From Eubacteriales bacterium (lineage in GTDB: Bacteria > Bacillota > Clostridia > Saccharofermentanales > UBA5734), in NCBI GenBank assembly GCA_028685755.1, contig JAQUDJ010000006.1, forward strand, positions 1 to 64,000: a stretch of 64,000 nt of DNA, read 5' to 3'. The translations under genes and the position numbers were made by a program. The notes under the pieces were generated by a model. That model saw nothing but the letters and a program-made list of their open reading frames with translations, was not told where the DNA came from and did not search any database. Below, in pieces: positions 1 through 64,000 of the stretch. Each line of letters starts with the position of its first letter. Position 1 is the first letter of the stretch.

Positions 1-950
1 CCCTTTTTAACTGCATCGTTTAGCATCGCTAAAGCAGCGGTTGTTCCCCAGGCGCCGACAGTTTCGAGGCCAAATTCTTCGAGAATGCGGGCGATCGAGT
101 CGCCAACGACAGGTGTCGGGGCGAGCGAGAGATCGATAATGCCAAATGGCACATCGAGGCGTTTGGATGCTTCGCGCGCGACGAGTTGCCCAACGCGAGT
201 GATTTTGAAGGCTGATTTTTTGATCGTTTCAGCCACGTGTTCGAGGTCCATGCCGCGAGCTGATTCGAGGGCGGTTTTGACGACACCTGGGCCACTGACT
301 CCAACATTGATGACGGCTTCAGGTTCACCCGGGCCGTGGAAGGCACCGGCCATGAACGGGTTGTCCTCCGGTGCATTAGCAAAAACGACGAGCTTGGCAC
401 AGCCAAAAGCGTCGCGATCGGCAGTCAGTTCTGCGGTTTGTTTGATAACCTCTCCCATCATCCGCACGGCGTCCATATTAATGCCAGAGCGTGAGGTCGC
501 GAGGTTGACTGAGGAACAGACCAGTTCAGTTGTCGAAAGCGCTTCGGGAATCGAACGTATGAGGTTCAGATCGGCTTCGGTAAAACCCTTGTGGACGAGC
601 GCGGAGTAACCGCCAATAAAGTTAATGCCAATTTCGCGGGCTGCGCGATCGAGGGCGCGGGCGAAAATAACGTAATCCGTCGTGTCGGTAGGTGCGCCGA
701 TCATTGCGATTGGCGTGACAGATACGCGCTTGTTGATGATCGGGATCCCAAATTCACGGCTGATATCTTCGCCAGTTTTGACGAGATTTTCGGCCTTGCG
801 GCAGATCTTGTCGTAGATGCGCTGGCTAGTGATTTCTGCGGACGCTGTGGCGCAATCAAAAAGTGAAATGCCCATTGTAATTGTGCGCACATCGAGGTGC
901 TGCTCACGGAACATGCTGAGGGTTTCGAGGACTTCAAAATCATTAAACAT
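1..950 (-). CDS. PFL family / DUF711 (UPF0210) protein, 3' end runs off the window
   Basis: Minus-strand frame starting with ATG at 950 reads [34 protein letters not shown]... continuous to position 1; resembles the UPF0210 family. The ORF track lacks it because it has no stop inside the window. Confidence 0.85.
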
Positions 951-965
951 CTACTCTTCTTCCCC

Positions 966-1253
966 TTAGACCCGGTGCATCGCTTTGAAAATTCCGGCAT
1001 GTTGAACGCGGATGGCCAGACCCATATCGTTACCGAGTGTTTCCATTTTGTCGGCTAGTTCCTTGATATCGAGCTGCATCGATTGGATATCAACGAGCAT
1101 GATCATCGTGAAGACATCTTGCAAGATCGTTTGGGAAATATCGTTGATATTCACATTCAGGGCCGCCAATTCGGTGGCGACGCGGGCGATAATTCCAACG
1201 CAATCCTGACCGACAACGGTGATGATGGCTTTTTGATTGACTGTTTCTGGCAT
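966..1253 (-). CDS. ACT domain protein (UPF0237 family)
   Basis: MPETVNQKAIITVVGQDCVGIIARVATELAALNVNINDISQTI is a typical ACT domain; adjacent to the UPF0210 gene, a common pairing. Start chosen at MPETV. Confidence 0.85.
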   Translation of the reverse strand: MPETVNQKAIITVVGQDCVGIIARVATELAALNVNINDISQTILQDVFTMIMLVDIQSMQLDIKELADKMETLGNDMGLAIRVQHAGIFKAMHRV

Positions 1254-1330
1254 GGTATGTACCTCTTCCACACATTTTATCCCTTAATTTTAACCTTCTT
1301 CAGGCGCTGTGCAAAGCATTCCGTGTTTCA

Positions 1331-1369
1331 AAATAAAACATCGGCTGATTCCACAAATCTAACCGATGT
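1331..1369 (-). terminator. Candidate rho-independent terminator downstream of the MBL-fold gene
   Basis: Minus strand ACATCGG-N18-CCGATGT followed by TTTATTTTG. Confidence 0.5.
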
Positions 1370-1386
1370 CGTGCTAGTATTCTCAA

Positions 1387-2130
1387 TCAGATCGTATAAG
1401 TCAGTCCCGGTTCGGCCAGGTCGATAGTCGTTGGACTGTCACCGGCAGCTGTTCGAGCTTCGAGGATGGACTCGGCACGATTAAAGAATGGCAGCAGATG
1501 AATAAGCAGCATATTTTTGACGTCATTTTGTGCGGCGATCGTGCCACATTCGGCTGCGGTCATATGAACCATCACGGGGGTGCGCAGTTTTTCTTGTGAA
1601 CCCGCATCCAGTAGCGCGAGATCAGCTTGGCGGAGCAACGGTGTGAGATTTGCACAGGGAATTGTGTCAGAAGTGGTCGCAAAAACCCGTCCGTCCTTTT
1701 CGATCCGTAACGCGCACGTTTCAAACGGATGGATTGTTCCAAAGCAGTGTATTTGGGCGCCAAATAGGTCGAAGTGGTGATCGTCAGCGATCGGAATTAG
1801 TGTGAAGTTGCCTGGACTTTCGAGTGATGCGGCGAGCGGCTCTGGGGTTTTCGGGGCATAGACCGGAATATTTCCGATCGTTTGACCAGCCTTGCGCGAC
1901 AAGTCCATCGCGTATTTGAGCACACCGATGTCGCTGATATGATCGCTATGCAAGTGGGTCAATATAATTGCTTCAAGTTGGTCGAGGCGAATGTATTCGA
2001 GCATCCGGCTTAAGACGCCACTGCCACAATCAATCAGCAGATGGTGACCGTCGATTTCAAGGAGATAACCGGATGTGGCTAAGCCTGGACCAGGAAAGGC
2101 GCCAGAGGATCCGAGTATGGTCAGTTTCAT
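1387..2130 (-). CDS. MBL-fold metallohydrolase (RNase Z-like)
   Basis: THLHSDHISDIG metal-binding motif and N-terminal MKLTILGSSGAFPGPG. Confidence 0.85.
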   Translation of the reverse strand: MKLTILGSSGAFPGPGLATSGYLLEIDGHHLLIDCGSGVLSRMLEYIRLDQLEAIILTHLHSDHISDIGVLKYAMDLSRKAGQTIGNIPVYAPKTPEPLAASLESPGNFTLIPIADDHHFDLFGAQIHCFGTIHPFETCALRIEKDGRVFATTSDTIPCANLTPLLRQADLALLDAGSQEKLRTPVMVHMTAAECGTIAAQNDVKNMLLIHLLPFFNRAESILEARTAAGDSPTTIDLAEPGLTYTI

Positions 2131-2232
2131 TAGGTGACCTCCGAAGATGCGTTTAGTGATTCGGCTGGGGGCTTTAGTAGTGGATGCAAATGGTGTTGAG
2201 CTGCGGTTTGCGATTCCTTTGGGACGGGCGTT

Positions 2233-2931
2233 TCAGTTGACGTGCGAGTTGCTAGTGGCATCAGGTGGTCTGTTGGGCATTTGACGGTCTGTTGCTATGA
2301 GTCCTTTTGCCGTCAGAATATATTCCAATGGATAATCGTGATTTGTGCTTGGTACATGATCTAATATTTGCATGGGCAGAGCGACCCCCACCGTGATTGG
2401 GTGGTTGGTTTGTGAGCTGAGATAGTGGTCGTAATATCCTTTGCCCCAGCCGAGGCGATTGCCTTGGAGGTCAAAGGCTAATCCTGGCAACAAGATGACA
2501 TTAGGTGTGCAAAGCGTAGTTTGATTGGGGTCAGGTTCAACAACACCGAACCGCCCTTGGATGAACGCTGGTGGGTCATCTCGTTCGCTTCTGAGTGCAT
2601 AAAACGCAAGGTTATCTTGCCCTTCGTATGTGATCATTTTCGGGAATGCGAGTGTCCAGCCACGTTCAACCAAAGTGGCCCAGGCGCTGGCTAGATCGAC
2701 TTCTTGGCGCATAGCCCAATAAAGTGCGATCACGGGTTGGCCATCGGCTGTTTTTTGCAGGTTTGAGGTCCATTGTTGGAATAAATCTGAGCTCAGAAGG
2801 TGGTAAACAGTTTGTGACGATTGTTGCGAAACGTCTGTATCGGACAGGCTTTCGCGAGAGGCGATCAGCTGTTGACGCAAAGCTTGCTTTTGCCGGATGA
2901 CCGATTGTTCAGTTTCTAGCGGTTTTGGCAT
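2233..2931 (-). CDS. 5-formyltetrahydrofolate cyclo-ligase
   Basis: Contains LLPGLAFDLQGNRLGWGKGYYDHYL, the 5-FTHF cyclo-ligase signature. Confidence 0.9.
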   Translation of the reverse strand: MPKPLETEQSVIRQKQALRQQLIASRESLSDTDVSQQSSQTVYHLLSSDLFQQWTSNLQKTADGQPVIALYWAMRQEVDLASAWATLVERGWTLAFPKMITYEGQDNLAFYALRSERDDPPAFIQGRFGVVEPDPNQTTLCTPNVILLPGLAFDLQGNRLGWGKGYYDHYLSSQTNHPITVGVALPMQILDHVPSTNHDYPLEYILTAKGLIATDRQMPNRPPDATSNSHVN

Positions 2932-2932
2932 A

Positions 2933-4738
2933 TTAGTCTGGCTCCGGAAACATCATTGCATCGATATAGAGGTCACTAAATTGCGGGTTGCTCGAAAGTT
3001 CGAGGTAGTGGATTTTGCGTGCCACTTTGGCTGCTTTGGTGATTGACGGGGCATGGAGCAGGCACATTGCAGCGCCAGTGCCTGAGCTATTGCCGACATT
3101 GCGAACTTTGGTTTCGCACGGCGATGGCAAGAGACCAATGCGGATGGCTTGGGCAATATTGATATAGCTGCCAAATCCCCCCGCAAGATAAAGATGGTCG
3201 ACGTGCTCAATTTTGATCGCGGCGGCGCGTAATAGCACGTCTAAGCCAGCAGCCATCGCAGCCTTGGCATTTTGCAGTTCGCGGATGTCCTTTTGAGTGA
3301 GGTAGATGGAAGGTGATTGTGCAGCGGGCGACAATCGGAATGCGCGCATTCCTTCGTAGTGCGTTAGGCACTCGCGCAAGTCTGTGGATAGATGCGCTGC
3401 GTCAGCATCGTCGGCGAGTCGACCGGTTTCATCAATCACGGTGGCATCGAGGAGCGAGGCGATGACAGCGACGACGCCGGAGCCGCAAATCCCGTGCATC
3501 GTTGCTTCTGGCCCGCCGATAACGTGGATTTCGAGTTGGCCGTTGTGATAGCGGGCTTGGTCGACGGCCCCGGCCATTGCCGGCATGCCAAAGGTTATAT
3601 TGGCGCCTTCAAACGCCGGTCCAGCTGCGGTCGAACAAGCGACAATCCCAGCTTCACCGGCGAGGACAATTTCACCATTCGTCCCAATGTCGAGCAAAAT
3701 ACTGGTCGTACCGGTCTTTTTTGCGCGGTTGAGGCCGCAAGCTAAAATGCCGGCCGTGATGTCGGCACCGACATAGCTGGCAATCGATGGTAATAGAATC
3801 GCGAGACCTTGGGGGGCAATTTTTAGCCCAAGATCAGTTGCGGGAACCGTTTGACCGACTAAAGTTAATGGGATAAAAGGCGCGCGGGCGAGGCCTGTTG
3901 GATCCAACCCACCTAACAAATGCATCATGGTGGTATTACCAGCTAAGGTCAGTAATAGCGGCAGGTCAGAAACGTTAGCCGAGGTGATGACCGTAGCGAT
4001 CAGGCTGTTCAACCCCTCGACGATGACGGTTTGTAATTCAGCCAATTGTGCATTACCCTGCATCGCGTGTTCTATCCGGCTGATTACATCAGCACCAAAC
4101 ATTTTTTGCGGATTTAAGGCCGATGCTTCGGCGAGGCGTTTTCCGGATTCGAGGTCGTACAAATAGGCAGCTAATGTGGTCGTGCCGATATCGATCGCGC
4201 AACCGAGGGCTGTTGGGGCAGTGACGTCGACAAAGCGAATGACCTCTTTTGTATCGATGCGAAAGTCATATGTTAATGCCCCATCTTCAACCGCGAGTCG
4301 GTGATTGAAGTCATTTAAAATCGCATATGGTACGGTGAGACCTGTGGCGTCAAAAAAGCGGGTGTCATCGGGTCGCGGGTCACTGAGCGTGCCAGGCGCT
4401 AAAGCAATCAGACCGCGGCAGACAAGCGGTTCGAGGGCGATGTCTGGTAAAACGCTGTCAGTCGTGATTTTCGCCTTGGCGTGTTCCGGCAAATTAACCT
4501 TGAGTGCCTGATCGGTAGTCAAACCGCATCGCGCCCAAAGTTCAGGCTCAATTTGGGTCTGACAAGCTAGAACCGGGCCAAGCCCTTCTATTTCGATTTG
4601 ACACTTTTTGCATGATCCTTTGCCACCGCAGGGGGATGTGATATCCATCCGATGTTGACGAAAAAGCGATAAAAATGTTGTGCCTGACGCTACTTCGATG
4701 ATTTTGTCTGTTTTAACATGATGAATTTTGAGTAGCAT
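2933..4738 (-). CDS. ASKHA-domain protein with N-terminal 2Fe-2S ferredoxin domain (DUF4445 / RACo-like corrinoid activation protein)
   Basis: N-terminal CGGKGSCKKCQIEI...LACQT ferredoxin motif; ASKHA motifs GCAIDIGTTTLAAYLYDL, LLDIGTNGEI, YLAGGFGSYI. Confidence 0.85.
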   Translation of the reverse strand: MLLKIHHVKTDKIIEVASGTTFLSLFRQHRMDITSPCGGKGSCKKCQIEIEGLGPVLACQTQIEPELWARCGLTTDQALKVNLPEHAKAKITTDSVLPDIALEPLVCRGLIALAPGTLSDPRPDDTRFFDATGLTVPYAILNDFNHRLAVEDGALTYDFRIDTKEVIRFVDVTAPTALGCAIDIGTTTLAAYLYDLESGKRLAEASALNPQKMFGADVISRIEHAMQGNAQLAELQTVIVEGLNSLIATVITSANVSDLPLLLTLAGNTTMMHLLGGLDPTGLARAPFIPLTLVGQTVPATDLGLKIAPQGLAILLPSIASYVGADITAGILACGLNRAKKTGTTSILLDIGTNGEIVLAGEAGIVACSTAAGPAFEGANITFGMPAMAGAVDQARYHNGQLEIHVIGGPEATMHGICGSGVVAVIASLLDATVIDETGRLADDADAAHLSTDLRECLTHYEGMRAFRLSPAAQSPSIYLTQKDIRELQNAKAAMAAGLDVLLRAAAIKIEHVDHLYLAGGFGSYINIAQAIRIGLLPSPCETKVRNVGNSSGTGAAMCLLHAPSITKAAKVARKIHYLELSSNPQFSDLYIDAMMFPEPD

Positions 4739-4955
4739 ACTAACCGCCTTTGAGTGTGACTATATTTTATATGTTTACGGTAGCATGAGTTACAAAGCGG
4801 TTCAATGCAAATTTTTACTCGATTATGCAACTAATATATGGGGACTGGCGGCCCTTGAGAGGACAAGCTACAATATTTCTGAAAGACCGCAGTACACAGC
4901 CTTCATTTGATGCTTAAATGACAGGCTTACGATATTTTAAAAAGCGAGGCATTTT

Positions 4956-5471
4956 ATGCGCACGACAACAGTTCAAATTGTCATGGTTTCCCACGTTAAC
5001 GGTTCTAATCGCTTATTTGGTGGTCAACTGATGCAATGGATCGATGTGACTGCTGCAGTTGAAGCACGACGCCATGCGTTTAGCGATGTCACAACAGCAG
5101 CCGTTGATGCGCTCGAATTTCTAGCCCCGGTTTTTTTAAATGACTTGCTGGTGCTCCAAGCTGAAGTAACTTGGACGGGAAAGACTTCGATCGAAGTGCG
5201 CGTTGAAACGTTTCGTGAACATCTAAATGGCGAACGGGTACTCGTCAATCGAGCTTATTTCTTATTTGTGGCCGTTGATAACCATGGCAAACCGCGCGAG
5301 GTCGAGCCATTTGTCCCTCGTGGCCCGGTGCAATTGCGCGAATGGGATAACGCGATTACGCGCCGTGAACATCGCTTGAAAATGCGCGAAGAAATGAACG
5401 CTTTGGCGCAATTGAAGAATGAACAAGCTTTTGCCAAATTAAAGCAGAATCACGACGCTGACGAGTATTGA
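4956..5471 (+). CDS. Acyl-CoA thioesterase (hotdog fold)
   Basis: HVNGSNRLFGGQLMQWIDVTAAVEARRHA and V-N-A-YFLFVAVD pattern typical of BACH/YciA-type thioesterases. Confidence 0.85.
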   Translation: MRTTTVQIVMVSHVNGSNRLFGGQLMQWIDVTAAVEARRHAFSDVTTAAVDALEFLAPVFLNDLLVLQAEVTWTGKTSIEVRVETFREHLNGERVLVNRAYFLFVAVDNHGKPREVEPFVPRGPVQLREWDNAITRREHRLKMREEMNALAQLKNEQAFAKLKQNHDADEY

Positions 5472-5529
5472 ATTATGCGTATGCTGCCTTTTTGAGTAAT
5501 TTAGTGATTTAAGCAACATTGCGAACGGA

Positions 5530-6498
5530 TTACCATGTTTCTCCAGCATTGAGCATTTCGATTTGCGAAAAAGATAAGTTCATTCCGGCAGCTTCGACGG
5601 CATCGCGGAGTTGCTCATTTTTGCTAAAGCCAACGACTGGGAAAACTGGCATCGGTTGTTGCAAGAGCCAAGCGAGAACGAGTTGACTAATGCTATAGCC
5701 GGTTTCCTTGTGAAGTTGCTTTAACGCATCAGCGCGGTGCTTGTTGAGATCATTCTCATAGTAACGGCGCAATTTCTCGGTCATTGAACAGGTATTTTGT
5801 AAGTATTTGCTAAAATAGCCTTTGCCAAGTGACGAATACGGCATCACGGCCATATTTTCTTTTTTGAATAATTCCCAAGCTGGCCAGTCCATTGCAACTA
5901 CGGTTGGATCAATTGCCGCTCGATCGTTGTAGCGGACAAGGCTCCAGCGATTTTGAATGGCAAGCAAGGCTTTGTCTACTTGCTTTTTTTCGAGGGCAAT
6001 GGCTTCTGCGACACGGTCAGTTGACCAATTTGACAAGCCATAATAGCGAATTTTGCCTTGCTGGCGGAAGTCGCGGAGCATCCCGAGAAGGTCAGCAACT
6101 GGGATCGAAGGGTCGTCACGATGCAAATAATAGATGTCGATCGTGTCGCGGCCAAGAGTCTGCAGACTTAACTCAAGGTCAGCTGTCACGTCGTCGACGG
6201 TTAGGCGGCTGTTGGTTAAATCCTCAAAAGGTGGAAATCCGCCTTTGGTGCTAATCATCATCGAAGAACCCTGACTACTTTGTTTGAGCCAGCGGCCGAT
6301 AATTTGTTCCGCGCTGTTGGGGTCGCTCGTGCGCAATTTGCCATAACTGTTAGCCGTATCGAGTAAATTGCCATCGCAATCCGCGAAATGGTCAATGCGG
6401 CGCATGGCGTCAGCTTCGGTTTCCACAGAAAAGTTACCGGTACCCATGACTATCGATGAAATAAAAAGATCCGTATCGGGAATCATCCACTGGCGCAT
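5530..6498 (-). CDS. Aldo/keto reductase
   Basis: DTANSYG, DIYYLHRDDP, YYGLSNWS motifs. Confidence 0.9.
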   Translation of the reverse strand: MRQWMIPDTDLFISSIVMGTGNFSVETEADAMRRIDHFADCDGNLLDTANSYGKLRTSDPNSAEQIIGRWLKQSSQGSSMMISTKGGFPPFEDLTNSRLTVDDVTADLELSLQTLGRDTIDIYYLHRDDPSIPVADLLGMLRDFRQQGKIRYYGLSNWSTDRVAEAIALEKKQVDKALLAIQNRWSLVRYNDRAAIDPTVVAMDWPAWELFKKENMAVMPYSSLGKGYFSKYLQNTCSMTEKLRRYYENDLNKHRADALKQLHKETGYSISQLVLAWLLQQPMPVFPVVGFSKNEQLRDAVEAAGMNLSFSQIEMLNAGETW

Positions 6499-6562
6499 CG
6501 CACATATCCTTTGAATAATTTCTGGTTAACGCTATTATACCCGATCAACGGGTGCCTGACAC

Positions 6563-6594
6563 AAAAAAGGGACTGCAGGTTGTCCTGCAGTCCC
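6563..6594 (-). terminator. Rho-independent terminator of fba
   Basis: 11-bp perfect stem gggactgcagg/cctgcagtccc (6569-6579 / 6584-6594) followed on the minus strand by TTTTTT. Confidence 0.85.
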
Positions 6595-6620
6595 TGTCGG
6601 GGTTGGGCGAAGTGTGGGAA

Positions 6621-7556
6621 TTAGGCTTTGCCGTCGCAGCCGAGGACGTTGGTGATTTTGCGGGCAACCATGTCTTTGATCGCTGTACGAGCTGGGCTCA
6701 GGTACTGGCGAGGATCAAAGTGGCTCGGATTTTCAGCAAAATATTTGCGGATGGAGGCGGTCATGGCCAGACGCAAGTCTGAGTCAATGTTGATTTTGCA
6801 GACGGCGCTACGAGCGGCCTGACGGAGCATGTCTTCTGGGATACCGATGGCGTGGTCCATTTTACCGCCAAATTTGTTGATATCATCAACAAATTCCGGA
6901 ATAACGGAGCTAGCGCCATGGAGGACGATCGGGAAACCAGGCAGACGACGTTCGATTTCTTCGAGAATATCAAAGCGGAGCTGCGGTTTTGTGCCGGGTT
7001 TGAATTTGAAGGCGCCGTGGCTAGTGCCAATGGCAATCGCGAGGGAGTCACAGCCAGTGCGGGTGACAAAATCAACGACCTGGTCAGGATTGGTGTAGGA
7101 AGCGTCTTCAGCAGAAACGCTGACGTCGTCTTCGATACCGGCTAAGCGGCCGAGTTCAGCTTCAACCGTAACACCACGTGCGTGGGCATATTCAACAACC
7201 TTCTTGGTCAGTTCAACATTGCCTTCGTAGGAGTGATGGGAACCGTCGATCATGACAGAAGTAAATCCGCCGTCGATGCAATCTTTGCACAGTTCAAACG
7301 TGTCACCGTGGTCGAGGTGCAGGGCGATCGGCAGGTCGGTGACTGCGAGGGCAGCTTCGACGAGTTTGACGAGGTAGGTGTGATTAGCATATTTGCGGGC
7401 ACCAGCAGAAACCTGTAGGATCAGTGGGGCGTTGAGGCTCTTGGCTGCTTCGGTGATGCCCTGAATGATTTCCATGTTGTTGACGTTGAAAGCACCGATG
7501 GCGTAGCCACCTTCATAGGCTTTCTTGAACATTTCCGTTGTGTTAACGAGTGGCAT
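6621..7556 (-). CDS. fba: Class II fructose-1,6-bisphosphate aldolase
   Basis: MPLVNTTEMFKKAYEGGYAIGAFNVNNMEIIQGI, HLDHG, VLHGASSV motifs; start chosen at MPLVN. Confidence 0.93.
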   Translation of the reverse strand: MPLVNTTEMFKKAYEGGYAIGAFNVNNMEIIQGITEAAKSLNAPLILQVSAGARKYANHTYLVKLVEAALAVTDLPIALHLDHGDTFELCKDCIDGGFTSVMIDGSHHSYEGNVELTKKVVEYAHARGVTVEAELGRLAGIEDDVSVSAEDASYTNPDQVVDFVTRTGCDSLAIAIGTSHGAFKFKPGTKPQLRFDILEEIERRLPGFPIVLHGASSVIPEFVDDINKFGGKMDHAIGIPEDMLRQAARSAVCKINIDSDLRLAMTASIRKYFAENPSHFDPRQYLSPARTAIKDMVARKITNVLGCDGKA

Positions 7557-7866
7557 AGCGTTCTCCTTTTTCCTGTATGCGTTGGTCTGCTTTTGGATGT
7601 TCAGCAAGTATGAATCTGTGTGACACAGATGCTCTTAGATTTTAGAGTTTTTCAGCGTCAACGTCAATTCAATTGGTTGATTTTGACAGAAAAAGAGTGA
7701 AATTTTGTGTGAATTCGACGATTCGTGGTTTAGCACATAAAAACAGTAAATCTAACAGCGACATGGAACATTTTGGTTGCATCATATATTAATCAATTTG
7801 CATTTTGTAGTATTTTGTTTGATTTACTCCATTAAAAGCAATATAATTGACTTAGGTGGTGCAAAT

Positions 7867-8460
7867 ATGATAAAAACAACGAAAATGTTAACTGCCGAAC
7901 TTAAAGAATATGTTAATACTACGACTAAGATTCGTCAGCTTATAAAAAACAAAGAAGTTTTTCCCATTGTCAGAGGGCTTTTTGAGACAGATGCTCATAT
8001 ACCCGGGCATTATTTAGCTCCGATTATTTATGGGCCGTCCTACTTGTCTTTTGAGTTCGCACTAGCATTTTACGACCTCATTCCTGAAGCTGTTTATAGT
8101 TACACATCAGCAACCTTTGAAAAGCGCCGGTCGAAGCAATACAATACGCCTTTTGGTCGATTTACTTATCAGGATGTGGCGAGTGACGCCTATCCCGTTG
8201 GGATTGTGCGACATGTTGAAAATGGATACAGTTTTCAAATTGCTTCTCCGGAAAAAGCGCTATGTGACGAACTCTATATAAAGCCGCCACTTGGAAATCG
8301 CGCTGAGCTTGAGCAGCTTTTATATGAGGATTTGCGGATAGAGCCAGATGATTTCGCTCTATTAAATAGAAATGATCTCTTAGCTATATCCGCGCACTAC
8401 CACACGCGGAATCACAAATTGCTGCAAGTGTATGTCAAAAGGATGATAAAAAATGGATAA
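7867..8460 (+). CDS. AbiEi-family antitoxin (type IV toxin-antitoxin)
   Basis: LAPIIYGPSYLSFEFALAFYDLIPE and SPEKALCDELY resemble AbiEi antitoxins; coupled to an AbiEii gene by an 8-nt overlap. Confidence 0.8.
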   Translation: MIKTTKMLTAELKEYVNTTTKIRQLIKNKEVFPIVRGLFETDAHIPGHYLAPIIYGPSYLSFEFALAFYDLIPEAVYSYTSATFEKRRSKQYNTPFGRFTYQDVASDAYPVGIVRHVENGYSFQIASPEKALCDELYIKPPLGNRAELEQLLYEDLRIEPDDFALLNRNDLLAISAHYHTRNHKLLQVYVKRMIKNG

Positions 8461-9319
8461 GATTATTGAACAAATGCTTGAGCACTATCCTATTGAAACG
8501 CTTTTAGACCAAAAAAATAGCATTAAGGAAATTATCCAAGAAATTGTTCTATGTGGGCTTAGTCGAGCGAACTTTTTTAATCAAGCTGCTTTTTATGGCG
8601 GGACAGCACTAAGAATTTTTTATGGACTTGATAGATTTTCAGAAGATCTTGATTTTTCTTTAAAAGTATCTGCCCCTTCATTTTCATTAACGAAATATTT
8701 GCCAACTCTCGAAAAGGAGTTGCGCGCTTACGGTCTTCATTTCAAAGTAGAAACCAAGGAAAAATCCGTTGAGTCATCTATCCAATCGGCTTTTCTCAAA
8801 GGAAGCACAAAGGAACATCTACTGATGTTTTATGCGAATGAATTGTCTAAAGGTTCAGTTGGCCAAAATGAATTGATTAAAGTAAAATTTGAAGTGGACA
8901 CAAACCCACCGGAACACGCCACTTTTGAAACAAAATATAGATTGCTTCCCATACCTTATGAAGTCACACTTTATGATATGTCATCTCTTTTTGCCGGGAA
9001 GATTCACGCAGTCATTTGTAGAGGTTGGAAAAACAGAGTAAAGGGCAGAGATCTTTATGATTTTGTGTTCTATCTTACAAAAGGCACTGCAGTGAATCTC
9101 AATTATCTTGTTGCTCGATTAAGCCAAACCAACACGATTTCAGCGGAAGAAACGCTCACAATAGAAGATGTTAAGCAATTACTCTACACGAGATTTCAAA
9201 ATATTGATTACGATCAAGCAAAACAAGACGTTTCGCAGTTTATCAAAAATCCCGGGGCGCTTGATTTATGGGGTACATCTTTTTTTAGCACAATCACTGA
9301 GTCACTTAAGGCTATCTAA
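8453..9319 (+). CDS. AbiEii/AbiGii-family nucleotidyltransferase toxin
   Basis: FYGGTALRIFYGLDRFSEDLDFSLK nucleotidyltransferase motif and LFAGKIHAVICRGWKNRVKGRDLYDF. Confidence 0.9.
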   Translation: MDKIIEQMLEHYPIETLLDQKNSIKEIIQEIVLCGLSRANFFNQAAFYGGTALRIFYGLDRFSEDLDFSLKVSAPSFSLTKYLPTLEKELRAYGLHFKVETKEKSVESSIQSAFLKGSTKEHLLMFYANELSKGSVGQNELIKVKFEVDTNPPEHATFETKYRLLPIPYEVTLYDMSSLFAGKIHAVICRGWKNRVKGRDLYDFVFYLTKGTAVNLNYLVARLSQTNTISAEETLTIEDVKQLLYTRFQNIDYDQAKQDVSQFIKNPGALDLWGTSFFSTITESLKAI

Positions 9320-9385
9320 AGTCTTGGTTATTTCTTCAGATATACTTACGGAAATCCAGGGTTTGGAATTAAACGAGTACACATC

Positions 9386-9534
9386 TCAATTTTGATCGAC
9401 AAAATAGACCCGCGATCCGACTTGGGCAAGAACAAGGTCAAGCAGCGACCGATTCCCGATCCACCACCTGTGATCAAAACGGTACGGCCAGACATATCTG
9501 GACGTACCGTTGGTGTGATCAATTCACTCGTCAC
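9386..9534 (-). pseudogene. Truncated, frameshifted short-chain dehydrogenase (SDR) remnant
   Basis: GTG start overlapping the valS TGA; MSGRTVLITGGGSGIGR in one frame, then LLDLVLAQVGSRVYFVDQN* after a frameshift (typical SDR beta1-alpha1-beta2), then homology stops. Confidence 0.75.
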
Positions 9535-12185
9535 AGCGTTTTGAGCTGGTCGAGGCGTTCATTAGCGCTCGCTAACATGGCTTCATACTTCGTGATTTTC
9601 TCGCGTTCGATAGCGATGACTTTTTCCGGAGCTTTGGCGACAAAATCTTCATTGGCGAGTTTGGCATTGACGCGCGCGACCTCTTGCGCGAGGTTCTGCT
9701 TCTCTTTTTCGAGGCGTTCGATTTCCTTGCTGAGATCGAGCAAATCGGTCAACGGGATAAAGATTTCACCGACAGAGAAGATCGCTGTGACCGCAGTGGC
9801 CGGGATATTCGCTTTGCCGGATTGCGTCGACAGGGTCGAAACACTGGCGAGACGTTGCAAAAACGGCAGGCTGTTTTCAAAGATCGTGCGAATTTTTTCA
9901 TCGGCAGAAACGACGATGATACCGGCTTTGCGGCTCGGCGGTACGTTCATGTTGGTTCGCACATTGCGGATTTCACGGATCGCATCCATCAAAACAGCCA
10001 TCTGACGTTCATCGTCTGGGAAATTGAGAGTAGTATCGGCGATCGGCCAATCACTGACCATAATCGATTCACTGGTTTGAATGAGGTGACTTTGAATCGT
10101 TTCGGTGACGAATGGCATGAACGGATGTAAGAGGCGCAGGGCTTCGACGAGGACATGATTGAGGACAAATTGGGCGACGAGGCGGCCGTGCGAACCTGAA
10201 TCATTGAGGCGGGCTTTGGCAATTTCGATGTACCAGTCGCAGAATTCTTCCCAGAGGAAGCTGTAAATTTTGGTCAGAGCAACGCCGAGATCATAGTTAT
10301 CAAGGTTTGCTGTGACTTCAATTTTTAGATTCTGGAGGCGCGAGAGAATCCAGCGATCTTCGAGGCTAAAATCGGCTGCGGAAACGCTAGCAAAATCCAT
10401 TTCCTCATCAAAATTCATGACGACAAAGCGGAAGGCATTCCATATTTTATTGATGAAATTGCGGCCTGCTTCGATTTTTTCTTTGGAAAAACGCAAGTCA
10501 TTGCCGGGCGCATTACCCGTAACCAAGGCATACCGCAAGGCATCGGCGCCGTATTCATCGATGATTTCCAGTGGATCGATGCCATTACCTAAAGACTTTG
10601 ACATTTTGCGACCTTGGGCGTCACGCACAATCCCATGAATAAAGACGGTGTGAAACGGTGCTTGTCCGGTGTGCTCGAGGCCGGAAAAAATCATGCGAGC
10701 AACCCAGAAGAAAATGATGTCGTATCCGGTGACGAGGACGCTTGTCGGATAGAAATATGAGAGGTCTGCGGTTTGATGCGGCCAACCAAGGGTTGAGAAT
10801 GGCCAAAGAGCAGAGGAAAACCACGTATCGAGGGTGTCTTCGTCTTGGGTCATTTTCACCCCGCCACATACCGGGCAGGTGTCAGGTTTTGTGCGCGCGA
10901 CGGCAATATGACCGCAATCACCGCAATAATAAGCAGGGATCCGATGACCCCACCACAACTGGCGCGAGATACACCAGTCGCGGATATTATCCATCCAGTT
11001 AAAGTACGTTTTGTCGAAACGTTCGGGCACGAAATTGATTTCGCCTTCGCGGACAGCAGCGATCGCCGGCTCGGCCAAGGGTTTCATTTTGACAAACCAC
11101 TGGAAGGACACGCGAGGTTCAACGACGGTTGAGCAACGATAGCACGTGCCGACATTGTGTTTGTGGGGCTCGGTTTTGATCAATAGATCTTGGGCATCGA
11201 GGTCTTTCAAAATTTGTTTGCGGGCAACTTCACGGGTCATCCCGGTGTAAATGCCGCCGTTTTCATTGATTTTTGCATCCTCAGTCAGCACATTGATGAC
11301 TGGCAAGCTGTGGCGAAGCCCAACTTCAAAGTCGTTCGGATCATGGGCTGGCGTGATTTTGACGACGCCGGTGCCGAAGTCGCTTTCGACATAGGTGTCG
11401 GCGATGATTGGGATCGTTCGACCGGTTAGCGGCAGAATAACGTGTTTACCAATAAGGTGTTGGTAACGTTCGTCTTCAGGGTGGACGGCGACGGCAGTAT
11501 CACCGAGTAGGGTTTCCGGCCGAGTTGTCGCGAGGGTCAAGTAGCCGTCGCCATCGGCGAGCGGATAGCGCAGGTGATAGAAATGGCCGTTTTTCTCTTC
11601 AAATTCGACTTCGGCATCAGAAATCGAGGTCAGGCAATTCGGACACCAATTGATGATCCGTTCGCCGCGGTAAATAAGGTCCTTTTCATATAGGCGCAAG
11701 AAAACTTCCTGAACGGCATCCGAACAGCCCTCATCGAGGGTGAAGCGTTCGCGGTTCCAGTCGCAGGATGATCCTAGTCTTTTGAGCTGTTCGATAATCC
11801 GGCCACCGTAGTGATTGCGCCAATCCCAGGCTCGCTCGAGAAACTTTTCCCGGCCAAGATCTTCCTTGGCTATGCCCTCTTTTTTCATCGCCTCAACGAT
11901 TTTGGCTTCAGTGGCAATCGACGCGTGATCGGTGCCTGGCACCCACAGGGCAGCATAACCTTGCATGCGTTTCCAGCGGATCAAGATATCTTGCAAGGTG
12001 TTGTCAAGGGCGTGGCCCATGTGGAGTTGACCGGTGATATTAGGCGGCGGAATCACAATGGTGTAGGGCTTTTTGGCCGGATCAGGCTTTGTCGAAAAAT
12101 AACCTTGAGCCAGCCAATTCTGATAAATCGGGCCTTCCATTGCTTGTGGTTCAAATGCTTTTGCGATTTGGTCAATGCGTGCCAT
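9531..12185 (-). CDS. valS: Valine--tRNA ligase
   Basis: PPPNITGQLHMGHALDNTLQDILIRWKRMQGYAALWVPGTDHASIATE and KMSKSLGNGIDPLE; start chosen at MARIDQIAKAFEPQ. Confidence 0.97.
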   Translation of the reverse strand: MARIDQIAKAFEPQAMEGPIYQNWLAQGYFSTKPDPAKKPYTIVIPPPNITGQLHMGHALDNTLQDILIRWKRMQGYAALWVPGTDHASIATEAKIVEAMKKEGIAKEDLGREKFLERAWDWRNHYGGRIIEQLKRLGSSCDWNRERFTLDEGCSDAVQEVFLRLYEKDLIYRGERIINWCPNCLTSISDAEVEFEEKNGHFYHLRYPLADGDGYLTLATTRPETLLGDTAVAVHPEDERYQHLIGKHVILPLTGRTIPIIADTYVESDFGTGVVKITPAHDPNDFEVGLRHSLPVINVLTEDAKINENGGIYTGMTREVARKQILKDLDAQDLLIKTEPHKHNVGTCYRCSTVVEPRVSFQWFVKMKPLAEPAIAAVREGEINFVPERFDKTYFNWMDNIRDWCISRQLWWGHRIPAYYCGDCGHIAVARTKPDTCPVCGGVKMTQDEDTLDTWFSSALWPFSTLGWPHQTADLSYFYPTSVLVTGYDIIFFWVARMIFSGLEHTGQAPFHTVFIHGIVRDAQGRKMSKSLGNGIDPLEIIDEYGADALRYALVTGNAPGNDLRFSKEKIEAGRNFINKIWNAFRFVVMNFDEEMDFASVSAADFSLEDRWILSRLQNLKIEVTANLDNYDLGVALTKIYSFLWEEFCDWYIEIAKARLNDSGSHGRLVAQFVLNHVLVEALRLLHPFMPFVTETIQSHLIQTSESIMVSDWPIADTTLNFPDDERQMAVLMDAIREIRNVRTNMNVPPSRKAGIIVVSADEKIRTIFENSLPFLQRLASVSTLSTQSGKANIPATAVTAIFSVGEIFIPLTDLLDLSKEIERLEKEKQNLAQEVARVNAKLANEDFVAKAPEKVIAIEREKITKYEAMLASANERLDQLKTL

Positions 12186-12199
12186 AGGGGCTCCTCTCC

Positions 12200-12460
12200 C
12201 AATAAAAAAACCTTCCATCCAGTTCGGGAAAAATCCCGAAACAACTGGACGAAAGGCGAACTTCCGTGGTACCACCAGTTTTTCCGCAAATGCGGACACT
12301 CGTAAGCCATCAAAGCCGCAATGGCAAAGCGGTCTGCTCCAGGGCGACTTTCGGTTAATGGCATCTTCCGGTGAAATCTCTCAGCACAACGGACTTCACT
12401 CTCTGGCGGGGCCGATAACTTACTCCTCCCATTCAAGGCAGGAAATTGGCTTAATCTTAC
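12200..12460 (-). promoter_or_regulatory. T-box leader riboswitch of valS, with terminator
   Basis: Minus strand has the T-box sequence TGGTGGTACCACGGAAGTTCGCC (about 12254-12277), a terminator stem CCTTTCGTCCAGTTGTTTCGGGA/TCCCGAACTGGATGGAAGG with T7, an upstream GGAGTAAG...CCAGAGAG stem I region, and a candidate GTC (Val) specifier in AAAGTCGCCCTGGAGC (plus 12346-12348). Confidence 0.92.
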
Positions 12461-12513
12461 ACAAAACAGACAGATTTGGCAAGGATGGTGCTAGGCAGGT
12501 GCTAGATGTTCGG

Positions 12514-14337
12514 TCAAACGCGAATGTTGTCTAGGTAAATGAGGCCGCGGTTGTTGGGGTCGGTGAGGATGAATTTAAGCCGAATGATTTGGGCTAGGTC
12601 GAGGTCATTGCGGAGGGTGTCGAGGTCGAACGTGATGGTTTGCCAGCGGAGTGCGGGGACGATGCGTTGGGCTTCGGTCGTGTATTCGCGGGCACCGGGC
12701 GCAGCAATCGCATAGAGATTGAGTTTGATGGTCTTTTCGACGCGATCTGGATTGAAAATATCGACGAGGAGTTGGTTTGCATGGCTCAAATTGAGGGGTG
12801 GAAAGTCCTCGCGCCGATCTATTAGCGGGCCAAATGTGAAGGCGGACGGACCAGTTTCGGGTTGACCACTGCCAGTAATCGTTTGACCTGCAGTCGCCTG
12901 ATAGGTGATTTTCAGAGCGGCTTCACCTTCTGATTTATTAGCCTTTTCACGGCTGATGCTCATTTGACCGGCAAAAACTTGCCACTGTGATGGGTCATCC
13001 GCATGGACCCATTCACGCGGCAGGCTATAAACGGCAGGTTGTTGATCGGAGCGAAATGGGACGACGGGTAGCTGGTCTTTACTAATCACATTGCCACAGT
13101 GATTGTCGGAAAAACCATAGGTCACGCCGAGGGGATTAGGGATCGCATCGTGCCAGACCATGACGCGCACACCATACAACACACGCGCCATGGCTTCATG
13201 ATAAATTCGATCGGGACCACAAACGGCAAAACCGCGAACACGCGTATCGTCGCCGGTCAAACGTAGCCCTTCGCCTGCATGACTGAAGGAAATCATCATC
13301 TTGCCACCGACAAGCTCAATTGATTCGCATTCGGGCGCTGAATGGGGTGCTTTACGCTGGTACAACAGACCGAGACAAACGGTGCGCAAGCGGTATGCGA
13401 TCATTGCCAAATGATTGCTGGCAACAGTGTTGGAGACGGGTACGAGAGCAGTCGGTGCTGCGAGATGATGGGCGCAATAAGACAGATTCTCATTTGCCAT
13501 CGTCAATGCAGTTGCATTTTTTTGGTTGATAAAATGCGTCGGATGTAAAAGCATCAAAAACGCGGCTGGCTTGCTTTCGATAGGCAACAAGCGCGCCCGG
13601 AGTTGTTCTGCGAGTTTAATAATTTCAGTGGCGTTTGTTGTTTCGCCTAGATCCTTTTGACTACCAGACCAAACGATACCGCGCAGACAAAAGTGGTGCA
13701 ACGGATCGAGCAGTCGTGCGGCTTGGCCTTTTTTATTGTCGGGTTGCCAGTCGCGAATTTTGCGGCCGGGCAGCAACACTTGGATCAGCCCAATCGGCAT
13801 TCGCAGTTCGAGAATCAGTTCGCGCCCAAACATCAGGCCGAGCGCACTTTTGGACAACAGTTCGGTCGGCTGGTCAGCCGCATGCCAGCAATTTTCTGGA
13901 TCACGTCGTGCTAAATCTAATAAACGGAGATATGGAATACTGGTATGATCTGACGCAAGTTGAGCTGTCGAATCGGCCAATGGGATACTTAAGGTTGAAT
14001 CGCCGATCAGTAAATACACTTCACCTACCAGCAAGTGGGTCAAGCGCAGGGTGCGTTCGCTGTCGGAAATTAACAGCTCAATGGGATCAAAAGATGCTTT
14101 AAGAGCTGGTAAATCGAACTGAAAACGGCCATTTTTATCACTTTTTAGCGCCGCTGTATAAATCACGCCATAATTTGGATCGAGCGGTGATACGGCATGT
14201 TTATCGAAAGGGGTGCGAATCAGCTCAAGCGAAAGCTCAAGATTGGCGTCAGTCAGTCCAGACAGGCGCGTTTTGGCCTGCTGTTGGATAACCATTCCGG
14301 ACGTAAATTGTGGCGGTAAAGTGATCCATGCTGACAT
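12514..14337 (-). CDS. Divergent sialate O-acetylesterase-like (SGNH/SASA) protein with C-terminal jelly-roll/CBM-like region
   Basis: N-terminal LPPQFTSGMVIQQQAKTRLSG, VGEVYLLIGDSTLSIPL (compare GEVWLCSGQSNM), FGRELILELRMPIGLIQ; C-terminal ITFDLDTL...IIRLKFILTDPNNRGLIYLDNIRV. Confidence 0.65.
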   Translation of the reverse strand: MSAWITLPPQFTSGMVIQQQAKTRLSGLTDANLELSLELIRTPFDKHAVSPLDPNYGVIYTAALKSDKNGRFQFDLPALKASFDPIELLISDSERTLRLTHLLVGEVYLLIGDSTLSIPLADSTAQLASDHTSIPYLRLLDLARRDPENCWHAADQPTELLSKSALGLMFGRELILELRMPIGLIQVLLPGRKIRDWQPDNKKGQAARLLDPLHHFCLRGIVWSGSQKDLGETTNATEIIKLAEQLRARLLPIESKPAAFLMLLHPTHFINQKNATALTMANENLSYCAHHLAAPTALVPVSNTVASNHLAMIAYRLRTVCLGLLYQRKAPHSAPECESIELVGGKMMISFSHAGEGLRLTGDDTRVRGFAVCGPDRIYHEAMARVLYGVRVMVWHDAIPNPLGVTYGFSDNHCGNVISKDQLPVVPFRSDQQPAVYSLPREWVHADDPSQWQVFAGQMSISREKANKSEGEAALKITYQATAGQTITGSGQPETGPSAFTFGPLIDRREDFPPLNLSHANQLLVDIFNPDRVEKTIKLNLYAIAAPGAREYTTEAQRIVPALRWQTITFDLDTLRNDLDLAQIIRLKFILTDPNNRGLIYLDNIRV

Positions 14338-14463
14338 GCCAAAGCCTCAGAAATGTAAAAATTAATGCATTCTCTGAGGTCATTCTAACTTCTCCATCTT
14401 GACAAATCAATATTTATTTATCTTTAACTTTTAAAAGTCACTATCTATCTATTTATCTGCTGA

Positions 14464-16380
14464 TTATTCCGATTTCTTGATCAATTGGACTTGGCGAATT
14501 TTGGCTTGTGCGGCTTGTTTGACGAGCTTGGCGACACCATCAGTCGTCCAATCAACGGCATTCGGATATTCTGATACAACTGAATTGGGGCTTGCAGCAG
14601 CAGGGGTATAAATCGTCAATAATTGTCCGCAATGGACTAAGTGATGATAGGGGGCCTCGATACGTATCCGATCTTGGGTCGAAACGGCCATCCGGGCTGG
14701 TAAACTAAATCCGGCACTATAGCGTTTGCCATCAGTGACCCCCGCAATTTTGCCAAATCGAGTCCGATCAGCCGTGATCAATTCACGGGCGATCCACTCC
14801 TCCTGACCGGCTGACAGCGAAATTTTGACCCCGTGGCGTTCTGCCGCTTCTTCGACAAAATCGCGCATCATCGTCACAATTTCGAGCCCGAGGCGAGTAG
14901 CATCTTCGCGCTGACCGTGATTGCGGCCCACGAGCGACGTCAGGGTCTCCGAAAGGCCGACAAAATTGACACTTAATTGTTCGTTAGCGATGATTTCGGC
15001 CATTGTTTCATTGGGGAAAAAGGGTTTTTGAGTATTGTCTTGCACATGGCTGACAACAAACGGAAAATTGCGGCGACGGATTGAAATCAATGCAGAGTGG
15101 CGTTCGAGCAAGGAGCCAATTGCCAATTCAAGTTGGTTCTCGAGGCGGTGGTTGAATAAGTTGAGATCATTGCGCGCTAAAATAGCACAACGGGGTAAGT
15201 TGATGGTCACCCGCGCGAGCGATAAATAGTCGGGATCAGCCATCGCAAATTGCGGGGTGCCATGGGCTGCGCAGCATTCACACGCTTTCAGGAATAGATC
15301 GTAATTAGGGTCCCCAGGTGAAAGATTGACCCCGTCTGCGAGGAGAAAAAGTTGACGAGGGGCTGGTAAATGCCCATTCTGACCAGGGCCTACACGCGTC
15401 GCATGCAAAATTTCTTGAGTCACTAAACGGGCATCGTCAGAGGTTTCCAGACCATATTGAATGCTCAAAGGTGTGCGGTGTGGCGGCGTGCAGAGATTAT
15501 TCGTTTGCCAATGCTTGAGCAGTGACGCCATCGCCTGGCGGGTGGCTGTTACAGTCTCGACAGCTGCGAGCTCGGTTGCTTTTGCAATGGCCAAGTCCGT
15601 CGTTAGTGCTGGCAAAGTGCTAAACAGATCCAAATATTTTTGATATAGGTTCGCACGGGTCGCTTGTACACCGTCAGCCATCGCCCGGTCAAAATGGGCC
15701 AAGGTCGGACAACCGCTAATTTCATTTTGGGCCCTGGTAACGGTTGTTGCAGCAAAGTCGGCATAGGAACGGATATCGCCAGATTCACGGTCCGCCGCGT
15801 GACCACCAACGAATTCGCCAGCAAATTGCTTTTTGAGATCAATGGGGAAGTCCGAAAACGTCAGCGCATAATATTCCAAGTCATGTAAGAACAGATCACG
15901 GTTTAAATGGGCTTGGCTGACCTCAGGTCGCAGCAGATATAAAATATTGTAAGATTGCGCGCCGGTCAGACCATATTGCAGTAAAATCTCGTTCGAATTG
16001 GTCGCAATATCACTGTCTTCTGATTCGAGGGGGTTCATCGCGTGAAAACTTTGCATCAGGTGGGTTTTCATTTCACGGACTCGCGTGCGTTCAGCGCGGT
16101 AGATAATATAGCGTTTAGCTGTTTCTGGGTAGCCATTTTCCATCAAAACATGTTCGACAAGATCTTGTATCTGCTCAATCGTCGGCCGACTGTTGCCGGC
16201 ATCGTCGATTCGGTCTGCGACTTGCGACGAAATATTCATGCTGATCTGGCTTTGAGATCGATTGGGGTCGCGGGTATTGATTTCTTGCGATGCATCAAGG
16301 GCTTTGTGAATCGCGTTTGCGATCTTTTCAATGTTAAAAACAGCTTCCCGACCATCACGTTTAATGACTCTGGTTATCAT
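14464..16380 (-). CDS. NrdD-like protein with ATP-cone; no recognisable glycyl-radical/zinc C-terminus
   Basis: N-terminal ATP-cone MITRVIKRDGREAVFNIEKIANAIHKAL; class III RNR-like NGYPETAKRYIIYRAERTRVREMK, LLRPEVSQAHLNRDLFLHDLEYYALTF, NEISGCPTLAHFDRAMADGV, GDPNYDLFLKACECCA, SVNFVGLSETLTSLVG, RIRIEAPYHHLVHCG. Confidence 0.8.
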   Translation of the reverse strand: MITRVIKRDGREAVFNIEKIANAIHKALDASQEINTRDPNRSQSQISMNISSQVADRIDDAGNSRPTIEQIQDLVEHVLMENGYPETAKRYIIYRAERTRVREMKTHLMQSFHAMNPLESEDSDIATNSNEILLQYGLTGAQSYNILYLLRPEVSQAHLNRDLFLHDLEYYALTFSDFPIDLKKQFAGEFVGGHAADRESGDIRSYADFAATTVTRAQNEISGCPTLAHFDRAMADGVQATRANLYQKYLDLFSTLPALTTDLAIAKATELAAVETVTATRQAMASLLKHWQTNNLCTPPHRTPLSIQYGLETSDDARLVTQEILHATRVGPGQNGHLPAPRQLFLLADGVNLSPGDPNYDLFLKACECCAAHGTPQFAMADPDYLSLARVTINLPRCAILARNDLNLFNHRLENQLELAIGSLLERHSALISIRRRNFPFVVSHVQDNTQKPFFPNETMAEIIANEQLSVNFVGLSETLTSLVGRNHGQREDATRLGLEIVTMMRDFVEEAAERHGVKISLSAGQEEWIARELITADRTRFGKIAGVTDGKRYSAGFSLPARMAVSTQDRIRIEAPYHHLVHCGQLLTIYTPAAASPNSVVSEYPNAVDWTTDGVAKLVKQAAQAKIRQVQLIKKSE

Positions 16381-16460
16381 GCCACACTCCTTGACGCTCT
16401 TGTTTGAAGATCTCTAAGGACAAGCAATTTATTTAAATTTAACCGTGTTTGAAAATGAAA

Positions 16461-17543
16461 TCAACGGGTCTGACGTATTAGTTCATACAATCCGAGTTTC
16501 GTAAAGCCACCAAATGTTATTTTGGCATGGTCTGCTTGTAAAGCGGCTTTAAATAGATATTCGAATTCAAGGCGAGTAGCCTCATTGGGTAAACGGACAA
16601 AATCAATCACCACAAGGCCATCCGTATGGCGCAATCGCAGTTGTCGTGCAATTTCGACTGCGGCTAATTGATTCGTTTTAAAGCGCAATTGTATATTATC
16701 GGAAGCTTGCGCTTTGCCGGTATTAACATCGATCGCAAGAAGGGCTTCAGTTTGGTCCCAGACGATACTTCCGCCATTTTTCAACAACACACGGCGTTTA
16801 CTAACGTCGCGCGCAAGGTCACTGACTCGGTGAATGGCCCGCAAATCAAAGGTTCCGGCCTGCAAGCGCAATTTGGCACGTTGTTCTGGCCAACGTGCTG
16901 TTAGCCAGACATCCACGGCTTGAAAAAGCTCAAGATCATCGAGTTGAATGGATTGGATTTCGGGGGTCAGCCAATCCATCAGCGCAGCGACATGGGGCTC
17001 GCGCAATCTGGAAATCAGACGTGGTACAGACCCTCCGGCTTGGGCGTCTGTCTCAGCAAGCGCGCGTTGTTGCAGCAACAAGGTGCGTTCTGTATCGACG
17101 AGAGTCGTGCGTTGCACATCAGGCAAAAGCTTGGTTTTACTACGTAAAAAGCCCGCCTCGGTCGATGGATCGAGCACAAGAAAAAGGCCAGGATACTGAA
17201 TTTTGGTCGTCAAAAGGTGACCTTTGGTTGGTGCGTGGTCACTCGTTTCGGAGTTCTTCTTCCCGCCCGTCAAGCGACGAATCTGGACGAGTATCGTTTG
17301 ACCAGCCTTGCAATTGACCGGCGCTTCCTTTAGGGGTAGCAACGCGTTTTCCGGCTGGCCGATCTCAACAAAGACGCGTTGCAAGCCACGGTCGACCGAT
17401 TCGATTCGGCCGAGAATGATGTCTTGATTCGCGGCTGCTGTTGCTGAAATTGTGGGCAACCATTCAATCGCCACGCCTTCCTCGAGCAAGATCGCCTCCG
17501 GCAAGCCGTCCGCGTTTTTCAGCAACAGGATGTCAGATTTCAT
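16461..17543 (-). CDS. Ribonuclease E/G family protein (short, no Zn-link)
   Basis: S1-like GRIESVDRGLQRVFVEIGQPENALLPL; catalytic LLAIDVNTGKAQ and GLVVIDFVRLP; ends KLGLYELIRQTR*. Confidence 0.88.
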   Translation of the reverse strand: MKSDILLLKNADGLPEAILLEEGVAIEWLPTISATAAANQDIILGRIESVDRGLQRVFVEIGQPENALLPLKEAPVNCKAGQTILVQIRRLTGGKKNSETSDHAPTKGHLLTTKIQYPGLFLVLDPSTEAGFLRSKTKLLPDVQRTTLVDTERTLLLQQRALAETDAQAGGSVPRLISRLREPHVAALMDWLTPEIQSIQLDDLELFQAVDVWLTARWPEQRAKLRLQAGTFDLRAIHRVSDLARDVSKRRVLLKNGGSIVWDQTEALLAIDVNTGKAQASDNIQLRFKTNQLAAVEIARQLRLRHTDGLVVIDFVRLPNEATRLEFEYLFKAALQADHAKITFGGFTKLGLYELIRQTR

Positions 17544-18334
17544 TGTGGCAATCGAAGCGGCGAGGCATAGCCACTAGGATCGATAGTGGAATGAATCAGC
17601 AAACTTAAGCGGGTGATTGCACAGTCGGCTGCAGCGATGGCATCAAGACCACCATAGACAACGAGTGCGTCGAGGAACAAATCGGGGCGCAGGTTAGCCG
17701 AGCTCCCCGCTTTGACGCGGATCACAATTTCAGATTCGGACATGAGCCGCACGTCAAGAATGAGTGCGCGAATTTCAACTTGTAAGGTGCGCCCTTTGCT
17801 AAATTTTTCGACGATCAAAGGCTGGGCAACTGGAATCCGGCGCCAGGCAGCCGCGAGACCAGCGATCGACAGGCGATAGTCTGCGGCTTGCACCAGACTC
17901 ATCAAGCTGATTTTGCTCGGTAGGATCGGAGCGCCGGCGAGTATTTCAAAGCCAATCGGCAAATTATCGTTGAGTTTTTTGATCATAAGGTCTGGTGCGA
18001 CTGGTTCAATGAGTTGGATATCGACATAGTCATCTTCCGTTGCGAGTCCGACACCGATGGGTAAAGCGAACGTCATTTGCGGGCGTGGATTAAAGCCCTG
18101 CGACCAATGCACGGGGAGTTTTGCCCGGCGAATCGCTCGTTCAAACGTGCGCATCATATCGAGGTGGGCCAGCCAAATTGCTGGTTCTCGGCGGGCAAAT
18201 CGCAGGCGGATTTCGTAATAAGCAAGCGGTGTATTTCCTGGGTTTGCGGTGTTAGCTTGCACGGCCTGTTCGGGTGGCGCGGCCTGTTCGAGTTGCGCGA
18301 CCTGTTCGTCATTCAAAGCAGACACCTCCCCCAA
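17540..18334 (-). CDS. TIGR03936-type radical SAM-associated protein (DUF2344)
   Basis: IRLRFARREPAIWLAHLDMMRTFERAIRRAKLPVHWSQGFNPRPQMTFALPIGVG; overlaps the TIGR03960-type gene. Confidence 0.9.
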   Translation of the reverse strand: MGEVSALNDEQVAQLEQAAPPEQAVQANTANPGNTPLAYYEIRLRFARREPAIWLAHLDMMRTFERAIRRAKLPVHWSQGFNPRPQMTFALPIGVGLATEDDYVDIQLIEPVAPDLMIKKLNDNLPIGFEILAGAPILPSKISLMSLVQAADYRLSIAGLAAAWRRIPVAQPLIVEKFSKGRTLQVEIRALILDVRLMSESEIVIRVKAGSSANLRPDLFLDALVVYGGLDAIAAADCAITRLSLLIHSTIDPSGYASPLRLPQ

Positions 18335-20183
18335 AGCATTGAGCCCCGCAAGCAGAGCATTGCTCGCGACATTCCGGCGTCGTCGCCGCTTGCATGGCTT
18401 GTTGATATTCCGTCCACAAGAAATCCGTGGTCACACCGCAATCGATATGTGACCAGGGGAAAACCTCGTCGCGGGTCCGTTCACGGCGGGCATAGAAATT
18501 TGGATCGAGACCAGCATCTGCGATGCATTGCATCCAGAGATCGTATTTAAACTGATCATCCCACGCGTCAAAGCGAGCCCCACCGTGGAAAGCTGCAAGA
18601 ATCACGGCCCCGAGGCGGCGATCACCACGGGCGAGCACACCTTCGAGATAAGAGATTTTGGGCTCATGCCACTTGTATTTGACCGATCGGGTCATCCGCA
18701 ACTGATCGCGCAGGTGCGATTGATGTGATCGCATCGTGTCTAAATCGGCCTGGGCACACCACTGAAAAGGAGTAAAGGGCTTGGGGATGAACATCGCGGT
18801 GCTGATCGCAAGTTCAAGGCGGCGTGGACGTTCAAAGCGCGGTAGTTTGTTGTACCGGTCTTCGATCGCCCGGGCAAGTTTGGCGATCCCATCGACATCT
18901 TCCATCGTTTCAGTCGGCAAGCCGAGCATGAAGTAGAGCTTAGCTCCGCTCCATCCGCCACGCAGAGCGAGCTCCATTGCCGTGAGCAGGTTTTCTTCCG
19001 TGATGTTTTTGTTCACCACGTCACGGAGACGCTGCGTGCCAGCTTCCGGCGCGAAAGTTAATCCACCTTTACGGGTGCTCGAAGCCTTCTGCATCAATTC
19101 AAGCGAGAAGTTGTCGAGGCGCAGGGACGGCAAGGACAAACTCGTATGATTGGGGGTCAATTCGCATAATAAACTATCCGTCAATTCCGAGAGTTTGGAA
19201 TAGTCAGATGTCGACAACGAAAGCATGCCGACTTCGTCATAACCGGTCGTTTTTTCCAACTCGAGGGCCTGACCGAGCAGTTTTTCTGGAGATTTTTCGC
19301 GCACAGGGCGATAGACAATTCCAGCTTGGCAAAAGCGGCAGCCGCGCGTACACCCGCGGAATAATTCGAGGAAGATCCGGTCATGGACGATTTCGGTATT
19401 TGGAACGATACTGTCAGTCGGGAAATAGGCCTGATCGAGATCTAAAATGATCCGTTTTTTGATTGTCGCTGGCACGCCAGGGCGATTAGGTGTGATCGTC
19501 GCAATCGTTCCATCGGATTGATATGCGACATCGTAAAATGACGGCACATAAACGCCTTCGAGCTGGGCAACGGCGAGCAAAAACTGTTCGCGAGTCCGGC
19601 TTGGGCCACCTTTTTTCCAATTTAGCCAGACATCGGTGATTTCTTGGAGGACTTCTTCCCCCTCACCAATGACAACCAGGTCAAAAACGGCGGCCATGGG
19701 TTCGATATTGTAAACAACGGGTCCCCCTGCCATGACGAACGGATCGTCAAGGGTGCGGTCACAGGTCAAAAGTGGCACGTTTCCGAGGTCAAGCATATCG
19801 AGAACCGACGTGAAAGCAAGCTCGTATTGCAACGTAAAACCGAGCAGGTCGAATTCACGAAGGGGCGTGCGGGATTCTTGTGAAAACAATGGGATTTGCT
19901 CGGCACGCAATGTGGCGGCCATATCAACCCACGGCGCAAAAGCACGTTCGCACCACACGTCTTCCCGCTCATTGAGCATATGATAGATGATTCGCAAGGC
20001 CAAATTAGACATGCCGATTTCGTAAGTGTCTGGAAAACAGAAGGCAAATCGCAAGAAAGGCCGGAGCGCCTGTTCGGCAACATCCGGCACAATCTTGGTT
20101 ACGCTGTTCCATTCCCCACCAGTATAACGGGCCGGTTTCTCAACCGACGCCAACACGTGTCGGGGCAAATTCACAGTTGTCAT
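18309..20183 (-). CDS. TIGR03960-type B12-binding radical SAM protein
   Basis: FLELFRGCTRGCRFCQAGIVYRPVREKSPE (CxxxCxxC), FAPEAGTQRLRDVVNK, adjacent DUF2344 gene. Confidence 0.93.
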   Translation of the reverse strand: MTTVNLPRHVLASVEKPARYTGGEWNSVTKIVPDVAEQALRPFLRFAFCFPDTYEIGMSNLALRIIYHMLNEREDVWCERAFAPWVDMAATLRAEQIPLFSQESRTPLREFDLLGFTLQYELAFTSVLDMLDLGNVPLLTCDRTLDDPFVMAGGPVVYNIEPMAAVFDLVVIGEGEEVLQEITDVWLNWKKGGPSRTREQFLLAVAQLEGVYVPSFYDVAYQSDGTIATITPNRPGVPATIKKRIILDLDQAYFPTDSIVPNTEIVHDRIFLELFRGCTRGCRFCQAGIVYRPVREKSPEKLLGQALELEKTTGYDEVGMLSLSTSDYSKLSELTDSLLCELTPNHTSLSLPSLRLDNFSLELMQKASSTRKGGLTFAPEAGTQRLRDVVNKNITEENLLTAMELALRGGWSGAKLYFMLGLPTETMEDVDGIAKLARAIEDRYNKLPRFERPRRLELAISTAMFIPKPFTPFQWCAQADLDTMRSHQSHLRDQLRMTRSVKYKWHEPKISYLEGVLARGDRRLGAVILAAFHGGARFDAWDDQFKYDLWMQCIADAGLDPNFYARRERTRDEVFPWSHIDCGVTTDFLWTEYQQAMQAATTPECREQCSACGAQCFGGGVCFE

Positions 20184-20195
20184 TGAATTTTTTGA

Positions 20196-21542
20196 TTATC
20201 CTTTCAGACGCGCTTCAAGTTCAGCTTTACGCACTTCATACCCTGGTTTTCCCAAGAGCGCGTACATGTTTTTCTTGTAATCTTCGACGCCCGGTTGGTC
20301 AAAGGGATTGACTGCGAGCATGTAACCGCTGATGCCGCACGCTTTTTCAAAGAAATAAACGAGTTGGCCGAGATTGTAGGCATTTAGTTCCGGCACAATG
20401 ATTCGCAGGTTCGGAACGCCGCCATCAACATGGGCAAGCACGGTGCCTTGCGATGCTTTGCTGTTGACTTCCGCCATATCTAAGCCAGACAGGAAATTGA
20501 GACCGTCAAGGTTTTGCGGATCATTCGGAATTTCGACTGAGCGCCGTGCTTTTTGGACATCAATTAAGGTTTCGAATAATTGACGTTGACCATCTTGAAC
20601 ATATTGACCCATTGAATGGAGATCAGTTGAATTATCGACGCCGGCAGGGAAAATACCTTTACCATCTTTGCCTTCGCTTTCGCCAAAGAGCTGCTTCCAC
20701 CATTCGGTCATAAAGTGATAACTCGGTTCGTAATTGACCATGATTTCAATGTTATAGCCTTTGCGCAAGAGCACATTTCGCGCAGCAGCATATTGATAGC
20801 AAGTATTTTCGTCGAGATTAGGGTTTTTGAACTCCTTCATCGCATCTTTGGCGCCTTGCATGACTTCGCGGATATCGATGCCTGCAGCAGCGATCGGCAA
20901 GAGACCAACAGCGGTCAAGATCGAGAAGCGACCACCGACGTCATCGGGGACGACGAAAGTTTCGTAGCCTTCTCCGTCGGCAAGGCCCTTTAATGCGCCG
21001 CGAGCGCGGTCAGTTGTGGCATAAACACGGGCGCGCGCGCCTTCTTTGCCGTAACGTTTTTCCATGTAAGCTTTGAAAATGCGGAAGGCTATCGCCGGCT
21101 CAGTCGTTGTGCCGGACTTGGAAATGACATTGACGGAGACTTCTTTGCCTTCGAGGAGATCAAAAAGGTCAGCGAGATAGGTCGAACTGATGCTATTGCC
21201 GGCAAAAATAATTTGCGGGCCTTTGCGCTGACGTTTGGATAACAGTGAATTGAAGGAATGCGTCAACAGTTCGATTGCAGCACGAGCACCAAGATAGGAT
21301 CCGCCGATACCAATGACAATCAACACGTCAGAATCTTTGCGAATTTTGGCAGCAGCTTTACGAATGCGAGCAAATTCAACTTTGTCATATTTGGCAGGGA
21401 GTTCGACCCAACCTAAAAATTCGTTGCCGGGGCCGCTCTTCTGGTGGAGTTGAACGTGGCCAACGGTGACCTGGGGCGAGATAAAATCCAATTCTTCCTG
21501 ACGGATAAAACCGAGGGCATTTTTATAGTCGAAACCTAACAT
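20196..21542 (-). CDS. pgi: Glucose-6-phosphate isomerase
   Basis: [77 protein letters not shown]. Confidence 0.95.
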
Positions 21543-21696
21543 GAAATTCCTCCTCAAGATGCGTTCCAGCTGGCAAGTTTTGCTGAAACAGTCGTAGAGT
21601 CAGTATAATCAAAAGCCGAATTGTCCGCAATGTAAAATGCAGTTTACGAACGTCTATTAAGATATTTCCTTCAAATTGCGCATATTATATGGGGTT

Positions 21697-23490
21697 TTAG
21701 GTGATATTTTCTAAAGATTGCGAAAAAAGCAAAATCGGCTGCGATCCAGAAAGATCAAACGCCAACAGGCATTGTCCCGCAGGAATGAGACAATCGCAAA
21801 CCGTCGTTTCAATGACTGTGGGATCGATAGTCGCGATCCGTGACAAGACTGCCTGGAGCTTGATGGTATCTGCAAACAAAAAGTCTTCGAGCCGAAAACG
21901 ATTTTGCCGCGGATAATCCCGATGCATTCGTTCGCGACCGAGTTGTTTGCGGGTCAGACGCACCGGATCACTACTCAGATCGAGCGGATCTAAAAAAAGC
22001 GGCTGATCCTTCGCGCCTTGCAACAGATAGTCAAGTTTGAGCCGGGCATGAAAATCAAGATAAGTTAAAGCGGGCAATCGCGCCCGAGCAAACTGGTCGA
22101 GAAATTCGGTCCGGGCCGAAGGACTCGCTTTTAGGTCAAACCAACCCGCTTGGCGATTAACTGCTGCGAGTTCGGCAAAAAACGCAAAGGGGGAAGACCA
22201 TTGCGCCAGTAGGGCTTTCAAGCTATGGGGGTAGCGACCACTGTTGTGATAGAGTTCTAATACCGCTTCGAGATCTTTTAAACAAGCCAGATCGGCAAAA
22301 GTCATTTGATCGGAAGCGAGGATTTCGTAAGGAGGTTCTGCCGACCACTTAAAACCGAGTGATTTTGCTTGGTCAGCCATGGGGCTACCCGGTAGGACTT
22401 TCAAAAAGCCGAGCTGCAATTGTTCTGGGTCTAAGCTAAAAACATCGTCAAATGCGTTGGCAAATTGTTGCGGCGTTTCACCTGGCAAACCGGCGATCAA
22501 GTCGAGATGGAGATGGATTGCCGTTTGGCGTTTAAGGGCACGAACATTATCGGCCAAGCGCACCCAATCGCAAGGACGCCGAATCGCTTTTAAGACTTCT
22601 GGCGTCGTTGTTTGGACCCCGATTTCAAACTGAAATAAGCCGGCAGGGGCCTTTTCAAGGATGTTGATGGCATCGTGTGTCAAGCGATCTGCCATGATTT
22701 CAAAGTGAAAATTCGTCCGAAAAGACTGGTCATGACGCTTGATCAGCCAGCGCCAAATGTCTAATGCCCGCTCGGATTGAATGTTAAACGTGCGGTCAAC
22801 GAGCTTGATCTGACGAACATCAGCTGCAATCAGTCGTTCAAAAGCGATCGTTGTATGGCTTAGATCGAGTAAACGCACGGAGCGGTCGAGCGAGGACAAA
22901 CAGTACGTGCAGCCATAGGGGCAGCCACGCGATGTTTCAAAATAGAGTAACCGGTCTTTTAACGACAGCAATTCGTCATCGGTATAGGGGAAGGGCCATT
23001 TTTCTGCCGGTAAAAGCGGAGCCATCGGGTTGCTTTGAATCTCACCAGCAGGATTGCGCCAGACGACATTTGGCGTTTGTGGGGTCAAGCCATGCAAGAG
23101 TAAATCGGCAAACGCGACCTCACCCTCCCCGGCGAGAATTGCATCCACTGCGGGTACGGACTTTAGGATCAATCTGGCATCCTGACTAGCTTCTGGCCCA
23201 CCCCAAATGATCGTCGCCTCCGGGCGGATTTTTTTGAGTTCATCGGTTAGTCGTTCGGTCAAACGGCGATTCCAGATATAGCAGGAAAACGCGTAAACAT
23301 CAGCATTGACAGCAAAAAGCCGCATCAATAGCTGTTGCGGCAGATCGTTGATCGTCCATTCACAAAGGCTGATATTGTCGCGCGGAAAGCCCTGCAAACA
23401 GGCGTATTCGCGCAGTTGGCGAATCGCCAGGCTCGTATGGGCAAATTGGGCATTGAGCGCGATGAGGGCGACTTTGGGGCTGGCCATCAC
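21697..23490 (-). CDS. B12-binding domain radical SAM protein with C-terminal DUF4080-like region
   Basis: YFETSRGCPYGCTYCLSSLD (CxxxCxxC) and N-terminal cobalamin-binding-like region. Confidence 0.88.
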   Translation of the reverse strand: MMASPKVALIALNAQFAHTSLAIRQLREYACLQGFPRDNISLCEWTINDLPQQLLMRLFAVNADVYAFSCYIWNRRLTERLTDELKKIRPEATIIWGGPEASQDARLILKSVPAVDAILAGEGEVAFADLLLHGLTPQTPNVVWRNPAGEIQSNPMAPLLPAEKWPFPYTDDELLSLKDRLLYFETSRGCPYGCTYCLSSLDRSVRLLDLSHTTIAFERLIAADVRQIKLVDRTFNIQSERALDIWRWLIKRHDQSFRTNFHFEIMADRLTHDAINILEKAPAGLFQFEIGVQTTTPEVLKAIRRPCDWVRLADNVRALKRQTAIHLHLDLIAGLPGETPQQFANAFDDVFSLDPEQLQLGFLKVLPGSPMADQAKSLGFKWSAEPPYEILASDQMTFADLACLKDLEAVLELYHNSGRYPHSLKALLAQWSSPFAFFAELAAVNRQAGWFDLKASPSARTEFLDQFARARLPALTYLDFHARLKLDYLLQGAKDQPLFLDPLDLSSDPVRLTRKQLGRERMHRDYPRQNRFRLEDFLFADTIKLQAVLSRIATIDPTVIETTVCDCLIPAGQCLLAFDLSGSQPILLFSQSLENIT

Positions 23491-23858
23491 GGCTTCATCT
23501 CACCTTCGGGTGGTGCATCTCCAGGGACCGCGGCGACCGTCCGTGCGACACCGTTGTCGATCGCGGTTATTAGCACTAGGCTACCAACTTTGATGCGCTC
23601 CGAGCTCGTTGCACTGAGAAAAAAAGCTTGTCCTTCGTGTTTGCCAGCGATGCGCCCGGCATGTGGTGGGCGGATGGCGCGGATGACTTTAGCTTCATGA
23701 CCGATCAGGTCAAAATCGGTCTGGTCTGTCTTGACGCGGGTCAAACGGCCTAAAAGGCGCGTTGAGGCGCTAATTGCCAAAAGCATGACGAGTAGGCCGG
23801 CAATAATTTTGGCCAGCAAACTAAGAATAAAGGCGATTTCAGTTACCGAAAGATTCAT
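23487..23858 (-). CDS. Small membrane protein with NfeD-like beta-barrel/OB region
   Basis: One N-terminal TM segment followed by DLIGHEAKVIRAIRPPHAGRIAGKHEG...GSLVLITAIDNGVARTVAA. Confidence 0.5.
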   Translation of the reverse strand: MNLSVTEIAFILSLLAKIIAGLLVMLLAISASTRLLGRLTRVKTDQTDFDLIGHEAKVIRAIRPPHAGRIAGKHEGQAFFLSATSSERIKVGSLVLITAIDNGVARTVAAVPGDAPPEGEMKP

Positions 23859-23870
23859 CGCTTTAGTCGA

Positions 23871-24743
23871 TCATTCGTGGTTCGACTGCTGGTACGCGAT
23901 GATCAACTCTCGCAAAAGCTTGAGTGCGACAGCTGTCGATACGCCGCTAGGGTCGTAATGCGGGGCAAGTTCGACGAGGTCCGCGCCGACGAGATTGAGA
24001 GTCGCGGCGTCGACTAAAAAACGCATGGTTGTTAAAAAATCGACGCCACCCGGCTCGGGTGTCCCGGTGCCTGAAAAAACAGACGGGTCAAGAACATCGA
24101 GGTCAATCGTCAAAAAAACCGGACGGCCGTTGATTTGGGTTTTGATCTCATCGAGATGGCCGAGGGTAAAAGGATAAAGTGTCGTGTGCCCTTCGCGCGC
24201 GAAGACGAATTCTTCAGTGGTGCCAGAACGGATGCCTAATTGAAAAATCCGACCGTCGCCGAGAATATCCCAAATACGGCGCATCACGGTCGCGTGAGAC
24301 AATTCGACACCGAGGTAGTCTTGGCGGAGATCAGTGTGGGCGTCGAGATGGACAATGCAGAGATCGGGGTGCTTTTTGACGAGCGCTTCGATGACACCGA
24401 GCGTGACTAAATGTTCTCCACCCAGCATCAAGGGGAATTTACCGTCTGTAACAAGCGTCGCAACGGTTTCGCGAATCATCCGCAACGCTTGAATTTTGTC
24501 GCCCATTGGCAAATCTAAATCGCCAATATCGAGAATGACCGATGTGTCGATTTCGCGATCTTGATACGGGCTGTAACCTTCAAGGCCGATTGCATCTTGG
24601 CGCATAGCCTGCGGACCAAAACGCGAACCCGGACGAAACGAAACCGTGCCGTCAAAAGGCGCACCAAATAAAACAATCCGAGCCTTTTCATAATCAGCCG
24701 AGCAGTCCATTAAGCGCAAACTCAAGACCGGGAAATCTGGCAT
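23871..24743 (-). CDS. speB: Agmatinase / ureohydrolase
   Basis: LGGEHLVTLG, IVHLDAHTDLRQDY, LTIDLDVLDPSVFSGTGTPEPGG; start chosen at MPDFPVL. Confidence 0.92.
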   Translation of the reverse strand: MPDFPVLSLRLMDCSADYEKARIVLFGAPFDGTVSFRPGSRFGPQAMRQDAIGLEGYSPYQDREIDTSVILDIGDLDLPMGDKIQALRMIRETVATLVTDGKFPLMLGGEHLVTLGVIEALVKKHPDLCIVHLDAHTDLRQDYLGVELSHATVMRRIWDILGDGRIFQLGIRSGTTEEFVFAREGHTTLYPFTLGHLDEIKTQINGRPVFLTIDLDVLDPSVFSGTGTPEPGGVDFLTTMRFLVDAATLNLVGADLVELAPHYDPSGVSTAVALKLLRELIIAYQQSNHE

Positions 24744-24802
24744 ACATCCTCCGTGGGGTGGATTGGTGTTTGGCACGTGCCTGGCACCATTCACCATATA
24801 CT

Positions 24803-26299
24803 TTAGTCGTTGGATTCACCGAGGACTTGGATGAGGTCGGGGTCTTCGGCGTTGTTGACAATGTTGCATTTTTGTTGGCGATAGAATTCGTAATGGTCAA
24901 TGATTTTTTGGGTGAGTTTTTCGCCCGGGATGACAAGTGGGATGCCCGGTGGATAGATCATTAATGATTCCGCGCAGATTTCGCCGACGGCGTCCTTGAT
25001 TGGGATAATCCGTTTGGGACTGTAAAAGGCATCGCGAGGTGAGACGACGGACATGGGACGTTCCATCATCCATTCGCCTTGTTCAATTTTCAAGGGTTTA
25101 TTCTTTCCAGCGAAGCGATGGGAAATGGTCCGTAACCCGGCGACGAGTTGATTGACTGTCTGTTGGTCGTCCCCGATTCCCACAACTGCTAGCACCACAT
25201 AGGTTTCAGCTAGTTCAAGTTGTATGCCAAATTCGCTCTTCATAATGTCGTAAATTTGGAAGCCAGTCATCCCGAGTTCATTGACGCGGATAACGATTTT
25301 GGTTTCGTCATAATCGTAAATGCCATGGCCATCGACATCATCACTCGTCAGAACATTGAGTCCTGGCATCGCGGCGATTTCGATTTTGGCGTTTTCAACG
25401 ATCGTGAGGATTTCTTCGTAGATATCTTGGCCATTGAGGACAAGGTTGCGCCGGGCGAGATCGAGGCTAGCCATCAGCAAATACGATGCGCTGGTCGTCT
25501 GCATCAAGTTAATTGTGGTGCGCACTTGGCTGTAGCTGATTTCGCGCTCATTGAGGAGCAAAACGGAACTCTGCGTCAGTGATCCGCCTGTTTTGTGTAG
25601 ACTAACCGTTGCCATATCGGCGTAAAGTGTCGATGCATTATCGGGGAAATCTGGATGGAATGGAAAATGGGCACCATGCGCTTCATCGACTAACACCATG
25701 ATGTGATGACGTCGACACAGCTTAATAATTGCCTGGAGATCAGACACAACCCCGTAATAGGTCGGATTGATCATGAAAAGCGCTTTGGCATCTGGATTGT
25801 CAACAACCGCTTTTTTGACGCGATCATATGATACGCCATTGGCGATCCCATATTCAAAATTGACCTCTGGCTCAATGAAGATCGGGATTGCGCCAGATAG
25901 AATAACGGCATTAATCGCCGATTTGTGGACGTTTCGGGGCATGATAATTTTATCTTTCGGTCCACAAGCGGTCATAATCATTGCTTGTATCCCAAAAGTC
26001 GAACCATTGACGAGCATGAACGCGTAATCGGCGTCGTATGCCTCTGCCAAGAGCTGTTCAGCTTCGTAAATAATGCCGTCCGGATTCGATAACATGTCGA
26101 GCTCCCGGGTGGAGTTGGCATCGAGTCGGATGATCTTCTCGCCAAAATACTCGCCAAGACCTGAGCGCAAGCGTTTTTTGTGCCCAGGGACATCAAAATG
26201 GACGATGTCCTTTTGCGAATACTGTTCGAGGGCTTCGTATAGGGGCGCACGAGCGTGTCTGCTCTTCATCGTCCCGCGGCGAGCGCGAACTTCAGCCAT
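24803..26299 (-). CDS. Orn/Lys/Arg decarboxylase family PLP enzyme (arginine decarboxylase-like)
   Basis: FDVPGHKKR, VDEAHGAHFPFHP, ATVSLHKTGGSLTQSSVLL, YPPGIPLVIPGEKL. Adjacent agmatinase suggests arginine decarboxylase. An alternative start is at 26269. Confidence 0.9.
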   Translation of the reverse strand: MAEVRARRGTMKSRHARAPLYEALEQYSQKDIVHFDVPGHKKRLRSGLGEYFGEKIIRLDANSTRELDMLSNPDGIIYEAEQLLAEAYDADYAFMLVNGSTFGIQAMIMTACGPKDKIIMPRNVHKSAINAVILSGAIPIFIEPEVNFEYGIANGVSYDRVKKAVVDNPDAKALFMINPTYYGVVSDLQAIIKLCRRHHIMVLVDEAHGAHFPFHPDFPDNASTLYADMATVSLHKTGGSLTQSSVLLLNEREISYSQVRTTINLMQTTSASYLLMASLDLARRNLVLNGQDIYEEILTIVENAKIEIAAMPGLNVLTSDDVDGHGIYDYDETKIVIRVNELGMTGFQIYDIMKSEFGIQLELAETYVVLAVVGIGDDQQTVNQLVAGLRTISHRFAGKNKPLKIEQGEWMMERPMSVVSPRDAFYSPKRIIPIKDAVGEICAESLMIYPPGIPLVIPGEKLTQKIIDHYEFYRQQKCNIVNNAEDPDLIQVLGESND

Positions 26300-26446
26300 T
26301 TCAGTATCACCTCAATTCAGTCAGATTCTTCTGTCAAAAAATAAAAAAGTTGCAAACGGATTATAGCATAAAATACCGCCTACAACTTCATTTATTTGGG
26401 GGGTGGAAAAATCGGCAAAACACCGACGACTACAGCGTTCAACCGC

Positions 26447-27121
26447 CTAATTCAGCAGTTGCTTCAGCAAGACGGGATTGAGGACTTCAATTCGACCTCG
26501 TCCGAGCTGAACTGCACCTTGTGCTTTGAGTTCGCCCAACAGGCGTGAAACGACCTCGCGCGCGGTTCCAAGCTCGACTGCAATCGCTTCGTGGGTATAT
26601 CGGATCGTACCTTTTTTGTGTTGGGTTTGGTCCAAAAGCCATTGCACCAAGCGATTATCCGTGCGATCAAAAGCAACAGCTTCGAGCGTCTGCATCGTTT
26701 CCGTTAAATGGCTATAAATTGAATTGATCAAAAAATCTTTCCATGCGAGATGCTTGTCAAGGACGTCATGGTAGATCGTTGCTGGCACCATGAATAATTC
26801 CGCAGACTCTTCGACTTGCGCCAAAGCGGGGAATTCATCGCCAGTCAATTGGCAGGCAATTGAGGCGAGACAGGTTTCACCAGAAGCAGTCCGATAAAGG
26901 GTCATTTCCCGGCCGTTAGGCGACAGTTTGTAAATCCGGAGAATCCCACTGATGACAAAAGGTACGAATTGACACTGCTGGCGCTGTTGCATCAGCATTT
27001 GGTCTTCCGGTAATTCAACGATTTGGCCTGCCGAAAATAAAATGTCGCGGTCCTTGGCTGGCAATTTTTTGAGAACTGGAAATAAGTTATCGAGTTTTGT
27101 AATTTGAACCGTTGTCAGCAT
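26447..27121 (-). CDS. Crp/Fnr-family transcriptional regulator
   Basis: cNMP-binding-like N-terminus and HTH HEAIAVELGTAREVVSRLLGELKAQGAVQLGRGRIEVLN. Confidence 0.9.
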   Translation of the reverse strand: MLTTVQITKLDNLFPVLKKLPAKDRDILFSAGQIVELPEDQMLMQQRQQCQFVPFVISGILRIYKLSPNGREMTLYRTASGETCLASIACQLTGDEFPALAQVEESAELFMVPATIYHDVLDKHLAWKDFLINSIYSHLTETMQTLEAVAFDRTDNRLVQWLLDQTQHKKGTIRYTHEAIAVELGTAREVVSRLLGELKAQGAVQLGRGRIEVLNPVLLKQLLN

Positions 27122-27152
27122 GAATTCTTACCTCGGGTGTCTTTTAACTAAT

Positions 27153-27213
27153 GTATGATCATACGAAAGTCACTCGTGTGATTTTATTACTGTTTTGACG
27201 GTGATAAACAGTA
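27153..27213. promoter_or_regulatory. Candidate operators in the divergent Crp/Fnr-rhodanese intergenic region
   Basis: Perfect palindrome GTATGATCATAC (27153-27164) and inverted repeat TACTGTTT-N10-AAACAGTA (27188-27213). Confidence 0.45.
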
Positions 27214-27258
27214 GTATTATAGCATAACGTTACAAAAGATCTGTCATGGAGGATTATT

Positions 27259-27774
27259 ATGTCAAGTCAAACCAATTCTAAAAGTACTCGCCTTTCTCGT
27301 AATGCACGCATGATCATTTTGGCATTGACCGTCCTGATCGGAATGTTTGCCACGGGTTGTGTAGCTACGCCACAAACCGAAATGAGCGAAACCACGCTGC
27401 AAACCGAAATGAGCGAGTCCACGCCGACACAAAACTCAGAAGATAGTACCGAAGTACCGTTAGCGCAGTCCAGCTTGGTCTCCGCAGACGAAGCTTTGAA
27501 AATTCTCAAAGATAACACCCATGCAACATTGCTCGATGTGCGTACACCTGAAGAATACGCCGAGGGCTATATCGAAGGTGCAATGAATATAGCCGTCGAG
27601 GAAATGAAATATCGCACAGATGAGTTGCCGCAGGACAAAGCTGCGCCGATCATCGTATACTGCCGCAGTGGTCGTCGCAGCGCTATAGGTGCGCAAATCC
27701 TCATCAATTTGGGCTACACATCGGTTTATGATCTGGGTGGCATTCAAGATTGGCCTTACGAAATCGTTAAATAA
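27259..27774 (+). CDS. Rhodanese-like domain lipoprotein
   Basis: Signal peptide with lipobox (FATGC); rhodanese motif ATLLDVRTPEEYAEGYIEGAMNI and active-site loop IVYCRSGRRS. Confidence 0.9.
   Translation: MSSQTNSKSTRLSRNARMIILALTVLIGMFATGCVATPQTEMSETTLQTEMSESTPTQNSEDSTEVPLAQSSLVSADEALKILKDNTHATLLDVRTPEEYAEGYIEGAMNIAVEEMKYRTDELPQDKAAPIIVYCRSGRRSAIGAQILINLGYTSVYDLGGIQDWPYEIVK
27367..27420 (+). repeat. Two tandem 27-bp units encoding TPQTEMSET / TLQTEMSES
   Basis: ACGCCACAAACCGAAATGAGCGAAACC followed by ACGCTGCAAACCGAAATGAGCGAGTCC. Confidence 0.85.
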
Positions 27775-30559
27775 ATTTTGACACTGAAATGGCCGGACTG
27801 ACCGTTTCGGCCATTTCCCCCACGCGATTGTGGCTCGTCAGAAGTAAGGCTTGGCCTTGCTCGGCGGCCACTTTTTCGTATAGGAATTTCAAGCCAGCCA
27901 GCGTTCGTTCATCATCATACTGCACAAAAATATCATCGAGGAGCAAGGGCATTTTCTGTGCCTCAGCCGTGATGACATCGCTGACAGCTAGGCGTAGCGC
28001 TAAATAAATCTGATCGACCGTCCCTCCACTGAAATAGTCCCATTCGTGAAAGCGACCATCTTCAGGGGTTTCGACCCGAACATTGAAACCACGATCGATT
28101 TTAAGTCCATGATATTTACCATTAGTCAGCTTTTCTAAAACCATAGCGGCCTTTTCATTGAGGACCGGTCCAAAGGTTTCCTGCAATTCTTCGTAGGCGT
28201 CCATGAAGCTCTTGCGGGCGAGTTCAAGTCCATCATAGTAGGCTTGGGCATCGCCAAGTTGGTGTCGCAGATTTCTGATGTCTGTATCGTATTCGACAAC
28301 CATTTTCGGCATTTTGGCGCTGTGTTGGATCGCGGATCTGATCCCGCTAATTTCGGCATGCAAGCGAGCAATCTGATCTGAGAGTTCACTATTTTGTTGT
28401 TCAAGGCTCGCGAGATCCTCTGTCCCAACAGTATCCGGAAAACCGGGTCGGTCGGTCAGGTTGGTCAGATCGGCCAAATCTTGAAGGGCTAATCCAGCAC
28501 CTTCTTTGGCTACCGTTTCAAGTTGCTGAACATATTCCGGCCAGCTCAGACCGTCTGTCGCTTCGCGCAATGCGGATTCACTTTGCTTGATTTGATCGCG
28601 CAAGGCTTCGGCTTGGATATCAAGCTTTGTCAATTCGTCGATATGCGCTTCAATTGCAATCGGTGAAGACAAATCAACTGAGCCGTTGTCCGGTTTGATT
28701 GACAGAACAAGTTCCTGCCAGTGCTTTTTTGCTAGCGACTCAAGTACTTGCTGTTGCTCGATAGCCTGCGCCAATCGATTGGCGCGCGCCGAGATCGATA
28801 AGTGTAAGGTCTCAGCCTGGGAAAATCGGACATATAGATCGGTTAGTTGTGCACAACCCGTTGCCGTGAGGTCGTTCTGCAGAGTCTGTTGAAGTGATAT
28901 GACTTCCCGTTCTGCCTCAGCAAGCTCAGTTAAATCCGGAATAATCGCTGTAGCTTCTGGACGGATCTCATTGATGAGGTCTTGTATTTGACGCGACAAA
29001 TTTGTCAGATTTTGGCGCGCACCGTCCGTCAAGGCCTGTGCTGCTTGTAATTTTGTTTCGAGGAGTGACCGCTGCTGGTTAGCCTGGTCTGCGGCGCGAT
29101 TTGCAATTTCAGCGGCTTCAGCTTGTTTTGCAACCTGATCCGTAGCTTGTTGATCACGAGCGGATTGACGATAGGCAACTATTGCCAGCACAACCCCAAT
29201 TAGCGTTAGGCCAATAAGTGGTAGCGTTATAATCGCTCCGAGAACGCCTAAAACCATAAAAATCAAGGCCACGATCATGAAGGGGTTGCGGTGAGCTTTG
29301 AGTGGAGCAGGTGGGGCATCCGATTGGGTCGTAAACGGGGCATCAAGTTGTGCGCGAGTGGGTAAATTCTCGATTTCAATCTGGAGGTTTTTTTCGGTTG
29401 CTTCTCGTTCCACCAGTTGGCTTTTAGCTTGCAAAAGCTGATCGTTTAGCGCCTGATAGCGTTGTGCATCCTTCAGTAATTTGACGCGACTGAGCAGCGT
29501 ATCGCGGCGAAGTGCTTGCTGCTCGACAACCTGTCGATCAATGCCTTCCAGATCAGCAAAATTGCGGATTATTGCCTCTTCCCGTCCCTTTTCTACACGT
29601 TGCGCCTCGACTGCTTGCTGCTGACTAAGCACCTTTGCCTCAGCTTCGCGAGCGGCTTGTAATTGAAGGCGTATAGGAGCAAGTGCTTGTGTGCCGATTA
29701 ATTGACCCTGTACGAATAGGAGCGATTCGTGTCGGCGAAGCTTGGTCCTCAGCTCGACTTGTTCAGACTGTCGCGCTTTTAAACGCTCGAATTGTTGCAA
29801 ACGAGCCTGGGTTTTGAGATGAGAAATTCGATCTGATAGACTCTTTTTTGATAATTCAATCGTATCGACTTGATGGGTAAGCACGTTGAGGTGTGTGATC
29901 CGCAGTTGTTGCGTCGATTCGTTGGATATAGCTACTTCACGGTCGGAATCGGCTTGCCCGATTTTTTGTTGGAGCTCGGCTAGCAAGCCCCCGACACCAC
30001 GTTCAAGTTTTAACGAGCGCTGTGCTTCACGGATTTTTTCGACGAGTGTGTTGTATGAAAGCTTTTCATCGAGCGCGCCTGAAAGGTTACCTAATTTACC
30101 AAGCGTGGAATCATCGGGTCCATCAAGTGGACTTTGTAACTGACCGATAAAAACCGTATTTGCAAATTCATCGGCAGTCACGCCAAAAAGGGCTTGGCCG
30201 ACTTCAAGAAGGCTCGGCAGCTCGACCGTTTTACCGGTGGTATCAAGCATCAGATGGCATTGATCAGACGCTTTCGTTTTGCCAAAAACGCGTTCTAAAC
30301 GATACCGAATCCCCGCGTGTTCAAAAATCAAATTAGCTGCTATTTTAGTGCCATCCCAAGGTAGGTAGCGCAACCTGTCGTTGTCTCGAATCGAACGCCT
30401 GGTGCCAGAAAAGCCAAAGAACATCGCCTTGAGGCAATTGAGGAGCGTACTCTTCCCTTGTTCATTCTCACCGGCAATCACGGATAGTCCAGGTCCAAAA
30501 TGAAAGGTCTTTTGTTTGAGTTGACCGAATTGGACGATATGTAATTCAATCAGCTGCAT
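27767..30559 (-). CDS. AAA/SMC-like ATPase (SbcC/YhaN-like)
   Basis: Walker A GENEQGKSTLLN, coiled coils, C-terminal FSGGTVDQIYLALRLAVSD...LLLDDIFVQYDDERT; paired with a metallophosphoesterase. Start chosen at MQLIELHIVQFG. Confidence 0.88.
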   Translation of the reverse strand: MQLIELHIVQFGQLKQKTFHFGPGLSVIAGENEQGKSTLLNCLKAMFFGFSGTRRSIRDNDRLRYLPWDGTKIAANLIFEHAGIRYRLERVFGKTKASDQCHLMLDTTGKTVELPSLLEVGQALFGVTADEFANTVFIGQLQSPLDGPDDSTLGKLGNLSGALDEKLSYNTLVEKIREAQRSLKLERGVGGLLAELQQKIGQADSDREVAISNESTQQLRITHLNVLTHQVDTIELSKKSLSDRISHLKTQARLQQFERLKARQSEQVELRTKLRRHESLLFVQGQLIGTQALAPIRLQLQAAREAEAKVLSQQQAVEAQRVEKGREEAIIRNFADLEGIDRQVVEQQALRRDTLLSRVKLLKDAQRYQALNDQLLQAKSQLVEREATEKNLQIEIENLPTRAQLDAPFTTQSDAPPAPLKAHRNPFMIVALIFMVLGVLGAIITLPLIGLTLIGVVLAIVAYRQSARDQQATDQVAKQAEAAEIANRAADQANQQRSLLETKLQAAQALTDGARQNLTNLSRQIQDLINEIRPEATAIIPDLTELAEAEREVISLQQTLQNDLTATGCAQLTDLYVRFSQAETLHLSISARANRLAQAIEQQQVLESLAKKHWQELVLSIKPDNGSVDLSSPIAIEAHIDELTKLDIQAEALRDQIKQSESALREATDGLSWPEYVQQLETVAKEGAGLALQDLADLTNLTDRPGFPDTVGTEDLASLEQQNSELSDQIARLHAEISGIRSAIQHSAKMPKMVVEYDTDIRNLRHQLGDAQAYYDGLELARKSFMDAYEELQETFGPVLNEKAAMVLEKLTNGKYHGLKIDRGFNVRVETPEDGRFHEWDYFSGGTVDQIYLALRLAVSDVITAEAQKMPLLLDDIFVQYDDERTLAGLKFLYEKVAAEQGQALLLTSHNRVGEMAETVSPAISVSKFI

Positions 30560-31754
30560 ATGTAATCCCTTCACCCTGCATCACGAGCAAGCCTAGTTCG
30601 AGGGCGAGTTCTGCTGCGGCTAGTTGATTGGGATCTTTGCTCGTGCGTGCTTCTTCAATCTTGGCCTGTGCTTGGCGGACAAATGCGCCACGCAGCGAAT
30701 GTTCGGTGATGAGTCTGTCAAGCTGATATGCCCGGCGTGTATTGTCGCGGATTTTGAAATAGCAGACCTGTCCGGCTAAGCGCTGTTCAAGAATAGCTAA
30801 TACCGGTGAAAAACCCTCGGGCAACGCCCCAATCAAGCGGATTTTGTATAAATTGTCTCGGAAATGTTGACCGCCAGCTTGTCCCATCATCGCGAGAATA
30901 TGGTCAGCAAGTTGTTGCTGATCTGTAAGGCCTGTCACATCGACTGCCAAATCGACAAATTGTCGACTCGCCAAGGGGGCAAATTCAAGACTGATCTTCA
31001 CACTAAATGGTCTTGGCTTTTGGCCAGACAAATCGGAAAGTCGACTCGGTACGAGCTGAAGGGTACCCGCTATCACGCCTTTGCTACCCGTTTCATCGAA
31101 ACCACGGCCAAAGGGGCAGCCGGCGTAAGCGAGGGACGTCTGGCCTTGTATTTTGAGACCGCTAAACTCGTGAATATGACCGACTGCAACATAATCAAAG
31201 CCTTTGTTAGCTAAATCTGCAGATTTGAGCGCGTTATATGGTGACTGTTCGGAAGGTCCGTCGAGATCGCCATGGATCAGCAGCACATTGGCAAAATCAG
31301 AGTCAAGGTCGATCGCCTGGTCTGCGAGTAATGGTCGAGTACTCACTGTCGCGGTAAACCCGATGCCATAGATCCGCAAGTGGTGATCGGCAAATTCAAC
31401 ATAGTCAAGTTGTTCCCCGAAAATCGTCACCGATTCGGGCCACTCAATCGTCCGATAGGGCGAGTCGAGGCCAAATGGGTCGTGATTGCCAGGGGCGATC
31501 AGCACACGGGTGTGGGTTAAGCTGTTAAGCATTTCACAGACTGCCAAGACAAGAGCCCGATCGGGATTGGGTTGATCAAAAAAATCCCCGGCAATTAAGA
31601 GCGCATCGGCCTGTTGCTCTTGACAGAGGCGAATGATCGACCAAAAGGTCTCAATTTGGGTTTTTTGGAGGAGGCTTGCTTGATTGGGTGCAAAAGTAAA
31701 TGGACTGCCAAGATGGAGGTCGCCGGTCTGAACCAGGCGGAAAATGTCCTTCAT
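30546..31754 (-). CDS. Metallophosphoesterase, DNA repair exonuclease (SbcD/YhaO-like)
   Basis: TGDLHLGSPF, IAGDFFDQPNPD, APGNHDPFG, VAVGHIHEF motifs. Confidence 0.92.
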   Translation of the reverse strand: MKDIFRLVQTGDLHLGSPFTFAPNQASLLQKTQIETFWSIIRLCQEQQADALLIAGDFFDQPNPDRALVLAVCEMLNSLTHTRVLIAPGNHDPFGLDSPYRTIEWPESVTIFGEQLDYVEFADHHLRIYGIGFTATVSTRPLLADQAIDLDSDFANVLLIHGDLDGPSEQSPYNALKSADLANKGFDYVAVGHIHEFSGLKIQGQTSLAYAGCPFGRGFDETGSKGVIAGTLQLVPSRLSDLSGQKPRPFSVKISLEFAPLASRQFVDLAVDVTGLTDQQQLADHILAMMGQAGGQHFRDNLYKIRLIGALPEGFSPVLAILEQRLAGQVCYFKIRDNTRRAYQLDRLITEHSLRGAFVRQAQAKIEEARTSKDPNQLAAAELALELGLLVMQGEGITYAAD

Positions 31755-31884
31755 ACGGGGCTTCCTTTCCGAGTTTTGGGTGTTGCGGTCGAAAATATGT
31801 GTATAAACTAGTGTAGCATGGCCACACGATTTTCGAAGGGCAATTGGGCAAAAAGATCGCCAGCGAAAGGCTTCTGTCCGTTTT

Positions 31885-33642
31885 TTAGGATAGATTTCGC
31901 GTCGCGATCACGTCGATACCTGTGCCACCAAGATCTGCGAGGATGACTTGCCCGATTTCGACAGGTAACGTGATTTGCGCGGCATGGATACTCGCTAAAA
32001 ACGAGTTAATTTGATCTTTCGGGATTGGTTCTGCGGTTCGAACACAGAGTGGCGTTTGTCGACCGGCAACAGCTATCAAAGTCGTCAAGGTACGAACAGG
32101 CTTCGAAAATTCAGATTGGGCGTAGATTTCACCGCGTTTACACTGGTTACCTGTGACCACAACTTGGCCTTGGGCATCGAGCTCGACAGTCATTTGACAT
32201 CCGACTGGGCAAGCGATGCAGGTCATCTGAGTTGCTTGAGACGGTGTTGCAGAGGTCGCAACGTGTTGTGTCGTGGTGAGTTGGGAATTAGCGGGTTTTA
32301 GCGCGCCGGGTTGTGCTTCACCTTGATCCTGACCCTTTGCAAGGGGTGCATTTGCTGTTTTTGTCACCTGGACATACTCAATTGACAGCATCAGACTCGT
32401 TATCTCCGTAGGTGGCCAGTGATCGGCAGTCACTGTCAAACGCGCCAGTTCACCAGGCGTCAGAATTTTCCGGTGACTTGAGACGATTACGTTTCCGTGT
32501 TGATCTTTTAAACAAACCGTTGCCCCACGATATACCGCACTTGGCCGGAAATTTAGCGTCAGTGGCATTGCAAGTCGACTTTGATCGAGGCGTTGTGGTG
32601 TGAGACTACGAATGCCTTCGCCGCATGTGATGTTGCGCAAAATGGGTTTGTTAACTGCGTATTGACGAGCGATGTATGCGGTGGCCGCTCGTGCGGCCAG
32701 TTCAGCCTCAAAGGATACGTCGTCAACTAGATCGTGGACTTGCAAGACATTGCCGCAAGCAAAAATCCCCGGTTGTGAGGTATGCAGCAGTTGATCGACT
32801 AAGGGGCCACGCGTAGCTGGATCGATGACCACTTCGGCTATTTGTGATAGTTCATTTTCCGGGATTAGACCGACCGACAACAGCAACGTATCGCAGGCGA
32901 TCTTTTGCACGCGGGTTAGATCCGGCGTCAAAGTTAGCGGGCTCACTGGGGCAATGGATACGGCTTCGAGTCGCTTCGTGCCATGGATTTCAACGACGGT
33001 ATGCGACAGTTTCAGGGGTATGTTAAAGTCTTGCAAGCATTGCACGACATTGCGCGTTAGTCCGCTGGAAAAAGGCATCAATTCGACGACTGCTTTGACG
33101 TTGATGCCTTCTAATTTCAAGCGGCGAGCCATGATCAAGCCGATATCACCAGAGCCAAGAATCACAGCTGATCGACCAGGTAAAAGGCCACCAAGATTCA
33201 ATAAGCGTTGGGCTGTACCGGCGGTATAAATACCAGCACAGCGGGTGCCTGGAATGCCGAGCGCGCCACGTGGCCGTTCACGGCAACCCATTGCCAAGAT
33301 AATCGCCTGTGCGACAATCTGTTCGACGCCGGCGGGATGGACAAGGGTCAGAACTCGCTCAGGGCTGATTGCGGTGACGTGCGTGTTGAGCAGGACCGGA
33401 ATCGCTTCTTTTTCAACGGCTAAAACAAAACGATTCGCGTATTCCGGGCCAGTTAGTTCTTCCTGAAAATAGTGCAACCCAAACCCGTTGTGAATACATT
33501 GGTTTAAAATACCGCCCAGTTGCTGATCGCGTTCGATGATCAATATATCTTGAAGGCCTTGGCGGCGCGCTTCCAAGGCTGCAGCCAAACCAGCTGGACC
33601 GCCACCAATAATCACAAGGTCACACAAACGGCGCGGGATCAC
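31885..33642 (-). CDS. NAD(P)/FAD-dependent oxidoreductase fused to a C-terminal DUF1667-like domain
   Basis: N-terminal DLVIIGGGPAGLAAALEARRQG and GIPGTRCAGIYTAGTAQRLLN; C-terminal TCIACPVGCQMTVELDAQGQVVVTGNQCKRGEIYAQSE. Confidence 0.87.
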   Translation of the reverse strand: MIPRRLCDLVIIGGGPAGLAAALEARRQGLQDILIIERDQQLGGILNQCIHNGFGLHYFQEELTGPEYANRFVLAVEKEAIPVLLNTHVTAISPERVLTLVHPAGVEQIVAQAIILAMGCRERPRGALGIPGTRCAGIYTAGTAQRLLNLGGLLPGRSAVILGSGDIGLIMARRLKLEGINVKAVVELMPFSSGLTRNVVQCLQDFNIPLKLSHTVVEIHGTKRLEAVSIAPVSPLTLTPDLTRVQKIACDTLLLSVGLIPENELSQIAEVVIDPATRGPLVDQLLHTSQPGIFACGNVLQVHDLVDDVSFEAELAARAATAYIARQYAVNKPILRNITCGEGIRSLTPQRLDQSRLAMPLTLNFRPSAVYRGATVCLKDQHGNVIVSSHRKILTPGELARLTVTADHWPPTEITSLMLSIEYVQVTKTANAPLAKGQDQGEAQPGALKPANSQLTTTQHVATSATPSQATQMTCIACPVGCQMTVELDAQGQVVVTGNQCKRGEIYAQSEFSKPVRTLTTLIAVAGRQTPLCVRTAEPIPKDQINSFLASIHAAQITLPVEIGQVILADLGGTGIDVIATRNLS

Positions 33643-35102
33643 AAACGACCGCCTGTTAGCAGGTCAGACTGGCTTCCAAATTTCGTCAAGGTTGTGACAT
33701 CAACGGATAATTCCTCGGCCATTATTTCAAGGATGCGTGGGGTGCAAAAGCCACCTTGGCAGCGACCCATGTTGGCCCTTGTCCGACGTTTGATCGCATC
33801 AAGAGATCGCGCACCGAGCGGCCGACGAATCGCCTGCCGAATCGCAGCTTCACTAACGTGTTCGCAACGACAGACGATCCGGCCATAGGCAGGATCCTCG
33901 GCAATATGTTCGGCAAGGGCCACTAAATTGACTTCGTCGTTGCCATGTCCGAGAAATATAGGGGCTAGCGGCGCGAGAAACAGGTTGCGGTGATGGGCTG
34001 CCAGATCGGTAGCGATCTGCTCAGCTAATTCCAAAGCGATGGCTGGTGCGGCGGTTAGACCCGGCGATTCAATGCCAGCCGCGAGGTAATAGCCCGCAAC
34101 ATCGGTGGCTCGACCGACGATAAAATCACCACGATCACAATGGGCGCGCAACCCTGAAAAAGCCGTGATATAGAGGTCTTGTGGCAAACTTGGGCAGGTT
34201 CTAGCTGCCACGCGGCGAATCTCATCGAGCTTTTCACGCGTAGTCCTGGTGTCAGTTTTGTCTGCAATTGCTTCATTTGTTGGGCCGATGATCAACGTAT
34301 CTTCGACGGTGGGTGTGACTAAAACACCTTTGCCTTTTTCCGTCGGTAATTGAAAAAGCGTTGCGCTGAAACGGGCGCCAATTTGCTTATCCATCATCCA
34401 ATATTCACCGCGGCGAGCACTGATTTTAAATGTATCTAGACTGATATAATCATTGATTTGATCGGCATAGATCCCGGCTGCATTGACGATCGCCCGGGTT
34501 TGCAGGGGCGTGCCGAAAGCATTGCTAGTAGGGTTGCCTTCAGTGGTCAAGGTAAACAGCCCCGTGTCTGCTCGGTCTAAGCCGGTCACCGCGCAATTTA
34601 AATAAAAATCGACACCATTCACAGCGGCATGCTCAGCTAGAGCAATTGTTAAGTGATAGGGGCTAACAATCCCAGCGGTTTCTGCAAGCAAGGCACCTTG
34701 CACCGCTGGATTGACCAGTGGTTCGCGGCGTAACACGTCGTCACGATCGATCAAACGGAGGCCGGTGACGCCATTTTGCAAACCTCGCGCTAAAAGTTCC
34801 GAAAGACCTGGCTTTTCAGCCTCATTCAAAGCCAGAACCAATGATGTGTTGTTCTTGTAGGGAACATGAAGCTCGCTCGCCCATGACTGCATCCGTGCAT
34901 GACCATGCACATTGAAATAGGCCTTGCGCGACCCTGGCAGTGCATCAAAACCAGCATGGACGATACCGCTGTTGGCTTTGCTCGCCCCTTCCGAGACATC
35001 GTCAGCGCGGTCAACTACGGCGATTTTCAGATCGAAGCGGGCCAGTTCACGGGCGATTGCACAACCGATTACACCTGCGCCGATTATGATTACATCGTAC
35101 AT
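33639..35102 (-). CDS. GlpA-like FAD-dependent oxidoreductase with C-terminal BFD-like [2Fe-2S] domain
   Basis: MYDVIIIGAGVIGCAIARELARFDLKIAVVDRADDVSEGASKANSGIVHAGFDALPGS; C-terminal IVCRCEHVSEAAIRQAI...RANMGRCQGGFCTPRI. Confidence 0.88.
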   Translation of the reverse strand: MYDVIIIGAGVIGCAIARELARFDLKIAVVDRADDVSEGASKANSGIVHAGFDALPGSRKAYFNVHGHARMQSWASELHVPYKNNTSLVLALNEAEKPGLSELLARGLQNGVTGLRLIDRDDVLRREPLVNPAVQGALLAETAGIVSPYHLTIALAEHAAVNGVDFYLNCAVTGLDRADTGLFTLTTEGNPTSNAFGTPLQTRAIVNAAGIYADQINDYISLDTFKISARRGEYWMMDKQIGARFSATLFQLPTEKGKGVLVTPTVEDTLIIGPTNEAIADKTDTRTTREKLDEIRRVAARTCPSLPQDLYITAFSGLRAHCDRGDFIVGRATDVAGYYLAAGIESPGLTAAPAIALELAEQIATDLAAHHRNLFLAPLAPIFLGHGNDEVNLVALAEHIAEDPAYGRIVCRCEHVSEAAIRQAIRRPLGARSLDAIKRRTRANMGRCQGGFCTPRILEIMAEELSVDVTTLTKFGSQSDLLTGGRL

Positions 35103-35857
35103 CGCAAGTCCTCCGCACGGACGGCAGCCTGATAGGCTTGTTGAAGCTTTTGTAGATTATCCTGATGCGTTTGGTCCAAAGGTTGATCACCGATCGCCAC
35201 AACTTGGCGAATACCTATCAAGCTATTAGTCAAAAAAATGGCATCTGCATGCATCATTTCATCGAGTCGCAAAGGCCGTTGTAACACAGTCAATCCGCTG
35301 ATTTTGTGAGCCCTGTCGATCACGATTTCGCGAACAATCCCAGGTAAAATTCGGCCATCGAGTGGTGGAGTCACCAGCGTATTCTTCATGATCGCAACGA
35401 TATTTGCGCCGGCTGTTTCGAGGACTTCATTTGCCTGCCCAAGCCATAAAACATCAGTAAATCCGGCCGTGATCGCTTGTTCTTGACCCAACGCATACCC
35501 GCATCGATTGAGCGTTTTGTGGCTCGCTAAAGGGGGCTGTTCGGGATGAGGCAAGGGGCTGATCCACAAGCGAGAAACCAGGGTTGGATCTTCCGGTAAA
35601 GGCCGCGTGACCAATACGAGATTGTCTGCCGATATGATGATTTTGAGTGCCGTGTCTTTGATCTGGTGGATTTGGATTAGCTTGCGGATCTCGCCTGCCC
35701 GGACTTGACGCGTCAACCCTAAAAAGCGTGCCGTTTGGTTGAGTCGCGCTAAATGGCGATCAAGCCATAGCGGTTGTTGTAAAACAGCGAGGGTTGTAAA
35801 GGCCCCATGCTCGAAGGTATGCCCCTCTATTTGGAGCGTGCCATTAACGATCAACAT
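35090..35857 (-). CDS. pabC: Class IV aminotransferase, likely aminodeoxychorismate lyase
   Basis: LVTPPLDGRILPGIVREIVID and EMMHADAIFLTNSLIGIRQV; operon with pabA/pabB-like genes. Confidence 0.82.
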   Translation of the reverse strand: MLIVNGTLQIEGHTFEHGAFTTLAVLQQPLWLDRHLARLNQTARFLGLTRQVRAGEIRKLIQIHQIKDTALKIIISADNLVLVTRPLPEDPTLVSRLWISPLPHPEQPPLASHKTLNRCGYALGQEQAITAGFTDVLWLGQANEVLETAGANIVAIMKNTLVTPPLDGRILPGIVREIVIDRAHKISGLTVLQRPLRLDEMMHADAIFLTNSLIGIRQVVAIGDQPLDQTHQDNLQKLQQAYQAAVRAEDLRCTM

Positions 35858-37418
35858 CAAACAGTCCTCCGATCGCCTTCGTTTTATCAAGTGTCTCCTG
35901 ATATTCAGACTGGGGGTCGGAATCCCAAGTGATCCCACCGCCAGCGTGGTAAGTCGTTTTTTGACCATCACTCAAAATCGTCCGAATTAAGATATTGAAA
36001 TCTGTCTGACCATCGAGTGAAAAATAACCCATGCAGCCAGTATACAGGCCACGGCGCAACCCTTCGAATTCGGAAATGAGTTGCATCGCGCGGATTTTGG
36101 GCGCGCCGGTGATTGAACCGCCAGGAAAGCAGGCTTTGATGCATGATACCGCATCCTGGCCCTCAGCCAATCGTCCTTCAACAGTTGCGACGAGATGAAA
36201 AACAGTAGCAAATGTTTCGAGATGAAACAGATCGCGAACGACAACGGAATCCGGCTCACATACAGCACTGAGATCATTGCGTTCAAGATCGACAATCATC
36301 AACAATTCAGCTTGATCTTTGAGGCTCGCTTGTAATTCTTCACGGTTTTTCTGATCCTCCGCGGAATTCTTTCCACGCGGCCGCGTGCCTTTGATCGGGC
36401 GAGTTGTCACGTGGCGATCGCGGATCTGAATAAATTGTTCCGGCGAAAAACTTAAAATATGTTGTCCACCAGCTTGGAAAAAAGTTGCGTAAGGCGTCGG
36501 TGAGATTGCTCGCAATTGGCAATAGGTATCCCAAAAGTCTTGCGGGGTCTGAAGTTCAAAGCGTTGGGTCATATTGAGAATATAGACATCGCCGGCCTCA
36601 ATAGCATTGATAATATGTTCAATTTGCCGACAATATTTTTCTTTTGAGAAATTACTCTGTTTGGACCAGTTTGATTGCATTGTGGGGTCATTCTTACGCA
36701 ATGCGCCCTCAATTGAATGCTGGTAAGCATGTGCAGGCGGATGAGGCTTAATTGACGGATAAGGTGTTGCAAGAGCAGTTTGTAAAGCGACCATAGCTTG
36801 GGTAGCAGGTTGATGCTGACCCCAAGCCATCAGATAAATCTGGTTTTGAACGTGGTCGATGATTACCATTTGATCAAAGGCCATTAGCCGAGCTTGAGGG
36901 CTGTATAAATCATACGTCTCCGGCATTGGGACAAGGCCGTTGGATTCGAGCACCGCCAAATCATAGCTGAAATACCCGAGTAAGCCACCGCAAAATGGCA
37001 GCTGGTTTGGCCATTTTGCCAAAGATGTAAAATCAGATTCATGATTGTGTAAAAAATCCTGCGCAACCTGCCAGATGGTCTGATCAGCTGGCTGACCGTT
37101 GACGATTGTTTGGCCCGCAATGACTTGGCAATCAAACCACGGCTCTCGCGCGATGATCGCATAGCGACTTTCTGCGCCGTTTTGTTGACTGCTGTCGAGA
37201 AAAATAAACGGCTCCCCGGCAGATGATCGCAGCCGATCGGCTAAATCTACTGGTGTGAGGTCCGGCTGCAGGGGTAAGGTCAGCCCTAAAAGCGGCGTTT
37301 TTGGGGTTATTGGGGGAATTTGTGCTGTTTGGGGTGCTCGAGATAGTTGAGACTTGTGAGTTGAGTGGGATATTTCGGCAGCTTGTACATCTCGTTGGTG
37401 GTGCATATCTTCACCCAT
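35844..37418 (-). CDS. pabB: Aminodeoxychorismate synthase component I (chorismate-binding)
   Basis: FSPEQFIQIRDRHVTTRPIKGTRPRGK, MIVDLERNDLSAVCEPDSV, PGGSITGAPKIRAMQLI. Confidence 0.88.
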   Translation of the reverse strand: MGEDMHHQRDVQAAEISHSTHKSQLSRAPQTAQIPPITPKTPLLGLTLPLQPDLTPVDLADRLRSSAGEPFIFLDSSQQNGAESRYAIIAREPWFDCQVIAGQTIVNGQPADQTIWQVAQDFLHNHESDFTSLAKWPNQLPFCGGLLGYFSYDLAVLESNGLVPMPETYDLYSPQARLMAFDQMVIIDHVQNQIYLMAWGQHQPATQAMVALQTALATPYPSIKPHPPAHAYQHSIEGALRKNDPTMQSNWSKQSNFSKEKYCRQIEHIINAIEAGDVYILNMTQRFELQTPQDFWDTYCQLRAISPTPYATFFQAGGQHILSFSPEQFIQIRDRHVTTRPIKGTRPRGKNSAEDQKNREELQASLKDQAELLMIVDLERNDLSAVCEPDSVVVRDLFHLETFATVFHLVATVEGRLAEGQDAVSCIKACFPGGSITGAPKIRAMQLISEFEGLRRGLYTGCMGYFSLDGQTDFNILIRTILSDGQKTTYHAGGGITWDSDPQSEYQETLDKTKAIGGLFDVDR

Positions 37419-37986
37419 AAAGTTGGCTCACAAAATTCTGTAGGAGAGCCAAGCCCTGTTCAGTCAGTAGCGCTTCCGGATGAAATTGGACACCTTCGAT
37501 AGCCAACGTTTTATGGCGCAGCCCCATGACAAGGTGATCCTCCGCAGTTTTGGCGGTGACTTCGAGCGTGGCAGGCAAACTTTGAGCGTCGACAATCAGC
37601 GAGTGATAACGCGTGACGGCAAAGTGGGTGGGCAATCCAGAAAATAGGCCGCGTCCTTGGTGTTCGAGAAGCGAACGATAACCGTGCATCGGGCGAGGCG
37701 CTTGGATAATGGATGCCCCAAAAGCGTGGGCGATGACTTGATGTCCAAGGCAAATTCCGAGAATCGGCAGCTGACCGGCATATCGTGCAAGCACTTGATG
37801 GGCCGTATGCGCTTGTTCAGGCCGACCGGGTCCAGGTGATAACACAAGCCCACGAAAGCCCGATAAATCAACAGTTTGGCCGTCGATTTGATCATGTTGA
37901 ACGATCCTCGACGAAACGCCGAGGATCGTGAAATATCGGGCTAAATTCAGGGTAAATGAATCGTAATGATCCAGGAGCAGTAGCAT
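37411..37986 (-). CDS. pabA: Aminodeoxychorismate/anthranilate synthase component II (glutamine amidotransferase)
   Basis: MLLLLDHYDSFTLNLARYF, LSPGPGRPEQA, PILGICLGHQVIAHAFG, VQFHPEALLTEQG. Confidence 0.9.
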   Translation of the reverse strand: MLLLLDHYDSFTLNLARYFTILGVSSRIVQHDQIDGQTVDLSGFRGLVLSPGPGRPEQAHTAHQVLARYAGQLPILGICLGHQVIAHAFGASIIQAPRPMHGYRSLLEHQGRGLFSGLPTHFAVTRYHSLIVDAQSLPATLEVTAKTAEDHLVMGLRHKTLAIEGVQFHPEALLTEQGLALLQNFVSQLYG

Positions 37987-37990
37987 GGTT

Positions 37991-38755
37991 TCAGCCGGCG
38001 ATGACAGGATTACTGAGCGTACCAATTCCCTCAATCGTGACAGTCACGAGGTCCTCTGGTAGGAGTGGTCCAACACCAGCAGGTGTGCCTGTTGTCACGA
38101 CGTCACCCGGTAAGAGTGTCATAGCTTGGGTGATAAAGGCCAGTAATTCGCCGATCGACCAGATTAATTGGGCAGTCGATTCGTGCTGTCGTGTATGACC
38201 ATTGACTTTTGTAGTCAGCTGCAAATCACTCGGATCGACTTCATCTGTTACGATCGGGCCAATTGGGCAGAACGTGTCAAACCCCTTGGCTCGCGTCCAT
38301 TGACCATCTAGTTTTTGCACATCTCGAGCTGTGACGTCGTTGAGGATCGTATAGCCGAGGATATATGACGCGGCCTCGCTGGCTTCGATATGGCTGGCGC
38401 GCTTGCTGATTACGAGGGCGAGTTCACCCTCAAAATCGACACGTTGCGAAATCATTTGATCTGGCAAAACGATCGGTTGATTTGGATCCACGATCGCGGT
38501 CGATGGTTTCATAAAGAGTATGGGTCGTTCCGGAATCTGTGCATCGAATTCCTTGATGTGATCGTGGTAATTTTTTCCAACCGCAACAATTTTGGACGGT
38601 TCGCAAGGTGCTAATAGCGTTGCACTTTCAAGGCTTATCTGTTGCCCTGTCGGTTGTCCACCCCAATAGGGAGCCTGATCCAACACATGGATCTGCTGAC
38701 CATCGAGATGGCCCCAAAAAGCTTCACCAGCGATGCGAAGACGTACATATTTCAT
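37991..38755 (-). CDS. Fumarylacetoacetate hydrolase family protein
   Basis: KIVAVGKNYHDHIKEFD, DFEGELALVISK, YTILNDVTARDVQ, PGDVVTTGTPAGVGPL. Confidence 0.92.
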   Translation of the reverse strand: MKYVRLRIAGEAFWGHLDGQQIHVLDQAPYWGGQPTGQQISLESATLLAPCEPSKIVAVGKNYHDHIKEFDAQIPERPILFMKPSTAIVDPNQPIVLPDQMISQRVDFEGELALVISKRASHIEASEAASYILGYTILNDVTARDVQKLDGQWTRAKGFDTFCPIGPIVTDEVDPSDLQLTTKVNGHTRQHESTAQLIWSIGELLAFITQAMTLLPGDVVTTGTPAGVGPLLPEDLVTVTIEGIGTLSNPVIAG

Positions 38756-38785
38756 ATGGAGCCCTCCTTGATTGCGAAGTACCGA

Positions 38786-40234
38786 TCAATATTCGACTTT
38801 TTGTGATCCGAGAATGACGGCGCCAGATTCGGGGTCCGGTGCTTTGCCCGTTGTGAGGTATTCATCGATTGCGGTTGCTGCGGATTTGCCAGCGCCCATC
38901 GCGAGAATTACCGTCGCTGCCCCCGTGACGGCATCGCCACCGGCATAAACGCCAGCTTTGCTTGTTGCCATGGTGTGATCATCGACAACAATACCACCCC
39001 ATTTTTGGGTTTCGAGACCTGGTGTCGTCATTTTAATGAGTGGATTGGGCGTTTGCCCGATCGCGACAATGACGGTATCCATGGGCAATTCAAAGCGTGA
39101 ATCTTGCTTTTCAACGGGGCGGCGGCGACCTGAACTATCTGGTTCACCGAGTTCCATTTCAACGCATGCCATGCCGGTGACCCAGCCCTTTTCATCGCCT
39201 AAGATTTCGACAGGATTGGTTAAGAGCTTTAAGATGATGCCTTCTTCTTTGGCATGGTGGACTTCTTCTAACCGCGCTGGCAATTCGTGTTCAGAGCGAC
39301 GATACACAATATACACGTCTTCGGCGCCGAGGCGTTTGGCACTGCGGGCAGCATCCATGGCAACGTTGCCACCACCAATGACGGCGCAGCGTTTACCAAC
39401 GTGAATCGGCGTGTCCCAATCTGGGAATTTGTAAGCTTTCATCAGATTGATGCGGGTCAAAAACTCATTGGCGGAGTAAACGCCGTTAAAGTTCTCGCCG
39501 GGAATTTTCATAAAACTTGGTAAGCCGGCTCCCGTACCAATGAAAATCGCTTCATAGCCTTCGTCATAGAGCTCATCGAGGGTCAGAATTTTGCCGATAA
39601 CCATGTTCGTCTCGATTTTGACACCAAGTTTGCGCAAATTGTCGATTTCTGATTGGACGAGCGCTTTGGGCAGCCGGAATTCAGGGATGCCATACATTAA
39701 AACGCCACCGGGGACGTGAAACGCTTCGAAAATGGTCACATCATATCCAAGTTTGGCGAGATCGCTCGCACAGGTCAGACCAGCAGGACCGGAGCCAACA
39801 ATGGCAACCTTGCGGTGTTTTGCCGGTGCAACTTCAGCCTTCTGTTGCCGGTTGGCCATGTACCAATCGGCGACGAAACGTTCAAGGCGGCCAATGCCGA
39901 CTGATTCGCCCTTGATCGCTCGCACACAGAGTTCTTCGCACTGGGTTTCTTGCGGGCAAACGCGGCCACAGATGGCCGGCATGGCGTTTGTAGAGGTGAT
40001 TATGTCATAAGCGGCTTCAAATTCACCGACTGCGACTTTGCCGATAAATTCGGGGATTCGAACATTGACTGGGCAGCCGGCAATGCAAGGCTTGTGTTTG
40101 CATTGCAGGCAGCGCGTAGCTTCTTCCATGGCCATCTCGGGGGTATAGCCGATTGAGACTTCGGCAAAATTCTTGTTGCGGGCATTAGGATCTTGTTCCG
40201 GGATGGCTACTTTTTTTAAAGACATATTGGCCAT
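38786..40234 (-). CDS. NADPH-dependent glutamate synthase small-subunit-like / NfnB (NfnAB large subunit)
   Basis: CLQCKHKPCIAGCPVNVRIPEFI, VAIVGSGPAGLTCASDLAKLGYDVTIFEA, CAVIGGGNVAMDAARSAKRLGAEDVYIVYRR; adjacent NfnA-like gene. Confidence 0.9.
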   Translation of the reverse strand: MANMSLKKVAIPEQDPNARNKNFAEVSIGYTPEMAMEEATRCLQCKHKPCIAGCPVNVRIPEFIGKVAVGEFEAAYDIITSTNAMPAICGRVCPQETQCEELCVRAIKGESVGIGRLERFVADWYMANRQQKAEVAPAKHRKVAIVGSGPAGLTCASDLAKLGYDVTIFEAFHVPGGVLMYGIPEFRLPKALVQSEIDNLRKLGVKIETNMVIGKILTLDELYDEGYEAIFIGTGAGLPSFMKIPGENFNGVYSANEFLTRINLMKAYKFPDWDTPIHVGKRCAVIGGGNVAMDAARSAKRLGAEDVYIVYRRSEHELPARLEEVHHAKEEGIILKLLTNPVEILGDEKGWVTGMACVEMELGEPDSSGRRRPVEKQDSRFELPMDTVIVAIGQTPNPLIKMTTPGLETQKWGGIVVDDHTMATSKAGVYAGGDAVTGAATVILAMGAGKSAATAIDEYLTTGKAPDPESGAVILGSQKVEY

Positions 40235-40237
40235 GGT

Positions 40238-41080
40238 TCAGGCCTCCTTGCCGGTTAAACGGCAGATATGAACTGCTTCGGACTGCTTTTCTTCAGCTTT
40301 ATAGATCTGGCTGCGGCGCATTGCTTCGTCGAAATTGACGAGGTGACCGTCAAAGTCTGGTCCGTCGATGCATGCAAATTTGGTTTCGCCACCTACGGTC
40401 AGTCGGCATCCGCCGCACATGCCTGTCCCATCTACCATGATCGAGTTCATGCTGACGATCGTATGAATGTTATATTCTTTCGTCACGTTGCAGATCATTT
40501 TCATCATGATCAACGGGCCAATTGCAATAACGAGATCATAATCGCGGCCTTCTAGTATCTTTTCACGCAAAACATCGGTGACGAAGCCTTGGCGGACATA
40601 GGAGCCATCGTCTGTTGTGATGAAAAGGTTCGTGCAGGCGACTTTCATGTCGTCCTCGAGGATCACGAGGTCCTTGTTGCGAAATCCCGCGATTATGTCA
40701 ACTTCAGCACCAAGCTGATGGAGCGCTTTTGCCTGAGGATAAGCGATCGCTGTGCCAAGCCCGCCTCCAATAACAGCGACTTTTTTGTAGCCTTCAAGAT
40801 GGGACGCTGTGCCAAGTGGGCCGACGAAATCGAGTAATTCATCACCTTCATCCATTTCGGCAAGCGCTTTGGTCGTTTTGCCGACAAGTTGGAAAATGAT
40901 CGCTATCGTGCCCTGTTCGCGGTCATAGTCGGCGATCGTCAGTGGTACACGTTCGCCGGCCTCGTCGATTCGAAGCATGATGAATTGGCCGGGTTTGGCC
41001 TTGCGCGCGATGAGCGGTGCAGCGACATCCAAGCGGGTGACGGTCGGATTCAGGATCTGTTTGTGGACGATTTTATACAC
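40238..41080 (-). CDS. Sulfide/dihydroorotate dehydrogenase-type FAD/NAD-binding subunit (NfnA-like)
   Basis: VPLTIADYD, VIGGGLGTAIAYPQAKAL, CGGCRLTVGGETKFACIDGPDFDGHLVNFDEAMRR; GTG start chosen at (V)YKIVHKQ. Confidence 0.9.
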   Translation of the reverse strand: MYKIVHKQILNPTVTRLDVAAPLIARKAKPGQFIMLRIDEAGERVPLTIADYDREQGTIAIIFQLVGKTTKALAEMDEGDELLDFVGPLGTASHLEGYKKVAVIGGGLGTAIAYPQAKALHQLGAEVDIIAGFRNKDLVILEDDMKVACTNLFITTDDGSYVRQGFVTDVLREKILEGRDYDLVIAIGPLIMMKMICNVTKEYNIHTIVSMNSIMVDGTGMCGGCRLTVGGETKFACIDGPDFDGHLVNFDEAMRRSQIYKAEEKQSEAVHICRLTGKEA

Positions 41081-41344
41081 GAAACTGCCTCCCCAATTAT
41101 GGTACGGGCAGTCGGTCAAGAAGCCGAAACAACCCCATTGCATCTATTATACGCTCAGACGTTCGGCCTGCAATGTAATTTCAGCTACAAAACCTGATCA
41201 AAATCTGCTGATGTTAAAATCATTTTTGGTAACGTTACTGCTACTTTTAGGGTAGTTAAGGACTATAATGAATATATTAAAGTAATAAATAAAGCAACCG
41301 GTCGAACATTATAACGTTGACCAATTTCCAAAGGAGGCCATTCC

Positions 41345-41869
41345 ATGAAAGAACCCCTGTCTCGTGCTTTTAGTGCACAAATCAATAAAGAATATTTCAG
41401 CGCCTTTTTCTATCTCGTTATGTCAGATTATTTAGACGCTATTGGCTTTAAAGGTGCAGCTAGTTGGACTTATGTTCAATACCAAGAAGAGTTGGCTCAT
41501 GCCCAGAACCTTGTGCACTATCTGCACGCTCGCAATGAAAATGTAAAATATATGACAATTGCTGATCCGAGTGGCGAATGGAACGGCATCAAGGATGTCT
41601 TTTTGTCCATTCTTAAGCATGAAGAATCGGTGACTGAATCGATTAGTGAACTCGCAACACTCGCGATGCAATCTGGTGATCACGCAGCTTATACGTTCCT
41701 ACATTGGTACATTGCTGAACAAGTCGAAGAGGAAGGCAATGTGCAAGATGTCATCGACAAACTACAGATCGCCGAAGACAATCAAAATGCTTTGCTGACC
41801 ATTGATAATCTCCTGGGGGCTCGAGTCTATGTCGAACCGATCGTACCAGGGGTTGGCACCTCAATCTAA
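41345..41869 (+). CDS. ftn: Ferritin (non-heme)
   Basis: QINKEYFSAFFYLVMSDYLDAIGFKGAASWTYVQYQEELAHAQNLVHYLHARN and FLHWYIAEQVEEEGNVQDVIDKL. Confidence 0.93.
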   Translation: MKEPLSRAFSAQINKEYFSAFFYLVMSDYLDAIGFKGAASWTYVQYQEELAHAQNLVHYLHARNENVKYMTIADPSGEWNGIKDVFLSILKHEESVTESISELATLAMQSGDHAAYTFLHWYIAEQVEEEGNVQDVIDKLQIAEDNQNALLTIDNLLGARVYVEPIVPGVGTSI

Positions 41870-41905
41870 ATTCAAGCCCTACTAATCATTCGCAAAAGTT
41901 ACATT

Positions 41906-41938
41906 GATCGCATCCGTTTGTACGGGTGCGATCTTTTT
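41906..41938 (+). terminator. Rho-independent terminator of ferritin
   Basis: GATCGCATCCGTTTGTACGGGTGCGATC followed by TTTTT. Confidence 0.85.
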
Positions 41939-42094
41939 AAATAGAAGCCTTTTCTGCAACTCTTCTTCTCATTTCCTGCAAGAATCAAATTCAGCGCACT
42001 GCGCTTTTGCGAAAATAATTGATTTGCACAAGTATTGTGTGCAAATTTCAGCAAAGTTTGTTCAGTTTAAAAATGAAATTTTGACTTTTTCGAC

Positions 42095-42122
42095 TTGCAC
42101 AAATAATGATCTATGGTAAGAT
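42095..42122 (+). promoter_or_regulatory. Candidate sigma70-type promoter of glnN
   Basis: TTGCAC (42095-42100), 16-bp spacer, TAAGAT (42117-42122). Confidence 0.5.
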
Positions 42123-42188
42123 GGTTTCATCAAATGAATAGTGACGGCTGTGGATACTGTATTTAACTCGATTCAGCCAAGATAAACA

Positions 42189-42240
42189 AGGGTGTTTATT
42201 AGTCTCCTCGGAGATTATTTGGCGCCCTATTTTTTATTTT
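42189..42240 (+). terminator. Terminator-like hairpin (possible attenuator) in the glnN leader
   Basis: AGGGTG...TCTCC-TC-GGAGA...CGCCCT followed by ATTTTTTATTTT, upstream of the ATG at 42324. Confidence 0.65.
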
Positions 42241-42323
42241 GTGGACATTACTGAATCGAACAATAGACGAATCTGATAAGCTAGAACTGATAAAACGTTG
42301 TATCAATGGAAGGGGATTTCAAA

Positions 42324-44435
42324 ATGAGCAACACTGACACGACATCCATCAATATGGCTGAGATTTTTGGCAGCAATGTCTTTAATGATTCAGTCATGCG
42401 CACCGTCCTACCGAAAGCGATTTACAAATCGCTGCGCAAAACAATCGAAGACGGCATCTCTCTTGACGCCCAGGTCGCCGAAGTCGTCGCCTCCGCGATG
42501 AAGGATTGGGCGATTGCTAAAGGCGCAACCCACTTCACCCACTGGTTCCAGCCCATGACCGGTGTCACCGCTGAAAAGCATGATTCCTTTATTTCGCCAA
42601 CACCAGATGGCCGCGTCATCCTTGAATTCTCCGGCAAAGAATTGATCAAAGGCGAACCGGACGCATCTTCTTTTCCATCAGGTGGTTTGCGTGCAACTTT
42701 CGAAGCACGTGGTTATACAGCTTGGGACTGCACATCACCGGCTTTCGTCAAAGACGGCAGCTTATTCATCCCAACCGCTTTTGCTTCCTACACCGGCGAA
42801 GCCCTCGACAAAAAGACCCCCTTACTGCGCTCAATGGATGCGATCAATCGTCAGGCCATGCGCGTTTTAAAACTCATTGGCAACACATCGACCTCCCGCG
42901 TGGTAACGACTGTCGGACCGGAACAAGAATACTTCCTGATCGATCAGAAGTTATTTGAAGAACGTAAAGACTTGATACTGACTGGTCGCACCCTGTTTGG
43001 TGCAAAACCACCAAAGGGTCAGGATCTCGAAGATCATTATTTTGGTCAGATCAAGGACCGGATCGCTGCTTACATGACCGATCTCGATATCGAACTGTGG
43101 AAGCTCGGCGTATCTGCCAAAACCAAACACAACGAAGTTGCTCCGGCACAGCACGAACTAGCCCCGATCTTCACCACCACCAATATTGCAACTGACCACA
43201 ATCAGCTGACGATGGAAACGATGAAAAAAGTCGCGTTGCGTCATGGGTTGGTTTGCTTACTCCATGAAAAGCCGTTTGCTGGTGTCAATGGTTCTGGTAA
43301 ACACAACAACTGGTCAATGGGAACCGATGATGGTCAGAACTTGCTTGAACCAGGCAAAACCCCGCATGACAACACCCAGTTCCTCCTCATCCTTTCTGCG
43401 GTCATCCGCGCCGTCGACGTCTACGCCGATCTGCTCCGCGTTTCAGCTGCTAGCCCGGGCAATGACCACCGTCTCGGCGCCAATGAAGCACCGCCAGCAA
43501 TCATCTCGATCTTCCTCGGTGATCAGCTCACCGATATCCTCGAACAAATCGAAAAGAGTGGCAATGCCCTGACCAGCAAATCTGGCGGGTTCCTTGAGCT
43601 CGGCACAGCTTCCCTGCCTTCCCTTCCCAAAGACTCCACTGACCGCAACCGCACATCACCTTTTGCCTTCACTGGCAACAAGTTTGAATTCCGCATGGTC
43701 GGTTCATCCCAGTCGATCGCACAATGCAACTTTACCCTCAACACTGCAGTCGCAGAAATTCTGTGTGAAATTGCCGATCGTCTCGAAAAAGCAAGCGATA
43801 TCGACGCCGAAATCAGCGCGATCATTCTTGAAATCATCAAAAATCACAAACGAGTCATCTTTAATGGTAACGGCTACTCTAGCGAGTGGGTCGAAGAAGC
43901 AGCCCGTCGCGGTCTGCCAAACATCACCACAACGGTCGATGCAATCGCCGCGATCAATGCCGAGAAAAACAAAGCCCTTATGGCCAAACACGGCGTTCTG
44001 TCCTACATCGAAATGGAATCTCGTACCGAAATCCAGTACGAAATCTACACCAAGACGATCAACATCGAAGGACTAACCGCTGTCGAAATCGCCAAACGTC
44101 AGATTCTACCTGCTGTCATCAACTACAAAGCTGACCTCGCTTCCTCCATCGGCGCAATCGAGTCCATTGACGGTGATGTCTCGGTCGAAAAAGAACTCTT
44201 TAGTAAAGTAAACATTTCCATGAAGTCCCTGAGCGCCAACATCGCCAAGCTCGAAAAAGCGATCGATACCGCAGCCAATTTGCATGGCGACACCAAGGCA
44301 CAAGCAGAGGCCTATCGCGACCTCGTCTTCAAAGCCATGGGCGAAGTCCGTGCCGATGCTGACCTGCTTGAAACCATCGTCGACGCCGATTATTGGCCAC
44401 TACCGACTTACTCCGACCTGCTGTTCAAAGTCTGA
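42324..44435 (+). CDS. glnN: Glutamine synthetase type III
   Basis: [86 protein letters not shown]. Confidence 0.96.
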
Positions 44436-44506
44436 TGCCGGTTTGACCCGACAAGACGAGTCACCTGTGGAAAAGCCGATCCCCGCATCGGACCGACAGA
44501 ACATAA

Positions 44507-44541
44507 TGGTGCCAGGCACATGCCTGGCACCATATTTTTTT
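44507..44541 (+). terminator. Terminator-like palindrome between glnN and glf (member of the dispersed TGGTGCCAGGCA family)
   Basis: TGGTGCCAGGCA-CA-TGCCTGGCACCA with perfect 12-bp arms, followed by TATTTTTTTC. Confidence 0.7.
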
Positions 44542-44588
44542 CGCTCGCATGGTACAATAGCATTTATCAACATTTTGCGGAGGATCTT

Positions 44589-45698
44589 ATGTCAAAATCC
44601 TATGACTATTTGATCGTTGGAGCTGGACTATTTGGCGCAACGTTTGCTTATGAGGCAAAAAAACGGGGCAAAAAATGTCTGGTCACCGACCGTCGTGGCC
44701 AAATTGGTGGCAATCTATATTGTGAACCGGTTGAAGGGATCAATGTTCACGCATATGGGGCTCATATCTTCCATACAAGCAACAAAAAAATCTGGGATTA
44801 CGTCAATCAATTCGCCGAATTTAATCGCTATACAAATTCACCGATCGCCAATTACCACGGCGAGATTTACAATTTGCCGTTCAATATGAATACATTCAAC
44901 AAGCTTTGGGGCGTGATTACACCGGAGCAAGCCCAACAAAAAATTGCCGAGCAACGTCAGCATGCGGGGACGGGCGAGCCCGCAAACCTCGAAGAACAGG
45001 CGATCTCGCTGATCGGACAAGACATTTATGAAAAGCTGATCAAGGGTTACACCGAAAAGCAATGGGGCCGCGCCTGTACGGATCTTCCAGCGTTTATCAT
45101 CAAGCGATTGCCAGTCCGCTTCACCTATGACAACAACTATTTTAACGACAAATATCAGGGCATTCCAGAAGGTGGCTATAACGTAATTATCGAAAAAATG
45201 CTTGCGGGAATCGATGTGCAACTCGGTGTCGACTTCTTTCAAAGCCGCGAAAACTGGCTTAAAAAGGCGAAAAAAGTCGTTTTTACCGGTATGATTGACG
45301 AATTTTATAATTATCAGTTTGGCCAACTCGGGTATCGCAGCCTGCGCTTTGAACATGAAATCTTAGACATTGAGAATTTTCAGGGAAACGCTGTCGTCAA
45401 TTACACCGACCGCGAAACGCCGTTCACCCGCATTATCGAGCACAAACATTTTGAATTTGGGACACAACCTAAGACCGTCGTTACGCGCGAATATCCGGTC
45501 GATTGGGTCAAAGGTGATGAGCCTTATTACCCGATCAACGACGAACAAAATGAAACACTTTTCAAACAATATAAAACACTCGCCCAATATGACCAAAACA
45601 TCATATTTGGCGGACGTTTAGCTGACTACAAATACTACGATATGCATCACGTCGTCTATCACGCGTTAGAAACAGTCGCACAAGAATTCGGCGAGTAA
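44589..45698 (+). CDS. glf: UDP-galactopyranose mutase
   Basis: YDYLIVGAGLFGATFAYEAKKRGKKCLVTDRRGQIGGNLYCEPVEGINVHAYGAHIFHTSNKKIWDYVNQF. Confidence 0.97.
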   Translation: MSKSYDYLIVGAGLFGATFAYEAKKRGKKCLVTDRRGQIGGNLYCEPVEGINVHAYGAHIFHTSNKKIWDYVNQFAEFNRYTNSPIANYHGEIYNLPFNMNTFNKLWGVITPEQAQQKIAEQRQHAGTGEPANLEEQAISLIGQDIYEKLIKGYTEKQWGRACTDLPAFIIKRLPVRFTYDNNYFNDKYQGIPEGGYNVIIEKMLAGIDVQLGVDFFQSRENWLKKAKKVVFTGMIDEFYNYQFGQLGYRSLRFEHEILDIENFQGNAVVNYTDRETPFTRIIEHKHFEFGTQPKTVVTREYPVDWVKGDEPYYPINDEQNETLFKQYKTLAQYDQNIIFGGRLADYKYYDMHHVVYHALETVAQEFGE

Positions 45699-45770
45699 TT
45701 GATAGCTGTCATTTGGTGCCCGATTCAGCGTTAGACGCCAGGCGCCATATTTCCAAATTCCAAATTGTCT

Positions 45771-47207
45771 TTACTGTTGTCCGCGGACTCGGATTTCGTC
45801 TTGAATCTGAAGGACAGCTTTTTCGGTGAGCGTGTAATTGCGCAGGCTAAATGATGAGAGTCCGAAGCTTAAGAGTGAACCGAGCCCAAGCAGCAAACCA
45901 AGTCCCATCGCAGTTACAGTGGACTGTTTTGGCAACGTGGCGTCAAAGCGAATAAGGTCTAGCACTATGCCAATTAAAAAAATCGCAAGCGCTTGTGATG
46001 TTTTGTAGTATAAGGTCATACTCCCAAAATAAAAGCCTTCAGCCCGCTTGCCCGTCTTGAGTTCATCGAGGTCGATTGTGTCCGAGACCATCGATAATGG
46101 CAAGGTAAACAGTGCCCCCGTCCCAAAGCCGGTCAGCATCGCATAAGGTATAAAAACGACAAAATTTCCGGGTATCAGACGATGCCATATGACCATCACG
46201 GCGAAAATAAAGCTACCCATTCCGCAAACAAAAAGCCCGAGATTCATCGCGGGCTTTTTATCAAGGCGGCGTGAAATCATCGCCCAAAAAGGTTGAGAGA
46301 CGATACTCAGTAGAAGTTGCAAGCCATAAACGAGCGCAATTTGGTGATTTGTTAGATGAAATGTATAGGTAAATACATGGAGGCCGATCGTGCTGATGAG
46401 CACGGCCGCCATATTATTAAATAGATAGCTGTTGGCAGCTGCGCGAAATGGAGCATTGGCAAAGGTTGATTTGAGTGAAGCAAGCAACAATTGTCCAATC
46501 GTGCCGCTTGGCTGTTCGATATGTTGAGCGTTGAGGTGTCTAATGTATTTTTTGGTAGCGAGATAACCTGTCGCAGCTGAAACAATAACAACCCCAGCCG
46601 CGGCAGCTCCGATTCGCCGATAAGCCTGTGGATTGAGTTGCCCGATAGGGTATTCTGCCGTTGGCGCGAAAAATAAAGACATTCCCGCGACCGATACGAG
46701 TGCAAGTCCAATCAAGAAAAAGATCGTTTTGATACCTTGGATGGCCGTTCGTTCATTGTAATCTGGGGAAAGTTCGGCACCGAGGGCTGTGTAAGGTGTG
46801 ACGTAAACGGTCATCGCAGTTTTAAACATAATAATGAAAAGTAACATCAAGCCAAATTTGACTGGCGTAGAATGATCCGTGTTGATTCCCCAAACAAGAT
46901 AAACGGTGGCGGCAATACCGAGCGAGCCTAAAATCAGATATAGATGGCGCCTTCCAAATCGTTGTGATCGTGTAATATCGGAAAAATAACCCATGAGCGG
47001 ATCTGTCACGGCATCCCAAAACACGCTTATGCCGATGGCTAAGCCAGCTAAACTACCCGGAATTCCGAGAATGGCGGTAGCAAAAAAGACGAGGTAAGAA
47101 TTGATGACTTGCATCGCGACACCAGCACCTAAGTTGCCAGCGCCATATCCAATTTTATCGACCAGTGGCAGATAATTTCGAGTCGTCGCCATGCGTCGTC
47201 CCTTCAA
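45771..47207 (-). CDS. MFS transporter, glycoside-pentoside-hexuronide (GPH) type
   Basis: KIGYGAGNLGAGVAMQVINSYLVFFAT, FWDAVTDPLMGYFSDITRSQRFGRRHLYLILG; many TM segments. Confidence 0.88.
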   Translation of the reverse strand: MKGRRMATTRNYLPLVDKIGYGAGNLGAGVAMQVINSYLVFFATAILGIPGSLAGLAIGISVFWDAVTDPLMGYFSDITRSQRFGRRHLYLILGSLGIAATVYLVWGINTDHSTPVKFGLMLLFIIMFKTAMTVYVTPYTALGAELSPDYNERTAIQGIKTIFFLIGLALVSVAGMSLFFAPTAEYPIGQLNPQAYRRIGAAAAGVVIVSAATGYLATKKYIRHLNAQHIEQPSGTIGQLLLASLKSTFANAPFRAAANSYLFNNMAAVLISTIGLHVFTYTFHLTNHQIALVYGLQLLLSIVSQPFWAMISRRLDKKPAMNLGLFVCGMGSFIFAVMVIWHRLIPGNFVVFIPYAMLTGFGTGALFTLPLSMVSDTIDLDELKTGKRAEGFYFGSMTLYYKTSQALAIFLIGIVLDLIRFDATLPKQSTVTAMGLGLLLGLGSLLSFGLSSFSLRNYTLTEKAVLQIQDEIRVRGQQ

Positions 47208-47306
47208 GTGATATAATTATATTAATAATATGTAATTTAAAACATATATCGTTTATGTTTGACTTGTTTCGATTGAACCTGCGCAAGCTTGTCTTGGGTG
47301 ACAGTT

Positions 47307-48557
47307 ATGAAAAAGCATAACATAGTTCGGTTCAAAATCCGTAGAAAACCACACCACAGCTTTTCTCGAGCGTTTTCTTTTTTATTGCTTATACTTATGA
47401 CAATTATGACGCTACAGCAGTCGATCCAAGCTGCAGTGCTACCATTACCAACTCCAATCGAAGTCGAAGTCGTCACTCAATACGACACACCCATGCCTGT
47501 GGGTTTAACAGTTGATCTGCGTTACAGCAACTATACAATTGACAAGGATTATGTTCTGATCACAGCCTGGAACGCCAACATACGCCAGCAACCTGATGGA
47601 AACAGTATGAAAGTTGGCAAAGCTGCCCGCCATGAAAAACTCCAAGCGATCGCCTTGGTGCGGGGGAAATATTCGAGCAGCTATCAAACTGATCTGTGGT
47701 TTGAGGTGGTCAAACAACAAGGCAACTTAGCAATTCATGGCTATATTCTCGCATCACTTGCCGAATATCGCCAATTTCAGTTCCAGAAAATGGTCGATGC
47801 CTACACGATGCTTAAAAGCGAAGTTGATCAAAATCAGACTGCCTATATTGCCAATTATAAAAATCGCAGTGGTATTGCGCCAATGCGCCACGGTCAAATT
47901 GTTGATGCTTTTGGTGTAAAGCGCTATCAATCTGCGCCAGCGTACTTTTCAGAATCACCAAGTAGCGATTTTCGTTATCTGCCAGATGGAACATTGCTCA
48001 CGTTCGTCGGAGAAACAGAGCAATTTTATCGCGTGCGGACCTTTCTCTTCGATTACGACGTTTTTGTTCCTAAAAAATACGTTTCACTGAAAAACTCAAT
48101 CGAACAATTGACTCAAGTCATCGTTGTTGATCGCAAAAACCAAAACGAAGGCGTTTTTGAATATGCGAATGGTCAGTGGTCTATGATCTCATTTAGTTAC
48201 GCAACAACCGGTGAGAATGCGCGGTACAAGGAACCCACTCCCCTAGGATTTTACATGGCTATTGAACGAGCCAGCAAATTCATCTATCTCGACGATGTTA
48301 CACGGCTCATTGCCGGGTATGCACCATACGCTATACGATTCTCCGGTGGTTCATATCTCCACGGCGTCCCAGTCGATTTTGCGCCCGGGCAAGTTGTCGA
48401 TAATCGCATCCTCGCCTGGGCTCCGATGCGTGAATACCTCTCCACAATTGGCACAGTCCCACGCTCTCACAAATGCGTGCGCAACTACACTAGCCACGCT
48501 AAATTCCTCTACGATTGGGTCATACCGGGAAAGGCCTCGATTATTATAATTGAGTGA
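47307..48557 (+). CDS. L,D-transpeptidase (YkuD-like) with SH3-like region
   Basis: N-terminal signal/TM; YATTGENARYKEPTPLGFYMAIERA, IRFSGGSYLHGVP and active-site-like VPRSHKCVRN. Confidence 0.75.
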   Translation: MKKHNIVRFKIRRKPHHSFSRAFSFLLLILMTIMTLQQSIQAAVLPLPTPIEVEVVTQYDTPMPVGLTVDLRYSNYTIDKDYVLITAWNANIRQQPDGNSMKVGKAARHEKLQAIALVRGKYSSSYQTDLWFEVVKQQGNLAIHGYILASLAEYRQFQFQKMVDAYTMLKSEVDQNQTAYIANYKNRSGIAPMRHGQIVDAFGVKRYQSAPAYFSESPSSDFRYLPDGTLLTFVGETEQFYRVRTFLFDYDVFVPKKYVSLKNSIEQLTQVIVVDRKNQNEGVFEYANGQWSMISFSYATTGENARYKEPTPLGFYMAIERASKFIYLDDVTRLIAGYAPYAIRFSGGSYLHGVPVDFAPGQVVDNRILAWAPMREYLSTIGTVPRSHKCVRNYTSHAKFLYDWVIPGKASIIIIE

Positions 48558-48581
48558 TCAGGGGGCATGGTGCTAGGTGCC

Positions 48582-50138
48582 CTACTCCTCCAATTCAAGT
48601 TCGGTGTCTGAAGCGTGTCTAGTATTGAACCTAAAATAAGCTTTGTTCATGTCGGCGATCCAATCGATGTCTAAGGCTTGGAGTTGTTCGGTTGTGGCGC
48701 GGAAGCGCCAGTTACCTTCACTGGTGCCGGGCGTGTTGATTCGAGCTTCGGCGCCGAGTCCTAGGAAATCTTGGATGGGGGCGACGGCTAAATGGGCTGG
48801 GGATAGCCAGAGCGTTTGCAGGAAGCTGCGGCAGAAATTGAGATCATTGGCTGCTTCCCCGGCTTTTTGATCAAGGGGTTGGTATCGGATATAGCGATTG
48901 ACTTGCTCAACTTGGGCTTCATCAGCGGTTTTCCACCATGCAACGGTGGTTGTATTATCGTGCGTACCACTGTATACGACACTATTGGGAATGTGGGAAT
49001 GTGGCAAATCTTTGCCATCAAAATAGCCATCAAAGCCAAACTGCATGACTTTCATGCCTGGCAAGCCAGTTGCATTGAGGAAGGCTCTGACTTCGTCATC
49101 GATATCGCCTAAGTCTTCAGCGATAATCGGCGCATCGGGAAATGTACTCAACACGCGATTGAAAAGGTCCATCGCCGGCCCCTTTTCCCAGACGCCTTTA
49201 CGCGCAGTAGTTTCACCGGCTGGTACGGCCCAATAAGATTCAAAGCCACGGAAGTGATCAATACGCAAGACGTCAACCTGAGTCAGTGCTGTACCAATCC
49301 GGTCTAACCACCAGGCATAGCCTTGGTCGCGCATGACATCCCAACGATAAAGGGGATTACCCCAAAGTTGGCCGTCCGCTGAAAAATAATCCGGAGGTAC
49401 ACCAGCAACTCGGAGCAAGTGACTATCTGAATCCATTTCAAACAAGTCCGTTCGTGCCCATGCATCGGCACTATCTTGTGAAACATAGATCGGCATGTCC
49501 CCGATAAATTCTATGCCGAGTGCGTTGACTTGCTTTTTAAGTGCTTGCCATTGTTGGTCAAATTCATATTGCACGAACTGATGGTAACCCACTTCCGCTG
49601 AATTGACAGCGGCAAAAGTCCCTAATGCCCAATGATCGTGACGTCGAAGCCCTTCATCTTGCCATTCCCACCAGGGGCGGTCACCATTGGCTTTTTTGAT
49701 GGCGCGAAAAAGCGCGTAATCTGGTAACCAACGGTGATTTTTAGCAACGAATTCGCCGACAAACCAGCGCTTTTCGTCATTTATGCGGTAATACGCAAGA
49801 TGGAGCAACTTCTCTCGGGTTTCGTAGAGGCGCCCATAATCAATTGTTGACTGATCCCATGGGTATTTTGCGGAATCAAGTTCGTCTTGGGTCAGCAAGC
49901 CTTGGTCATAAAGTTGTTGCAGATCGATAAAGTAAGGATTGCCTGCATAGGCAGAAAGGCCCTGATATGGCGAGTCTCCAGCGCTCGTTGGATTAAGGGG
50001 TAAGATTTGCCAATATTTAAATCCGGCATCAAGTGCTTTTTGGGCGAATTGGAGGGCATTTTCATCAAAAGAGCCGATTCCAAATGGACTAGGTAACGAA
50101 AATATGGGCATCAGGATACCGCTTGAGCGATTCATCAT
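48582..50138 (-). CDS. malQ: 4-alpha-glucanotransferase (amylomaltase)
   Basis: RSSGILMPIFSLPSPFGIGSFDENA, YWQILPLNPT, VDVLRIDHFRGFESYW, IIAEDLGDI, GTHDNTTTVAWW. Confidence 0.96.
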   Translation of the reverse strand: MMNRSSGILMPIFSLPSPFGIGSFDENALQFAQKALDAGFKYWQILPLNPTSAGDSPYQGLSAYAGNPYFIDLQQLYDQGLLTQDELDSAKYPWDQSTIDYGRLYETREKLLHLAYYRINDEKRWFVGEFVAKNHRWLPDYALFRAIKKANGDRPWWEWQDEGLRRHDHWALGTFAAVNSAEVGYHQFVQYEFDQQWQALKKQVNALGIEFIGDMPIYVSQDSADAWARTDLFEMDSDSHLLRVAGVPPDYFSADGQLWGNPLYRWDVMRDQGYAWWLDRIGTALTQVDVLRIDHFRGFESYWAVPAGETTARKGVWEKGPAMDLFNRVLSTFPDAPIIAEDLGDIDDEVRAFLNATGLPGMKVMQFGFDGYFDGKDLPHSHIPNSVVYSGTHDNTTTVAWWKTADEAQVEQVNRYIRYQPLDQKAGEAANDLNFCRSFLQTLWLSPAHLAVAPIQDFLGLGAEARINTPGTSEGNWRFRATTEQLQALDIDWIADMNKAYFRFNTRHASDTELELEE

Positions 50139-50388
50139 GGCAGCTTCTCCTTTTATTGATTAAATGGGTTATGTTATCCATGTTAGAGGTCATTTCAGGT
50201 AGTGTCAACGGCTGAAAAGCCTTGAAATATCAATTGTGCAACCGATTTCACTAATAATTTTTTAAACATGCTCACAATAGTCAGATATCTAACTTTATAT
50301 TTAATAATATCGTTTTATTTCAAACCAATTGACGGCAAGAATTTGGCGGTGCATAATAACCATCGATTACTGCTTTGGAAAGGATTGT

Positions 50389-50988
50389 ATGGATCAACTG
50401 ACAGATTTAGAAATTCGCCTACTATTTCATCATGTCCCCTTTTTCTCGGCTACTTTTTTTCAAGAAGATGCCAACGTATTCAAAGAGCATGACGAAATCC
50501 GCCATACACACGTCCATGCGGTCATTTATTTAAAGATAAATGGGCCGAGTCCGATGTCAAAAGTAGCCCAGCTTTTAGGCCTAGAAAAAGGTTCATTCAC
50601 CCCGATCGCTAATCAATTGATTAGTTGGGGCTACATTGAACGTGAGATCGACCCAACGGACAAGCGAAAATCAATGCTGAAATTAACCGAATCGGGTTGT
50701 GACTTTGCGATACGCGTTCGCGCCGCACGCAGCCAAATGTTCTCAGCTCAAATTGATAAGCTCAGCACCACAGAGCGCAAACAATTCTTTGCCGCCATGC
50801 AAAAAATGCAAGATTTGCTAGCGACAATCAATGGGAACGCCCTTAACCATCCTTATGCCAACAAGGCCTATCACAAACATCATGACCACAATCACAATCA
50901 CAACCATAACCACAAACACGACTCGAATCTTGCTCACAATCCCAACCACATTTGCACAGACAACAAAGGAGTTTCACCGCATGAATAA
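50389..50988 (+). CDS. MarR-family regulator with His-rich C-terminal tail
   Basis: wHTH with LLGLEKGSFTPIANQLISWGYIEREIDPTDKRKSMLKLTESG; tail HKHHDHNHNHNHNHKHDSN; stop overlaps the downstream ABC start. Confidence 0.88.
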   Translation: MDQLTDLEIRLLFHHVPFFSATFFQEDANVFKEHDEIRHTHVHAVIYLKINGPSPMSKVAQLLGLEKGSFTPIANQLISWGYIEREIDPTDKRKSMLKLTESGCDFAIRVRAARSQMFSAQIDKLSTTERKQFFAAMQKMQDLLATINGNALNHPYANKAYHKHHDHNHNHNHNHKHDSNLAHNPNHICTDNKGVSPHE

Positions 50989-53149
50989 ACTGATCCGTTA
51001 TCTTAAACCCTTTACCCTATCGATCATCTTGATCGTTATCTTCCTCTTTGCACAGGCGATGACTGATTTATCACTACCAGACTATATGTCTAAGATCGTC
51101 AATGTTGGCTTGCAGCAAAATGGGATCGAACAAGCTATCCCACAACAGATTCGCAGCGAACAATTTGCTCATGTTTTACTGCTGGCATCACCGGAAGAGG
51201 CCGCTGCCCTCAATGCAGCTTACGCCGTTCTCCCAGCAGATGCTACCAGGGACATCCTAACCTATGATCCAACTGTGTTGAGCGCCGATGAAGCCACCGC
51301 ACTTGAGGCAAGCCTCTCACAAACGATCATGATGGTCGCAGCGATCGACTCAGGAAAATTCCCAGGATCCGATCAAATTCCCGCTGGTATAAGTGCATGG
51401 GACGCTTTAGCGAAAATTCCAGCCGCCCAAAAAACAGCCATGCTCAGCGCAGCGAGCGACCAAATCGCGAACATCAGCCCAACTATTCAAAAAACGGCAG
51501 CCACCCAATGGATTGCTACTGAATATCAAGCTATCGGTATCGATATGAGCACCATTCAAAACCGCTATATCTTAAACATTGGCGGCTTGATGTTGCTGAT
51601 CGCACTTTTAAGTGTGTTGTTTGCTATCATCGTCGGCTATTTTTCAGCGAAAGTTGCCGCAGGCCTTGCTAAGGATTTGCGTATTCGTATATTCCGCAAA
51701 GTTGAAAGCTTTGCCAATACCGAATTTGATCATTTCTCGACCGCATCGCTCATCACGCGGACGACCAATGACATCCAACAGATTCAAATGACAATGGTCA
51801 TGCTTTTGCGCATCCTGTTCTTCGCACCTATGATGGCCATCGGCGGAATCATCAAGATTCTCGGTGGCGATGTTTCAATGGGATGGATTATCGCCCTAGC
51901 CATTGTTGCCCTCCTGACGTTGATTGGTTCAATGTTCGCGATCGCCTTACCAAAATTCAAGATCATCCAAGCCTTGATCGACAAACTTAATCTCGTCACG
52001 CGTGAAATTTTGACGGGCTTGATGGTCAATCGCGCTTTTAATACGCAACGCAAAATGCAGGAAAAATTTGCTTCAGCCAACAAAAACCTCACGGACCTGA
52101 ACTTATTTGTTAGTCGCGCGATGGTCGTCATGTTCCCGATGATGATGCTGATCATGAACTTCACCACCTTGGCGATTGTGTGGGTCGGTGGACATCAAAT
52201 CGACGCGGGGACGATGCAAGTCGGTGATATGATGGCCTTTATGCAGTACGGAATCACCATTATTTTCTCCTTTTTAATGGTTTCCATGGTCTTTATCATG
52301 ATGCCGCGCGCGAGTGTTGCGGCCGGTCGAGTCATCGACGTCATTGAAACAGATCTCTCGATTCTTGACCCGGAAAAACCCGTGCAACTGGCGCAGCCGG
52401 TGCGTGGCAAAATTGAATTTAACGATGTCATTTTTCGTTATCCGGGTGCCGATGACGCCGTTTTGACCAACATCAGTTTTACTGCTGAACCTGGTCAAAC
52501 GACCGCCTTAATCGGTAGTACGGGTAGCGGTAAATCAACCTTAATCAATCTAATCCCGCGATTTTATGATGTCAGTGAGGGTCAGATTTTAATCGATGGC
52601 GTTGATATTCGCCACATAACTCAACACGATTTGCGCGAAGCAATTGGTTATGTGCCGCAAAAAGGCATCCTTTTTACCGGTGATATCGCGAGCAACATCC
52701 GATATGGCCATCAGGAGGCTGACGATAATGATCTAAAAATCGCTGCTCAAACGGCGCAGGTGCTTGATTTTATCGAAAGTTCAGAAGATCAGTTCGAGAC
52801 TGTTATTTCCCAAGGTGGGACGAATGTTTCGGGTGGTCAAAAGCAACGCCTTTCGATCGCCAGAGCATTGGCTAAAAAGCCACCTGTGTTTATCTTTGAT
52901 GACAGTTTTTCGGCACTCGACTACAAAACCGACGCGGCATTGCGCCGCGCTTTAAAAGATCAGACTGCAGAAAGTACGGTCATTATCGTTGCTCAGCGGA
53001 TCGGCACGATTCGCAACGCCGAACAAATTATCGTCCTTGATGAAGGCAAAATTGTCGGCCGCGGCACCCATCACGAATTGTTAGAACAATGTCCCGTCTA
53101 TGCGGAAATCGCCGCATCACAGCTATCAGCGGAGGAAATGACAAGATGA
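50981..53149 (+). CDS. ABC transporter, fused permease/ATPase (heterodimer subunit 1)
   Basis: TM domain plus LIGSTGSGKSTLINLIPRFYD, NVSGGQKQRLSIARALAKKPPVFIFDDSFSALD. Start chosen at MNKLIRYLKPF. Confidence 0.95.
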   Translation: MNKLIRYLKPFTLSIILIVIFLFAQAMTDLSLPDYMSKIVNVGLQQNGIEQAIPQQIRSEQFAHVLLLASPEEAAALNAAYAVLPADATRDILTYDPTVLSADEATALEASLSQTIMMVAAIDSGKFPGSDQIPAGISAWDALAKIPAAQKTAMLSAASDQIANISPTIQKTAATQWIATEYQAIGIDMSTIQNRYILNIGGLMLLIALLSVLFAIIVGYFSAKVAAGLAKDLRIRIFRKVESFANTEFDHFSTASLITRTTNDIQQIQMTMVMLLRILFFAPMMAIGGIIKILGGDVSMGWIIALAIVALLTLIGSMFAIALPKFKIIQALIDKLNLVTREILTGLMVNRAFNTQRKMQEKFASANKNLTDLNLFVSRAMVVMFPMMMLIMNFTTLAIVWVGGHQIDAGTMQVGDMMAFMQYGITIIFSFLMVSMVFIMMPRASVAAGRVIDVIETDLSILDPEKPVQLAQPVRGKIEFNDVIFRYPGADDAVLTNISFTAEPGQTTALIGSTGSGKSTLINLIPRFYDVSEGQILIDGVDIRHITQHDLREAIGYVPQKGILFTGDIASNIRYGHQEADDNDLKIAAQTAQVLDFIESSEDQFETVISQGGTNVSGGQKQRLSIARALAKKPPVFIFDDSFSALDYKTDAALRRALKDQTAESTVIIVAQRIGTIRNAEQIIVLDEGKIVGRGTHHELLEQCPVYAEIAASQLSAEEMTR

Positions 53150-55080
53150 GTGATCGTTTAAAACTAATTAAAGAAGGTAAGTTAAAACTCGATGTGGCGC
53201 AGGCCAACGGTGGTGCCGGAGGCCCAAAAGCAGGCAATCGCGGCGGCCCTGGTGGTGGCGGTGGTGGCCCAGGTGGTGGCCATGGCATGATGATGCCAGG
53301 TGAAAAAGCCAAGGATTTCAAGGGCTCTTTTCGCAAATTACTCGATTATTTGCGCCCCTATTGGTTGGTTGTGATCACCGTATTGATCTTCTCAATTGGC
53401 AGTACAGTCTTCTCAATCATCGGGCCAAAAGTCATGGGAGAAGCGACGAATACGCTCGTTGAGGGCCTCATGAAAAAAATGAACAATACCGGTGTGGTCG
53501 ATTTTACATCGATTGGTCGGACCATGATTGTTCTCGTTATCCTCTATGGCGTCAGTTCCCTGTTCAGCTTTTTCCAAGGTTACCTGATGTCGGGTGTGGC
53601 GATGAAAATCAGCTACAGTTTGCGCGAGAAAATCGCTGCAAAAATCGATCGACTACCACTCAAGTACTTTGATAAAACGACACATGGCGAAGTCCTTTCA
53701 CGCGTCACCAACGACGTCGATACGGTCAGTAATACATTAAATCAGAGTCTTTCGCAAATTGTCTCATCAGTGACCATGCTTGTCGGAATTATTATCATGA
53801 TGCTGACGATCAGTTGGATCATGACGCTGACGGCAATTCTCGTTTTACCGGTGTCGATGGTTTTGATTATGCTCGTCGTCAAGAAATCGCAACAATATTT
53901 TAAAAAACAACAGGCTTTCCTCGGTCATGTCAATGGTCATGTCGAAGAAATGTACAGTGGTCATTTGGTTATGAAGGCCTTCAATGGTGAAGCTCGCTCA
54001 GTCGAAACCTTCGCCGAACTCAATGATGAACTTTATACCTCCGGCTGGAAATCCCAGTTTCTATCTGGTTTGATGATGCCTTTGATGGGATTTGTCGGCA
54101 ATATTGGCTATGTTGTAGTCAGCATCGTCGGTGGTCTTTTAGCTACGACAGGCGCCGTCAAAATTGGCGATATTCTCGCCTTTATCCAATATGTTCGGTC
54201 CTTCAATCAGCCAATTACCCAAGTCGCTAGCATTGCGACCGTTCTCCAGTCAACCATGGCTGCTTCAGAACGCGTCTTTGCCTTCCTCGAAGAAGCGGAA
54301 GAAAGTGCCGAATCAGACACCGCTGTTTGCCCGGTGAATCTCAAAGGCGCTGTGACGTTTGAGCACGTGCGCTTTGGCTATCTTGAGGATCAAACGATTA
54401 TCAAGGATTTCTCCGTTAAAATCGAGCCTGGCCAAAAGGTCGCAATTGTTGGGCCAACCGGCGCAGGCAAGACCACACTCGTCAAACTGCTGATGCGATT
54501 TTATGAACTCAACAGCGGCACCATCAATATCGATGGCGTAGATATCACGGAAATGACCCGCGGTGACTTGCGCAGTCAATTCGGCATGGTCCTCCAGGAT
54601 ACGTGGTTGTTTAATGGCTCAATCCGCGAAAACATCCGCTTTGGCCGACTCGATGCAACTGATGATGAAGTCATTAGTGCCGCTAAAGCCGCCTATGCCG
54701 ATCATTTTATTCACACTCAACCGCATGGCTACGATCTTGAGCTCAATGAAGAAGCGAATAATATTTCACAAGGTCAGAAACAGTTGTTGACAATTGCCCG
54801 CGCCGTCTTGGCTGATCCGACGATTCTAATTCTCGACGAAGCCACCAGCTCAGTCGATACCCGCACCGAAGTTTTAATCCAAAAAGCGATGTCTAAACTC
54901 ATGAAAGGTCGCACCAGCTTTATCATCGCACATCGCCTCTCCACCATTCGCGACGCCGATGTTATCCTGGTTATGCGTGACGGCGACATCGTAGAACATG
55001 GTAACCATGAACAACTTCTCGCAGCCAATGGCTTCTATGCCAACTTGTATAACAGTCAGTTTGAAACGGAAGTCGCATAA
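53146..55080 (+). CDS. ABC transporter, fused permease/ATPase (heterodimer subunit 2)
   Basis: VGPTGAGKTTLVKLLMRFYE, NISQGQKQLLTIARAVLADPTILILDEATSSVDTRTE; ATGA overlap with the upstream subunit; Gly-rich N-terminal linker. Confidence 0.95.
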   Translation: MSDRLKLIKEGKLKLDVAQANGGAGGPKAGNRGGPGGGGGGPGGGHGMMMPGEKAKDFKGSFRKLLDYLRPYWLVVITVLIFSIGSTVFSIIGPKVMGEATNTLVEGLMKKMNNTGVVDFTSIGRTMIVLVILYGVSSLFSFFQGYLMSGVAMKISYSLREKIAAKIDRLPLKYFDKTTHGEVLSRVTNDVDTVSNTLNQSLSQIVSSVTMLVGIIIMMLTISWIMTLTAILVLPVSMVLIMLVVKKSQQYFKKQQAFLGHVNGHVEEMYSGHLVMKAFNGEARSVETFAELNDELYTSGWKSQFLSGLMMPLMGFVGNIGYVVVSIVGGLLATTGAVKIGDILAFIQYVRSFNQPITQVASIATVLQSTMAASERVFAFLEEAEESAESDTAVCPVNLKGAVTFEHVRFGYLEDQTIIKDFSVKIEPGQKVAIVGPTGAGKTTLVKLLMRFYELNSGTINIDGVDITEMTRGDLRSQFGMVLQDTWLFNGSIRENIRFGRLDATDDEVISAAKAAYADHFIHTQPHGYDLELNEEANNISQGQKQLLTIARAVLADPTILILDEATSSVDTRTEVLIQKAMSKLMKGRTSFIIAHRLSTIRDADVILVMRDGDIVEHGNHEQLLAANGFYANLYNSQFETEVA

Positions 55081-55086
55081 AGAAAA

Positions 55087-55120
55087 AGAAGGTGCTGCAT
55101 TCATGTGTACAGCACCTTCT
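55087..55120. terminator. Likely bidirectional terminator between the ABC operon and ilvN
   Basis: AAGAAGGTGCTG-N10-CAGCACCTTCTT, 12-bp perfect stem between convergent genes, with flanking A/T tracts. Confidence 0.8.
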
Positions 55121-55146
55121 TTCCGTTTTCAATGTTGAGATTTATC

Positions 55147-55644
55147 TTACATCAGCCGTTTGCCACGTTCCATCGCGATCGTGCCAGTTCGCACAATTTC
55201 CAATACGCCGAAGGTACGGAGGAGCTCGGACATTGCTAAAATTTTGTCCGGGCTGCCTGTTACGGCAATCGTCATCGATTCTGAAGCGACATCGATAATA
55301 TTTCCCCGGAAGACATTGACTAAATTGATCAGATCAGTTTTTTTCTCATCCGGCGCATCCACGCGCATCAAGCAAAGTTCCATGAGCAAGGTTTCATGCT
55401 CATTGATTTGTTTAATTTTGACTAAGTTCGTGATCCGGTTGAGGCGCACCATGACTTTTTCGACTGATTCTTGATCGCCAACGACGACAATCGTAATCCG
55501 GGCAACCCCCACTTTTTCGGTCATCCCAACTGCAAGACTCTCGATATTGCAATTTTCTTCGCCAAACAATTCGGTAACATGCCAGAGCACGCCCGGTTTG
55601 TCTTCAACCCAAACTGATAGTATTTTGCGAATTGATTTACTCAT
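55147..55644 (-). CDS. ilvN: Acetolactate synthase small (regulatory) subunit
   Basis: ILSVWVEDKPGVLWHVTELFGEENCNIESLAVGMTEKVGVARITIVV, a typical IlvN/IlvH ACT domain, with ...VNVFRGNIIDVASESMTIAVTGSPDKI. Confidence 0.88.
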   Translation of the reverse strand: MSKSIRKILSVWVEDKPGVLWHVTELFGEENCNIESLAVGMTEKVGVARITIVVVGDQESVEKVMVRLNRITNLVKIKQINEHETLLMELCLMRVDAPDEKKTDLINLVNVFRGNIIDVASESMTIAVTGSPDKILAMSELLRTFGVLEIVRTGTIAMERGKRLM

Positions 55645-55657
55645 GTGAATGTCCTCC

Positions 55658-56557
55658 TTATAGATCGCGAATCGCTAGGGCGAGTAGGATCGAGTAGTAT
55701 TTGGCATCGCTGCTGTCGGCACGGGAAGTGACAACGATTGGGACACGAGCTCCGGTGATTAAGCCGCAGGATTTGGCTTTGTCGAGGAAAATTAAGGCTT
55801 TGACTAAGATATTGCCGGCCTCAAGATCTGGGCAGAGCAATATATCGGCATCGCCAGCAACTGGACTGATTATCCCTTTGTGTTTGGCCGCATCTAAATC
55901 GATTGCATTATCCATCGCCAGAGGGCCGTCAACGATGCAATTTTTCAATTGGCCACGTTGGCTCATCACGGTGAGGGCAGCAGCATCTAATGTGCACTGC
56001 ATCGCCGGATTAACGGTTTCAACAGCGGCTAGGGCTGCCACTTTTGGTTTCGCAACACCTAAGGCAGTCGCAACACCGACAGCATTGCGCACGATATCCA
56101 TCTTTTGTTTTAAGTCTGGAGCAATGTTGATCCCACCATCGGTGATATAAAGCAATTTATGATAGCCGCGCAATTCGTATACGCCCACATGGCTCAATAA
56201 CCGATTGGTGCGCAACCCTTTGTCTTTTTCGAGCACGGCTTTCAGTAAATCCGAGGTCTGGAGAATCCCTTTCATCAGCACATCTGCTTCGTGATCGTTG
56301 ACTAAATTGACCGCAATTTCAGCGGAACGCCGATCATCAAGCTCTTTAATGATTGTCATCGCCGAGACATCGATCGCTAGTCGATCAGCAATCGCAAAGA
56401 TTTTCTCTTTATCGCCGATAAGTATCGGTAATGCATACCCTTTGCGATAAACATCGTGGACCGATTGCAGGACATGATCATCGTGCGCAGCCGCAACGGC
56501 GATTCGGCCGGGGGCTTTGCCTTGGAGCAGTGCTTCGATTTGGTCGAATTTTTGCAT
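55658..56557 (-). CDS. ptb: Phosphate butyryltransferase
   Basis: RIAVAAAHDDHVLQSV, VLMKGILQTSDLLKAVL, ITDGGINIAPDL, paired with butyrate kinase. Confidence 0.9.
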   Translation of the reverse strand: MQKFDQIEALLQGKAPGRIAVAAAHDDHVLQSVHDVYRKGYALPILIGDKEKIFAIADRLAIDVSAMTIIKELDDRRSAEIAVNLVNDHEADVLMKGILQTSDLLKAVLEKDKGLRTNRLLSHVGVYELRGYHKLLYITDGGINIAPDLKQKMDIVRNAVGVATALGVAKPKVAALAAVETVNPAMQCTLDAAALTVMSQRGQLKNCIVDGPLAMDNAIDLDAAKHKGIISPVAGDADILLCPDLEAGNILVKALIFLDKAKSCGLITGARVPIVVTSRADSSDAKYYSILLALAIRDL

Positions 56558-56559
56558 TT

Positions 56560-57648
56560 TTACTCCTCCCTGATGTATTCTTTGGCCATTTCTTGACCGG
56601 TTAACACCCGAAAGGCACCTTCGGCCATGGCTTGCATTTCATTTTCGCCGGGAATGATCATAATAGGAGCTAAAAATTGCACGGCGTCTTGGATCAGTCG
56701 GGTCAGTAATGGACTATACGCTAATCCGCCGGTCAAAACGATTGCATCAAGCTTACCATGAAGCGTGGTCGCCATCGCGCCGATTGCTTTACTGATTTGA
56801 AAAGCCATCGCCTCGATTAATTCGAGCTTAGCCGGATCATCTGTTGCAGCCGCTTCGATCGCTTTGGCATCAGCGGTCCCGGTATACGCCAAAAGGCCAC
56901 CGCGCCCAACAAGCATACCGCGTAATTCTTTCATCGTGTAAAGACCTGATTCAACTGCATCTAGTAGCTGGAGCGTTGGAATAGTTCCCGCTCGCTCCGG
57001 TGAAAAAGGCCCTTCTTCGAGGGCATTGTTGACATCTATGACAAGGCCTTGGCGATGAGCGGCGACAGAAATGCCCCCGCCAAGGTGAGCGATGACGATA
57101 TTTAATTCAGGATATGGTCTATTTAAACGAACAGCAACGGCTCTTGCAATCGCTTTATGATTGAGGGCATGAAAAATACTGTGGCGCTTAAACTGGGGCA
57201 ATCCGGTATAACGGGCAATTGGAATCATTTCGTCAACTGTCACAGGGTCGACAATCACGGCGAGTTTCTGGTATTGGTGAGCGAGGTCCAATGCGATTGG
57301 GGCACCTAGGTTGCTTGCATGAACGCCATAACGATTGGACACTAAATCAGCAACCATTGCCGCATTGATCGCATAAGTACCACTGGCTAGTGGTCGCATG
57401 AGACCGCCACGACCAACAAAAGCATCAATTGCAGATAGGTCGCTGAGGCCTGCTTGTGTGAGGCCATTTTCTATGGACTGTTCAATTGCTGCTAAGCGCA
57501 GCGGTAATTGTGAGGCAAGACTCGGCAATTGCAATATGGCATCGGTATTATGCCGAACTGTTGATTCATAAATGCACGTGTGATTCTTAAAGAGTGCTGT
57601 TTTGGTCGATGTTGAACCGGGATTGATGGTGAAGATCCAATACGACAT
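56560..57648 (-). CDS. buk: Butyrate kinase
   Basis: IFTINPGSTSTKTALF, IVIAHLGGGISVAAHRQGLVIDVNNALEEGPFSPERAG, IVLTGGLAYSPLL; start chosen at MSYWIF. Confidence 0.93.
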   Translation of the reverse strand: MSYWIFTINPGSTSTKTALFKNHTCIYESTVRHNTDAILQLPSLASQLPLRLAAIEQSIENGLTQAGLSDLSAIDAFVGRGGLMRPLASGTYAINAAMVADLVSNRYGVHASNLGAPIALDLAHQYQKLAVIVDPVTVDEMIPIARYTGLPQFKRHSIFHALNHKAIARAVAVRLNRPYPELNIVIAHLGGGISVAAHRQGLVIDVNNALEEGPFSPERAGTIPTLQLLDAVESGLYTMKELRGMLVGRGGLLAYTGTADAKAIEAAATDDPAKLELIEAMAFQISKAIGAMATTLHGKLDAIVLTGGLAYSPLLTRLIQDAVQFLAPIMIIPGENEMQAMAEGAFRVLTGQEMAKEYIREE

Positions 57649-57711
57649 GAATGGAAGCTCCTCCGCGGTTATTTGGTATGAGACCACCTATTGGAGATGT
57701 CAGAACAAAAC

Positions 57712-59064
57712 TTATGAAGGCAATAATTCTAAGGTGATGACGGATTTTTCGACGGATGCTCGGTAGACGATTGATCGCACACCCGAGCGTTCACGCAGTT
57801 GAGCTATTAACATGGCTTCGACTGTTTCTTTACTTGGAATATCATTGCCAATGTATAGCAATTCAAGTCTGTTGGGTTCATTATCCTGCAGATCCGCGTC
57901 TGACACAAATGCCCCGATCCGGGCATCGAGTTCATCTATGCTGGCGACAACAAGACCTTGCGAGCGAAAAGATTGCGCGCCATCAGTTTCGGCTAAGGGA
58001 TAGTTTTCGGCGGTCCAAATATGGGATTGCTGCATAATGGCGTCGGAACGCAGAAAATGCACATGAGCTACTTGGTCGTTAGCCCCGCCATCGGGAACCG
58101 GGTCATCATGCGTCACATCGACGTGATAAGGTTGTCCATCGAGCCAGACTAAATTCCAAGCATGATCAACATTATCCGATGTTCCAGTAATCAAAGTCAC
58201 TTCAAAGCCCAAGGCCTGAGTGATGAGTTGAAAAGACTGGGCATACCCTTGGCACAGGGTCAAATGTTCGAGCAACGCACTTGCGGCATTATTATTCTCT
58301 TGATTTAATGTCGTGTCATAGACAATATTTCGAACCAAGATATCGTGGACAGCCATGAGTTGTTGCCAAGGCTCACCGGCATCGGATGCCACATCGGCAA
58401 TCGATCGAGCAGTCGCTAGCAATTGGTCTTGGCGAGATTTCAAGATATCGGCAGTGGCCGTCGCAAAACCTGGTGTATAGCCCATTTCAAGGGTCATCGC
58501 GCTAAAGGTTGGTTCTTCGGTCTGTAGAATTGAATAAGTAATCCGTGCCGAACCGTCGAGCCAGTAGTACTGCGGGTTGCGGCGAAAGACCTGTTCATAG
58601 AGGTCATATACACGGGAGATTAGTTCGTCGCTTTGTGCCTCAGTAAAGCGGTACCGCGTCATCGCCGTATCAAGTACGGCTTTGCCCCGATAGTTGTTTA
58701 ATGCGTCTTGGATCAGACCAGTTACTAAATCATCAAAGTCTTCGCCAGCATCGGCTTTTTGCGTTGATGAAGTCGTTGAATGGGTGGTTGTTTGCGCGGG
58801 TGATCCTGTCGATTCCTCGACAGGATCAATTATCTCTTCGGTCGGTTCGACTTGCTCGATGACCGATTGGATCACTTTTGAGGATTGATCGAGTAATTCG
58901 CCGACCGGTTCTTTAAGCTCAGATAAGTCGGATTTGAATTGGTCTGTCATGCGACAGGCAGTTAAATGACTTGTCAGTAAAGCAAGCAAGAGCATCCAGA
59001 CAATGCGTTTGGACCACTGTCTGGATGCTCTTGCTGAATAATTAATTTTTGGATGCTGCTTCAA
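57712..59064 (-). CDS. Transglutaminase-like domain lipoprotein
   Basis: Lipobox LTAC; ASALLEHLTLCQGYAQSFQLITQALGFEVTLITGTSDNVDHAWNLVWLDGQPYHVDVTHDDP (Cys-His-Asp). Start uncertain: TTG at 59064 or ATG at 58995. Confidence 0.82.
   Translation of the reverse strand: MKQHPKINYSARASRQWSKRIVWMLLLALLTSHLTACRMTDQFKSDLSELKEPVGELLDQSSKVIQSVIEQVEPTEEIIDPVEESTGSPAQTTTHSTTSSTQKADAGEDFDDLVTGLIQDALNNYRGKAVLDTAMTRYRFTEAQSDELISRVYDLYEQVFRRNPQYYWLDGSARITYSILQTEEPTFSAMTLEMGYTPGFATATADILKSRQDQLLATARSIADVASDAGEPWQQLMAVHDILVRNIVYDTTLNQENNNAASALLEHLTLCQGYAQSFQLITQALGFEVTLITGTSDNVDHAWNLVWLDGQPYHVDVTHDDPVPDGGANDQVAHVHFLRSDAIMQQSHIWTAENYPLAETDGAQSFRSQGLVVASIDELDARIGAFVSDADLQDNEPNRLELLYIGNDIPSKETVEAMLIAQLRERSGVRSIVYRASVEKSVITLELLPS
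58985..59035. repeat. 18-bp perfect inverted repeat with 15-nt loop
   Basis: AGCAAGAGCATCCAGACA (58985-59002) / TGTCTGGATGCTCTTGCT (59018-59035). Confidence 0.95.
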
Positions 59065-59074
59065 ATTGGATACC

Positions 59075-59932
59075 TTACCAGCGCTTTTTGTTTTCGAGGT
59101 TGCGGATTTCGTATTGGCCTTTGTACAAGTAAACTGCTTGAATGACTGCAGCCAAAGCAAATGCCCCAAGTGTCAGTAAAAAATATTCCAGTGAATCGAC
59201 TTCATTGTTCATGAAGCTGGGCATTAAAACGAGCAAAACGACTGCCATGACTGCAATATTCATGCTTTTCTTGGTGGCTGCAGTAAAGGTGATCGGCTTG
59301 CCACAGTGCTCACAAGTCATATTCATGTATGTCGGAATGTAAATTTTCCAGCTTTTGACTGGTTTGTGATTGCAAACGTCTTCTGTTTTGTGTTGTGCAT
59401 TGCCTGAGATTACAGGATCAGCAGTCACTGGGCTTGATGATTGCAAATTTTGAGCGGCCTCTGCTCGCTCTTGATCTGAATAGGACTCGTAAAGGGCGAG
59501 CAAGTCAATTTGCTCTTGGCTTAATGCTGAAGTTCCCGCTTGCGCTGCAGCTAATTTAGCCGCTTCGGCTTCGGCTTCGGCCTGAGCCACTTTGGCATCT
59601 GCGACCTCTTTCATCGCGGCAATTTCTTCCGGGGTAAGCACTTTTTCTTGATATTTGCCAAATTGAATTAACAAGTAATAGGCAACCAAGTAGGCCAAAA
59701 TATAGAGCATGAGGATGCCCATATCTAAAGCAAATCCCACAAGCGTACCCGATGCTGTGCCACTTAAAACTTTGAAAAACAGCGACGCAACTAAAACCGC
59801 ATTGAGGGCCCGGTTGACGGAATGCGTCATCATCGACATTTCTAATTCGACACCGCATTTTCGACAAATAAATTTTGGTTTTCTAGCAAAAAGATTGCCT
59901 AAATTAAATTGGGGGGAATGTTTGCAAGCCAT
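59075..59932 (-). CDS. Membrane protein with two CxH-x(n)-CxxCG modules each followed by TM helices
   Basis: CKHSPQFNLGNLFARKPKFICRKCGVELEMS and CNHKPVKSWKIYIPTYMNMTCEHCGKPITFT, each followed by hydrophobic segments. Confidence 0.75.
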   Translation of the reverse strand: MACKHSPQFNLGNLFARKPKFICRKCGVELEMSMMTHSVNRALNAVLVASLFFKVLSGTASGTLVGFALDMGILMLYILAYLVAYYLLIQFGKYQEKVLTPEEIAAMKEVADAKVAQAEAEAEAAKLAAAQAGTSALSQEQIDLLALYESYSDQERAEAAQNLQSSSPVTADPVISGNAQHKTEDVCNHKPVKSWKIYIPTYMNMTCEHCGKPITFTAATKKSMNIAVMAVVLLVLMPSFMNNEVDSLEYFLLTLGAFALAAVIQAVYLYKGQYEIRNLENKKRW

Positions 59933-60002
59933 AGGTGATGAAAGCTCCTTGTTTGTGATAGTCGGCTGTTATTAATGGCGAACAGTTCGTGTTTGGACAC
60001 GG

Positions 60003-60893
60003 TTATTGATTATTTAAAATCCGAACTAGTGGCGAATCTTGACTGAGAATCAAGGTCTTGTCGCCGGTCAGGGCTTTACGCGTCGCGTCAAGTTCGCGGA
60101 CAAAGACATAAAAATCAGCCTTTGCTGGATCATTATACAATGTTTTGAGGATCGCCATATACTCTTCTTCGCCTTCGCCGATTAAGCGCTGGGCTTGCGC
60201 CTTCGCTTCGCCGATGACGATTTCGATTTCTTTGTCGGTTTCATTGCGGATCTTGGCGGCTTCTAGTTCGCCTTCAGCCTTAAACGTTGCGGCCATTTGA
60301 GAGCGCTCAGATATCATTCGGTCATAAACGGCTGCTTCATTGTCACTTGGCAAATCAAAGCGTTTGATTTCGACGGTTTGAATATGGACCCCGTAGCCTT
60401 TGAGTTGTGCTGCTACCTGCTCGGTAATTTGTTTGTTAAGCGATGTGCGTCCTGCCTCCTCATCAGCAATGATCTGATTCTGATTGAGGCTACCCATGAC
60501 GTTTTTGATAACACTGTAAGTACTCGCATCAATACGCTTTTGCATTTCTGTGATATTACCCACGGTCCGAATAAATGTTGTGACGTCTTCGATCGCCCAG
60601 ATTGAATAGCTGTCGACGATCATCGCTTTTTTGTCGGCAGTCAGGACTTCTGAGGGGTTGATATTGTAAATCATTTGTTTATTAGTCAAGCGATTGACAT
60701 CTTGAATAAAAGGCATTTTAACTTTAAGACCTGCATCGAGTTCAATGGCTTGAATCTTTCCAAACTGGGTGACATAAACGAATTCACCTTCATTAACGGT
60801 ATAAAATGAACCCGATAGAATGGCGATAACAATAACTACGACGATAACCGTTAAACCAAGTCGGCCGATTGATTTTGCTGCATTCATGGTCAA
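60003..60893 (-). CDS. hflC: SPFH protease-modulator HflC
   Basis: SFYTVNEGEFVYVTQFGKIQAIELDAGLKVKMPFIQDVNRLTNKQMIYNINPSEVLTADKKAMIVDSYSIWAI. Confidence 0.92.
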   Translation of the reverse strand: MTMNAAKSIGRLGLTVIVVVIVIAILSGSFYTVNEGEFVYVTQFGKIQAIELDAGLKVKMPFIQDVNRLTNKQMIYNINPSEVLTADKKAMIVDSYSIWAIEDVTTFIRTVGNITEMQKRIDASTYSVIKNVMGSLNQNQIIADEEAGRTSLNKQITEQVAAQLKGYGVHIQTVEIKRFDLPSDNEAAVYDRMISERSQMAATFKAEGELEAAKIRNETDKEIEIVIGEAKAQAQRLIGEGEEEYMAILKTLYNDPAKADFYVFVRELDATRKALTGDKTLILSQDSPLVRILNNQ

Positions 60894-61852
60894 TTCACCC
60901 CCGATTCAGTATTCGTACTCGATCCACTTGCGGTGAACGACTCCAACGGCAGGAGCTTTGACGTGCCTGTACTGTCATCGATATATACTTTGACACCCGG
61001 CAAGATGTCTTCAATCATTTCGAGATACATGCGCTGGCGTGTGATCGCCGGGAAATTCTGGTATTCATTAAACATCGCTTGGAACTTGTCTTTTTCACCG
61101 GTAGCGAGGTTGATTTTAGCTTGTTTTGCACCTTCAGCATCTTTGACAATTTTGTCAGCCTGTGCCTGTGCTGCTGGAATTTTTCCGTTTTGATATTCGA
61201 GGGCTTGGTTGATCGCGGTAGCCTTTTGTTGTTTTGCAGTTTCTACATCGCGGAAAGCTTTGGCGACATCTTCTGTCGGCGGCTCTGAGTCATTGATTTT
61301 GACATCGAGAATCATCAGCCCAATATCATTGGTTTGCAAGCTTTCAGTCAGCATTTCTTTGACGTCTGCTTGTATTTGGATTTTGCCAATCGTCAAAACA
61401 TCGTCGATATTGCGTGTCCCGACCACGGCACGCACCGCGCCTTGGATCATATTTTTCAGAATCAGATCCGGGTTATTCGTGGTGTATAGATATTTATACG
61501 GATCGCTAATTTTCCATTCGACGAAAAAATCGATGTTGACGATATTCATATCGCCTGTGATCATATTGCTTTCTTCAGGTACGCTCGTATAGGTACTATC
61601 TTCGTTTTGAAAATAGCCTAGTTCAATTTTCTGGGTCAGGTTGACGGGTAAAATTGTGACGGATTGAATCGGCCACGGTAACTTAATATTTAAACCAGCC
61701 CCCTCGGTTCGCGTATACTTGCCGAACGTCGTGATGACTGCCTGTTCACTCTCAGCAACCGTGAAAACGGTTGAACTGCCAAACGTGATGACGGCTAAAA
61801 TGGCAACCACCACGACAATAAGGGTCGCCATTTGTTTCGGAGTTAGTTTCAT
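60890..61852 (-). CDS. hflK: SPFH protein HflK
   Basis: TVAESEQAVITTFGKYTRTEGAGLNIKLPWPIQSV...IVNIDFFVEWKISDPYKYLY; coupled to hflC by a 4-nt overlap. Confidence 0.9.
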   Translation of the reverse strand: MKLTPKQMATLIVVVVAILAVITFGSSTVFTVAESEQAVITTFGKYTRTEGAGLNIKLPWPIQSVTILPVNLTQKIELGYFQNEDSTYTSVPEESNMITGDMNIVNIDFFVEWKISDPYKYLYTTNNPDLILKNMIQGAVRAVVGTRNIDDVLTIGKIQIQADVKEMLTESLQTNDIGLMILDVKINDSEPPTEDVAKAFRDVETAKQQKATAINQALEYQNGKIPAAQAQADKIVKDAEGAKQAKINLATGEKDKFQAMFNEYQNFPAITRQRMYLEMIEDILPGVKVYIDDSTGTSKLLPLESFTASGSSTNTESGVN

Positions 61853-61870
61853 GCTTTTACCTCTTTTCGA

Positions 61871-62785
61871 TTATTGGCCTAACTCAATCATTTTGTCGAT
61901 CGGTCGGCGAGCGTCACGCATCAATTCATCCGATAAGATAATTTCTTCACCACCAGTTCCAGCGATGGCCCGGTAAACATCCATCAGCGAGGTGATTTTC
62001 ATATTGGGGCAGACGAGTTTTTTGGAGAGCATGTGAAAATGCTTGTCCGGAAATTGGTAGGTGAGATGCTCAGAAATGCTCATTTCAGTGCCGATGATAA
62101 ATTCATTCGCGTCACTTTGGGCTGCAAATTCGAGGATTGCTGAGGTTGAACCAACAAAGTCAGCATGGGCGACAACTTCAGGGACACATTCTGGGTGCAC
62201 GAGTAAAAGCGCACCTGGATGATCTTTCCGAGCATTGATGACATCACGTTCGGTCACACCGGCATGGACATGACAACCACCGAGCCAGAGGTTGATTTTT
62301 TTATCAGGTAATTGGCGTTGAACGTAGTCGCCTAAATTACAATCCGGGATAAACAACATCTCTTTTTCTGGCAAACGCGAAACAATTTTGACGGCTGTCG
62401 AAGAAGTCACGCATACATCACAAACTGCCTTGAGTTCTGCTGTTGTATTGATATACGCGACAATCGGGTGATCTGGATGCTCCTTTTTATACTGACGAAC
62501 GCGTTCTGGTGCGATTTGCTCTGCCATTGGACAGCCAGCATCGGGATGCGCCAAAATCACTTTTTTGTCCGGTGATAATAGTTTAACACCTTCAGCCATA
62601 AAACGGACGCCGGCTAGAACAACCGTCGACTCCGGTGCAAGTTGGGCCTTTTGACTCAAAACAAAAGAGTCTCCTTTGATGTCAGCGACTTCTAATATTT
62701 CAGATGCCTGATAGGTATGTGCAACCAGACATATGTTTTTTTCTTTTTTTAGGGCAATTATTTTGTCCTGGATCTCTCGAATCAT
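61871..62785 (-). CDS. nadA: Quinolinate synthase
   Basis: VVLAGVRFMAEGVKLLSPDKKVILAHPDAGCPMAEQI, VTSSTAVKIV, LVHPECVPEVVAHADFVGSTSAI; start chosen at MIREIQDKI. Confidence 0.95.
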   Translation of the reverse strand: MIREIQDKIIALKKEKNICLVAHTYQASEILEVADIKGDSFVLSQKAQLAPESTVVLAGVRFMAEGVKLLSPDKKVILAHPDAGCPMAEQIAPERVRQYKKEHPDHPIVAYINTTAELKAVCDVCVTSSTAVKIVSRLPEKEMLFIPDCNLGDYVQRQLPDKKINLWLGGCHVHAGVTERDVINARKDHPGALLLVHPECVPEVVAHADFVGSTSAILEFAAQSDANEFIIGTEMSISEHLTYQFPDKHFHMLSKKLVCPNMKITSLMDVYRAIAGTGGEEIILSDELMRDARRPIDKMIELGQ

Positions 62786-62842
62786 AAATCCTCCTGTTGG
62801 TGGTAGTTGCAAACTTTGATTTAAATGTGTTGCGATCGAGCA

Positions 62843-63997
62843 TCAGCCGCCAGCGGCTGTCGCTGGATTAAACCGCGGTCCGGTACGAATCGTTGCGCCA
62901 CCGAGCATTTCATCGTCGCGATAAAAGACGATCAATTGGCCCGGCGTGATTGCCCGCTGTGGTTCTGAAAAGATGACGAGTAATTTGCCATCTGTTTGGA
63001 TATCAATTTGGCAAGGTGCAGGTTTGGCCGAATAGCGGATTTTGGCCGTCATTTGTTGACCATCGGTGACCGGAACGATCCAGTTGATGTGGTCAGCTAA
63101 AAGATAACGGTTGAATAAAGCTTCATTGGGTCCGACAACTAATCGGTTATCTGTTGCATTCTTGTCAATGACGAAGGTCGGTTGGCCAAATGCCCCTAGG
63201 CCTTTGCGTTGGCCAATTGTATAATCAACAACGCCGGTGTGTTGGCCGACGATCTTACCATCGCTGTCATACATCGGGCCAGGTTTGGCAATATCGCCGC
63301 TGTTTTCGCGGAGAAATTCAGTATAGCGGCCGTCAACAAAACAAATCTCTTGGCTGTCGGGTTTGTTATGGATGCGCAGGCCCGCTGCTAATGCAATCGC
63401 GCGAACCTCTGGCTTAGTCAGTTCTCCGAGTGGAAATAATAATTTTGATAATTGTTTTTGCGTCAGCATATAGAGTGCATAGCTTTGATCCTTCCGGTCG
63501 TCGCACCCTTTTCGCAGGTGAAAGAGGCCAGTAGCTGGGTCGAGCGTATTGCGTAAATAATGGCCGGTTGCAACGAAATCAAAACCATATGCATCGGCTT
63601 TTTCTAATAATTCTTCAAACTTGATTGAACGATTGCACTCGACACAAGGATTAGGCGTTAACCCTTGGCGATAAGCCTCGACAAAAGGCGTGATCACTTT
63701 CTCTTCAAAGGACCGTTTCATATTGAAGGTATGGTGTTCAACCCCTATTGCATGACATACGCGCCGCGCATCTTCAACGCTTTCTAAAGAACAGCAAGCT
63801 CGTGAAACATATTCGTCTTCGTTTTGTCGATCAAATAACTTTAAAGTCACACCGGTGACCTCATAGCCTTGGCGTTGTAAAAGGACTGCGGCTACCGAAG
63901 AATCAACTCCGCCGCTCATCGCGACAAGCACCCGTTTGCCATGATGCGGGTCGAGCGGCTGATCGGCTGCTGCTGAGGTATCCTGAGGTTTGGTCAT
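62843..63997 (-). CDS. mnmA: tRNA-specific 2-thiouridylase
   Basis: VLVAMSGGVDSSVAAVLLQRQGYEVTGVTLKLF, TPNPCVECNRSIKFEELL, QEICFV, GQRKGLG. Confidence 0.96.
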   Translation of the reverse strand: MTKPQDTSAAADQPLDPHHGKRVLVAMSGGVDSSVAAVLLQRQGYEVTGVTLKLFDRQNEDEYVSRACCSLESVEDARRVCHAIGVEHHTFNMKRSFEEKVITPFVEAYRQGLTPNPCVECNRSIKFEELLEKADAYGFDFVATGHYLRNTLDPATGLFHLRKGCDDRKDQSYALYMLTQKQLSKLLFPLGELTKPEVRAIALAAGLRIHNKPDSQEICFVDGRYTEFLRENSGDIAKPGPMYDSDGKIVGQHTGVVDYTIGQRKGLGAFGQPTFVIDKNATDNRLVVGPNEALFNRYLLADHINWIVPVTDGQQMTAKIRYSAKPAPCQIDIQTDGKLLVIFSEPQRAITPGQLIVFYRDDEMLGGATIRTGPRFNPATAAGG

Positions 63998-64000
63998 GTT

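Follow-up and report, generated by a model that had tools for sequence, protein, structure and literature searches.

Class III ribonucleotide reductases (NrdD), the oxygen-sensitive anaerobic enzymes that make DNA precursors, are defined by a glycyl radical and a thiyl Cys, and their catalysis requires both the C-terminal glycyl radical and the active-site Cys; ribonucleotide reductases are themselves essential. What, then, does an nrdD-like gene do when its frame is intact and its product appears to have lost both? This question was raised by a gene in the window, i.e., the whole 64,000-nucleotide stretch of an Eubacteriales bacterium contig that was analyzed here. The most that can be claimed from sequence comparison is that this gene, for which we coined the name nrdDs, appears to encode a maintained, catalytically dead NrdD whose ATP-cone is now its most constrained part. 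The gene and the relevant parts of its product are as follows:

14464..16380, minus strand: nrdDs, homolog of class III ribonucleotide reductases, almost certainly catalytically dead, 638 aa (intact ORF; Pfam; sub-cut-off NCBIfam scores; AF2 model similar to PcNrdD)
16066..16380, minus strand: ATP-cone, residues 1-105, with K7, R8, D9, R11, Y94, R98 and R102 retained (PF03477; residue table versus PMC11226230)
15847..15852, minus strand: former barrel Cys pair, now D177-F178 (alignment with 28 canonical NrdDs)
15217..15234, minus strand: junction where about 5 residues stand in for a finger loop of 36-45 residues that bears the thiyl-radical Cys (alignment)
14464..14547, minus strand: C-terminus, consisting of a helix, the last strand and the stop; zinc site and glycyl-radical domain absent (DSSP, H613-625 and E630-635)

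The frame, as read from the window sequence, is uninterrupted from its ATG start. Residues 4-99 matched the ATP-cone family PF03477 with 81.6 bits (cut-off 25.8). The NRDD family PF13597 was matched in two pieces that covered only profile positions 18-482 of 562; positions 245-277, which correspond to the finger loop, and 483-562, which correspond to the radical domain, were unmatched. In addition, nrdDs scored below the NCBIfam equivalog cut-offs for NrdD (TIGR02487, 223 bits versus 326; PRK07111, 414 versus 764). PcNrdD and StNrdD were its nearest solved relatives by sequence. An AF2 model of the monomer (pLDDT 85.1, pTM 0.79) retained the succession of barrel strands up to residues 630-635, ending where the radical domain would start. 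The top Foldseek match of this model was PcNrdD, with a TM score by target length of 0.74 for the tetramer chain and of about 0.81, up to 0.82, for core-only chains, and an NrdD-related barrel fold is predicted for nrdDs. The Pfam matches and the model thus confirm the original prediction of an intact 638-aa frame with an ATP-cone and a class III fold. The protein is not of the NrdR type: it begins with the cone and continues into an NrdD barrel, whereas NrdR has a zinc ribbon followed by an ATP-cone and is barrel-less.

The same prediction held that the Cys loop, zinc site and glycyl-radical motif were missing, and this was borne out when the window protein and four orthologs, described below, were aligned with 28 canonical NrdDs that were complete or nearly so. 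Between the fifth and sixth barrel strands, these short proteins have 5 residues, compared to 36-45 in canonical NrdDs. The finger-loop Cys (MGCRT/S) was present in 28/28 canonical and 0/5 short proteins, and the finger-loop Met was also gone from all five. The zinc Cys residues showed the same distribution, occurring in every canonical NrdD and in none of the short proteins. The radical Gly was found in 23 of the 28 canonical sequences, with a gap at this column in the other five, and was absent from 5/5 short proteins. Losses extended beyond those originally listed. The two barrel Cys columns, which are Cys in 28/28 and 22/28 canonical NrdDs, never contain Cys in short proteins (TCCQIDL is changed to FSDFPIDL), and the first His of HxHD is changed in all five. 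In the substrate-phosphate loop ATPAEGL, T and P are lost in 5/5 short proteins and Glu in 4/5. The NxN flap motif was not recognizable in the short proteins, in a stretch where the alignment is poor. Specificity-site and loop-2 positions are also altered, and therefore the short protein should not be regarded as a normal NrdD dimer that has merely lost catalysis. In PcNrdD, the elements lost from nrdDs are catalytic or substrate-binding (PMC11226230). Because the finger loop, barrel Cys, zinc site, glycyl-radical domain and nrdG neighbor are gone, no ribonucleotide reduction is expected; judged by established chemistry, loss of this activity is near certain, and it may be regarded as excluded for practical purposes.

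The short form was found in one genus of uncultured Clostridia. It was detected in all five genomes of the genus in our sample (G000, which contains the window, and G001-G004), all of them apparently metagenome-assembled, at the same locus and in an open frame. Identity to the window protein is 50-52% for the other four proteins, which share 79-86% with one another. A scan of genome contigs with the single protein returned no relatives, and an alignment-based scan recovered these four, which are the kind of homologs lacking the glycyl domain that the original prediction had proposed to look for. No other contiguous short form was found among 188 genomes of the order. Among 265 clostridial genomes with an NrdD match, only the window genome had a best match weaker than 1e-90 (1.3e-33), although this sample was judged by the best match per genome and a dead copy beside a normal NrdD could escape. 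Where loci without the MGCR pattern were read, they proved to have a different finger-loop motif, a normal radical domain or both, or to be truncated at a contig end. Relatives found in a search of phage proteins were all below 60% identity.

Other reductase genes of these genomes were also assessed. In genome-wide searches, nrdDs was the sole NrdD in G000 (96.6% complete) and G002; sequence gaps could be the cause of a second NrdD missing from these two genomes. Thus, no canonical nrdDG was found elsewhere in G000, and the earlier observation that the window lacks NrdG fits the genome-wide result, as TIGR02491 gave nothing above cut-off in G000 or G002 and activase matches were sub-cut-off only. 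Away from this locus, G001 and G003 each encode a further NrdD of normal type together with NrdG, and G004 has a contig-cut normal NrdD. A weak PF13597 match in G003 (G003:C14:19620-20243), in a 507-aa frame adjoining an activase-like frame, is probably a different glycyl-radical enzyme. Both G000 and G002 contain a class II B12-dependent NrdJ; the G000 NrdJ, a 1059-aa frame, has no ATP-cone, and the gene beside it is, as we read its sequence, presumably a cobalamin adenosyltransferase. ATP-cones in G000 were detected in nrdDs and in a 158-residue frame of NrdR size, and nowhere else. No NrdR box was found upstream of nrdDs with up to 4 mismatches allowed, and therefore there is no sign that nrdDs belongs to the reductase regulon. 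An imperfect NrdR-box-like site, ATACAATATCTAGTAT, with 3 mismatches, lies approximately 95 bases before the nrdJ start (L033, G000:C32).

The genomic context of nrdDs suggests how it arose. Gene order is common to the genus: radical SAM, DUF2344, RNase E/G, nrdDs, a 607-aa protein and a valS-like gene (which we take to be such from its sequence). In the window, the neighbors are:

18309..20183, minus strand: upstream radical SAM gene with a Radical_SAM_N2 domain (PF19864, PF04055; synteny)
17540..18334, minus strand: upstream DUF2344 gene (PF10105; synteny)
16461..17543, minus strand: upstream RNase E/G family gene, 360 aa (PF10150, 148.5 bits; synteny in G001-G004)
12514..14337, minus strand: next gene downstream, encoding a conserved protein of 607 aa with no match in Pfam (adjoins nrdDs in the genus and nrdDG in G013)

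In G013, from a sister genus in the same family, the matching locus contains NrdG and a complete NrdD of 807 aa, and nrdD-nrdG is followed by a homolog of the 607-aa gene and then by the valS-like gene. The G013 NrdD is 42% identical to the window protein and is sister to the short family in the tree, with support of 100/99, although branches are long. Comparison of gene neighborhoods showed that nrdG is gone from beside nrdDs in the genus. Because the sister genus has a complete nrdD-nrdG at the nrdDs locus, the simplest history suggested by these sequences is that nrdDs is the original nrdD converted in place, with loss of nrdG, rather than a spare duplicate. The proposed paralog status is therefore only partly upheld: locus and tree point to a converted original, whereas three of the five genomes do carry a second, normal NrdD.

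Several other features of the region were observed. The RNase E/G family protein has approximately 49% identity to the window copy within the genus, compared to 82-91% for its neighbors. The 607-aa protein evolves as fast as nrdDs, and its AF2 model from six sequences was poor (pLDDT 49.5). The window also encodes an AbiEii-type nucleotidyltransferase (8453-9319, plus strand; PF08843), the toxin component of a type IV toxin-antitoxin/abortive-infection system, and a B12-binding radical SAM protein with DUF4080 (21697-23490, minus strand).

The ATP-cone presents a different picture from the catalytic elements. Each of the seven cone residues tested is present in every one of the five short proteins, and their counterparts in PcNrdD are K7, R8, D9, R11, Y83, R87 and R91 (PMC11226230); in the alignment, the R11 and R98 positions are variable among canonical NrdDs. 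Pairwise dN/dS (Nei-Gojobori) for nrdDs was 0.16-0.19 among the four closer orthologs, and was not computable between these and the window copy because synonymous sites were saturated. Housekeeping neighbors had lower values (0.02-0.09). Within the short family, dN/dS was 0.03-0.08 for the cone and about 0.14-0.21 for the barrel. The cone/barrel dN ratio, computed on shared columns, was 0.08-0.52 for pairs within the short family, where no upper 95% bootstrap bound exceeded 0.71. Ten pairs of canonical NrdDs gave 0.8-2.3, several of them with wide bootstrap intervals. In other words, the cone of working NrdDs mostly keeps pace with the barrel or outruns it by a factor of up to 2.3, and that of the short family changes 2-12 times more slowly. 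One close canonical pair (G047c-G055c) runs opposite, with a point estimate of 0.22 that is based on very few changes. Diverged pairs thus show the shift in selection clearly, close pairs less so. In the barrel, 76 positions, including C369, C370 and C398, are invariant in the short family and rare in 14 related canonical NrdDs; C369 and C398 are also present in the G013 NrdD.

These observations can be used to weigh several explanations. That an assembly error or frameshift masks a normal enzyme might be suspected from the metagenomic origin of the related genomes, but this is refuted: five separate assemblies agree on the form, the finger-loop deletion lies within an uninterrupted frame, and all frames downstream of nrdDs were searched without finding a radical-domain remnant or a hidden normal C-terminus. 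Indeed, nrdDs is not a frameshift artifact because four further metagenome-assembled genomes of the genus share it. Effectively refuted as well is the idea, raised in the original prediction, that nrdDs is part of a split class III reductase whose radical domain is encoded separately. Split class II reductases of Pseudomonas aeruginosa offer a precedent (PMC4520616); however, no free radical domain was found genome-wide in G000 or G002 (best E values of 0.5 and 0.6), and because the finger-loop Cys, barrel Cys, first HxHD His and substrate-phosphate loop are lost as well, all these elements would need to be supplied by another protein. Regulation of a normal NrdD through mixed dimers is improbable. 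The normal NrdDs of G001 and G003, with NrdG, and the contig-cut one of G004 would provide partners, but G000 and G002 keep the short protein and show no normal NrdD.

A functionless relic heading for loss would account for the disappearance of catalytic parts and nrdG and for faster evolution than in most neighbors. Yet the frame has stayed open in all five genomes at approximately 50% protein identity, with synonymous sites saturated relative to the window copy, and the dN/dS values, particularly those of the cone, largely refute decay, leaving it very little credence. The main rival, which we regard as possible although unlikely, is that the barrel has taken on a new chemistry that the ATP-cone switches on and off. 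A folded barrel is predicted, and purifying selection of moderate strength acts on it; this selection, together with the 76 family-specific invariant positions of the barrel, could indicate a new activity and counts against a sensor role. On the other hand, barrel evolution outpaces that of the cone 2-12-fold, and the two largest deletions remove what makes the barrel catalytic. We favor the reading that nrdDs is a catalytically dead pseudo-reductase, converted in place and retained as a sensor of ATP/dATP or a scaffold for regulation, with a probability of roughly 0.55. Counting against it are the altered specificity-site and loop-2 residues, the missing NrdR box, a dN/dS above that of housekeeping neighbors and the small sample of five genomes. 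A sensor or scaffold role is the most likely function, and the original suggestion of a non-catalytic, possibly nucleotide-sensing cone protein is supported by the apparent loss of catalysis, the intact cone residues and the strong constraint on the cone.

In PcNrdD and StNrdD, the cones undergo large displacements, or the oligomeric state changes, in response to ATP and dATP (PMC11226230, PMC12662201). By analogy with these enzymes, the nrdDs cone may bind two ATP or two dATP molecules, and a switch from ATP to dATP might shift the cone position or the oligomeric state. The pseudo-reductase could then act on a partner as a sensor of dNTP status or as a scaffold. In G000 and G002, this partner would apparently not be another NrdD, and candidates are the cone-less NrdJ, NrdR and proteins encoded in the gene cluster around nrdDs. 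A more specific version is speculative and rather unlikely: nrdDs would read the ratio of ATP to dATP and, in trans, regulate either the cone-less class II NrdJ or the reductase regulon. If true, NrdJ, without an activity switch of its own, would get a separately encoded one.

If the favored reading is correct, nrdDs would be a bacterial pseudo-reductase, genus-wide and maintained without a glycyl radical or thiyl Cys. It would also be a natural case of nucleotide sensing uncoupled from catalysis, in which selection has moved from the barrel to the ATP-cone. For annotation, anaerobic dNTP synthesis should not be assumed from an NrdD-type match in such genomes.

In the open-access literature, we found no description of an NrdD without a glycyl radical or of a bacterial pseudo-reductase, i.e., no described bacterial counterpart; inactive reductase homologs are known from betaherpesviruses. 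Among known systems, NrdDs with an ATP-cone (PcNrdD, PDB 8P23 and relatives; StNrdD, 9D3X) share common ancestry, the barrel fold and the seven cone residues with nrdDs, which differs in lacking the finger loop, thiyl Cys, barrel Cys, zinc site, glycyl-radical domain and nrdG neighbor and in its incomplete HxHD. The G013 NrdD has MGCRT, CCQIDL, HxHD, zinc Cys and RITGY and is accompanied by NrdG; in nrdDs, HxHD is incomplete and the others are absent. The betaherpesvirus large-subunit (R1) homologs UL45 and M45 have likewise lost catalysis and taken a regulatory role (PMC5469499, PMC11772975); however, they are viral, of class I type and act on host signaling, and are a precedent of kind only. 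In Leeuwenhoekiella blandensis NrdB (5OLK), an ATP-cone regulates the reductase from a different subunit (PMC5794259), although the enzyme there is an active class I reductase whose radical-generating subunit carries the cone. NrdR resembles the proposed role in that its ATP-cone senses nucleotides instead of regulating its own catalysis (PMC9110341, PMC12176259), but it has a zinc ribbon and no barrel, and the NrdR-sized frame with an ATP-cone in G000 is distinct from nrdDs.
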